Shown here in pieces: positions 1 to 38,703 of a stretch of 38,703 nt of DNA. The stretch spans positions 1 to 38,703 of the forward strand of contig CAIWVW010000024.1 of the NCBI GenBank assembly GCA_903916255.1, given 5' to 3'. The notes below the pieces were generated by a model. It ran no database searches, was not told the DNA's origin, and saw nothing but the letters and a program-made list of their open reading frames with translations. Numbering within the stretch: position 1 is the stretch's first letter; the number at the start of each line of letters is the position of its first letter. The translations under genes and the position numbers were made by a program. This DNA is from an uncultured Bacteroidota bacterium. GTDB lineage: Bacteria; Bacteroidota; Bacteroidia; JABEUT01.

Positions 1-153
1 AATATAAAATTAGACGATCCAAAGAATATTGCTTACCATGATATTTTGAATAAGGAGCGTTGGGGTGGTGGTTCATACATTATTCAAAGGATAGTTGATG
101 ATAATGACCTTGAGTATATCATGAGCCTTATAAAACAAGTCATACCAAAATAA
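1..153 (+). CDS. hypothetical protein, C-terminal fragment (5' end outside window)
   Basis: An open frame enters from the left edge and ends at a TAA at 151-153, giving about 50 residues that finish LIKQVIPK. The composition looks coding, with a mixed charged and hydrophobic helical end. Only 4 bp separate it from the next ATG, so the two are probably co-transcribed. I do not recognise the family, and the visible part is too short to assign a function. Confidence 0.5.
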   Translation, partial: NIKLDDPKNIAYHDILNKERWGGGSYIIQRIVDDNDLEYIMSLIKQVIPK

Positions 154-157
154 CCCC

Positions 158-895
158 ATGTCCCCGAAAAAAGAATGGTATAGAAATTGGTTCGACTCTC
201 CCTATTATGACCTCCTTTATAAAGAAAGGGACCAGGAAGAGGCGGATATGTTTATAGATAATTTGCTGAAGCATTTATCGCCACCTGCTCACGCTATCAT
301 GCTCGATTTGGCTTGTGGCAAAGGAAGATACTCCATTGCCCTTAATCGAATGGGCTTTACTGTAACCGGCATCGACCTTTCGCAACGTAAAATTACTGTT
401 GCTAAGCAATATGAAAACGCTACGCTAAAATTTGTAGAGCAGGATATGCGCCTGCCGCTTGAAGCCAATAAATACGACTATGTATTTAACCTGTTCACCA
501 GTTTTGGTTATTTCGATACCGATGATGAAAATAAAGCGGTATTGGCGAATGTTTACAATTCTTTAAAAAGGGGAGGAACATTTGTATTGGATTACATGAA
601 CGGCGAAAAGACTGCCCAAAACCTGCTTGGTTATGAAGAATTTTCGGTGGATGATATTCACTTTACTATTGAAAGGTACGTGGAGAATAATTTAATCATA
701 AAGGAAATCAAAATAAGGGATGGAGGATTTGAATATAATTTCGCGGAAAAAATACGAGTCTTTTCTGAAACTAAATTGGCTGACTTTATTACTCAATGCG
801 GGTTTGAGATACTACAAACTTTAGGTGATTACCAACTTAATAAATTTGATTCTATAAACTCCGACCGCCTGATAATTATTTGCCGGAAACCCTAA
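158..895 (+). CDS. class I SAM-dependent methyltransferase
   Basis: The 245-residue protein carries the glycine-rich SAM-binding motif I (DLACGKGRY, residues 50-58) and an acidic strand-2 end (GID, 71-73). A FNLFTSFGYF segment follows where motif IV is expected, and the protein ends in the usual beta-rich C-terminal part. This is the Methyltransf_11/25-type Rossmann fold, a cytoplasmic enzyme that transfers a methyl group from SAM. The substrate cannot be read from the sequence. The ATG at 158 lies 4 bp after the preceding stop. No neighbour points to a pathway, so small-molecule methylation is as far as the call can go. Confidence 0.85.
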   Translation: MSPKKEWYRNWFDSPYYDLLYKERDQEEADMFIDNLLKHLSPPAHAIMLDLACGKGRYSIALNRMGFTVTGIDLSQRKITVAKQYENATLKFVEQDMRLPLEANKYDYVFNLFTSFGYFDTDDENKAVLANVYNSLKRGGTFVLDYMNGEKTAQNLLGYEEFSVDDIHFTIERYVENNLIIKEIKIRDGGFEYNFAEKIRVFSETKLADFITQCGFEILQTLGDYQLNKFDSINSDRLIIICRKP

Positions 896-937
896 TAATT
901 ATTTTTTCTAACTTTATGAACTTTTAACTAAAAGTGC

Positions 938-2212
938 ATGACGGAAGAATTCTTACAATATATTTGGAAGCACGCTCTGTTCAACCGTTCGGCATTAAAA
1001 ACAACCAACGGAAAATCGATTGAAATTATCCGTTGCGGCTTGCATAATTCTGATGCAGGTCCGGATTTTTTTAATGCACAAATCAGGGTTGGCGAAACCC
1101 TTTGGGCAGGGAACGTAGAAGTGCATATTAAATCTTCGGATTGGTTTAAACACAAACACCAAAACGACGGAGCCTATAAAAATGTCATTCTGCATGTGGT
1201 TTGGGAAAACGATAAAGAAATTGAGTTACCCGGCAATTTTGTTCTTCCCGCCCTTGAACTTAAAGATTTTGTAGAAAAGGATATTTACCAAAAATATGAA
1301 GAGTTAAAGAACTCCTCCAAAAGTATTCCCTGCGAAAATGAAATTCAAAAAGTAAACCAATTAACAATCACATCCTGGCTGGATAGGTTGGTTTCAGAGC
1401 GCCTTGAACGAAAAACAAACCTCATCTCTTCTAATTTGGAGAAGAGCATTAATGATTGGGAAGAAACTTTTTATCGGCTCATTTTGCGCACCCTCGGCAA
1501 TCCCCTCAATTCAGAACCATTTGAAAGGCTGGCGACTGTTTTACCTTTCAAAACAATACACAAACACAGGGCCAATATTTTGCAAGTTGAGGCTCTGTTA
1601 TTAGGGCAGGCAGGATTTCTGGAAGATACTTTCAAGGACGATTATGTAACCCGATTGCAACAAGAATATCAATACCTGAAACATAAACTGAACCTGACTC
1701 CTATGTCAAAATCAGAGTGGAAGTTTATGCGAATCAGGCCTCCGCAATTTCCTACAATTCGGCTTGCACAACTGGCTGCTGTTATTCATTCAAAGGAACA
1801 TTTATTCCGCGAAGCGATGGATGCAAATACCGAGTATGATATAATTAAATTATTTTCTGTAACCCCCTCGGAATATTGGCTTACCCATTTCCAGCCCGAT
1901 AAACTTTCCTCACGTAAAGCGGGAGCAATAGGAAAATCGACCATAGAGATATTAATTATAAACGCCGTCATCCCGACCATGTTTATTTATGGCAGGAATA
2001 CAGGTAAGGATGAAATATTGGAAAAAGCATTGGATATTCTCCGTATCATAAAACCGGAAAAGAATACGATAATTAAGAAGTGGGAATCCATAGGCATTCA
2101 TGCTGCTGATGCATACGAAACACAAGCCTTATTGCAATTACGAAAAGAATATTGCGACCAGCGCAGATGCGTTAATTGTGCCATAGGGCATCAATTAATG
2201 AATGTGAAATGA
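938..2212 (+). CDS. DUF2851 family protein
   Basis: The 424-residue protein matches the DUF2851 family common in Bacteroidota. It shows the typical opening (MTEEFLQYIWKHALF), the GPDFFNAQI and GNVEVHIKSSDW blocks in the first 110 residues, and a C-terminal Cys cluster (C406, C411, C414 in a CxxxxCxxC pattern) followed by IGHQLM. The cluster suggests metal binding, but the function is unknown. There are no signal peptide or membrane segments, so it is probably cytoplasmic. Immediately before the ATG is a perfect 7-2-7 palindrome (920-935), overlapping an AACTTTATGAACTTT unit (910-924) that recurs in the hairpin at 28901-28986. Confidence 0.85.
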   Translation: MTEEFLQYIWKHALFNRSALKTTNGKSIEIIRCGLHNSDAGPDFFNAQIRVGETLWAGNVEVHIKSSDWFKHKHQNDGAYKNVILHVVWENDKEIELPGNFVLPALELKDFVEKDIYQKYEELKNSSKSIPCENEIQKVNQLTITSWLDRLVSERLERKTNLISSNLEKSINDWEETFYRLILRTLGNPLNSEPFERLATVLPFKTIHKHRANILQVEALLLGQAGFLEDTFKDDYVTRLQQEYQYLKHKLNLTPMSKSEWKFMRIRPPQFPTIRLAQLAAVIHSKEHLFREAMDANTEYDIIKLFSVTPSEYWLTHFQPDKLSSRKAGAIGKSTIEILIINAVIPTMFIYGRNTGKDEILEKALDILRIIKPEKNTIIKKWESIGIHAADAYETQALLQLRKEYCDQRRCVNCAIGHQLMNVK

Positions 2213-2249
2213 ATAAGCTAACTTTGTAAAATCAAGATATCAAAGGCCA

Positions 2250-2489
2250 ATGAGAAAAATAATATTTATAATTATCGCATGGTTTGAACAGCAGGCCTTC
2301 GGTGTCTGTGATTCTATTGGTAAGGTGCTTGGTATAAGGGGCACCACCATACGCCTTTATTTTATTTATCTCTCCTTTTTCACGTTTGGTTCGCCTGTAA
2401 TTATCTATTTTATCCTTGCCTTTTTCAAAGAGAATAAAAAATATTTCTTCCCTAAATCACAGCCCCGAAAACGCCTCTGGGACTTGTAA
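2250..2489 (+). CDS. PspC domain small membrane protein
   Basis: The 79-residue protein resembles the PspC domain, which is named after phage-shock protein C. It has an N-terminal amphipathic part (FGVCDSIGKVLGI, around residues 18-30), then RGTTIRLYFIYLSFF and a hydrophobic stretch to about residue 60, followed by a basic tail. It is probably an inner-membrane protein. Single PspC domains of this size are common in Bacteroidota, usually with no psp operon nearby, and none is visible here. A specific role in envelope stress is therefore only an analogy. It ends 10 bp from the convergent VOC gene. Confidence 0.75.
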   Translation: MRKIIFIIIAWFEQQAFGVCDSIGKVLGIRGTTIRLYFIYLSFFTFGSPVIIYFILAFFKENKKYFFPKSQPRKRLWDL

Positions 2490-2499
2490 TTTTCATTTT

Positions 2500-2871
2500 T
2501 CACTCACCCTGCGTTATCCACCATTGGTTGCCCCAGGCATCTTCAAAACCGCCTGAATAACCATAATCCATTTTTGCAGGCGGAGTAAGGCTTTTAGCTC
2601 CTTTTGCCAATGCTTTCGTATAAATGCTATCCACATTTTCCACATAAATAAACATTCCCGAAGGGTGTGCGCCATATTTTTCGGTGGCATCGGCATACAT
2701 AATTACCGCATCACCAATCCGTAGCTCTCCGTGCATAATCAAGTGCTCGTCCCGTGGAACTAATAATTGTTCGGTCGCTCCGAAAACATCCATCATAAAT
2801 ATTTTGAATGCCTTTGCGTCTTTTATAATCAGGTAAGGCATTACGGGCAGATATTGTGAGGGTATTTTCAT
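2500..2871 (-). CDS. VOC (glyoxalase/PhnB-like) family protein
   Basis: The 123-residue protein has the paired beta-alpha-beta-beta-beta units of the vicinal oxygen chelate fold. It opens PYLIIKDAKAFKIF, has a central HLIMHGELRIGDAVIMYAD segment, and ends EDAWGNQWWITQ, as in PhnB/YdcE-like proteins. Members include glyoxalases, dioxygenases and drug-binding proteins, and the substrate cannot be told here. It reads away from the beta-oxidation operon. Its ATG lies only 5 bp from the first of two operator-like palindromes (2877-2936), so the divergent pair may share control. Confident on fold, not on reaction. Confidence 0.8.
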   Translation of the reverse strand: MKIPSQYLPVMPYLIIKDAKAFKIFMMDVFGATEQLLVPRDEHLIMHGELRIGDAVIMYADATEKYGAHPSGMFIYVENVDSIYTKALAKGAKSLTPPAKMDYGYSGGFEDAWGNQWWITQGE

Positions 2872-2876
2872 GGGTT

Positions 2877-2936
2877 TTTAAGGTTAAATATAAGGTGTGG
2901 AACAAATATAAGAAAATATGCGATTTAAGGTTAAAT
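2877..2936. promoter_or_regulatory. pair of operator-like palindromes in a divergent promoter region
   Basis: The 13-mer TTTAAGGTTAAAT occurs twice, at 2877-2889 and 2924-2936, with starts 47 bp apart. Each copy is itself a palindrome of the form TTTAA-GG-TTAAA; the second extends to a perfect 6-2-6 (2923-2936). They sit between the VOC gene (start 2871, minus) and the beta-oxidation operon (start 3040, plus). Two dyads in a divergent intergenic region suggest binding by a dimeric repressor. The regulator is unknown and no candidate gene lies beside it. Confidence 0.5.
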
Positions 2937-3013
2937 TATGGCTATATAATGCGTGATTTTCAAGACAAAATATTTCATTTGGAAATATACCCCCAATATC
3001 TCCACAAATACCA

Positions 3014-3021
3014 TAAATTTG
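3014..3021 (+). promoter_or_regulatory. putative Bacteroidota -7 promoter box (fad-men operon)
   Basis: TAAATTTG fits the TAnnTTTG consensus of the Bacteroidota housekeeping sigma factor and lies 18 bp before the ATG at 3040. I see no convincing -33 TTTG at the expected spacing, so this is a candidate only. Confidence 0.4.
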
Positions 3022-3039
3022 CCAGTAAAAGAGAAAATT

Positions 3040-5442
3040 ATGAATCGCAGGATAAAGAAAGTTGCAGTGATAGGTTCGGGTGTAATGGGCTCGCGTATCG
3101 CCTGCCACTTTGCCAATATAGGTGTGCAGGTTTTATTGCTTGATATTGTCCCCAAAGAATTGCGGGATGATGAAACTAAAAAAGGCCTCACCGTTCAGGA
3201 TAAAGCATTTAAAAACCGCATCGTAAATGAAGCCCTGGCAGGAGTTGTGAAAAGCAACCCTTCACCAATTTATGATAAAGCGTTTTTATCGCGCATAGCG
3301 ACGGGAAACTTAGATGATGATTTGGCGCAAATATCCACTTGCGATTGGGTGATAGAAGCCGTTACGGAAAATTTGCAAATTAAGAGAAGCCTCTTTGACC
3401 GGATTGAAAAACTCCGCAAACCCGGAACGCTTATAACAAGCAATACTTCCGGAATACCTCTGCATCTGCTGTCTGAAGGCCGCAGTGAAGATTTCCAAAA
3501 GAACTTTTGCGGTACCCACTTCTTTAATCCGCCACGCTATTTAAGATTGCTGGAAATTATTCCTGACCCGAAAACTTCGCCCGATGTAATTGATTTCTTC
3601 ATGCACTACGGAGATTTATATTTAGGCAAAACAACAGTGCTCTGTAAAGATACTCCTGCCTTTATTGCGAATAGGGTTGGAGTGTTCGGTATTATGGCAT
3701 TATTTCATTTGATAGAAAAAATGGGATTGACCGTTGAACAAGTTGATAAGTTAACAGGCCCTGTTTTAGGCCGTCCGAAGTCAGCCACCTTCCGCACCTG
3801 CGATGTGGTAGGATTGGATACATTAGTAAATGTTGCAAACGGATTAAAAGCAAATGCTCCGAATGATGAAGCCCGCGCCTATTTTGAACTGCCCGGATAT
3901 GTTGCTAAACTGAACGAGAACAAATGGTATGGCGATAAAAGCGGACAAGGATTTTATAAAAAAGTAAAGAAAGACGGTAAATCAGAAATACAGGCATTAG
4001 ACCTGAAGACCTTTGAATATAAACTTTCAGAGAAGGTTAAGTTTGCTACATTGGAACTTGCCAAGACAATAGATTCTTTGCCTGACCGTATGAAAGCGTT
4101 GGTGGACGGGAAAGATATTGCAGGTGAGTTTTACAGGGCATCTTTCATCGGATTGTTTGCCTATGTTTCTAACCGTATTCCTGAAATTTCAGATGAACTA
4201 TACAGGATAGATGATGCTATGCGTGCGGGTTTCGGCTGGCAACTCGGCCCTTTTGAAACTTGGGATGCAATTGGTGTGCAAGCGTCAGTCGATATGATGG
4301 AAAAAGCAGGCAACAAACCTGCCGCGTGGGTGTATGACATGCTGAAAAAAGGTTTCACTTCTTTCTATAAAAATGAAAACGGCACTAAGAAATATTATGA
4401 TATTCCAACCGCATCTTATAAAGCTATTCCCGGCACGGAAGCCTTTATTTTGCTTGATAATATAAGGGAAAACAAAACCGTTTGGAAAAATTCAGGAACA
4501 ACTGTAACTGATATCGGCGATGGAATTTTGAATCTGGAATTTCACACGAAGATGAACACCATCGGCAGCGAAGTTTTTGAAGGTGTGAATAAAGCCATTG
4601 AAATGGCTGAAAAGGATTTCCGCGGATTGGTTATTTCCAATGAAGGTGATAACTTCTCTGCAGGCGCAAACCTTGCACTTCTCTTTTCCATGGCAGTAGA
4701 GCAGGAATGGGATGATGTTGCAATGGCTATTAAAATGTTCCAGAATATGAACATGCGCATACGCTACTCCGCTATTCCTGTGGTGGTTGCACCGCATAAC
4801 CTTACACTTGGCGGCTCCTGCGAAATGGCTATGCACTCGGATAAAGTGCAAGCTCATGCAGAATCGTATATCGGGTTGGTGGAATTTGGCGCAGGCCTTA
4901 TTCCCGGCGGTGGAGGCACCAAAGAAATGGCGCTCCGAATTTCCGATTCTTTTGCCGAAGGCGATATTGAACTGAATTTATTGCGTGAAAAATATTTAAC
5001 GCTTGCTATGGCAAAAGTTTCTACTTCGGCTTACGAAGCCTATGATTTAGGCTTCCTTCGCATGGGCCATGATGAAGTAACCATTAACCGTTCCCGTCTG
5101 TTATCAGATGCCAAGGCTTCTTGCATTCGCCTCGCTGATGAAGGTTATACGCAGCCCGTTCTCCGCAAGGATATTAAGGTGCTAGGCAAACAGGCACTCG
5201 GAATGATTTATGTGGGCGCCGATGTGATGGAAAAAGGGCATTATATGTCGGAACACGATAAAAAGATATCGCTCAAACTGGGCCATGTAATTTGTGGTGG
5301 AGATTTGTCATCGCCGACTTTGGTGAGTGAACAATACCTGCTCGATTTGGAAAAAGAAGCATTCTTATCACTTTGTGGAGAAAAGAAAACATTGGAAAGA
5401 ATGCAGAGTATTTTGAACGGTGGAAAAATATTAAGAAATTAA
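3040..5442 (+). CDS. 3-hydroxyacyl-CoA dehydrogenase / enoyl-CoA hydratase fusion
   Basis: This two-domain beta-oxidation enzyme of 800 residues hydrates enoyl-CoA and oxidises the 3-hydroxyacyl-CoA with NAD+. The N-terminal dehydrogenase has the NAD-binding GSGVMG (residues 12-17), VTEN (108-111), and the catalytic His in GTHFFNPP (H160). Two 3HCDH C-terminal domains follow. The crotonase domain (about 540-720) contains NFSAGANLALL and GLIPGGGGTKEMAL. The order, dehydrogenase first, is the reverse of FadB/FadJ of enterobacteria and is usual in Bacteroidota. The frame stays open to 2953, but the glycine-rich fold begins right after MNRRIKK, so I chose 3040. A thiolase follows 12 bp downstream. 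Confidence 0.92.
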   Translation: MNRRIKKVAVIGSGVMGSRIACHFANIGVQVLLLDIVPKELRDDETKKGLTVQDKAFKNRIVNEALAGVVKSNPSPIYDKAFLSRIATGNLDDDLAQISTCDWVIEAVTENLQIKRSLFDRIEKLRKPGTLITSNTSGIPLHLLSEGRSEDFQKNFCGTHFFNPPRYLRLLEIIPDPKTSPDVIDFFMHYGDLYLGKTTVLCKDTPAFIANRVGVFGIMALFHLIEKMGLTVEQVDKLTGPVLGRPKSATFRTCDVVGLDTLVNVANGLKANAPNDEARAYFELPGYVAKLNENKWYGDKSGQGFYKKVKKDGKSEIQALDLKTFEYKLSEKVKFATLELAKTIDSLPDRMKALVDGKDIAGEFYRASFIGLFAYVSNRIPEISDELYRIDDAMRAGFGWQLGPFETWDAIGVQASVDMMEKAGNKPAAWVYDMLKKGFTSFYKNENGTKKYYDIPTASYKAIPGTEAFILLDNIRENKTVWKNSGTTVTDIGDGILNLEFHTKMNTIGSEVFEGVNKAIEMAEKDFRGLVISNEGDNFSAGANLALLFSMAVEQEWDDVAMAIKMFQNMNMRIRYSAIPVVVAPHNLTLGGSCEMAMHSDKVQAHAESYIGLVEFGAGLIPGGGGTKEMALRISDSFAEGDIELNLLREKYLTLAMAKVSTSAYEAYDLGFLRMGHDEVTINRSRLLSDAKASCIRLADEGYTQPVLRKDIKVLGKQALGMIYVGADVMEKGHYMSEHDKKISLKLGHVICGGDLSSPTLVSEQYLLDLEKEAFLSLCGEKKTLERMQSILNGGKILRN

Positions 5443-5454
5443 AAGAATAAAATT

Positions 5455-6633
5455 ATGGACGCATATATAGTAGCAGGATTCAGGTCGGCAGTAGGAAAAG
5501 CCCCAAGAGGAAAATTCCGTTTTATGCGAACGGACGAACTGGCTGTGGATGTAATTCACAAATTAATGGCATCGGTTCCAAACCTTGCAAAAGAAGAAAT
5601 TGACGATGTGATTGTCGGCAATGCAATGCCGGAGGCTGAACAAGGCTTGAACATGGCGCGGTTTATTTCTCTTATGGGGTTGGATACTGATAAAGTACCC
5701 GGCATGATTGTTAACCGCTATTGCGCATCGGGCCTGGAAACTATTGCTATTGCAACAGCGAAAATCCGTTCAGGAATGGCAGATGTAATTATTGCCGGAG
5801 GAGCAGAATCCATGTCCCTCATACCAATGGGGGGATGGCGGATTATGCCTAATTCTGATGTGGCTTCCGTTCATCCGGATTGGTATTGGGGAATGGGTAT
5901 GACTGCCGAAGCAGTTGCCAATGAATTTAAAGTATCTCGCGAAGACCAGGATGCTTTTTCTCTTCGCTCCCATACCAACGCTATTGCAGCCATCAAAGCA
6001 GGAAAATTCAAAGACGGAATTGTTCCTGTAACCGTGAAAGAAAATTATGTGGATGAGTCCGGCAAAATTAAATCCCGGGAATATATTGTAGATACCGATG
6101 AAGGCCCTCGAGCAGATACTTCGTTGGAAGCGCTTGCAAAATTAAAACCTGTGTTTGCTGCGGATGGCAGCGTAACGGCGGGAAATTCTTCCCAAACATC
6201 AGACGGTGCTGCTTTTGTAATTGTAATGTCTGAAAGGAAAGTAAAAGAATTAAACCTTACACCAATTGCCCGATTGGTTTCCTATTCTGCTGCCGGAGTT
6301 CCTCCTCGCATTATGGGAATCGGGCCTGTAGAAGCAGTTCCAAAGGCATTAAAGCAAGCCGGAATGAAATTACAGGATATACAATTGGTGGAATTAAATG
6401 AGGCTTTTGCATCACAATCGTTAGCTGTGATGAGAAAGTTGGAGATGAATCAAGATATTGTAAATGTTAACGGTGGCGCTATTGCGCTTGGCCATCCATT
6501 GGGATGTACGGGTGCAAAACTATCGGTGCAACTTTTTAATGAAATGCGCCTCCGCAAATTAAAATATGGACTCGTTACCATGTGTGTAGGTACCGGGCAA
6601 GGCGGAGCAGGAATATTTGAATTATTAAATTAA
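5455..6633 (+). CDS. fadA: acetyl-CoA C-acyltransferase (3-ketoacyl-CoA thiolase)
   Basis: The 392-residue thiolase has the complete catalytic set: nucleophilic Cys in NRYCASG (C90), NEAFA, GHPLGCTG with its His (H347), and a second Cys in CVGTGQGG (C377). It cleaves 3-ketoacyl-CoA with CoA to acetyl-CoA and a shortened acyl-CoA, the last step of the cycle started by its neighbours. It lies 12 bp after the multifunctional enzyme and 5 bp before the acyl-CoA dehydrogenase. This gives a compact three-gene beta-oxidation module. A degradative rather than biosynthetic role is inferred from that context; the symbol reflects family and position. Confidence 0.92.
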   Translation: MDAYIVAGFRSAVGKAPRGKFRFMRTDELAVDVIHKLMASVPNLAKEEIDDVIVGNAMPEAEQGLNMARFISLMGLDTDKVPGMIVNRYCASGLETIAIATAKIRSGMADVIIAGGAESMSLIPMGGWRIMPNSDVASVHPDWYWGMGMTAEAVANEFKVSREDQDAFSLRSHTNAIAAIKAGKFKDGIVPVTVKENYVDESGKIKSREYIVDTDEGPRADTSLEALAKLKPVFAADGSVTAGNSSQTSDGAAFVIVMSERKVKELNLTPIARLVSYSAAGVPPRIMGIGPVEAVPKALKQAGMKLQDIQLVELNEAFASQSLAVMRKLEMNQDIVNVNGGAIALGHPLGCTGAKLSVQLFNEMRLRKLKYGLVTMCVGTGQGGAGIFELLN

Positions 6634-6638
6634 ATACT

Positions 6639-8429
6639 ATGGAAACAACAGTAAAATCAACTCTCAAAGGCGGTGAATTCTTAGTGAAGGAATCTTCTTA
6701 TCAGGATATTTTCATTCCGGAAGAATTCACCCAAGAACAAAAAATGATAGCCCAAAGCTGCCATGATTTTTTGGCAACTGAAGTATGGCCGAATTTAGAC
6801 AGGCTTGATAATAAGGAAGAAGGCCTTATGGTGAAAATCCTTGAAAAGGCAGCAGAGTTGGGTATTTTAGGGCTAACTATACCTGAACATTACGGAGGGT
6901 TCGAAAAAGATTTCGTTACCGGAATGCTATCAACCGAAAGCGTTGGTGCCGGAAATTCTTTTGCTGTAACGGTTGCGGCCCATACAGGAATCGGTACACT
7001 TCCTATTCTTTATTATGGCAACGAAGAGCAAAAAATGAAGTATCTCCCTAAACTGGCATCCGGAGAATTCAAAGCCTCGTATTGCCTTACAGAACCGGGT
7101 TCGGGCTCGGATGCTAATTCGGGAAAGACGAACGCCAAGTTGTCTGCCGATGGTAAACACTATCTCATCAACGGACAAAAAATGTGGATTACCAATGCCG
7201 GTTTTGCTGACCTGTTTATTGTTTTTGCAAAAATAGATACCGATAAAAACCTTAGCGCCTTTATTGTAGAAAAGACTTTTGGTGGAATCACCATTAATCC
7301 CGAGGAGCATAAGATGGGTATTAAAGGAAGTTCTACCTGCCAGATATTTTTTAATGATTGCCCTGTGCCGGTTGAAAACCTTTTATCGGACAGAGGAAAT
7401 GGATTTAAGATTGCCGTAAATATTTTGAATGTAGGCCGTATAAAACTTGCTGCTGCTGCATTGGGCGGTTCGAAAGCCATTATTTCACATGCTGTGGAGT
7501 ATGCTAACCAACGCAACCAGTTTGGGCATTCCATTGGTACCTACGGTGCTATCCAGCATAAATTAGGCGAACAGGCTATTATGGCGTATGCTTGCGAATC
7601 GGCTCTCTATCGTGCTACCCGCAATATAGAAGATGCTATTACAAGCCTTGCAGATGGTGGCATGGAAAAAAGTCAGGCTATCTTAAAAGGTACTGAACAA
7701 TTTGCAGTAGAAGCTGCTATCATGAAAATATTTGGCTCCGAAGCCTTGGATTATATAGTGGATGAAGGTGTGCAGATTTATGGCGGCATGGGCTACTCTG
7801 CTGAAGCCCCTATGGAACGTGCTTACCGCGATGCCCGCATCAACCGCATATTTGAAGGCACCAACGAAATCAACCGCATGTTGATTTTAGATATGATGGT
7901 TAAACGTGCACTGAAAGGTGAAATAGATTTACTGGGCCCTGCCCAAAAAGTTGCAGGAGAATTGATGTCGATTCCGGATATGGGAACACCGGATGATTCT
8001 TTATTTGCAAAGGAAAAGGGCTATCTGCGGAATTTCAAAAAGGCTTGTCTAATGGTTGCCGGAGGTGCAGTAAAAAAGCTGATGACCCAACTACAAACCG
8101 AGCAGGAAATTGTAATGAATGCGGCCGATATGCTTATCGAATTATATGTTGGTGAATCTCTTCAATTGCGTGTCGAAAAACTTGTGAGCATGAAGGGCGA
8201 AGAAGCATGTGCATTGCAACTGGATATGATGCGCACTTGGTTGAGCGATTCTGCTGAACGAATTCATAAGGCAGGCCGCGATGCCATTTATGCGTTTGCA
8301 GAGGGCGATGAGCAAAAAATGATGCTTACAGGTTTAAAGCGTTTTACCAAAACTGACCCTTTCAACACAAAGAATGCACGTCGGAATATTGCTGCTAAGA
8401 TGCTTGCAGAGAATAAATATTGCTTCTAA
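6639..8429 (+). CDS. acyl-CoA dehydrogenase (long-chain type)
   Basis: The 596-residue FAD enzyme catalyses the first oxidation of beta-oxidation, passing electrons through ETF towards the quinone pool. Visible motifs are CLTEPGSGSDANSG (substrate and FAD loop), QKMWITNAG, the RNQFGHSIG helix, and YGGMGY followed by INRIFEGTNEINR, where the Glu of FEGT is the usual catalytic base. The extra 180 or so residues after that motif resemble the helical C-terminal extension of VLCAD/ACAD9-type enzymes, pointing to long-chain substrates. The ATG is 5 bp after the thiolase stop, and the isochorismate synthase GTG comes 18 bp later. No etfAB genes are in the window. Confidence 0.92.
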   Translation: METTVKSTLKGGEFLVKESSYQDIFIPEEFTQEQKMIAQSCHDFLATEVWPNLDRLDNKEEGLMVKILEKAAELGILGLTIPEHYGGFEKDFVTGMLSTESVGAGNSFAVTVAAHTGIGTLPILYYGNEEQKMKYLPKLASGEFKASYCLTEPGSGSDANSGKTNAKLSADGKHYLINGQKMWITNAGFADLFIVFAKIDTDKNLSAFIVEKTFGGITINPEEHKMGIKGSSTCQIFFNDCPVPVENLLSDRGNGFKIAVNILNVGRIKLAAAALGGSKAIISHAVEYANQRNQFGHSIGTYGAIQHKLGEQAIMAYACESALYRATRNIEDAITSLADGGMEKSQAILKGTEQFAVEAAIMKIFGSEALDYIVDEGVQIYGGMGYSAEAPMERAYRDARINRIFEGTNEINRMLILDMMVKRALKGEIDLLGPAQKVAGELMSIPDMGTPDDSLFAKEKGYLRNFKKACLMVAGGAVKKLMTQLQTEQEIVMNAADMLIELYVGESLQLRVEKLVSMKGEEACALQLDMMRTWLSDSAERIHKAGRDAIYAFAEGDEQKMMLTGLKRFTKTDPFNTKNARRNIAAKMLAENKYCF

Positions 8430-8447
8430 TCTATAGTAATTTCTTGC

Positions 8448-9509
8448 GTGAGTAAATCCAGTTTTCCAATCGTTTATTACCGCATGCCAAATGAAACGGA
8501 GGTTTGTTTAATTCACTCTGATTGCAATGCTGTGCAAAAAGATTCTATAAAAAGGATTCCAGAAAAAGCGGGGTTTGTTTTGTATCCATTTGCTTCTGAT
8601 AGTGCCTGCAAACCTTTGTTTATCGAGGCAAGCAAGAACACCAAATTAAATATTGAAGAATTGCATAAAATTTGTTTGGTGAATAACCGGAATTGGGAAA
8701 TAAAGGAGTCCTCTAAAAATGAAAAGCATCCGAAAACCAGAGAAGAATATTGTAAAAATGTTGCATCTGCGATTGAAACCATTCAAACGGGAACAATAAA
8801 AAAGGTAGTGCTCTCAAGGGTGAAAAAAATTGAAAGTAACTCTTCCAAAAACCCTTTGATGGTTTTCTATAAGCTCTGTGTAAAATACCCCGCTGCTTTT
8901 ATTTCTTTGGTCTATATTCCTAATGAATTAGTATGGATAACTGCAACTCCTGAATTATTGGTTTCCACAAACAAAGATGAAATAAGAACAGTTTCCCTTG
9001 CAGGAACGAAACCCTTGGAAAATACGGAACCATGGGGTGAAAAGGAAAAGATGGAACAGCAAGTTGTTACAGATTACATAAAGGATATTTTGAAAAAATA
9101 TTGTGAAAGTATATCTGTTTCTGGAGCCCAAGAGGTTGTTGCAGGGAACGTAAAACACCTGAAAAGTTCTTTTTCAGCCAGACTAAACAGTAACTTGTGG
9201 AGTCTTGTTTCTGCATTGCATCCAACACCTGCGGTTTGCGGGATTCCACTGAATGAGGCAAAAAAATTTATTAAACACACCGAAGGTTACGATAGGAAAT
9301 ATTATTCGGGTTTTTTGGGACCATGTAATATAGATGGCAAAACTGATTTATTCGTAAACTTGCGCTGCGCCGAGGTGTTGACCGATTCAGTAAACTTGTA
9401 TATTGGCGGTGGAATTACAAAAGATTCCATACCTGAAAAAGAATGGGAGGAAACAGAATTGAAATCGAAAACATTGCTCTTTGCTTTTGAAGAAAATGGA
9501 CAAGAGTAA
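8448..9509 (+). CDS. menF: isochorismate synthase (menaquinone pathway)
   Basis: The 353-residue chorismate-binding enzyme converts chorismate to isochorismate, the entry step to menaquinone. Family motifs are KKVVLSRVKKIE, ITATPELLVS, SLAGTKPLE, HPTPAVCGIP, EGYDRKYYSGFLGP and the C-terminal YIGGGITKDSIPEKEWEETE, which supplies Mg-binding Glu residues. The start is a GTG at 8448; the upstream frame is closed by the TAA of the dehydrogenase, and the first ATG (8484) would remove 12 residues. The assignment to menF rather than salicylate or siderophore synthesis follows from the men genes directly downstream. Its 3' end overlaps or abuts menD. Confidence 0.9.
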   Translation: MSKSSFPIVYYRMPNETEVCLIHSDCNAVQKDSIKRIPEKAGFVLYPFASDSACKPLFIEASKNTKLNIEELHKICLVNNRNWEIKESSKNEKHPKTREEYCKNVASAIETIQTGTIKKVVLSRVKKIESNSSKNPLMVFYKLCVKYPAAFISLVYIPNELVWITATPELLVSTNKDEIRTVSLAGTKPLENTEPWGEKEKMEQQVVTDYIKDILKKYCESISVSGAQEVVAGNVKHLKSSFSARLNSNLWSLVSALHPTPAVCGIPLNEAKKFIKHTEGYDRKYYSGFLGPCNIDGKTDLFVNLRCAEVLTDSVNLYIGGGITKDSIPEKEWEETELKSKTLLFAFEENGQE

Positions 9510-11202
9510 CATGACAAGCGATAAGCCGATTGCCCAAATGCTTGCTGCTATTGCGGCAGCAAAGGGAATGAAGTATTCTGTTATTTCCTCCGGTTCGCGT
9601 AATGCGCCGCTCGTTATTGCTTTCGATGCCCAAAAAGAAATAGAATGCCTTTCTATAATTGATGAGCGCAGTGCCGCTTTTTTTGCGCTTGGTATTGCGC
9701 AACAGACCAGTTCCCCGGTCGGAATAATCTGTACTTCGGGCTCGGCTGCGTTAAATTATGCTCCTGCTATTGCGGAAGCGTTTTATCAAAATATTCCCTT
9801 AATTGTTATCACTGCTGACCGTCCCCCTGAATGGATTGACCAGGATGATGGGCAGACAATCAATCAGCAAAATATATACTCTAATTATTGCAAAGCCTCT
9901 TTCAATTTACCTGTTGAACCAAGCCATTCGGATGATTTATGGTATGCACAAAGAGCTATTTCGGAAGCATTTAACACTGCTACTGAACGAGGTAATGAAG
10001 GGCCGGTTCACCTTAATGTCCCATTAAGGGAACCGCTTTATAAAGAAGTTGAAAAGATAGAGGTAGCTTATAAAATCATTGATGCACCTACTATTCAAAA
10101 GCAGTTAAGTAAAGAAACAGAAAAAAAAATGCTTGATGTTTGGAATAATGCGAAATGCAAAATGCTCATTTGCGGGCTCCATAAACCTGACAAAGAATTA
10201 AATAAGATACTTGCTAATCTTGCAAATGACGCTTCAGTGGCTGTGATGACAGAGACGACATCCAACATGCAGGATTATAAACTCATTCATAATATAGATG
10301 CAGTAATGGATTCCCTCGATGATGATAATAAGAAATCATTCCAGCCGGAATTATTAATTTCTTTTGGCGGGCCTGTTACAAGCAAGAAATTGAAAACGTA
10401 TCTCCGCAAGTATAAGCCCCAACAACATTGGCATATATCAGCATCTGCGGCACATACCGATACTTTTCAATCGCTGACAAATGTGCTGGCAGTTGACGAA
10501 AAATACTTTTTTGGATTGCTATCAAAACAAAAAAGCAAACAGAAAAGCAACTATGCAGAAGAGTTGAAAAGCATTTCTGATAAAGCTAGTAAAGCGATTG
10601 TTGCATACTCTAAAAAAGCCCCCTTTACTGACCTGAAAGTAATGGATACTATTTGGAATAATGTCCCCAAAAACTCGGATGTGCATTTGGGGAACAGTTC
10701 CCCGATTAGGTATGCAAATCTTTTTGAAACAAAGTTCCAGTTAGGAATAAATTATTTCTGCAATCGTGGTGTAAGTGGTATTGACGGTATTACAAGCACC
10801 TCTTCCGGAGCGGCATTCAGTACAAACAGAATCACTACACTTATCACCGGAGATTTGGCTTTTCTTTACGATTCCAATGCTTTGTGGAATAAATATCTCG
10901 GCGGTAATTTGAAAATTATTGTAATAAATAACAGTGGCGGCGGCATATTCCGATTGATAGATTCCAAAGATTCCCCTTTGCTTGAAAAGTATTTTGAAGC
11001 AAAGCATTCCATGAAAGCGGAAGGAATTGTGAAGGCGCATAATATTCCTTATTATGCTGCCACAAATGAAAATGAACTGAAACAAAGTTTGACCAAATTA
11101 TATAAGGACCATAAAGGAAAACCTGCGGTATTAGAGGTGTTCACCCCAAATGAACTAAATGCAGAAGTATGGTCGGGGTATTTTAAATCTTTAAAAAAAT
11201 AA
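9496..11202 (+). CDS. menD: SEPHCHC synthase (2-succinyl-5-enolpyruvyl-6-hydroxy-3-cyclohexene-1-carboxylate synthase)
   Basis: This thiamine-diphosphate enzyme adds the succinic semialdehyde unit from 2-oxoglutarate to isochorismate. It has the SRNAPLVIAF start, the DERSAAFFALG segment with the ThDP-activating Glu, TSGSAALNYAPAIAEA, ADRPPEW, CNRGVSGIDG, and the ThDP/Mg motif beginning LITGDLAF and ending with VINN. The frame is open from a TTG at 9481, but ATGs at 9496 (overlapping menF by 14 bp) and 9511 (1 bp after the menF stop) are better starts. I chose 9496 (568 residues); the conserved region begins after either. menB follows 3 bp after the stop. Confidence 0.92.
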   Translation: MDKSNMTSDKPIAQMLAAIAAAKGMKYSVISSGSRNAPLVIAFDAQKEIECLSIIDERSAAFFALGIAQQTSSPVGIICTSGSAALNYAPAIAEAFYQNIPLIVITADRPPEWIDQDDGQTINQQNIYSNYCKASFNLPVEPSHSDDLWYAQRAISEAFNTATERGNEGPVHLNVPLREPLYKEVEKIEVAYKIIDAPTIQKQLSKETEKKMLDVWNNAKCKMLICGLHKPDKELNKILANLANDASVAVMTETTSNMQDYKLIHNIDAVMDSLDDDNKKSFQPELLISFGGPVTSKKLKTYLRKYKPQQHWHISASAAHTDTFQSLTNVLAVDEKYFFGLLSKQKSKQKSNYAEELKSISDKASKAIVAYSKKAPFTDLKVMDTIWNNVPKNSDVHLGNSSPIRYANLFETKFQLGINYFCNRGVSGIDGITSTSSGAAFSTNRITTLITGDLAFLYDSNALWNKYLGGNLKIIVINNSGGGIFRLIDSKDSPLLEKYFEAKHSMKAEGIVKAHNIPYYAATNENELKQSLTKLYKDHKGKPAVLEVFTPNELNAEVWSGYFKSLKK

Positions 11203-11205
11203 GAA

Positions 11206-12066
11206 ATGTTGAGTAAAACGAAATCCGGCATTCTTGCGGGGAAAGAAAAAAAACGGGATTGGAAACCCATAAAAAAGTACAAGGAAATTCTTTTTACATT
11301 CCACAAAGGGATAGCTAAAATTAGCATTAACAGGCCGAAAGTGCATAATGCATTTACACCTCTTACTGTGGATGAAATGATTGATGCGATGCATATTTGC
11401 CGGGAGCGCACCGATATTGGTGTAATGATTCTGACCGGGGAAGGCGGCAAAGCCTTTTGTTCCGGCGGGGACCAGGGCGTAAGGGGCCATGGTGGCTATG
11501 TTGGAAAAGATAAAACCCCAAGGCTAAACGTGTTGGATTTACAGAAACTAATACGCTCCATTCCTAAACCTGTGATTGCAATGGTGGCAGGCTGGGCAAT
11601 TGGTGGTGGCCATGTGTTGCATGTAGTTTGCGACCTCTCGATTGCGGCTGAAAATGCATGTTTCGGGCAAACAGGCCCAAAGGTTGGCAGCTTTGATGGA
11701 GGCTTCGGTGCATCATATCTGGCGCGGATTGTAGGACAAAAGAAAGCCCGCGAAATATGGTATTTGTGTGACCAATATAATGCACAGGAGGCATTGGATA
11801 TGGGATTGGTAAATAAAGTGGTGCCGCTCGAACAATTGGAAGATGTAACGGTGGAATGGTGCAATAAAATTTTAGAAAAGAGCCCGCTGGCATTGCGTAT
11901 GCTGAAAACATCATTCAATGCGGAATTGGACGGGCAAGCCGGATTACAGGAACTGGCGGGGAATGCAACACTTCTCTACTATCTTTCCGACGAAGCGAAA
12001 GAAGGCCGCGACGCTTTCATGCAAAAGAGAAAGCCCGATTTCAGTAAATTCCCTAAATTCCCATAA
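11206..12066 (+). CDS. menB: 1,4-dihydroxy-2-naphthoyl-CoA synthase
   Basis: The 286-residue crotonase-fold enzyme closes the second ring of o-succinylbenzoyl-CoA. MenB-specific features are the CSGGDQ motif (85-90) followed by [10 protein letters not shown], the oxyanion-hole [12 protein letters not shown], and [13 protein letters not shown] with the active-site Asp. The segment from [12 protein letters not shown] onward is also typical of MenB rather than generic enoyl-CoA hydratases. The roughly 30-residue basic N-terminal lead is normal for the family. The gene sits between menD (3 bp) and menA (3 bp), so the reading is unambiguous. Confidence 0.95.
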
Positions 12067-12069
12067 GCT

Positions 12070-12975
12070 ATGAGCAATGCCCGTGCATGGCTTGTTTCCT
12101 TGAGGTTGCGAACATTACCTTTAGCTTTGGCTTGCACCGGAATGGGTAATTTTTTGGCGGCAGGATTCCGGGTTTTTCATTTGCAAACTTGTTTACTTAC
12201 ACTCTTAACCGCAGTGCTTTTGCAAATACTTTCCAACCTTGCTAATGATTATGGCGACTATAAAACAGGAGCGGATAATGAGGAACGGATAGGCCCCCAA
12301 AGGGCATTGCAAAGCGGAGATATAACTATTTCCGCCATGCGAAACGCGATAATTTTCACCTCTATTCTTACACTGATTAGCGGATGCACCCTTTTATATA
12401 CTGCAACTAACGGACTTCAGATTTTCTTTCTCTTTTTTATTATTGGATTACTATGCATTTGTGCAGCCATAAAATACACCATGGGGAAAAACCCTTATGG
12501 ATATAGCGGTTTCGGAGATATTGCGGTATTTATTTTTTTTGGAATTGTCGCAGTTGGAGGCACATTTTACTTGCATGCACATTATTTCCACCCGGATATT
12601 TTATTGCCTGCATCTGCGCTCGGGTTTTTAAGTACGGGCGTTTTAAACGTGAATAATATGCGGGACATAAATACGGATGCTGCAACAGGGAAACATACTG
12701 TGGTAGTAAGGATGGGGCTTGCAAGAGCTAAGCTATACCACATTTTTTTGATTCTTGCTGCCTTTGTCAATTTAACTGTCTTCACCTTATTGCATTACAA
12801 TTCTCCGTGCCAATGGGTGTTCCTTATAACCTTACCATTGTTCAGTATTCATCTGAATAATGTTATAAAAAGTGATTCTTCAGGTATGGATAAATATCTG
12901 AAACAGCTTGCTATTTCTACCTTATTGCTTGTGCTTTGTTTTGGCATAAGCGTTACTTTGAACCCTTATGTATAA
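12070..12975 (+). CDS. menA: 1,4-dihydroxy-2-naphthoate polyprenyltransferase
   Basis: This 301-residue UbiA-family integral membrane enzyme attaches the polyprenyl tail to dihydroxynaphthoate, giving demethylmenaquinone. The first Asp-rich motif lies in NLANDYGDYKTG (57-68) and the second in NNMRDINTDAATGKHT (around 194-209). Both bind Mg-pyrophosphate. About eight or nine hydrophobic segments are visible, for example LLTLLTAVLLQIL and IFFLFFIIGLLCICAA. The stop overlaps the menC start by 8 bp, consistent with translational coupling. The methyltransferase that completes menaquinone is encoded separately at 29973. Confidence 0.93.
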   Translation: MSNARAWLVSLRLRTLPLALACTGMGNFLAAGFRVFHLQTCLLTLLTAVLLQILSNLANDYGDYKTGADNEERIGPQRALQSGDITISAMRNAIIFTSILTLISGCTLLYTATNGLQIFFLFFIIGLLCICAAIKYTMGKNPYGYSGFGDIAVFIFFGIVAVGGTFYLHAHYFHPDILLPASALGFLSTGVLNVNNMRDINTDAATGKHTVVVRMGLARAKLYHIFLILAAFVNLTVFTLLHYNSPCQWVFLITLPLFSIHLNNVIKSDSSGMDKYLKQLAISTLLLVLCFGISVTLNPYV

Positions 12976-14026
12976 AGCGAGTTATAAAAAATATAATTTG
13001 CAGTTTAAGCAACCGTCGGGTACATCCAGGGGGGTGTTGACAGAAAAGCCAACATTCTTTATTCAACTATGGAAGGAGGAAAACCCATACCTGATTGGGA
13101 TTGGCGAGTGCAGTATTTTGAAAGGACTAAGCATTGATGACGTAGGAAATTATGAAGAAAAACTTGCTGAAGTATGTAATAACATTAATAGTTACATAGA
13201 AAACCTCAAAAGCAAATTGCCTGCATTCCCATCCATTATTTTCGGAATAGAAACTGCATTAAAAGATTATGAAAACGGCGGGAGAAGGATTTTATTCCCT
13301 TCTGATTTTACGGATGGAATTGAAGGCATTTCCATAAACGGATTAATTTGGATGGGCAGCATTGGCTATATGAAAGAACAGCTGCGAAGCAAGTTGGAAG
13401 AAGGTTTTCGGTGTATTAAAATAAAAATTGGTGCCATTGAATTTGAAGAGGAGTTAAAGTTTTTGATAAACATGCGCAAAGAATATCCGGAGAACTATTT
13501 TGAAATCCGGCTGGATGCGAATGGTGCGTTTAGTAATGCCGAAGTGCGTGAGAAATTGAGGCGTTTATCCAAATATAAAATACATTCCATTGAGCAACCA
13601 ATAAAGCAGGGAAACCTTGCTGAAATGGCAATTTTATGCAAAGAAACACCAATTCCAATTGCACTGGATGAAGAATTAGTCGGTGTAAATTTATACGAGC
13701 AAAAGGAAGAATTAGTGTCATCCGTTAAGCCGCAATACCTTATTCTGAAACCTTCTTTGCTTGGGGGATTTAAGCATTGTGAAGAGTGGATTGAAATTGC
13801 AAATAAGTACAATGTCGGCTGGTGGGTTACCTCTGCGCTTGAATCGAATATTGGCTTGAATGCTATTGCCCAGTGGGCATATACATTGAACAGTAAGTTG
13901 CCGCAAGGGTTAGGAACCGGGCAGTTATACACCAACAATATTGCGTCACCGCTTTTAATTGAGGACACCAAACTTTGGTACTTGGGAAGGGGATGGAATA
14001 TAGACAGAATAGATTCAGGGGAATGA
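12968..14026 (+). CDS. menC: o-succinylbenzoate synthase
   Basis: This 352-residue enolase-superfamily enzyme dehydrates SHCHC to o-succinylbenzoate. The catalytic pair and metal ligands are in place: KIKIG (K151, K153), RLDANGAF (D183), IEQPI (E209), ALDEEL (D234) and the second catalytic Lys in LILKPSLLGG (K261). These positions separate it from plain muconate-cycloisomerase relatives, and the men neighbours settle the assignment. The ATG lies inside the end of menA (8 bp overlap), and the stop shares ATGA with menE. The enzyme for the preceding step (menH) is not in the window. Confidence 0.92.
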   Translation: MYKASYKKYNLQFKQPSGTSRGVLTEKPTFFIQLWKEENPYLIGIGECSILKGLSIDDVGNYEEKLAEVCNNINSYIENLKSKLPAFPSIIFGIETALKDYENGGRRILFPSDFTDGIEGISINGLIWMGSIGYMKEQLRSKLEEGFRCIKIKIGAIEFEEELKFLINMRKEYPENYFEIRLDANGAFSNAEVREKLRRLSKYKIHSIEQPIKQGNLAEMAILCKETPIPIALDEELVGVNLYEQKEELVSSVKPQYLILKPSLLGGFKHCEEWIEIANKYNVGWWVTSALESNIGLNAIAQWAYTLNSKLPQGLGTGQLYTNNIASPLLIEDTKLWYLGRGWNIDRIDSGE

Positions 14027-15114
14027 ATTATTTTGATGAACTTACACTAAATGGCCAGGGCTATTTTAGAAATGATTTAGTTAGATTAGTCAATAAACAT
14101 ATTGATGACCCGAACATTTCTGACTTTAAGAAATCATTGTATAGTTTCATAAACGAATGGATTTCTGACACCCCAACCATTACTGTTAAAACATCCGGAA
14201 CTACCGGTCTCCCCAAGATAATTACATTTAGGAAGGACCAATTCATAAGCAGTGCCATGATGACTTGTAATTACTTTAATTTGACCGATGATAAAAAAGC
14301 ATTGCTTTGCCTCTCCCCTGATTACATTGCAGGAAAGATGATGGTCGTCCGTGCTTTTGTAAGCGGAATGGATTTGATTACGCTGGAGCCTTCGGATAAA
14401 CCTTTACTGGGAATTGCAGGGGAAAAAATTGACTTTGCTGCGTTTGTCCCATTGCAGGTTCAGAATTTAATTGGCAATGAAATAAGTAAAAAGCGGTTTC
14501 AAACATTTAAAAATGTACTTATTGGCGGTGCACCAATTTCCCCTTTGCTGGAAAAAGAATTGGAAAGCTGCACCAATGCTGTTTATGCCACATTTGCAAT
14601 GACGGAAACACTTAGTCATATTGCATTAAGGAGGTTGAGCGGAAAATCAAGGAGCGATAAATATTTTGCATTGCAGGGAGTGGATTTTGAGAAAGATGAC
14701 AGGGGGTGTTTAATTGTGAATGCACCTTTAATGAACGACGCCCCGGTTATTACCAATGATGTTATTGAACTATATGACTCTACTCATTTTAAATGGCTTG
14801 GGCGATTTGATAATGTGATAAACAGCGGCGGAGTAAAAATTCATCCGGAAATAGTGGAGCATAAATTAACTGCATTATTGCCGAACCGACGTTTTTTTAT
14901 TTCATCCATTCCGGATGAACGGCTTGGACAAAAGATGGTGATGGTAATAGAGGGTGGAGGTGATTTCGATATTACTGCTATAAAAAATGAAGCGGGAAAT
15001 ATACTTTCAAAATATGAAATCCCGAAAGAATACTATGTGGTTGGTAAATTCCTGGAAACAGCTTCAGGAAAGGTTAAGAAGGGGGATACATTAAAGATTG
15101 CAATTGAAACTTAA
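14023..15114 (+). CDS. menE: o-succinylbenzoate-CoA ligase (short form)
   Basis: This AMP-forming ligase activates o-succinylbenzoate with ATP and CoA. It shows the P-loop TSGTTGLPK (57-65), YATFAMTETLSH (motif A5-like), the hinge WLGRFDNVINSGGVKIHP, and a C-terminal catalytic Lys region in ASGKVKKGD. At 363 residues it lacks about 100 residues of the N-terminal domain of enterobacterial MenE. Such short versions are normal in Bacteroidota and all core motifs are present, so it is not a broken gene. The frame is open from 13975, but the ATG at 14023 overlaps the menC stop by 4 bp (ATGA) and is the natural start. Its stop codon overlaps that of the convergent MerR gene. Confidence 0.9.
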   Translation: MNYFDELTLNGQGYFRNDLVRLVNKHIDDPNISDFKKSLYSFINEWISDTPTITVKTSGTTGLPKIITFRKDQFISSAMMTCNYFNLTDDKKALLCLSPDYIAGKMMVVRAFVSGMDLITLEPSDKPLLGIAGEKIDFAAFVPLQVQNLIGNEISKKRFQTFKNVLIGGAPISPLLEKELESCTNAVYATFAMTETLSHIALRRLSGKSRSDKYFALQGVDFEKDDRGCLIVNAPLMNDAPVITNDVIELYDSTHFKWLGRFDNVINSGGVKIHPEIVEHKLTALLPNRRFFISSIPDERLGQKMVMVIEGGGDFDITAIKNEAGNILSKYEIPKEYYVVGKFLETASGKVKKGDTLKIAIET

Positions 15115-15458
15115 ACTTCTTCCTGCATTTTTTTTAATGCAAGTACCTGTTCCTTTATTTTAAGTAAGGAAGTATAAATGGCATCCCGTTCAAAAGCTTC
15201 TTTCTTATTTTCCTTCAGGTATTTTTTAGCGCCTTCGTGCGTGTAGCCTTGCTCTTTGATCAAATTGTGCAAGACCCTTATTTTAGAAATATCCTGTGCA
15301 GTATATTGCCTGTTTCCTTTACTGTCCTTTGATAAATCAAGAATAGATGAAAATTCTTTTTCCCAAAACCTAAGCAGTGAAGTATTCACATGAAACATCT
15401 CCGCAACCTCCCCTATGGAGTAGAACATTTTTTCCGTATCTTTCTCCCTGTAGGCCAT
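15111..15458 (-). CDS. MerR family transcriptional regulator
   Basis: The 115-residue protein has the N-terminal winged helix of MerR regulators: FYSIGEVAEMFHVNTSLLRFWEKEF (helix-turn-helix), then GNRQYTAQDISKIRVLHNLI (wing and second helix pair). A short helical tail for dimerisation follows. No effector-binding domain or Cys metal site is present, as in the small MerR proteins common in Bacteroidota, whose targets are mostly unknown. It is the last gene of a minus-strand run; its ATG abuts the stop of the VOC gene. Its TAA and the menE TAA share a TTAA, so the two genes overlap tail to tail. Confidence 0.85.
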   Translation of the reverse strand: MAYREKDTEKMFYSIGEVAEMFHVNTSLLRFWEKEFSSILDLSKDSKGNRQYTAQDISKIRVLHNLIKEQGYTHEGAKKYLKENKKEAFERDAIYTSLLKIKEQVLALKKMQEEV

Positions 15459-15848
15459 TTATTCTACTGGTAGGTTTGCAAATAAATCAACCATATACCC
15501 ATCCGGGTCTTTTACTATTGCATAACGCTGCCCCCAAAATGCATCCCAGGGTTCTTTCACAATCCCGTATCCGCCCGATTTTATTTTAGCAACTGTTTCA
15601 TCTACAATTTGGGGCGTATCACAAAGAATTGCAAATGAAGAATGCGTAGGTGGAATAGGCCTTATTCCGGTAATACTTTCAATTAAGCCCGCATCATCTA
15701 TCATTAACCTTACATCATCCTTTTTAGTTATCGGTTCAATATGCTTTTCGTCTGAAGGGAAGTCAGCAAATGAGAAACCAAGCAGGCTATAGAATTTTAC
15801 TGTTTCTTTTAAATCCTTGCTGGAGATGGAGATAGCGTCTAACTTCAT
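15459..15848 (-). CDS. VOC (glyoxalase/bleomycin-resistance) family protein
   Basis: The 129-residue protein has the VOC fold: first module with DAISISSKDLKETVKFYSLLGF, second with HSSFAILCDTPQIVDETVAKI, and the end VKDPDGYMVDLFANLP. The KDPDGY-type tail is characteristic. The first-strand metal His of true glyoxalase I is not present at the usual place, so a GloA role is doubtful. It lies 12 bp after a crotonase and directly against the MerR gene, in a run with a thiolase. A link to CoA-ester metabolism is possible but not shown. Confidence 0.8.
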   Translation of the reverse strand: MKLDAISISSKDLKETVKFYSLLGFSFADFPSDEKHIEPITKKDDVRLMIDDAGLIESITGIRPIPPTHSSFAILCDTPQIVDETVAKIKSGGYGIVKEPWDAFWGQRYAIVKDPDGYMVDLFANLPVE

Positions 15849-15860
15849 TTTCCGGTTGTA

Positions 15861-16625
15861 TTATCGGGCTCCTTGTTTAAATTTTTGAATAAAGTTCCTG
15901 GTGAAGTCCGATAACACAAGCTTACCGCTCATTTCAGCACGTTCAGATAATAGCGTGTCCCAGTTTTCTGTACCTTCCCAAAATACTTTTTTCAGCATCA
16001 TCATCGCTTCCGGGTTGCTTTGAGATAGCTTTATGGCAAGTTCTTCAACTGCTTTATCCAATTCTGCAATCGTAGGATAAATGTTTGCATACATTCCTTT
16101 TTCCCTTGCCCATTCGGCGCTAAACCATTCGCTTGCATTTATGGTAAGTGCGGCAAATGAAGATGTTCCCACTTTCCTTTCCACTGCCGGACCGACAACA
16201 AACGGGCCAATACCAACGCTTAGTTCACTTAGTTTTATAGATGCAGCTTCTGTTGCTAAGGTATAATCGGCTGCGGAAGCAATACCTACGCCACCACCTA
16301 CAGCTTTACCCTGCACCCGTGCAATAACAAATTTAGGCACCTTGCGGATGGCATTAATTACAGATGCAAAGCCGGAAAAGAATTTCTTGCCTATTTCTAA
16401 ATCAGAAATAGAAATGAGTTCATCGAAAGATGCACCGGCACAGAATGTTTTTTCGCCGCCACTTTTTATAATAATAACTTTTGCATCCGGGTTTTTTCCC
16501 GCGTTTTCAATTTCAGCTGCAAGGTTGCGAAGTAAACCTCCCGGCAGAGAATTGCTTTGCGGATGAAAGAATTCGACGGTAGCTATTCCATTTGATAAAG
16601 TGGTTTCTACTTTTCCTGAATCCAT
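15861..16625 (-). CDS. enoyl-CoA hydratase/isomerase family protein
   Basis: The 254-residue crotonase-fold protein has the two oxyanion-hole regions (FCAGASFDELI, and VQGKAVGGGVGIASAADYTLA) and an ELSVGIGPFVVGPAV segment. In that segment the position of the usual catalytic Glu of hydratases is replaced by small hydrophobic residues. It may therefore be an isomerase, or a hydratase-like protein acting on an unusual CoA ester. It sits 8 bp after an FtsE-like gene on the same strand, and a thiolase stands at the head of this run. The superfamily is secure, the reaction is open. Confidence 0.82.
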   Translation of the reverse strand: MDSGKVETTLSNGIATVEFFHPQSNSLPGGLLRNLAAEIENAGKNPDAKVIIIKSGGEKTFCAGASFDELISISDLEIGKKFFSGFASVINAIRKVPKFVIARVQGKAVGGGVGIASAADYTLATEAASIKLSELSVGIGPFVVGPAVERKVGTSSFAALTINASEWFSAEWAREKGMYANIYPTIAELDKAVEELAIKLSQSNPEAMMMLKKVFWEGTENWDTLLSERAEMSGKLVLSDFTRNFIQKFKQGAR

Positions 16626-16633
16626 AAATAAGT

Positions 16634-17338
16634 TTAATAAGAATTAATAAAACCAGCAGAAAGCACTGTATCTTCAACTACTTCGCCATTTTCGCAACGC
16701 AAAGTTCTGGCCGGAAATTTTTGAACAAGAACCATGTTATGGGTAGCAATAATTACCGAACAATCTGTTTCCGTTATTCCGGATAGAAGTTTAATAATAT
16801 CCTCGGAAGTTTCCGGGTCAAGGTTACCTGTAGGCTCATCCGCCAGAATAATTTCGGGGTGGTTCAGCAATGAACGTGCAATGGCAACCCGCTGTTGCTC
16901 TCCACCGGAAAGTTCATGCGGCATTTTAAAACCCTTGGTCTGCAACCCAACTTTGTCCAAAACTTCATTAATGCGTTCGTCCATTTTCTGTTTGTCTTTC
17001 CACCCTGTGGCGTGGAGGACAAAGAGCAGATTATCTTTCACGGTTCTGTCCATCAGCAATTGGAAATCCTGGAAAATGATGCCCAGTTTCCTTCTTAGTA
17101 ATGGAATTTGTTTCCGCTTTATTTTGCTTAAATCGTATTCCGCAATATGCGCTTCGCCTTCTGCCAAAGGAATTTCACCATACAAAGTCTCCAGCAAACT
17201 GCTTTTCCCGCTTCCGGTTTTGCCCATCAAATAAATATGCTCGCCTTTCTTAACATCCAGATTAACGCGGCTAAGAATTAGGTTGTCTCCCTGGTAAATG
17301 GCTACATTTTTTAAGCTGATGGTTATGTTTGGGTCCAT
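16634..17338 (-). CDS. ftsE: FtsE-like ABC transporter ATP-binding protein
   Basis: The 234-residue ATPase has Walker [10 protein letters not shown] (39-47), the Q-loop at FQDFQLL, signature LSGGEQ (143-148), Walker [13 protein letters not shown] and a switch His in IIATHN. The residues between Walker A and signature ([20 protein letters not shown]) resemble FtsE, which with FtsX activates peptidoglycan hydrolases at the septum. FtsX is not next to it, which is common in Bacteroidota. The next upstream gene is an NlpC/P60 peptidase, so a wall-remodelling theme is plausible. LolD/MacB-type ATPases are close relatives and the main alternative. Confidence 0.8.
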
Positions 17339-17363
17339 ATTTATAATGTGTTCGGCAGTAAAA

Positions 17364-18146
17364 TTAAAATAATGTTTTTAATACACGGAGATTATGGGTG
17401 TAGATTTTTCTTTCTGCGCTGAAGATGCCTATATGGTCCCATTTGTCAATATGCACTTTGCCGGAGGAATGTATAATTTGCATATCCGGTAAAACAATAC
17501 CTACATGCGTTATAGCACCTTCTGCATTGTCGAAAAAGGCCAGGTCTCCCGGTTGTGCCTCCTCCGGAAAATCGAGCGCTTCTCCGTGTTCCACTTGCTG
17601 GGAAGCATCCCGTGAAAGTTTTATTCCGCTTAAGCCATATATCATTTGGGTAAATCCCGAGCAATCGATACCAAAAGGAGTGCGGCCTCCCCATAAATAA
17701 GGCGTATTAAGATAAATGAAAGAATCTTCTACAATTTTTGCGCGTCTCGGCTTTGCTCCGGGGTTAGTAGTACTTCCCTGAAAATTGTATTTCTTTTTCT
17801 CTATCGAAAATTCTTTTCCTTTTAACAAAGGCAAACGGCTTCCGATAGTAACCGGAAAAGAAATATTTTCAGTTGTTTCTGAAATTACTCCCACAATATC
17901 AGATGTGCGGGAATACTCCTCTGCGCTTAGTTTGTCAAATGTTTCTTTGGAAATAGGTAAGTATTGTTTCCTGTCAATCCAACTTTTGTAGCCATCAATC
18001 GCAGAGGAAATATACACCCAGCTTTTATGCTCTTCCAGTATTTCAAAATGTTCACCAAACAATAATTGTGTAGTCATTTCACTCCTGTCCGAAGGTTCCC
18101 TCCGGCAAGGCACTACACTCAAATTGCAAAAGCCAAACAAATTCAT
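17364..18146 (-). CDS. C40 (NlpC/P60) family peptidase with SH3-like domain
   Basis: The 260-residue protein is a predicted cell-wall endopeptidase. Residues 1-60 form a bacterial SH3-like domain (NLSVVPCRREPSDRSEMTTQLL, then WVYISSAIDGYKSWID). The NlpC/P60 domain (about 135-260) has the catalytic Cys in DCSGF (C162), His in AITHVGI (H214) and a third polar residue H226 in IIHSSG, preceded by YLWGGRTPFGI. No signal peptide is visible and the frame gives no better upstream start, which is typical of this Bacteroidota subfamily; cytoplasmic recycling of muropeptides is possible. The upstream gap to the thiolase carries a heptamer repeat. Confidence 0.85.
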   Translation of the reverse strand: MNLFGFCNLSVVPCRREPSDRSEMTTQLLFGEHFEILEEHKSWVYISSAIDGYKSWIDRKQYLPISKETFDKLSAEEYSRTSDIVGVISETTENISFPVTIGSRLPLLKGKEFSIEKKKYNFQGSTTNPGAKPRRAKIVEDSFIYLNTPYLWGGRTPFGIDCSGFTQMIYGLSGIKLSRDASQQVEHGEALDFPEEAQPGDLAFFDNAEGAITHVGIVLPDMQIIHSSGKVHIDKWDHIGIFSAERKIYTHNLRVLKTLF

Positions 18147-18150
18147 TATG

Positions 18151-18185
18151 AGTAGAAAGTAGAAAGTGAAAAGTAGAAAGTAAAA
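18151..18185. repeat. five tandem heptamers (AGTAGAA type)
   Basis: Positions 18151-18185 are five consecutive 7-nt units: AGTAGAA, AGTAGAA, AGTGAAA, AGTAGAA, AGTAAAA. They fill most of the gap between the thiolase stop and the NlpC/P60 start. No inverted partner is nearby, unlike the other short-period repeats in this window. Confidence 0.85.
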
Positions 18186-18203
18186 TACATTTCGTAGATA
18201 AAA

Positions 18204-19385
18204 TTAGCAGTTTTCAATTACCAATGCACTTGCTCCGCCGCCGCCATTGCAAATTCCGGCTGCACCATACTTTGCATTATTTTGTTTCAATACATTGATA
18301 AGCGTTACAATAATCCGTGCACCGGAGCAACCCAGCGGATGTCCCAACGAAACTGCGCCGCCATTTACGTTCACCTTATCAGGATTGAGGTTTAAAATTT
18401 TACTGTTTGCAAGGGCCACTACTGAAAACGCTTCATTAATTTCAAAATAATCAATGTCGCTGATTTTTAAGTTGGCTTTCTCAATCGCTTTTGGCATCGC
18501 TTTTGAAGGGGTAGTTGTAAACTTTTCCGGAGCTTGTTCTGCATCGGCATAGCCAATGATTTTTGCCAATGGTTTAATGCCTAATGCATCTGCTTTTTCT
18601 TTGCTCATTAAAACCACTGCGGCAGCTCCATCGTTAATGGTAGATGCATTGGCGGCAGTAACAGTTCCATCTTTTTTGAACACTGGTTGCAGGCTTGGTA
18701 TCTTATCGAATTTTACATTTTTGTATTCTTCATCTTCACTCACTACAATAGCCGGACCTTTGCGTTGCGGCACTTCAACAGACACCACTTCATCTTTGAA
18801 TTTGCCGGCTTTCCATGCTTCAGCCGAGCGGGTATAGGATGCGATTGCGTGTGCATCCTGTTCCTGGCGGGAAATATTGCATTCCGTAGCGCAAAGTTCG
18901 CCTGAAAGCCCCATAGGGGTATTGGTGTATGGGTCGGTAAGTCCATCGAACATCATACCATCAATCAATGTGCCGTTGCCCATGCGGTAACCTTTGCGGG
19001 CTTTATCTAAATAATATGGCGCCATCGACATACTTTCCATTCCTCCGGCAACCACCACGTCAGCATCGCCCAGCAAAATGCTTTGCACTCCCCACATGAT
19101 AGATTTCATTCCAGAGGCACAAACCTTATTTACGGTTGTGCAAGGCACATTATCAGGGATACCCGCTGCACGTGCAGCCTGGCGAGCAGGAGCCTGTCCA
19201 ACTCCGCCTTGTAGTACATTACCCATAAATACCTCATTCACGTTGGAAGGGTCCAGATTTATTTTGGCTAATGCCTGCTTAATAGCGGTTGCTCCCAGCA
19301 TGGTTGCAGGAACATCTGATAATACTCCTCCGTAACTACCAATAGGTGTGCGGACTGCCGATACGATATAAACTTCTTTTGACAT
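18204..19385 (-). CDS. acetyl-CoA C-acetyltransferase (thiolase II)
   Basis: The 393-residue thiolase is complete: NKVCASGMKS (C89), NEAFSVVAL, SLGHPLGCSG (H349) and GICNGGGGASA (C379). The CNGGGGASA end and the overall sequence are those of biosynthetic-type acetoacetyl-CoA thiolase (AtoB/PhbA group), which interconverts two acetyl-CoA and acetoacetyl-CoA. It is distinct from the fadA-like thiolase at 5455. It begins the minus-strand run that ends with MerR. A TACTTTTG box (minus, 19415-19408) lies 22 bp before its ATG. A large hairpin separates it from the divergent MFS gene. Confidence 0.92.
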   Translation of the reverse strand: MSKEVYIVSAVRTPIGSYGGVLSDVPATMLGATAIKQALAKINLDPSNVNEVFMGNVLQGGVGQAPARQAARAAGIPDNVPCTTVNKVCASGMKSIMWGVQSILLGDADVVVAGGMESMSMAPYYLDKARKGYRMGNGTLIDGMMFDGLTDPYTNTPMGLSGELCATECNISRQEQDAHAIASYTRSAEAWKAGKFKDEVVSVEVPQRKGPAIVVSEDEEYKNVKFDKIPSLQPVFKKDGTVTAANASTINDGAAAVVLMSKEKADALGIKPLAKIIGYADAEQAPEKFTTTPSKAMPKAIEKANLKISDIDYFEINEAFSVVALANSKILNLNPDKVNVNGGAVSLGHPLGCSGARIIVTLINVLKQNNAKYGAAGICNGGGGASALVIENC

Positions 19386-19407
19386 ATACTTGTATTGATT
19401 TATGACC

Positions 19408-19415
19408 CAAAAGTA
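19408..19415 (-). promoter_or_regulatory. putative -7 box of the thiolase gene
   Basis: Read on the minus strand this is TACTTTTG, matching TAnnTTTG, 22 bp before the ATG. No clear -33 element was found at the right distance. Confidence 0.4.
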
Positions 19416-19431
19416 AGGCTTTTAGTTGAAT

Positions 19432-19526
19432 AAGTGGTAAGTGGATAGTGGTTAGTGATTAGTAAACCTTTTAGGAATATGTTCAAGTTTTTAAACTATA
19501 CACTAACCACTATCCACTTACCACTT
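19432..19526. repeat. hairpin of heptamer-repeat arms, 26-bp perfect inverted repeat
   Basis: The left arm (19432-19457) and right arm (19501-19526) are exact reverse complements over 26 bp, with a 43-nt loop. The arm is built of near-identical 7-nt units (AAGTGGT, AAGTGGA, TAGTGGT, TAGTGAT). It lies between two divergent genes, so it is not a normal terminator position. The right arm ends just before the -7 box of the MFS gene. Confidence 0.95.
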
Positions 19527-19533
19527 TTTTCCG

Positions 19534-19541
19534 TACGTTTG
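19534..19541 (+). promoter_or_regulatory. putative -7 box of the MFS gene
   Basis: TACGTTTG matches TAnnTTTG and lies 36 bp before the ATG at 19578. It begins 7 bp after the right arm of the 19432-19526 hairpin, so that structure occupies the place of the -33 region. Confidence 0.4.
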
Positions 19542-19577
19542 GGGCTATAAAAGACGAATTGAATACCCCAATACGCT

Positions 19578-20822
19578 ATGAATAATACTTCAGGAGAGCA
19601 TACCCTTACCCATAAGGCCTTAAACATTACGGTTATAGTAGCTGCCCTTGGTTACTTTGTCGATATCTATGACCTGATATTATTTGGCGTAGTCCGCAAA
19701 TCGAGTCTGGAAAGCCTTGGTTATAAAGGCGATGAAATATTGAGCAGAGGCATTCATTTGCTGAATTGGCAGATGGCCGGAATGATGATTGGCGGAATAA
19801 TATGGGGAATATTAGGAGATAAGAGAGGCAGGCTATCCATCTTGTTTTTTACCATTTTACTCTATTCCCTGGCTAACATTGCCAATGCTTTTGTGGTTGA
19901 TTATACCCAATATGTAATATTGAGATTTATTGCCGGGCTTGGTTTAGCCGGCGAACTTGGTTTGGGAATTACACTTGTATCTGAAATAATGAGTACAAAA
20001 AACAGGGGATATGGAACCACGATTGTAGGTTTTGTTGGAGTGCTGGGTGCTGTGCTTGCATATTTCGTCTCAAAAATTTTTCATTGGCAAAGCGCTTATA
20101 TAGTAGGAGGGGTGCTCGGGCTTGCCTTACTTGTACTACGGATATTGGTAAGAGAGTCGGGGATGTTCAATAAAATAAAAGAATCGAAGGCAACTAAAGG
20201 CCATTTTCTGAGCCTTTTTACCAACTCTAAGCGGTTTTTAAAGTACCTCTACTGCATTATGTTAGGAATGCCTGTTTGGTACATCATCGGCTTGCTTGTG
20301 CAATTCTCGGGCGAGTTTGCCCAGAAAGTGTTTCATATCAACGGAACGATAGATTCAGGAGAATCCATTATGTATCATTACATGGGGGCATCGATAGGCA
20401 GCCTTTTATGGGGAGTGTTAGGGCAATGGCTGCATTCGCGCAAAAAATCAATTTTAATGGCCATGTGTGCAATGGTGGTTTTTGCAACTATTTATTTTTC
20501 CTCCTTCGGAATGAGTGCTGCATTATTTTATGTGGTTATCTTTTTCTTAGGCATTTCTCAAGGCTACTGGACCGTATTTATTACGGTGGCTTCAGAGCAA
20601 TTCGGCACGAATATGCGAGCTACCGTAACCACAACTGTGCCCAATTTTGTCAGGGGTTCTTTTATTGGGATATCAAGTATTTTTTTGCTGCTGAGGGATA
20701 CCAGTTTAGGCATGATGAATTCCGCTATACTCGTCGGAGTGGTCGTTATCGGCCTCGGCTTTTTTGCCGTTTATAAATTAGCAGAGACATACGATAAGGA
20801 TTTGGATTATGTGGAGGAGTGA
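19578..20822 (+). CDS. MFS transporter
   Basis: The 414-residue inner-membrane protein has about twelve hydrophobic segments in two halves, separated by a basic central loop (around NKIKESKATKGHF). The MFS signature between helices 2 and 3 is present as GILGDKRGRLSI, and the first helix carries DIYDLILFG, reminiscent of the sugar/metabolite-H+ symporter branch. RFIAGLGLAGELGLGI matches helix 4. The substrate cannot be inferred. The EF-Tu-like gene starts 19 bp after its stop and may be read from the same transcript. Confidence 0.88.
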   Translation: MNNTSGEHTLTHKALNITVIVAALGYFVDIYDLILFGVVRKSSLESLGYKGDEILSRGIHLLNWQMAGMMIGGIIWGILGDKRGRLSILFFTILLYSLANIANAFVVDYTQYVILRFIAGLGLAGELGLGITLVSEIMSTKNRGYGTTIVGFVGVLGAVLAYFVSKIFHWQSAYIVGGVLGLALLVLRILVRESGMFNKIKESKATKGHFLSLFTNSKRFLKYLYCIMLGMPVWYIIGLLVQFSGEFAQKVFHINGTIDSGESIMYHYMGASIGSLLWGVLGQWLHSRKKSILMAMCAMVVFATIYFSSFGMSAALFYVVIFFLGISQGYWTVFITVASEQFGTNMRATVTTTVPNFVRGSFIGISSIFLLLRDTSLGMMNSAILVGVVVIGLGFFAVYKLAETYDKDLDYVEE

Positions 20823-20841
20823 ATTCAATTAGGAATTACTA

Positions 20842-21135
20842 ATGAAAATAAAAGCAGAAATACATTTCTATTTAAATTCGGGTCGAAAGAGTAATTTTAA
20901 TAATGGATATATGGCTCAATTTCTAATAAGACCGGATAAAATGTTTAATAGTTTTGAAGTCAAATATATTGACAAAGAATCTGTTGCTCCTGGTGAAACC
21001 GTTTTGGGAATAATTAGATTTTTTATCGCCCCTGAACTCGTGAAAGATTATTTAGCTGTAGGCAAAGAATTTAAAATTTTTGAAGGGATGCATGTAATGG
21101 GAGAAGGAAAAATATTGGAACTATTAGGCGATTAA
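20842..21135 (+). CDS. free-standing EF-Tu domain-3-like protein
   Basis: The 97-residue protein aligns by eye with the C-terminal beta-barrel (domain 3) of EF-Tu. Matching blocks are the GRxxxFxxGYxxQFxxR region (14-30), VAPGETV (48-54, compare MPGDN), and FKIFEGMHVMGEG (77-89, compare FAIREGGRTVGAG of E. coli). No GTPase or domain 2 is present, so it cannot work as an elongation factor. The position of E. coli EF-Tu Thr382, the residue phosphorylated by Doc, is Val85 here. It converges on a Doc-type toxin 53 bp away. Such small homologues occur in many bacteria without known role; a link to the toxin is my inference. Confidence 0.8.
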   Translation: MKIKAEIHFYLNSGRKSNFNNGYMAQFLIRPDKMFNSFEVKYIDKESVAPGETVLGIIRFFIAPELVKDYLAVGKEFKIFEGMHVMGEGKILELLGD

Positions 21136-21143
21136 CCTCTTCA

Positions 21144-21176
21144 CCCTTTGCGTGTCATTTCCCTTTGCGTGAAATG
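21144..21176. repeat. direct repeat CCCTTTGCGTG with small hairpin
   Basis: CCCTTTGCGTG occurs at 21144-21154 and 21161-21171, 17 nt apart. The second copy lies in a 6-bp stem (CATTTC at 21156-21161, GAAATG at 21171-21176). It sits between the convergent EF-Tu-like and doc genes and could weakly terminate both. Confidence 0.5.
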
Positions 21177-21188
21177 CTATTTAAAAAA

Positions 21189-21572
21189 TTACCTGCTTTT
21201 CTGGATCACATATTCCTGAAGCCACAATCTAATCTGCTCAGTTTTTAATTCCCCGGAGGCGATTCCGATTACAAAAGAATATTTTTCTTCTTCAGTAGCA
21301 TTGATAGTACAACCTTCCTTTAGAAGTAAGAGCCGCATAAATACATAAGCGGCTCTTTTATTGCCATCAATGAATGGATGATTAACAACGATACTTTCAA
21401 TTATTGCCAGGGCTTTTTCAACAGGATTCGGATATAATTCCATAGAATTAAATGTAGCGTAAGGCCTATTGATGGCGGATTCCAATGCTCCCAAGTCCCG
21501 AACACCCATTTTCCCGCCAAATTCTTCAATTAAAACTTCCTGTATTTTTATAGCCTCTTTAACTGTTATCAT
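21189..21572 (-). CDS. doc: Doc-type (Fic fold) toxin
   Basis: The 127-residue protein carries HPFIDGNKR at 65-73, at almost the same position as HIFNDANKR in phage P1 Doc. Lys in NKR, instead of the Gly of AMPylating Fic proteins (GNGR), and no Arg three residues on, place it in the Doc class. P1 Doc phosphorylates EF-Tu at Thr382 and stops translation. The start overlaps the antitoxin stop by 4 bp (ATGA), so the two are translationally coupled with the antitoxin first. The length is typical and no residue is missing, so the toxin looks intact. Confidence 0.9.
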   Translation of the reverse strand: MITVKEAIKIQEVLIEEFGGKMGVRDLGALESAINRPYATFNSMELYPNPVEKALAIIESIVVNHPFIDGNKRAAYVFMRLLLLKEGCTINATEEEKYSFVIGIASGELKTEQIRLWLQEYVIQKSR

Positions 21573-21757
21573 TTGGCCAACCTTTCAAGTAGGGCTTTAT
21601 CTTCCGAAATAATTTGTTTTAGGTTTTGCGAAAGTTGAACAGTATCGGATGATTTAGATTGTATGGTTTTCAAATAATCTAATATATCCTGAAGTATATT
21701 GTCAGGTACTTTATCAAGAACTTTTTGAATTTCGGTTTTTACTTCGTTGGCTGTCAT
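21569..21757 (-). CDS. antitoxin of the Doc module
   Basis: The 62-residue protein is upstream of doc and overlaps it by 4 bp, the standard antitoxin position. The N-terminal half is helical (VKTEIQKVLDKVPDNILQDILDYLKTIQ), followed by a flexible Ser/Asp-rich link and a second amphipathic helix ending ALLERLAK, which could occupy the Doc groove. It does not look like P1 Phd at the sequence level, as is usual for Bacteroidota Doc partners. Autoregulation is expected from the family, but I see no clear operator before it. Confidence 0.78.
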   Translation of the reverse strand: MTANEVKTEIQKVLDKVPDNILQDILDYLKTIQSKSSDTVQLSQNLKQIISEDKALLERLAK

Positions 21758-21796
21758 AACCTACATGTTTATTCTTACAAAGATAGCATATTTCAC

Positions 21797-23170
21797 CTAC
21801 ACCTTCACCACTTTCCACTTGCCTTTCTTAAAATAATACAAGGCAATTAGCGCAACAATTGTTTCCGCAATGGGTGTGGCGAGAAAGGCTCCTGTGGCTT
21901 TTAAATCCAAGCCTTTAGCCATAAAGTACGCCAAGGGAATTTGAAATATCCAAAAGCAAAAGAAGTAAATTAGAGTAGGGGTGCGGGTATCTCCGGCACC
22001 GTTTAATGCTTGTGTCATAACCATACCAATCCCGTAAAAAATATAGCCCGAACCGAAAATCTGTAAGGACAGAGTTCCGTATTTGGCAACCGTTTCATCT
22101 TGTGTAAAGAAATGTACTATAGGGTGGGCAAAGCAAAGGAATAGCAACATTACAAAGCCCATAAAAATGGCATTGTATTTGGCGGTGAGCATGGCGCTTT
22201 TTTCGGCGCGTTCAATTTGTTTGGCACCGAGGTTTTGCCCTACCAATGTTGCTGCTGCATTGCTCAATCCCCAGGCAGGGAGAATGAAAAATACCACATT
22301 GCGGATGGCAATCTGATACCCTGCCGATGCTGCTGTTCCGCCTGTTTGTGCGACTAACCTTGCTAGTAAAATCCAACTGCCGCTGGCTATAATAAATTGC
22401 AACGTAGCGGGCCATGCAATTTTAATTACTGATTTTATGATCTCCGCATCAAACTTGAAATGATGTTTTTTAAATTTTAAAATTCCTTTGCCATTAAAGA
22501 GCCGGAAAGTTTGATAAATTACTCCCGAGCTTCTGCCAATAACTGTAGCTATGGCGGCACCTTTCAATCCGAAAAAATGAATGAAAATGGGGCAAAGTAT
22601 TATATTAATGATACTTGCAACCCACAGACTGCGCATAGCAATGGCAGCATCTCCCGCCCCTCTGAAGATACCATTAATCAGAAACAATAGCATTATCGCC
22701 ATGCTTCCTCCAAACATGATGCGGGTAAAGATGGCACCATCATGAACTACCGTTGCATTTGCACCCATTAGTGAAAGAATATCGGGCGCAAACACCACGC
22801 CTAACGCGGTAATGAATATGGTAATAAAAAAACAAATGATAAGTGATTGCGCACCGGCATGAGCTGCACTTTCCGGATTTTTTTCTCCTATTCTACGCGC
22901 CACTATGGCGGTGGCAGCGGTACTTAACCCTATGGCTACAGAATAAATAAGTGTAATAACCGATTCCGTTAAACCAACGGTTGCAATGGCGTTTTGTCCC
23001 AGTTTGCCCACAAAAAACATGTCTACCAAAGCAAATACACTCTCCAAACTTAACTCCAAAATCATAGGAATGGCAAGTAATATTACCGCCCTGCGGATGC
23101 TTCCAATGGTGTAATCTTGCTCTTGCCCATTCAGGGAAAGCCTGATAATATCTACTATCTTTTTAAACAC
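21797..23170 (-). CDS. MATE family efflux transporter
   Basis: The 457-residue inner-membrane protein has twelve hydrophobic segments in two MatE repeats. Typical elements are IPMILELSLESVFALVDMFFVGKLG in helix 1, the RRIGEKNPESAAHAG loop, INGIFRGAGDAAIAM, and in the second half LVGQNLGAKQIERAEKSA and QALNGAGDTRTPTLI. It exports cationic compounds or drugs in exchange for Na+ or H+; the substrate is unknown. A 299-bp region rich in inverted repeats separates it from the upstream cytochrome gene, so it is probably transcribed on its own. Confidence 0.92.
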   Translation of the reverse strand: MFKKIVDIIRLSLNGQEQDYTIGSIRRAVILLAIPMILELSLESVFALVDMFFVGKLGQNAIATVGLTESVITLIYSVAIGLSTAATAIVARRIGEKNPESAAHAGAQSLIICFFITIFITALGVVFAPDILSLMGANATVVHDGAIFTRIMFGGSMAIMLLFLINGIFRGAGDAAIAMRSLWVASIINIILCPIFIHFFGLKGAAIATVIGRSSGVIYQTFRLFNGKGILKFKKHHFKFDAEIIKSVIKIAWPATLQFIIASGSWILLARLVAQTGGTAASAGYQIAIRNVVFFILPAWGLSNAAATLVGQNLGAKQIERAEKSAMLTAKYNAIFMGFVMLLFLCFAHPIVHFFTQDETVAKYGTLSLQIFGSGYIFYGIGMVMTQALNGAGDTRTPTLIYFFCFWIFQIPLAYFMAKGLDLKATGAFLATPIAETIVALIALYYFKKGKWKVVKV

Positions 23171-23272
23171 TTTTTAAATGAGGTTGTAACTGCAAAATAA
23201 CGCCAATTTATTTGTCCCTGCATAATGTAAATGGTTTCGCATTATAAATGTTACACATTTGCCTGATAAGAA

Positions 23273-23382
23273 TGAAATGCAACACTGGACAAAAAACCAA
23301 TATTTTGTTGGAATCTATTAATTATCAATCAATAATAATCACTTCCAACACCTTAAATTCCGTGAAAAAGTGTTGCATTTCA
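23273..23382. repeat. nested inverted repeats (possible structured RNA or MITE-like element)
   Basis: The outer arms TGAAATGCAACACT (23273-23286) and AGTGTTGCATTTCA (23369-23382) are a perfect 14-bp inverted repeat. Inside lies a second perfect pair, TGTTGGAA (23306-23313) and TTCCAACA (23343-23350). Between these is an AT-rich part that can pair again weakly. No coding sequence lies inside and no clear target-site duplication flanks it. Confidence 0.7.
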
Positions 23383-23404
23383 AATTAAAAAACTGCAATA
23401 AAAA

Positions 23405-23424
23405 AGTCCGCTATAAAGCGGACT
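23405..23424 (-). terminator. factor-independent terminator after the cytochrome genes
   Basis: The 7-bp GC-rich stem AGTCCGC/GCGGACT has a TATAAA loop and is flanked by A-runs on the left and T-runs on the right, so it can work in both directions. By position it ends the minus-strand cytochrome transcript (stop at 23470) before the MATE gene. Confidence 0.85.
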
Positions 23425-23469
23425 CTTTTTCGGGGGGAGGCTGAGTGCCAGGGGCACCCCTTAAAAATC

Positions 23470-23937
23470 TTATTTTTTGCCATCATTTTTTCGCATGAAT
23501 TCCAATATGGCGCGTGCCTGGTCATCGCTTAGGTTTTGGTTAGGCATACGTGCCACGCAGGTAACCATTAATTGCTGGGCAACCAAATCGCTGTCGAGCA
23601 TCACATTGGTATTGGTGATAAAATTCATAATCCATTCAGGAGTCCTGCGGTCGGTAACACCTTTCCAACCGGGGCCAACCAATTTTTCATCGGTAAGCTT
23701 ATGGCATGAAATGCAGCGGGAATCATAAATCGGTGTACCACGGGCAATCATACTTGTATCCAGCGGATGTGTAAGCGGAACGCTTGTGAATTTCCCCAGG
23801 CCCTTATCCGGCTTTGCAGAATCCTTTTTAGCAGTAGCTGAATTATCGGCAGTACTATTAGCCTGATTACCGGAGTTGCAACCGATGAAGAAAAATATCA
23901 TCAGGGGTGCGGTGATTAATGCGATGCTGCGTTTCAT
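23470..23937 (-). CDS. c-type cytochrome lipoprotein
   Basis: The 155-residue precursor has a lipoprotein signal (MKRSIALITAPLMIFFFIGC, Cys about 20). A Ser/Ala/Asp-rich linker follows, then a class I cytochrome c domain with one haem site CISCH and a downstream Met in ARMPNQNLS as a likely sixth ligand. It is probably anchored in the envelope and carries electrons. It lies 37 bp after a second monohaem cytochrome on the same strand, likely one transcript. The electron partner is unknown; the surrounding cluster suggests respiration under limited oxygen or nitrosative stress (inference). Confidence 0.88.
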   Translation of the reverse strand: MKRSIALITAPLMIFFFIGCNSGNQANSTADNSATAKKDSAKPDKGLGKFTSVPLTHPLDTSMIARGTPIYDSRCISCHKLTDEKLVGPGWKGVTDRRTPEWIMNFITNTNVMLDSDLVAQQLMVTCVARMPNQNLSDDQARAILEFMRKNDGKK

Positions 23938-23974
23938 ATTTGTATGTTTTAGTAGTAAATTTAATGAAGTAGGG

Positions 23975-24394
23975 TTATTTTAAAGTACGCATAAAGTCTA
24001 TAACTTGCCAGCGTTGGGTTACGGTAAGTGTTTTTTCATAACTCGCCATAGGAGCCCTGCCAGTGGTTAGTTTCCAATAAATGGCGCCATCGCTTTGCGC
24101 CTGGAATTTAGCGGAAGTATGGTCAGCCGGTTTAGGGTTGAGGCCTGCTGCCGCAATCCCATTTCCTTTGCCTTTGTCGCCATGGCAAACATTGCAATAG
24201 GTTCCATAAATTTTTTTGCCGGCTGCAATAGCATCTGCTTTTCCTTTTAACGGGTTCTTAATGGTATCGGCCGATGCCGGGGCTACCCAAGGGGCTTTAG
24301 CCTGGATTTCAATTTCTGTATATGACATCAGGAAAATAGTTCCGCTTATTAAACCAAAAAGAAGTGGAACCCGTTTTAAAAATATAGTTTTCAT
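23975..24394 (-). CDS. c-type cytochrome, periplasmic
   Basis: The 139-residue protein starts with a hydrophobic signal or anchor (residues about 8-25). It has one haem-binding CNVCH followed by GDKGKGNGIAAAGLNPKPADHTS and a GRAPMASY segment providing the Met ligand. This is the layout of small monohaem cytochromes similar to cytochrome cbb3/NirC-like electron carriers. It heads the two-gene cytochrome transcript. An FNR-like palindrome (24491-24502) lies about 97 bp before its ATG and is shared with the divergent membrane protein. Confidence 0.88.
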   Translation of the reverse strand: MKTIFLKRVPLLFGLISGTIFLMSYTEIEIQAKAPWVAPASADTIKNPLKGKADAIAAGKKIYGTYCNVCHGDKGKGNGIAAAGLNPKPADHTSAKFQAQSDGAIYWKLTTGRAPMASYEKTLTVTQRWQVIDFMRTLK

Positions 24395-24490
24395 ATTTTA
24401 GGGTATCTATGTGATTAGAGTTACTGTTTCAGGATTCAAAAGTCGCCCGATAACGGGTTGGAAACTATGACTACAATCACACACCTTATG

Positions 24491-24502
24491 TGATTCTTAT
24501 CA
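24491..24502. promoter_or_regulatory. FNR/CRP-family-like palindrome between divergent respiratory genes
   Basis: TGAT-TCTT-ATCA has the half-sites of the FNR box (TTGAT-N4-ATCAA). The outer bases match partly (AT before and AT after, one mismatch). It lies 66 bp before the GTG at 24569 and 97 bp before the ATG at 24394. The same architecture recurs at 27520-27539. Confidence 0.5.
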
Positions 24503-24568
24503 TATAAAGCAATGTCTGGCCGGTGGTTTAAAGGCGTAATTTTAACCCTTAAAATTCATGCTTGAATT

Positions 24569-25789
24569 GTGAGGAACAAAAACAGAATATGGATTAATCT
24601 TTCCATCGCGAATCTTTGCATTGTAGCCTTGTTGGGGGTATTAATGCGGAGCAAAATGATTTTCGATTTGCCTTGGATTGACTACAACCGTTTGGTAGAT
24701 ACACACGGCCATTTTGCATTCAGCGGTTGGGTTGCCCTTGCTTTACTTACACTCTTGATATATGAACTTCCCGGGTCACTATACCAAAAAAAGATGTATC
24801 AGTTTCTGCTGGGAGCCATATTGGCTTGCAGTTGGGCGATACTTATTACTTCCCCATTCGAAAGCTGCAAAACTATTTCAGAGTATGTGTCTGTTATATA
24901 TATTGTAGTTACCTATATTTTTTCAGGTGTGTTTATAAAAGATATTCTGAAAACTACTACAAGCCGGACTGTAAAATTACTTTCCATATCCGCTGTCAGC
25001 TGCTTAGTACTATCGTCATTCGGCGCATTAATGCTGGCTTATTTATTTTCGGTAAAATCGCTGAATGCAATCCTTTACCGCGATGCATTGTTCGGATACC
25101 TGCATTTGCAGTATAATGGTTTTTTTACGCTGGCAGTATTTGCGTTAATTTACAATAAGGTTGTTTCCACCACGCAGGAAAATGCGAGGAAAAGGATTCA
25201 CAGGTTTGCTGTTTTGCTTTGCCTGTCTATCCTGCCTTCCATGTTTCTTACGTTTTTATGGCACAAAACCACTCCGGTGTTTTATGCCATGTCTGTTATT
25301 GGCTGTGTCCTCCTTTTAGCAACATTGGCGTGGTTCATCATTTCGGCGCCATTGCTTATTCGGGAGTTTAAAATGATTAAACCTGTTATCCGCTATATGG
25401 CAATATTCTCCATCAGTGCGTTTTTAGCGAAAATATTCCTGCAAAGCCTCACCCTTATTGATTCTATCAATATATTGGTATTTGGTAACCGCCCTATGAT
25501 AATGTGTTTTCTGCACCTCGTTTTCTTAGGTTTCGTAACCCTGTTCATCATTGCTTATTTTGCCCAGAAAGGATTTTTGGATACCCAAAGCATGTTTACC
25601 CGCTTTGCATTATTAGTGTTCACCCTTGCTGTTCTTATAAATGAAACATTGCTGATGCTGCAGGGACTTGGCACCATATTTATTGCAGGCAGCCCTTTAT
25701 TTGCATGGTACCTGTGGGGAGCCGGCCTTCTATTATTGGCCGGTGGATTGCTTATTGCAGTTGCAAGAATCAGGACAAAAGCTGTTTAA
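24569..25789 (+). CDS. polytopic membrane protein, possible haem-binding (conserved, uncharacterised)
   Basis: The 406-residue protein has about eleven or twelve hydrophobic segments. Several His residues sit at membrane borders: H46 and H48 in DTHGHFAFSGW, H179 in YLHLQYNGFF, H211, H232 in FLWHKTTP, and H316 in CFLHLVFLGF. The pattern recalls haem-bearing proteins such as NnrS or the catalytic subunit of haem-copper/NO reductases, but the full ligand set is not there. I know similar proteins only as uncharacterised ones from Bacteroidota. The start is GTG 24569; the frame is closed at 24563 and helix 1 begins right after. It is divergent from two cytochrome genes. Confidence 0.75.
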   Translation: MRNKNRIWINLSIANLCIVALLGVLMRSKMIFDLPWIDYNRLVDTHGHFAFSGWVALALLTLLIYELPGSLYQKKMYQFLLGAILACSWAILITSPFESCKTISEYVSVIYIVVTYIFSGVFIKDILKTTTSRTVKLLSISAVSCLVLSSFGALMLAYLFSVKSLNAILYRDALFGYLHLQYNGFFTLAVFALIYNKVVSTTQENARKRIHRFAVLLCLSILPSMFLTFLWHKTTPVFYAMSVIGCVLLLATLAWFIISAPLLIREFKMIKPVIRYMAIFSISAFLAKIFLQSLTLIDSINILVFGNRPMIMCFLHLVFLGFVTLFIIAYFAQKGFLDTQSMFTRFALLVFTLAVLINETLLMLQGLGTIFIAGSPLFAWYLWGAGLLLLAGGLLIAVARIRTKAV

Positions 25790-25804
25790 TGTTTTATCGG
25801 CATT

Positions 25805-25845
25805 AAATAAAAAAGTGCGAATCATTGATTCGCACTTTTTTATTT
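25805..25845. terminator. bidirectional terminator, perfect 19-bp stem
   Basis: The arms 25805-25823 and 25827-25845 are exact reverse complements with an ATT loop. The core is GTGCGAATC/GATTCGCAC, flanked by A-runs and T-runs. It sits between the convergent stops at 25789 (plus) and 25861 (minus) and can end both transcripts. Confidence 0.95.
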
Positions 25846-25860
25846 AAATGTTGGTTAGTA

Positions 25861-26142
25861 TTATTTATTGGCTGTCTTCAGGAAAATCCTGATTTTGGTA
25901 ATTTCCATATCTGTTAATAATGCTTTCTGGCGCATGTGTTCGGTGGCTGCATCCCATTGGTCATCACTGAATGTATGCGGGTCGGGAGCATTATGGCAAC
26001 GGTTGCAGTTTTCTCCCCACAATTGTGCGCCTGATTTAGCGGCAATACTGTCCGGAACCTTGCAGGCATTCATTCCTATTACTATGGCTGACCCTATTGT
26101 TAAGGCTGCTAGTAAGGCTTTGTTTCTTATTGAATATTTCAT
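25861..26142 (-). CDS. small c-type cytochrome lipoprotein
   Basis: This 93-residue protein has one haem site, CNRCH, followed by NAPDPHTFSDDQWDAATEHMRQKA with Met residues available as ligand. A hydrophobic N-terminus ends in a lipobox-like GMNAC (Cys about 27), so it is probably a lipid-anchored envelope protein. A start at 26172 is possible, but MKYSIRNK at 26142 gives a proper basic n-region for the signal. It is 38 bp downstream of the porin-like gene and likely co-transcribed. Similar small cytochromes in Bacteroidota accompany outer-membrane or periplasmic redox systems; the function is unknown. Confidence 0.82.
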   Translation of the reverse strand: MKYSIRNKALLAALTIGSAIVIGMNACKVPDSIAAKSGAQLWGENCNRCHNAPDPHTFSDDQWDAATEHMRQKALLTDMEITKIRIFLKTANK

Positions 26143-26180
26143 AGTTTTTATAATTAATTCGTTAGTATTCATTTATTGGA

Positions 26181-27437
26181 TTAGAAGAACCACATTCCCC
26201 TTACTGTTAAAGAATTTAAAGTAGGCAGGTTAGTAGCAGGTCCGTTGGGTTGTGGAATGCTCGCCGGCGTATATATATCATAGGATATATTGATTGGTGT
26301 TTTCCAAGTAACCCAGTAAGTAAGGCAGATAGTTGTCTGGCTTATGTTTCCTGTACCCCAGGGATTATTTTTTGGAACTGTTAATTGTCCTAATCTTCCA
26401 CCCAATTCCAGATTACTTAAAAAAGTATGGCTGGAACCGCTTGCACGAAGTGTTAAACCTGCATACCATCCGCTGGTGCGGTTATCAAACGTGGGAATTG
26501 CGGTTGCGGTAGAGTCACCTGCTTTAGTATATTGATTGAAATCCTGAACCACTGTATTTTCATATTGTCCCTGAACACGCACCATTATTGGATTAAATAC
26601 ATGGAAATAGTTTAAGTAGGCAACAACAGAGGTTGTCTTGATATTACCAACCGTATAAGGGTCATTCTGATTAACAATGTTCGGGTCATATTGGCCTGAA
26701 AGGCCTATTTCAAGGTTTGAATTTGAAAGCGGAAGAAATCCGATGGAACCGCCAACAGCCTTGCTTAGGTTATTGGCCCATGGATTACTATATGTAATTG
26801 AACCTGTCGGCCCGCCGGTTGTATCTAATTGCGGTCCATTTGCCACATACAGTTGGTAGTTTAATTTGGAATAACCTGCCTGTATGCCGCCTTGAATACC
26901 GACAGCACATTGCGGTGCCGCGGCAATACCCATTCCGATAGGAGTTGAACAAAATCGGTTCGTAAAATCATCCATGATTCCTTCATAAAGGCCTGTTCTT
27001 ATTGGCACAAACCCTGCAAATGCGTAACACATGGGGGCAACCCTGTAATAGGCAATGGCTTCATTAAGGCTTACACCTCCAGTAACATCCCAACCAACCT
27101 GGCAATCGAAGAAAAGGCTGTTGTTTACTTTTATTAAAGGCATCAACATTATGCCTAAAGGCGCTGCATCAAATGGATAGCTTGGATTCTGTATGCCAAA
27201 ACTATTAAACCGTTGCACAGGTGATGTAATGGAGCCATTGGTAGCAGAATTAATCCTGGCCGATTGCCACTCGGTAGTAATTTCTCCCGCAAGCAACATT
27301 TTTTCCTGACCACCTTGCGGTGAATTTGGCGCCTCTTTGATGGAATTTGAATCTAACTGCGCCTTAGCCGTATTTACTAATCCTACTGATAGCGTAGCTA
27401 TACTCATCAGCAGAATGAGTGTTTTTTTTCTTTTCAT
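26181..27437 (-). CDS. outer-membrane beta-barrel (porin-like) protein
   Basis: The 418-residue precursor has a clear signal peptide (MKRKKTLILLMSIATLSVG, cleavage near AKA-QLD, about residue 26). The mature part has alternating amphipathic strands rich in Tyr, Asn and Gly (for example SKLNYQLYVANGP, VVAYLNYFHVFNP, SGWYAGLTLRASG), and the C-terminus ends in aromatic WFF, as in outer-membrane barrels. I could not match it to a named porin family; OprO/P-like barrels are the nearest in look. With the downstream cytochrome it may form a redox or uptake unit. A palindrome resembling an FNR box lies about 83 bp before its ATG. Confidence 0.75.
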   Translation of the reverse strand: MKRKKTLILLMSIATLSVGLVNTAKAQLDSNSIKEAPNSPQGGQEKMLLAGEITTEWQSARINSATNGSITSPVQRFNSFGIQNPSYPFDAAPLGIMLMPLIKVNNSLFFDCQVGWDVTGGVSLNEAIAYYRVAPMCYAFAGFVPIRTGLYEGIMDDFTNRFCSTPIGMGIAAAPQCAVGIQGGIQAGYSKLNYQLYVANGPQLDTTGGPTGSITYSNPWANNLSKAVGGSIGFLPLSNSNLEIGLSGQYDPNIVNQNDPYTVGNIKTTSVVAYLNYFHVFNPIMVRVQGQYENTVVQDFNQYTKAGDSTATAIPTFDNRTSGWYAGLTLRASGSSHTFLSNLELGGRLGQLTVPKNNPWGTGNISQTTICLTYWVTWKTPINISYDIYTPASIPQPNGPATNLPTLNSLTVRGMWFF

Positions 27438-27519
27438 ATTAATTTTGTATTAATTGATTTATGGTAAGACAAAAGTGAGTGAAATCACAGGTTAGGGAAA
27501 TGACAGCCCTCATAATAGG

Positions 27520-27539
27520 TATATGATAATAATCATATA
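27520..27539. promoter_or_regulatory. FNR/CRP-family-like palindrome upstream of the porin-cytochrome pair
   Basis: TATATGAT-AATA-ATCATATA is a perfect 8-4-8 palindrome with the TGAT-N4-ATCA core of FNR boxes. It lies about 83 bp upstream of the porin ATG (27437, minus) and 161 bp before the plus-strand aminotransferase, so the porin is the likelier target. Confidence 0.55.
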
Positions 27540-27666
27540 GATGAACGTAGATAGTTTATGCCACCATACTATTGGGTATCCCTGCAATAAATCAAAGAAT
27601 ATCGCCTTGCAGATGGCAATAAGGAGTAAGCTAAGGCAACTCAACCGCCATTAATTCATAATTTAA

Positions 27667-27674
27667 TAGCTTTG
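27667..27674 (+). promoter_or_regulatory. putative -7 box of the aminotransferase gene
   Basis: TAGCTTTG fits TAnnTTTG and ends 26 bp before the ATG at 27701. No good -33 TTTG was found. Confidence 0.4.
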
Positions 27675-27700
27675 CAAGCCTTTATACAAGTAATCATATT

Positions 27701-28897
27701 ATGATGCAAACTCTTTCATCGCGCCTTGCAAGTCTTTCGGAGTCTCAAACCTTAGCCATGACAAGGCGCAGCCGGGAGCTGAAAGCCCAGGGAATAGATA
27801 TTATCAACCTAAGCCTTGGCGAGCCTGATTTCCCTACACCTGATGTTATTAAAGAGGCGGCTAAAAAAGCCATTGATGATGATTTCAGCCATTATACCCC
27901 TGTTTCCGGATATTTAGAGTTGCGTCAGGCTATTGCCAAAAAATTTAAACGCGATAATAACCTTGATTTTGATGCAGAACATATTGTAGTATCCACAGGA
28001 GCAAAACAATCCATCGCTAATGCGGTATTAAGCATTATAAATCCGGGTGATGAAGTTTTAGTGCCTTCCCCATATTGGGTAAGCTATATTGAAATTATAA
28101 AACTTGCGGAAGGCAAGCCTGTAATTGTAGATGCGGGAATTGAAAACGATTTTAAAGTAACGGCAAGCCAGTTAAAAAAGGCCATTACACCCCGCACCAA
28201 ACTGATGATTTTCAGTTCGCCCTGCAACCCTTCCGGTTCGGTTTACAACCAACAGGAATTGGAGGAAATTGCAGCCGTATTTGCCGCTGCACCCGGCATT
28301 TACATTATCTCGGATGAAATATATGAACACATTAATTTTATTGGACAGCATTTTAGTATTGGTACTATCGCTTCCATTAAGGATAGAGTTATCACTGTAA
28401 ATGGCCTTTCAAAAGCATTTGCAATGACGGGCTGGAGGGTTGGTTACCTTGGCGCGCCAAAAGAAATTGCCAAAGCCTGCGATAAAATCCAAGGGCAAAT
28501 TACATCCGCCACCTGTTCCATTGCCCAAAAAGCAGCATACACGGCAGTGCTGCTTGACCCCTCTGCTACGTATGGCATGAGGGATATTTTCAAAAAGCGC
28601 AGAGACAGGGTTTTGCAATTGATGAAAGATATTCCCGGAATTAAAGCAAATATTCCGGATGGCGCATTTTACATATTCCCTGATATTACCTATTATATCG
28701 GGAAATCATATGACGGAACGCTGATTAAAAATGCAACCGACCTTTGTTACTTTTTACTGGATAAGGGCCGTGTGGCATTAGTTCCCGGAGCCGCTTTCGG
28801 AAATGATAATTACCTGCGCTTTTCATACTCGGCAGCAGAAGATATTTTAGTGGAAGCCTTAAAAAGAATAAAAGAAGCACTCGCACTATTGCAGTAA
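27701..28897 (+). CDS. PLP-dependent class I aminotransferase (aspartate aminotransferase type)
   Basis: The 398-residue fold-type I enzyme has LSLGEPDFPTP near the start, STGAKQSI (cofactor phosphate region), the NPSG motif (N176), SDEIYEH (D205, Y208) and the Schiff-base Lys in GLSKAFAMTGWRVGY (K238). Near the C-terminus LRFSYSA gives the carboxylate-binding Arg. It transfers amino groups between aspartate (or a related amino acid) and 2-oxoglutarate in the cytoplasm; the exact donor is not determined by these motifs. A second ATG directly follows the first, so the start is 27701 or 27704. Confidence 0.9.
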   Translation: MMQTLSSRLASLSESQTLAMTRRSRELKAQGIDIINLSLGEPDFPTPDVIKEAAKKAIDDDFSHYTPVSGYLELRQAIAKKFKRDNNLDFDAEHIVVSTGAKQSIANAVLSIINPGDEVLVPSPYWVSYIEIIKLAEGKPVIVDAGIENDFKVTASQLKKAITPRTKLMIFSSPCNPSGSVYNQQELEEIAAVFAAAPGIYIISDEIYEHINFIGQHFSIGTIASIKDRVITVNGLSKAFAMTGWRVGYLGAPKEIAKACDKIQGQITSATCSIAQKAAYTAVLLDPSATYGMRDIFKKRRDRVLQLMKDIPGIKANIPDGAFYIFPDITYYIGKSYDGTLIKNATDLCYFLLDKGRVALVPGAAFGNDNYLRFSYSAAEDILVEALKRIKEALALLQ

Positions 28898-28900
28898 AAA

Positions 28901-28986
28901 GTTTTTAAAGTTCATAAAGTTGAAAGGAAAGCTTTATGGATTTTAAAAACTTTATGAACTTTACGAACTTTATGAACTTTAAAAAC
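28901..28986. repeat. hairpin of 9-nt-repeat arms around the heptose kinase start, 21-bp perfect inverted repeat
   Basis: The arms 28901-28921 and 28966-28986 are exact reverse complements over 21 bp. They consist of 9-nt units such as AACTTTATG, and the right side has four units in a row (28949-28984). The ATG at 28936 and a purine-rich AAAGGAAAG before it lie in the 44-nt loop. Confidence 0.95.
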
Positions 28987-29976
28987 TTAAAAGAAATATT
29001 CGATTCATTCAATACGTTGAAGGTCCTCATTATAGGAGACCTTATGGTGGATGTTTACTACTGGGGAGATGTAAGCCGCATATCGCCGGAAGCGCCTGTT
29101 CCGATTGTTGCGGTAAGTAAAAAGGAAAGCCGTATGGGTGGTGCCGCGAATGTGGCAATAAACATACAGGCTATGGGCGCAACACCCATTTTATGCGGCG
29201 TAATTGGTGCTGATTCCAATGGTGAGAAATTGGTTAGAATTTTAAAGGAAAAGAAACTACCGACCGAAGGCATTCTTCTTTCAGAAGACCGCCCTACTAC
29301 CACGAAAACCCGTATCATCAGCAGCAATCATCACATTGTTAGGATTGATGATGAAACGGATGAATTCATTGGCGAAAAACTGACCAAGAAACTTTTGGAA
29401 CAAATAGAAAAATTTATAAAAGCCGGAAAAGCGGATGTCATCATTTTTGAAGATTACGACAAAGGTGTTATTTCTCCCGAACTAATTAAAAAAGTGACTG
29501 CATTAGCTAAGAAAAATAAAATCCCTACTGTAGTCGACCCCAAAAAGAGAAACTTCACCGACTACAATGAAGTTACCTTATTCAAACCAAATTTGAAAGA
29601 ATTGCGTGAAGGGTTGAAAGTAGAGGTACAAGCCGGAGATTTTAAACAGGTGCAAGCCGTTACCGAACAGCTCCGTAAAAGCCAGAAAATAGCCAATGTG
29701 CTTGTTACCTTGTCCGAGCATGGGGTATTTATCAATTCGGATAAAGAAAAGAAACTGGTTCCGGCGCATATCCGCAAAATATCGGATGTTTCCGGTGCGG
29801 GAGATACGGTAGTAAGTATTGCTGCATTGTGTTGCGCGCTTAATTTACCACCCGTGGAAATGGCATTCTTGTCCAATCTGGCAGGCGGACAAGTATGTGA
29901 AAAAACAGGCGTTGTTCCGGTAGATAAAAAGCAATTGCTGGAAGAAGCCATGCAATTTATGAATGGAACCAAATGA
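28936..29976 (+). CDS. rfaE1: D-glycero-beta-D-manno-heptose-7-phosphate kinase (RfaE1/HldE kinase domain)
   Basis: The 346-residue PfkB/ribokinase-fold enzyme phosphorylates heptose 7-phosphate for the LPS inner core. Domain-typical motifs are IGDLMVDVYYWG, RISPEAPVPI, RMGGAANVA, IFEDYDKGV, VVDPKKRN and DVSGAGDT with the catalytic Asp (D290). The nucleotidyltransferase half of bifunctional HldE is absent. The first 18 residues (repeating NFM/NFT/NFK) are translated repeat DNA and look unstructured. The ATG at 28936 is supported by the purine-rich stretch before it, but ATGs at 28954 and 28972 are alternatives. It overlaps the next gene by 4 bp. Confidence 0.85.
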   Translation: MDFKNFMNFTNFMNFKNLKEIFDSFNTLKVLIIGDLMVDVYYWGDVSRISPEAPVPIVAVSKKESRMGGAANVAINIQAMGATPILCGVIGADSNGEKLVRILKEKKLPTEGILLSEDRPTTTKTRIISSNHHIVRIDDETDEFIGEKLTKKLLEQIEKFIKAGKADVIIFEDYDKGVISPELIKKVTALAKKNKIPTVVDPKKRNFTDYNEVTLFKPNLKELREGLKVEVQAGDFKQVQAVTEQLRKSQKIANVLVTLSEHGVFINSDKEKKLVPAHIRKISDVSGAGDTVVSIAALCCALNLPPVEMAFLSNLAGGQVCEKTGVVPVDKKQLLEEAMQFMNGTK

Positions 29977-30719
29977 GCGCTGCTACACCCATAATACCAT
30001 ACGATGACCTGAACCTTGGAAAGAAGGAACAGGTTAAGAAAATGTTCAATACCATTGCGGGCAGGTATGATTTTATGAATCGGCTGCTCACCATGCGTAT
30101 TGATGTTTTATGGAGGAGGAAAGCCGTCAACCTGATGAAAAAATATCCGCATGATACCATATTGGATATTGCTACCGGCACGGGCGATTTTGCTATTGAG
30201 TTCATGAAATTAGCTCCTTCCAAAATAACCGGCATCGATATAGCCGAAAAAATGCTTGAAATAGGCCGTGAAAAAGTGAAGCAAAAGGGGCTATCTGCTA
30301 AAATAGAATTACTGGAAGCCGATAGCGAGAATTTGCCATTTGCCGATAATAGTTTTGATATTGCCAGCTCGGCTTTTGGGGTGCGTAATTTTGAAAACCT
30401 GAACAAAGGCTTATCGGAGATGTGCAGGGTGTTAAAGCCCGGTGGCCGTGTCTTGATATTGGAGGCATCAGAGCCATCAAAGGGTCTTTTCAGAAAACCC
30501 TATAAAGTATTTATGACAAAAATATGCCCCACTATAGGAGGTGTGTTCTCTGAAAATAAAGCATACGATTACCTGAACAAGTCCGTGGCGGCATTTCCGT
30601 CGGGTAAGAAATTTGAAGCCGAATTAATAAAAGCAGGGTTTACAAATACTCAATCTATTCCATTAACTTTGGGCGTTACCACAATTTATATTGCTAAAAA
30701 AGAAGAAGCCGGGAAATAA
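29973..30719 (+). CDS. ubiE: demethylmenaquinone methyltransferase
   Basis: The 248-residue UbiE/MenG-family enzyme adds the final methyl group to demethylmenaquinone using SAM. It has FNTIAGRYDFMNRLLTMRID at the N-terminus, SAM motif I DIATGTGDF (65-73), FGVRNFENLNKGLSEMCRVLKPGGRV, and the family end FTNTQSIPLTLGVTTIY. It completes the pathway encoded by menFDBACE about 15 kb away. The start overlaps the kinase stop (ATGA), and porT follows 28 bp later, an order seen in many Bacteroidota. No ubiquinone genes are present, so menG is the functional reading. Confidence 0.93.
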   Translation: MSAATPIIPYDDLNLGKKEQVKKMFNTIAGRYDFMNRLLTMRIDVLWRRKAVNLMKKYPHDTILDIATGTGDFAIEFMKLAPSKITGIDIAEKMLEIGREKVKQKGLSAKIELLEADSENLPFADNSFDIASSAFGVRNFENLNKGLSEMCRVLKPGGRVLILEASEPSKGLFRKPYKVFMTKICPTIGGVFSENKAYDYLNKSVAAFPSGKKFEAELIKAGFTNTQSIPLTLGVTTIYIAKKEEAGK

Positions 30720-30747
30720 AAAACTACTCTAACCGTTATTTACAGAC

Positions 30748-31512
30748 ATGTTTGGCATAAACCGCTCATTCTTTTTATCATTTTTTAAACGGAACCATCC
30801 TTTAAAAAAGGTGGCATTTCTAATCGGAATTTTATTTTCAGCAGAGGCAGAAAGCCAGCAAACTATTAACCTTCCGGCATATACACATGCACATTATCAC
30901 TTTGGGTTTATTATCGGTATCAATACCACAAGCTTCTATATTAACCCTTCACCTAAATTGGGAGACCCGCGATATTTCGATACCCTGAAATCTATTCGTT
31001 CTGTTCCACAGGTAGGTTTCGATTTAGGTATTGTTACCGAACTTTCCATAACCCGTTACCTGAAGCTGCGTTTTGTACCTTCATTAGGCTTTTCCGACCG
31101 ACAAATAGAATATAATTTTTTAAGTAATATCGACACGTTCTCTGTTAAGAAGGATATACAATCTGTGTTTCTTAACTTTCCGCTGGATTTAAAACTGATT
31201 TCAAAACGGCTGAATAACTTTGAAGCCTATGTATTGGCAGGCGGTAAATTTGCAAGGGATTTGGCCTCGCAAAAAGATGTTAACCAGACACTGGCGGGCG
31301 CCAAAGCTACAGTACGTATCCAGCCAAATGACTGGTATTATGAAGCAGGCGGAGGTATAGAGTTTTACTTGCCTTATTTTAAATTCGGACTTGAACTGAA
31401 AGTATCTCAAGGGTTGAGAAACCTTATAATTCCCGATAATAGTGTCTACACCCAATCCATAAACGGGTTGTATTCAAAAACCTATTTGTTGTCCTTTACT
31501 TTCGAGGGCTGA
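30748..31512 (+). CDS. porT: PorT family outer-membrane protein (type IX secretion associated)
   Basis: The 254-residue protein starts with a basic and hydrophobic signal region ending near AEAESQQ (about residue 38). It then forms an eight-strand-like barrel: HYHFGFIIGINTTSF, SVPQVGFDLGIVTELSI, LKLRFVPSLGFSDRQIEYNF, LNFPLDLKLISKR, and the C-terminal LSFTFEG. PorT is required for secretion by the Bacteroidota type IX system and for gliding in some species. The position directly after ubiE supports the call. Other T9SS genes are not in the window. Its stop abuts that of the convergent persulfide-dioxygenase gene with no gap. Confidence 0.82.
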   Translation: MFGINRSFFLSFFKRNHPLKKVAFLIGILFSAEAESQQTINLPAYTHAHYHFGFIIGINTTSFYINPSPKLGDPRYFDTLKSIRSVPQVGFDLGIVTELSITRYLKLRFVPSLGFSDRQIEYNFLSNIDTFSVKKDIQSVFLNFPLDLKLISKRLNNFEAYVLAGGKFARDLASQKDVNQTLAGAKATVRIQPNDWYYEAGGGIEFYLPYFKFGLELKVSQGLRNLIIPDNSVYTQSINGLYSKTYLLSFTFEG

Positions 31513-32898
31513 TTAAGCTATCACCGGAACTTCTATCGGGGCATTGGTTTTCTTAATAGCATTTATGCCGCCTTCCACATTGGTAAGGTTTTTAAATCCA
31601 TTCTTTTCCAATATTGAAGAACCAATCATGGAGCGGTAACCGCCTGCGCAATAAACATAATAATGCGCATTTTTATCGAGCGTATTTAACTTTTCTGCCA
31701 GTTTCCCAAGCGGAATGGTAATAGCATCTTTCACCATGCCATTCGCAACTTCGCCATCATTCCGTACATCCAAAGGTTGTGCATTCCCTTTTTCAATTTG
31801 TTTGGCAAATTCTTCTGCGGTAATGGAATGGATTGAAGATACAGGCAAACCCGCTTCTTTCCATGCATTAACTCCTCCTTTCAAAAAGCCTTTTACTTTA
31901 TCGTAACCAACTCTTCCAAGTCGCAAAACAGATTCTTTTTCCTTGCCTTCATCGCAAACCAAAATAAGCGGAACATTATCGATAATGGTTCCCACCCAAA
32001 CTGCAAAATCACCATTCAGTCCAATATTAAGGGATTCGGGAACATGGCCTTGGGCATACTCCATCGGCATACGGGTATCCAAAATTAAAGCACCTGATTC
32101 TTTTTCCAGGATAAAATTATCTACGGAAAGCGCTTTTACATTATGACCCAAAAGTGTGTCCATATCATCTTCATAGCCTGCACGGTTTATTTTGGCGTCC
32201 ATAAAGAAATATTTGGGAGGAGTAGGTAATCCTGAAACCATTGTATTTACAAATGTTTCACGGTCCATAGGCTGAAGGGCATAGTTGTTTTTACGTTGTT
32301 CGCCAATAGTGGTGGTGGTTTCCTTGCCAATATTCTTGCCGCATGCAGAACCCGCACCATGACCGGGATATACAACTACATCATCCGATAGTTTTTTAAG
32401 TTTTTCAACCGAATCATACATCATATTTGCAAGGTCCTTTGTAGTCAATGTTTCATTTGCGGCCAGGTCAACACGGCCCACATCGCCCACAAACAAAGTA
32501 TCTCCGGAGAAAATAGCGTATGTTTTTCCGGTTGCGTCTTTTGCCAAAAAGCAACTGGATTCCTTCGTATGCCCGGGTGTGTGAATGAGTTGTATTTTTT
32601 CATTCCCCAATGGAAATTCCTCTCCATCCGTTCCGATGATAATATCATACGATGCCTTTGCTGTAGGCCCGTAAACAATTTTCGCCCCCGTTTTTTTAGC
32701 AATATCTATATGCCCGGAAACAAAATCGGCATGAAAGTGGGTTTCAAAAATATATTTGATTTTAGCATTTCTTGCAGTAGCAATATCAAGGTAAGCCTGT
32801 ATATCGCGCAAAGGGTCGATAATGGCAGCTTCTCCTTCCGATTCTATATAGTACGCAGCCTGTGCAAGGCATCCGGTATAAATCTGTTGTATATACAT
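31513..32898 (-). CDS. persulfide dioxygenase-like MBL-fold hydrolase with two rhodanese domains
   Basis: The 461-residue protein combines an N-terminal metallo-beta-lactamase domain (about 1-250) with two rhodanese domains. The iron-binding motif is THFHADFVSGH (H54, H56, D58), then HTPGHTKESS and FSGDTLFVGDVGRVDL with further ligands. Phe after D58, where zinc MBL enzymes have His, fits the mononuclear-iron ETHE1/CstB group. The first rhodanese has a Cys in LVCDEGKEK, the second the active loop CAGGYRS. It likely oxidises persulfides and moves sulfane sulfur, detoxifying sulfide in the cytoplasm. A TAAATTTG box lies 17 bp before its ATG. Confidence 0.88.
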   Translation of the reverse strand: MYIQQIYTGCLAQAAYYIESEGEAAIIDPLRDIQAYLDIATARNAKIKYIFETHFHADFVSGHIDIAKKTGAKIVYGPTAKASYDIIIGTDGEEFPLGNEKIQLIHTPGHTKESSCFLAKDATGKTYAIFSGDTLFVGDVGRVDLAANETLTTKDLANMMYDSVEKLKKLSDDVVVYPGHGAGSACGKNIGKETTTTIGEQRKNNYALQPMDRETFVNTMVSGLPTPPKYFFMDAKINRAGYEDDMDTLLGHNVKALSVDNFILEKESGALILDTRMPMEYAQGHVPESLNIGLNGDFAVWVGTIIDNVPLILVCDEGKEKESVLRLGRVGYDKVKGFLKGGVNAWKEAGLPVSSIHSITAEEFAKQIEKGNAQPLDVRNDGEVANGMVKDAITIPLGKLAEKLNTLDKNAHYYVYCAGGYRSMIGSSILEKNGFKNLTNVEGGINAIKKTNAPIEVPVIA

Positions 32899-32915
32899 AA
32901 GGGTTGAAATTTGGG

Positions 32916-32923
32916 CAAATTTA
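32916..32923 (-). promoter_or_regulatory. putative -7 box of the MBL/rhodanese gene
   Basis: Read on the minus strand this is TAAATTTG, matching TAnnTTTG, 17 bp before the ATG at 32898. This implies a leader of only about ten bases. No -33 TTTG is seen. Confidence 0.4.
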
Positions 32924-32966
32924 AGAAAGATAATTTTAAGCGTATGTGAGGAATCTCATGGTATGG

Positions 32967-33377
32967 TTAAAAGCCTTTGTTGGAGCGCGTTTTCTTCTTT
33001 TCAGAATTAATTTTCTTGGCTTTTAACCTCTTTTCTTTACTTTGTTTGCTGCGCTTGGTTGGGATGCGTTTCTTTTTCTTTTTAAATGCCTTTTCAAGCA
33101 GTTCATAAAATTTCTCAATCGTATTCCGTTTGTTTAAAAGCTGGCTGCGGTCCTCCTGTGATACTATTTTCAGGATACCTTCTTTATTGATAAACCCGCC
33201 CAGTTTTTTGGCAACCAACTCTTTTTGTTCAGCGGCTAGCAAGTTGGAGTTCAAATAATCAAAATGAAGTTCTACCTTCGTAGATAATTTATTCACATTT
33301 TGACCGCCTTTACCACTGCTTCTGCTCATAGTAAACTTCCATTCGGAAGAAAAATCGGTATCCCTGATAGCGTACAT
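32967..33377 (-). CDS. arfB: peptidyl-tRNA hydrolase ArfB (ribosome rescue)
   Basis: The 136-residue class-I release-factor-like protein has the catalytic GGQ (24-26) in SRSSGKGGQNVNKLSTKVEL and no codon-recognition domain. The C-terminal third is very basic (for example KKKKKRIPTKRSKQSKEKR), the tail that enters the empty mRNA channel of stalled ribosomes. It hydrolyses peptidyl-tRNA on non-stop complexes. It is divergent from the amidase gene; the two share a start region in which a short-period repeat hairpin lies 19 bp before its ATG. Confidence 0.92.
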   Translation of the reverse strand: MYAIRDTDFSSEWKFTMSRSSGKGGQNVNKLSTKVELHFDYLNSNLLAAEQKELVAKKLGGFINKEGILKIVSQEDRSQLLNKRNTIEKFYELLEKAFKKKKKRIPTKRSKQSKEKRLKAKKINSEKKKTRSNKGF

Positions 33378-33395
33378 TCAGTTTATAAAGTCCGT

Positions 33396-33454
33396 AAAGT
33401 TATAAAGTTTATAAAGTTCGTGTTTACTTTTTGCTTTATAAACTTTATAACTTT
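33396..33454. repeat. hairpin of 9-nt-repeat arms inside the amidase leader, 21-bp perfect inverted repeat
   Basis: The arms 33396-33416 and 33434-33454 are exact reverse complements over 21 bp with a 17-nt loop. The arms are made of 9-nt units (TTTATAAAG type), and further units precede the left arm from 33381. The GTG at 33420 lies in the loop. The right arm is translated as FINFITF, the hydrophobic core of the amidase signal peptide. Confidence 0.95.
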
Positions 33455-34646
33455 TTCCTCATTTGCGCAAAATCAGCAAGAATATTATACTAAAAAGCTG
33501 GAAACCTATTTCTCCAAAGACCATAAAGTAAAGGACTTTGTAAGGATAAACGAAACCGGGATTTCAATTTTTGATGGAAACTCTTCCGTGCTCGAAATAA
33601 AACTGAACTGGGTTGAGGTGAGTGTGCTGTCGCATGTAATCAGCACAATTTCCGAGCCGGAACTGAAGAAACTTTTAATAGATAAAAAAGACAGTTTGCA
33701 ATTTTACCTGAATAGGGATTCTATAAAGGAAAGGAGCTCGCCCCATTCGCTCAAAGGTATGAAAATAGCCATTGACCCGGGCCATATTGGAGGGGCTTAT
33801 CACATGGGTGAAACGGAAAGCAGATGCATGACATTGAACATTGACAGCACCAAAAAAATTCAGTTGGTGGAAGGCAATTTATCCTTTTTTACCGCCATGA
33901 TTTTGAAGCATAAGTTGGATAGTATGGGTGCACAAGTTATGCTTACAAGGCCTGATACCGGCATCTCTTCATTAGGAATAAGCTTTTTTGAATGGAAGGA
34001 AAAAATAAAAAACAAAACCTATCTCGACAGTTTGCGGAAAAATAATCTCCTTTCTGAAAAAGCGTTGCATGCCTTGAATGAACATTTACCCGATAAAGTT
34101 TTGTTTACAGACGTTTTCAGTTCGATAGATATGGCTGCGCGGGCAAAAAAAATTAATGCATTTCAGCCCGATATTACGGTCATAATCCATTACAACGTAA
34201 ATGAAAAGAACACCGGCTGGAATCATACTACCGATAAGGATTTCGTGATGGCTTTTGTGCCCGGTTGCACAACATCCGAGGATTTAAAAACATTGGCCGG
34301 ACGATTAAATTTTCTGCGGTTATTATTAAGCCCCGATATTGAAAATTCTGTTAACCTTTCTTCTGCCGTCGCAAAAAATATTTCCTCCAAATTAAATGTG
34401 CCGTTGGCGGGAAAAGAAGATGCTACCTATCTTTCAGAACGATGTCTATCAACTCCCGCAAAAGGCGTCTATTCCCGAGATTTGGCGCTTACACGGCTTA
34501 TCAAAGGCCCGTTGGTTTATGGTGAACCGCTATACCAGGATAATGCTCAAGAATGTATTTTGCTCACTACCCCAAATTCGGATCGGTTAAAATTAGTGGC
34601 AGAAGCGTATTTTGAAGGGATATTGGAATATATAGAAGCAAAGTAA
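33420..34646 (+). CDS. N-acetylmuramoyl-L-alanine amidase (AmiC type)
   Basis: About 408 residues. The amidase_3 domain has the zinc ligands in IAIDPGHIGG (first His), the Glu of VEGNLSFF and the His of VIIHYNVN, with VMLTRPDTG between. It cuts the amide bond between muramic acid and the stem peptide in the periplasm. The start is uncertain: the frame is open from a TTG at 33300 inside arfB, and no ATG precedes the signal peptide. GTG 33420 gives MFTFCFINFITFSSFA-Q, a hydrophobic core with no basic lead. The codons just upstream encode VRKVIKFIKF, an ideal basic region, so a non-standard start further up is possible. Confidence 0.82.
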   Translation: MFTFCFINFITFSSFAQNQQEYYTKKLETYFSKDHKVKDFVRINETGISIFDGNSSVLEIKLNWVEVSVLSHVISTISEPELKKLLIDKKDSLQFYLNRDSIKERSSPHSLKGMKIAIDPGHIGGAYHMGETESRCMTLNIDSTKKIQLVEGNLSFFTAMILKHKLDSMGAQVMLTRPDTGISSLGISFFEWKEKIKNKTYLDSLRKNNLLSEKALHALNEHLPDKVLFTDVFSSIDMAARAKKINAFQPDITVIIHYNVNEKNTGWNHTTDKDFVMAFVPGCTTSEDLKTLAGRLNFLRLLLSPDIENSVNLSSAVAKNISSKLNVPLAGKEDATYLSERCLSTPAKGVYSRDLALTRLIKGPLVYGEPLYQDNAQECILLTTPNSDRLKLVAEAYFEGILEYIEAK

Positions 34647-34657
34647 GGACCTATTTT

Positions 34658-34774
34658 CAACACAGAGTTCACGGAGTTTTCAGAGTTTCACAGAGAAAAT
34701 TCAATTTGTTCTGACGAAAAATATATGGTGCATTTTCTTTTTGAAACTCATTTTTCTCTGTGGCCTTTGTGTTG
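34658..34774. repeat. imperfect inverted repeat with CACAGAG-type 9-nt units
   Basis: The left side (34658-34688) has about four 9-nt-like units (CACAGAGTT, CACGGAGTTT, TCAGAGTTT, CACAGAGA). The right side (34744-34774) carries the inverted counterpart; the outer 19 bases pair at 15 positions, and GAGTTTC/GAAACTC pair further in. It fills the gap between the convergent amidase and priA genes and could end both transcripts. Confidence 0.75.
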
Positions 34775-34782
34775 AGAAGAAT

Positions 34783-37281
34783 CTACTGCGGGTCCACATC
34801 AATCTTAATCCTGACTTTCGCATAGTCCTTCCCTTTTTTCAAAAATACATTGATAGAATCAACTACCATATTTTTCATTTGAAGGGAATATTTCTCCCGT
34901 TCAATCTTCAATAATATTTTTTTCTGATAAAAATTCTGCACTTTAGTAACAAGTGGGTATTCCGGGCCTAAAACGCGGTCAATGCCAAAACGTTTTTTCA
35001 ATGCTTCTGCAAGTATGGGCGACATCGCATCCAAATCCATTTGGCTCTTGTGGCTAAGGGTTATTTCAATCAGGCGAGTAAACGGAGGATAAGCAAAGTT
35101 TTTCCGTTCTTCAATCTGGTCGTAGTACATGCCGATATAGTCGTTGTTCATTACCCTTGCAATTACCGGATGGTGCACATTATAAGCCTGCACAACTACT
35201 TTGCCACGTTTGTTTTTTCTGCCCGCACGCCCGCTTACCTGCGCCAGCATCTGGAATGTTTTTTCTGTCGAACGGAAATCAGGGAAGTATAAACCCGCAT
35301 CAGCATTCAGTATCCCGACTATGCTCACATTGTCGAAATCGAGGCCTTTGGTTACCATTTGCGTGCCAACTAATATATCCACTTTGCGTTCTTCAAATGA
35401 ATTTATGATTTCGGTGTGTGCATTCTTTTTTCGTGTAGAATCCAAATCCATGCGGGCTGTTCGGGCTTTCGGGAAAAAGGTTGTCAATTCCTCTTCTATC
35501 TTTTCTGTGCCAAACCCTTTGGTCGAAATTAACGGGCTTCCGCAAGCAGGGCAAATTTTTGGAAGTTGTATGGAGTAACCGCAGTAATGGCATCGCAGTA
35601 AATCCGCTTTTTTGTGATAAGTCAAACTCACATCACAGCGAATGCATTGCGGAACATTGGCACACACCTGGCATTCTATAAAGTTGGCAAAGCCCCGCCT
35701 GTTCTGGAAAAGAATAACCTGTTCGTTATTGTTCAACGCCTCTTCCACACAAGTTAATAAATGCGGAGTGAACATAGATTTCATCAACTTTTTCCGCGTA
35801 TCTTCTTTTAAATCGCAAACAACTATTTCAGGCATTTCCATACCGCCAAAGCGGGTAAATAATTCCACCAATCCGAATTTTCCCGATACTGCATTGTGGT
35901 ATGTTTCCACCGATGGAGTTGCGGAGCCAAGTATTACTTTTGCATTACAAAGCGATGCCAGATAAATGGCTGCATCACGTGCATTATAGCGGGGTGCAGG
36001 GTCCTGTTGCTTGAAAGAACTGTCATGTTCTTCATCAATAATAATAAGTCCGAGATTTGAGAATGGAAGAAACAAAGCAGAGCGTGTTCCCACTATAACG
36101 GAATAATCAATTTTATTTGGGTTTATTAAACCATTCCAAATTTCCACCCGTTCATTATCGCCGAATTTGGAATGGTAAACACCTACTTTATTTCCCCAGC
36201 GTTTTTTCAGGCGGTTTACCAATTGAGCCGTGAGGGCTATTTCCGGCAACATATACAAGACTTTTTTATTTTGCTTTATTGCATCATCAATCAGTTGCAT
36301 GTATAATTCCGTTTTGCCGCTGGATGTTACCCCATGCAGCAAAACAACATTTTTCTCTTTAAATAAATTATTTATTTTTTCAAGCCCTTCTTGTTGTATA
36401 AGCGAGAGTTCATTGGTCTCCAATATTCGTTCTTCCGATAATTTTAAACGGGAAACTTCCGCTTCATAAATTTCCAGAATATTTTTTTTCACCAGTGAAT
36501 TCAATGATGACAACGAACTTCCTGAAGAACCTAACAACGCACTTTTCTTAACAGGGATATGCTTCTTGGTATGCCATTCGGAAAGTTGCAAATATTTCAT
36601 CAATATATCCAACTGGATTACCGCTTTCTTTTCGAGTTGGTTAAAAATACCTTGTAATTTGTCTTCCGTTATGCTTTCAGTAAAGCGCACATAACTTTCT
36701 TTTTTCGGTTTGAACTCGCCTTTCATTTCCTCCATTACACGTGCCGCACCTTTAGTAATAAGGCTTTGAATAACCGGCTGAATGTTTTTTATTCCCAACA
36801 CATCGGCGGTTTCCGCCATGCTTAACTCAATTTTTACTTCTAGTGCCTCTACCAGTTTCCATTCTTTTTCTGTGAAATAATCTTCAGCAACTTCTTCTAC
36901 CGAAAAACTTTCATTTTTTATAATGCGTGTTTCGCTGCTAAAGCGCAGGCCGGAAGGCAAAGCGGCATTCATCACATCACCCGGAGTACACATATAATAC
37001 GTCGCAATCCAATCCCAAAAAGCAAGGTGGGTTTCGTTTACAATTGGTTTTGGATCTAATATATCCTGAATGTATTTCGCTTCATATCCTTTAGGCGCTT
37101 TGTCGTGTATTTTAGCAATAACACCCACATAAAACTTGCTCTTGCCAAATTGAATCACCACCCGTTGTCCTTGTAGTACCAAATCGTTCCAATCCCAGGG
37201 AATGCGATAGGTGAAAAGGTTAGGAACCGCAAGCGGTACAATAATATCGGCAAATAAAGTGGTGCGTTCTACAGCGGACAT
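34783..37281 (-). CDS. priA: primosomal protein N' (replication restart helicase)
   Basis: At 832 residues PriA is full length. In order it has an N-terminal 3'-DNA-binding domain (TTLFADIIVPLAVPNLFTYRIP), Walker A in GVTSSGKTELY, Walker B DEEH followed by SSFKQQDPAPRYNARD, and two zinc sites with eight Cys between CQVC and CPAC. The helicase C-terminal motifs are LVGTQMVTKGLDFDNV and QVSGRAGR. It reloads the replisome at collapsed forks. An upstream ATG at 37314 would add 11 residues coded by repeat DNA; the ATG at 37281 leaves the conserved start and is preferred. Confidence 0.95.
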   Translation of the reverse strand: MSAVERTTLFADIIVPLAVPNLFTYRIPWDWNDLVLQGQRVVIQFGKSKFYVGVIAKIHDKAPKGYEAKYIQDILDPKPIVNETHLAFWDWIATYYMCTPGDVMNAALPSGLRFSSETRIIKNESFSVEEVAEDYFTEKEWKLVEALEVKIELSMAETADVLGIKNIQPVIQSLITKGAARVMEEMKGEFKPKKESYVRFTESITEDKLQGIFNQLEKKAVIQLDILMKYLQLSEWHTKKHIPVKKSALLGSSGSSLSSLNSLVKKNILEIYEAEVSRLKLSEERILETNELSLIQQEGLEKINNLFKEKNVVLLHGVTSSGKTELYMQLIDDAIKQNKKVLYMLPEIALTAQLVNRLKKRWGNKVGVYHSKFGDNERVEIWNGLINPNKIDYSVIVGTRSALFLPFSNLGLIIIDEEHDSSFKQQDPAPRYNARDAAIYLASLCNAKVILGSATPSVETYHNAVSGKFGLVELFTRFGGMEMPEIVVCDLKEDTRKKLMKSMFTPHLLTCVEEALNNNEQVILFQNRRGFANFIECQVCANVPQCIRCDVSLTYHKKADLLRCHYCGYSIQLPKICPACGSPLISTKGFGTEKIEEELTTFFPKARTARMDLDSTRKKNAHTEIINSFEERKVDILVGTQMVTKGLDFDNVSIVGILNADAGLYFPDFRSTEKTFQMLAQVSGRAGRKNKRGKVVVQAYNVHHPVIARVMNNDYIGMYYDQIEERKNFAYPPFTRLIEITLSHKSQMDLDAMSPILAEALKKRFGIDRVLGPEYPLVTKVQNFYQKKILLKIEREKYSLQMKNMVVDSINVFLKKGKDYAKVRIKIDVDPQ

Positions 37282-37298
37282 AAAAAAGCAAGCGTATT

Positions 37299-37373
37299 TT
37301 GCCACAGATTTCACAGATTTCTGAAACGGATTTTTAAATTTTGAGAGATTTTAATCTGTGGAATATGTGGCAA
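37299..37373. repeat. inverted repeat with CACAGATTT-type units upstream of priA
   Basis: The arms 37299-37319 and 37353-37373 pair over 21 bp with two mismatches around a 33-nt loop. The left arm contains CACAGATTT twice in tandem (9-nt period). It lies between the divergent priA and hutI genes, so it acts neither as a simple terminator nor as coding sequence. Confidence 0.9.
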
Positions 37374-37423
37374 TTTGTATTTAGTGATTGCAATTTTAGC
37401 GATTTTTGAGGTGATGAGATAGC

Positions 37424-37431
37424 TATCTTTG
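37424..37431 (+). promoter_or_regulatory. putative -7 box of hutI
   Basis: TATCTTTG fits TAnnTTTG and ends 19 bp before the ATG at 37451. A TTTTTG at 37403-37408 is a possible -33 element, but the 15-bp gap is shorter than usual. Confidence 0.45.
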
Positions 37432-37450
37432 CCCTTCGCAAATAATACGT

Positions 37451-38703
37451 ATGAAAATTCTGATTAAAAATATAAAGACGATTGTGCAGGCAAATCCTGC
37501 TAATCATGATAAAGTTTCGGGGAAGGAAATGGCAAATCTCCCATGCATCGATGGCGGATGGATTTCAATAGATGGGCCCCTAATTAGCGGAGTAGGGGAG
37601 ATGGACAAAGGATTACCTTCCGAATTGCATTTCGACCATGTGATAAATGCCGAAGGCCAAATGGCTTTCCCGGCCTGGTGCGATTCCCATACCCATATTG
37701 TGTATGCCGGCAGCCGCGAAACTGAATTTGTGGACAGGATAAAAGGCCTTACCTATGAAGAAATTGCCAAAAGGGGAGGAGGCATATTAAATTCGGCGGA
37801 GAAACTGAATAAGGCATCAGAAGATGAATTGTTTGAAAGTGCACGGGCACGTTTGCATGAAATGGCGATGAACGGAACCGGCGCCGTTGAAATTAAAAGC
37901 GGGTATGGATTATCATTCGACGGGGAACTAAAAATGCTGAAAGTGATACAGCGCCTGAAGCATCATACCGATATGACCATTAAAGCCACATTTCTTGGCG
38001 CACATTCCATCCCATTGAAGTATAAGCAAAACAGGCAGGAGTATATTGACTTGCTTATTAATGAAATGCTTCCCTTCATTGGCTACGAAAAACTGGCCGA
38101 TTATTGCGATGTCTTTTGCGACCGCGGATTTTTTACACCAGATGAAACAGATGCTATCTTAAAAGCTGCCGCCCGATATGGCCTCATTCCCAAGATTCAT
38201 GCCAATGAACTGGATTATTCCGGTGGCATACAAGTGGGCGTTAAAAACAAAGCACTTTCTGTCGACCATCTCGAATTTACCGGAGACGAAGAAATAAAAG
38301 CATTGATGGATTCAGGCACCATGCCTACTTTATTGCCATCCACAGCCTTTTTCCTTGGATTGAAATATGCCCCTGCGCGTAAAATGATAGATGCAGGTTT
38401 GCCGGTTGCGCTTGCATCTGATTACAACCCCGGTTCATCCCCATCCGGGAAAATGGCATTCGTAGTTTCACTGGCATGTGTAAAAATGAAAATGCTTCCG
38501 GAAGAAGCCATCAATGCGGCAACAATCAATTCAGCGTATGCAATGGGAATAAGCAATTCCCATGGTGCAATTAAAACCGGAAACAGGGCTAATTTGTTCC
38601 TTACAACGGCAATTCCGCATTATAACTATTTACCCTATAGTTTTGGCAGTGACTTGATTCACACAATAATAATAGCAGGAAAGCTGTATAAAACCTCCGG
38701 CAA
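37451..38703 (+). CDS. hutI: imidazolonepropionase, 3' end cut by the window
   Basis: The frame stays open from the ATG at 37451 to the right edge (417 codons, no stop), close to the usual length of about 405-420 residues, so only a few residues are missing. This amidohydrolase opens imidazolone-5-propionate to formiminoglutamate in histidine degradation. Metal and active-site motifs are WCDSHTHIVYAGSR (HxH), VEIKSGYGLSFDGE, FLGAHSIP, PKIHANELDYSGG, SVDHLEF and the metal Asp in ALASDYNPGS. Other hut genes are probably further right. It is divergent from priA. Confidence 0.93.
   Translation, partial: MKILIKNIKTIVQANPANHDKVSGKEMANLPCIDGGWISIDGPLISGVGEMDKGLPSELHFDHVINAEGQMAFPAWCDSHTHIVYAGSRETEFVDRIKGLTYEEIAKRGGGILNSAEKLNKASEDELFESARARLHEMAMNGTGAVEIKSGYGLSFDGELKMLKVIQRLKHHTDMTIKATFLGAHSIPLKYKQNRQEYIDLLINEMLPFIGYEKLADYCDVFCDRGFFTPDETDAILKAAARYGLIPKIHANELDYSGGIQVGVKNKALSVDHLEFTGDEEIKALMDSGTMPTLLPSTAFFLGLKYAPARKMIDAGLPVALASDYNPGSSPSGKMAFVVSLACVKMKMLPEEAINAATINSAYAMGISNSHGAIKTGNRANLFLTTAIPHYNYLPYSFGSDLIHTIIIAGKLYKTSG

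Follow-up and report, generated by a model that had tools for sequence, protein, structure and literature searches.

Origin of the amidase signal peptide

Where does a cell-wall amidase obtain its secretion signal when a hairpin of short repeats occupies the beginning of its gene? This question is raised by one locus of the window, i.e., the whole stretch of 38,703 nucleotides analyzed here, which belongs to an uncultured Bacteroidota bacterium (genome G000; G002 denotes its sister species, and other G numbers its genus mates). The gene, drawn from the candidate start GTG 33420 (33420-34646, plus strand), matches the N-acetylmuramoyl-L-alanine amidase family Amidase_3 (Pfam PF01520, 42.2 bits versus a cut-off of 27, E-value 1.1e-10). 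Its divergent neighbor on the minus strand (32967-33377) has a match to the RF-1 domain and is putatively named ArfB-like. The ATG of this neighbor adjoins a repeat tract (about 33380-33454, plus strand) made of 9-nt units of the AAAGTTYRT type, with their complement in the right arm. The tract extends beyond a perfect inverted repeat with arms of 21 nt (33396-33416 and 33434-33454, both given on the plus strand, 100% complementary) and a 17-nt loop (33417-33433), and also contains a direct repeat (33380-33395 and 33406-33421). The predicted RNA fold of the hairpin has an energy of -26.2 kcal/mol (z-score of -5.96), and none of 200 shuffled sequences was equally stable. No Rfam family reached its gathering score anywhere in the window.

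The first-pass annotation of this DNA had read the two arms, in the amidase frame, as the basic lead and hydrophobic core of a signal peptide. The DNA bears out this reading of the letters: positions 33396-33416 encode KVIKFIK and positions 33435-33455 encode FINFITF, followed by SSFA-Q. Cleavage of the precursor would fall after GCG 33465-33467 and before CAA 33468. The G002 homolog, in which an ATG stands opposite GTA 33372-33374, would place the stretch encoding the signal peptide at 33372-33467 on the plus strand. The annotation was also right that no ATG is available and that GTG 33420 lies in the loop, the only canonical starts before the mature part being TTG 33300 and this GTG.

Comparison of the amidase among relatives

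The amidase of G002 aligns with that of G000 without gaps through the tract (MHSVYKFCKVTKFVKFMIVFYFINFMTFSSFA-Q), with the array, the frame and the cleavage-like site all kept. At this place, unrelated signal peptides are found in the remaining genus mates with a visible amidase N-terminus (G001, G006, and G010; the gene of G008 is cut by a contig end), as well as in the seven orthologs from outside the genus. This suggests that the tract replaced an older amidase signal before the split of G000 and G002. An unrelated signal peptide conserved upstream among orthologs had been named as the observation that would speak against a repeat-derived signal; the unrelated signals found here sit in the same place and are not conserved.

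The mature amidases of G000 and G002 share 289 of 390 residues, with a dN of 0.19 and a saturated dS of 2.3 over 390 codons. At the nucleotide level, 78 of 93 positions are identical in the signal stretch and 837 of 1170 in the mature gene. Lysines and hydrophobic character are kept in the signal, with two exceptions (R to C and I to T), and 10 of the 11 differing signal-peptide codons are non-synonymous, a pattern that does not show the left arm to be constrained at the level of the protein. It speaks for a loosely constrained signal, or else for constraint or homogenization at the DNA level. The G002 hairpin is weaker and folds differently, which leaves compensatory evolution of the amidase hairpin unsupported.

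Candidate start codons

The position at which translation begins determines how much of the hairpin is read. G002 has an in-frame amidase ATG upstream of the tract, overlapping the ATG of the ArfB-like gene as ATGCAT, and G001 has an ATG aligned near it. In G000 the corresponding codon is GTA 33372, which differs in two bases, suggesting that translation now probably starts elsewhere, with GTG 33420, the position of a second ATG in G002, as the leading candidate. We judge this GTG to be the most likely start in G000 because it is a canonical codon. A start there would leave the basic left arm untranslated, and translation of this arm in G000 thus depends on the start codon.

Candidate starts were compared with a crude signal-peptide rule of our own, which asks for a charged lead, a hydrophobic stretch and a cleavage-like motif, and which rewards the very lysines that the repeat supplies. 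The features of a Sec signal (basic lead, hydrophobic core, cleavage motif) are found by this rule in a start-dependent manner, export itself being predicted. The starts GTA 33372, ATA 33402, ATA 33411, and the upstream ATG of G002 pass; GTG 33420 (for want of charge), TTG 33300, and the second ATG of G002 fail. The first-pass annotation had proposed initiation at GTG 33420 or at ATA 33402, and had advised running a signal-peptide predictor on both. The former is plausible through its ATG counterpart in G002, but leaves the left arm unread and does not pass the rule; the latter passes, but nothing singles it out, as ATA 33411 passes equally. TTG 33300 was discarded: its lead of 40 residues would be encoded antisense to the ArfB-like gene, within that gene, and does not pass the rule either.

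It is conceivable, if somewhat doubtful in our judgment, that translation covers the right arm alone, with the hairpin as a 5'-untranslated junction element and the amidase carrying a short, charge-free signal (MFTFCFINFITFSSFA) from GTG 33420; the left arm would then act at the RNA level, if at all. GTG 33420 is indeed the sole nearby canonical start and aligns with an ATG of G002, the codon changes in the left arm are mostly non-synonymous, and arrays of this family are mostly noncoding (see below). Yet G002 has its in-frame upstream ATG where G001 also has one, the crude rule rejects a charge-free lead, and there are seven other cases in which an ATG precedes a translated AAAG-sense arm within a signal peptide. 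A different possibility, which we find quite improbable, is that the G000 start is an assembly or strain artifact, the real sequence carrying an ATG as in G002. The window does come from a draft assembly of 149 contigs, and G002 has an ATG at the same codon, but two bases separate GTA from ATG and neighboring bases differ too, as expected of real divergence.

A genus-restricted family of junction repeats

The tract belongs to a dispersed family. The 22-mer AAAGTTYRTAAAGTTYRTAAAG has 46 overlapping exact matches in the 3.74-Mb draft genome of G000 and none when reversed, and the 13-mer AAAGTTYNTAAAG has 214 matches versus 15 for its reversed pattern, the latter being about the number expected by chance for 13-mers genome-wide (∼15). 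G002 has 67 matches to the 13-mer versus 13 reversed. In a survey of 100 genomes (our own and 99 others), the 22-mer was present in G000 and in five of ten genus mates (G001, G002, G004, G008, and G009), with no match among 89 class mates. The five genus mates lacking it include a single near-complete genome, G006 (99%); completeness of the other four is 52-84%.

To describe the position of the repeats, we relied on our own clustering of the stretches around the matches listed, in which rarer variants of the 13-mer (e.g., AAAGTTCGTAAAG) on later contigs may be missing, and on gene calls from a simple codon-model caller of our own, whose starts near tracts are uncertain. Among the matches listed, at least 90 clusters were obtained: 60 in gaps between genes of the same strand, 20 in divergent and five in convergent junctions, three at contig edges and two within genes (intragenic counts are 6 of 70 or 2 of 90 under differing rules). 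Noncoding sequence holds 166 of the 180 13-mers in the first 57 stretches. Wherever a cluster has a 5' neighbor, it often reaches the gene start: 49 of 80 such clusters, among the matches listed, end within 20 nt of it or overlap it, mostly at 8-18 nt. The 3' ends of genes are also close (43 of 65 clusters within 20 nt, among the matches listed), which makes the filling of short gaps the simpler reading.

The arms show a strict polarity. Among the matches listed, the AAAG arm lies ahead of the CTTT arm in all mixed clusters of G000 (34/34) and of G002 (8/8), while copies with one arm only, as judged by exact 13-mers, make up 56 of 90 clusters. Relative to the gene, single-orientation clusters are weakly biased (17 CTTT-sense versus seven AAAG-sense with two or more units, 10 versus 15 with one unit). 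Speaking against a preference for gene starts, convergent junctions are not significantly depleted (4/59 versus 25/162 in the background, Fisher p = 0.12), nor are divergent ones significantly enriched (p = 0.44). The possibility that the hairpins are terminators was rejected, as convergent junctions are not enriched (five of 85 placed clusters among the matches listed, and the same comparison with the background).

Could the hairpins at start codons mainly regulate translation or mRNA decay of many genes, their coding overlap being a by-product? We regard this as unlikely. The closeness to gene starts, the strict polarity of the arms, and the retention of an array by G000 and G002 at 15 of 17 aligned junctions (by eye) would all fit such a role, and TAACTGA repeats lying just upstream of starts have been proposed as such sites in the part of that study considered here (PMC4679880). 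Against it, the proximity to 3' ends allows for mere gap filling, the convergent depletion is not significant, one-arm copies are common, single-orientation clusters are only weakly biased relative to the gene, and the 99% complete genus mate G006 has no match.

We give equally little credence as to the artifact to a mobile palindromic element of the REPIN, MITE or RPE kind placed by a transposase. The repeats are dispersed, palindromic and variably present at orthologous sites, and G000 has genes for Y1 transposases of the RAYT family (7 matches). The tracts consist, however, of tandem 9-mers with differing loops rather than of a fixed element, of the seven Y1_Tnp copies of G000 only one has an exact 13-mer nearby, and no target duplication is seen by eye at either the amidase junction or that of a kinase described below. 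Genomes with and without arrays alike have Y1_Tnp (10 of 11 in the genus), which makes a RAYT/REP origin improbable. The single neighboring match is a lone family 13-mer (1546-1558 of L191) beside a short Y1_Tnp ORF (1596-1904).

Turnover of the arrays

For the comparison with G002 we used the surroundings of 35 clusters. Long DNA matches linked them to G000 in 23 locus pairs, and 21 of these were compared. Alignment succeeded for 17 junctions, 15 of which have, by eye, a recognizable array in both species. The exceptions are locus L095, with no array in the aligned part, and the junction of a kinase gene (28936-29976) which we take to be HldE/PfkB-like, where G002 has a remnant only. Copy numbers vary between the two species, often by unit steps. 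The kinase junction holds the second family array of the window (28898-28992, plus strand): G001 has a gap of 6 nt there from the upstream stop to a GTG start, while G000 has an array of ∼95 nt that enters the gene as an array-made N-terminus (MDFKNFMNFTNFMNFKNL). This array also provides the kinase with repeated in-frame ATGs. Another junction of the window (896-937, plus strand) has a single-arm remnant of the family (13-mer at 912-924) before ATG 938.

Arrays also touch genes in other ways. They form the C-termini of two proteins, ANKKVHKVKSL and YKTVYKVKSS (L076, 1303-2253; L087, 2065-3063), whose TAA stops are provided by TTCATAAAG of the arrays. At four loci (L065, L074, L187, and L192) the last CTTTATGAACT unit seems to provide the ATG of the downstream gene (MNS-).

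The window holds further repeats of other units. A hairpin of a ∼7-nt unit (GTGGTTA/GTGGATA versus TAACCAC/TATCCAC) lies between two divergent genes at 19428-19525, indicating that the repeat habit extends beyond one unit. Repeats of CACAGAG type with an inverse copy (ctctgtgg...ttgtgttga) lie at 34660-34785 between the convergent ends of the amidase gene and PriA, and a minus-strand gene is directly preceded, at its start, by a 7-nt tandem repeat (AGTAGAA, 18151-18185).

Recurrence in other predicted signal peptides

The unit has two open frames per strand and is translated with a period of three residues. We listed every long frame that passes through a cluster into a coding stretch in G000 and G002. 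An ATG precedes translated AAAG-sense units in eight cases, seven of which lie in credible predicted signal peptides. In G000 these are L090 (TPM domain), L094 (a lipoprotein-like M28 peptidase), and L177 (TPR); in G002 they are L138 (the amidase), L142 (LysM), L156 (with a weak match to an outer membrane barrel, below the cut-off), L165 (TPR), and L145. The last one is positive by the crude rule, yet looks like a lone chance 13-mer deep in an ordinary gene; the background of this rule is 47 positives among 243 called genes. L090, L142, and L177 each contain one exact 13-mer plus degenerate units.

CTTT-sense units alone occur behind an ATG in ten other cases. The only one called a signal peptide is L081, the G000 ortholog of L156, in which MGKEVKKLNVESRKSVKWSLTLCFINFLLFPFYSFA-Q is read through a degenerate hairpin. 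The remaining cases, including the HldE-like kinase, are not called; the TlpA-like gene L085 of G000 escapes only because of its late ATG and would read KFIKLKVHKVKIGGIIRFVLAFYFMNFITFSLFA-Q from a TTG start. The repeat is thus found in the predicted signal peptides of seven genes besides the amidase, i.e., eight genes in total.

For two of them, orthologs free of the repeat indicate the direction of change. The repeat is absent from all seven orthologs of the M28 lipoprotein, whose lead reads MKRKN- in G002, G003, and G007 versus MKRKSSLQLKVYKVCKVHKAVG- (MKRKSSLQLKVYKVCKVHK-) in G000, suggesting an insertion. All six TlpA-like orthologs have ordinary signals, none with an array signal peptide; in G002 and G003 the gene follows the upstream stop after 2 nt, where G000 has a hairpin that also alters the end of the upstream protein. 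This suggests a replacement. The earlier proposal that a 9-nt repeat supplied the secretion signal of the amidase accordingly gains support from comparative data: its retention in G002, the unrelated signals of G001, G006, and G010, the seven further genes, and the repeat-free orthologs of two of these all point the same way.

A scenario for the conversion of junction repeats

Building on the observed family, its distribution, its sharing at orthologous junctions and its in-frame overlap with genes, we consider it likely that a genus-restricted junction hairpin became the signal peptide of the amidase, and likewise in several genes for exported proteins, the amidase start having probably moved. 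Hairpins of 9-nt units would fill short intergenic gaps and often reach the start codon. Unit-step slippage may lengthen and shorten their tracts, and template switching may add the inverse arm. Between the ArfB-like and amidase genes, a tract would have displaced the earlier amidase signal peptide in the common ancestor of G000 and G002. This replacement may have been tolerated because the unit equals three codons, one of its open frames giving an AAAG arm that reads as lysine and hydrophobic residues and the CTTT arm as hydrophobic residues with Asn or Thr. Read through, the hairpin would yield a basic lead (KVIKFIK), a hydrophobic core (FINFITF), and a cleavage site together with the native SSFA-Q; the precursor would be a Sec substrate, exported and cleaved ahead of Gln. 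Several further genes of this kind would have taken up repeats in the same manner.

A more general claim is that the genus-specific hairpin is a recurrent source of secretion signals, any in-frame tract being a proto-signal peptide, with at least eight genes concerned in two species, by replacement in the amidase and TlpA-like genes and by insertion in the M28 gene. This extension we put forward tentatively, leaning slightly toward doubt.

If the scenario holds, the genus offers a natural case, with repeat-free and repeat-bearing orthologs, of noncoding repeat DNA recruited as a functional segment of a protein. Signal peptides accept many sequence changes, and the genomes compared here display the starting material, the reading frame, and several outcomes reached independently. 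On the practical side, starts and N-termini assigned automatically in these genomes can be erroneous wherever such a tract is close.

Comparison with known repeat systems

Repeats at gene junctions and palindromic repeats in genes are already known. Rickettsia palindromic elements (RPE), as reviewed in PMC10969869, are dispersed palindromic repeats of ∼150 bp that are translated as in-frame parts of protein genes, each family encoding a conserved peptide. The family described here likewise includes a palindromic repeat in frame within host protein genes, but it consists of tandem 9-mers in variable number with differing loops, is mostly intergenic, and is translated in the AAAG sense in signal peptides.

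The TAACTGA heptamer repeats described by MacGregor are, according to the sections considered (PMC4679880), found in Beggiatoaceae, cyanobacteria and some Bacteroidetes, in gaps just upstream of starts; they undergo unit-step indels between related strains and sometimes overlap the ends of ORFs. They share with the present arrays the short tandem intergenic units close upstream of starts and the change by unit steps. They are, however, 7-nt direct repeats, with one indirect case in the main genome and forward units that stop all three frames, whereas the 9-nt AAAGTTYRT unit leaves two frames open per strand and is accompanied by an inverse arm. The main text of that paper does not use the term "signal peptide".

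PARCEL elements (palindromic amphipathic repeat coding elements; PMC2996958) are coding repeats with dyad symmetry and amphipathic residues in membrane-targeted proteins. Palindromy and amphipathic coding are common to both, but PARCELs are 25-residue domains inside ORFs that have spread between taxa, while the present repeats have a period of three residues, lie at gene ends and occur in one genus. REP/REPIN sequences, which passages of PMC3733652 and PMC3116915 present as extragenic palindromes in many copies associated with RAYT transposases, differ in that the family here has no tagged single palindrome and no apparent link to the presence of RAYT.

Neither RPE, TAACTGA repeats nor PARCELs agree with the present family in both the unit and its use in signal peptides. 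Across titles and the beginnings of abstracts, our literature search found no description of the AAAGTTYRT repeat or of bacterial signal peptides derived from repeats. What is new is the recurrent use of such repeats as signal peptides; the best reading of the comparisons made here is that noncoding junction repeats have been turned into signal peptides, in the amidase and elsewhere in the genus.
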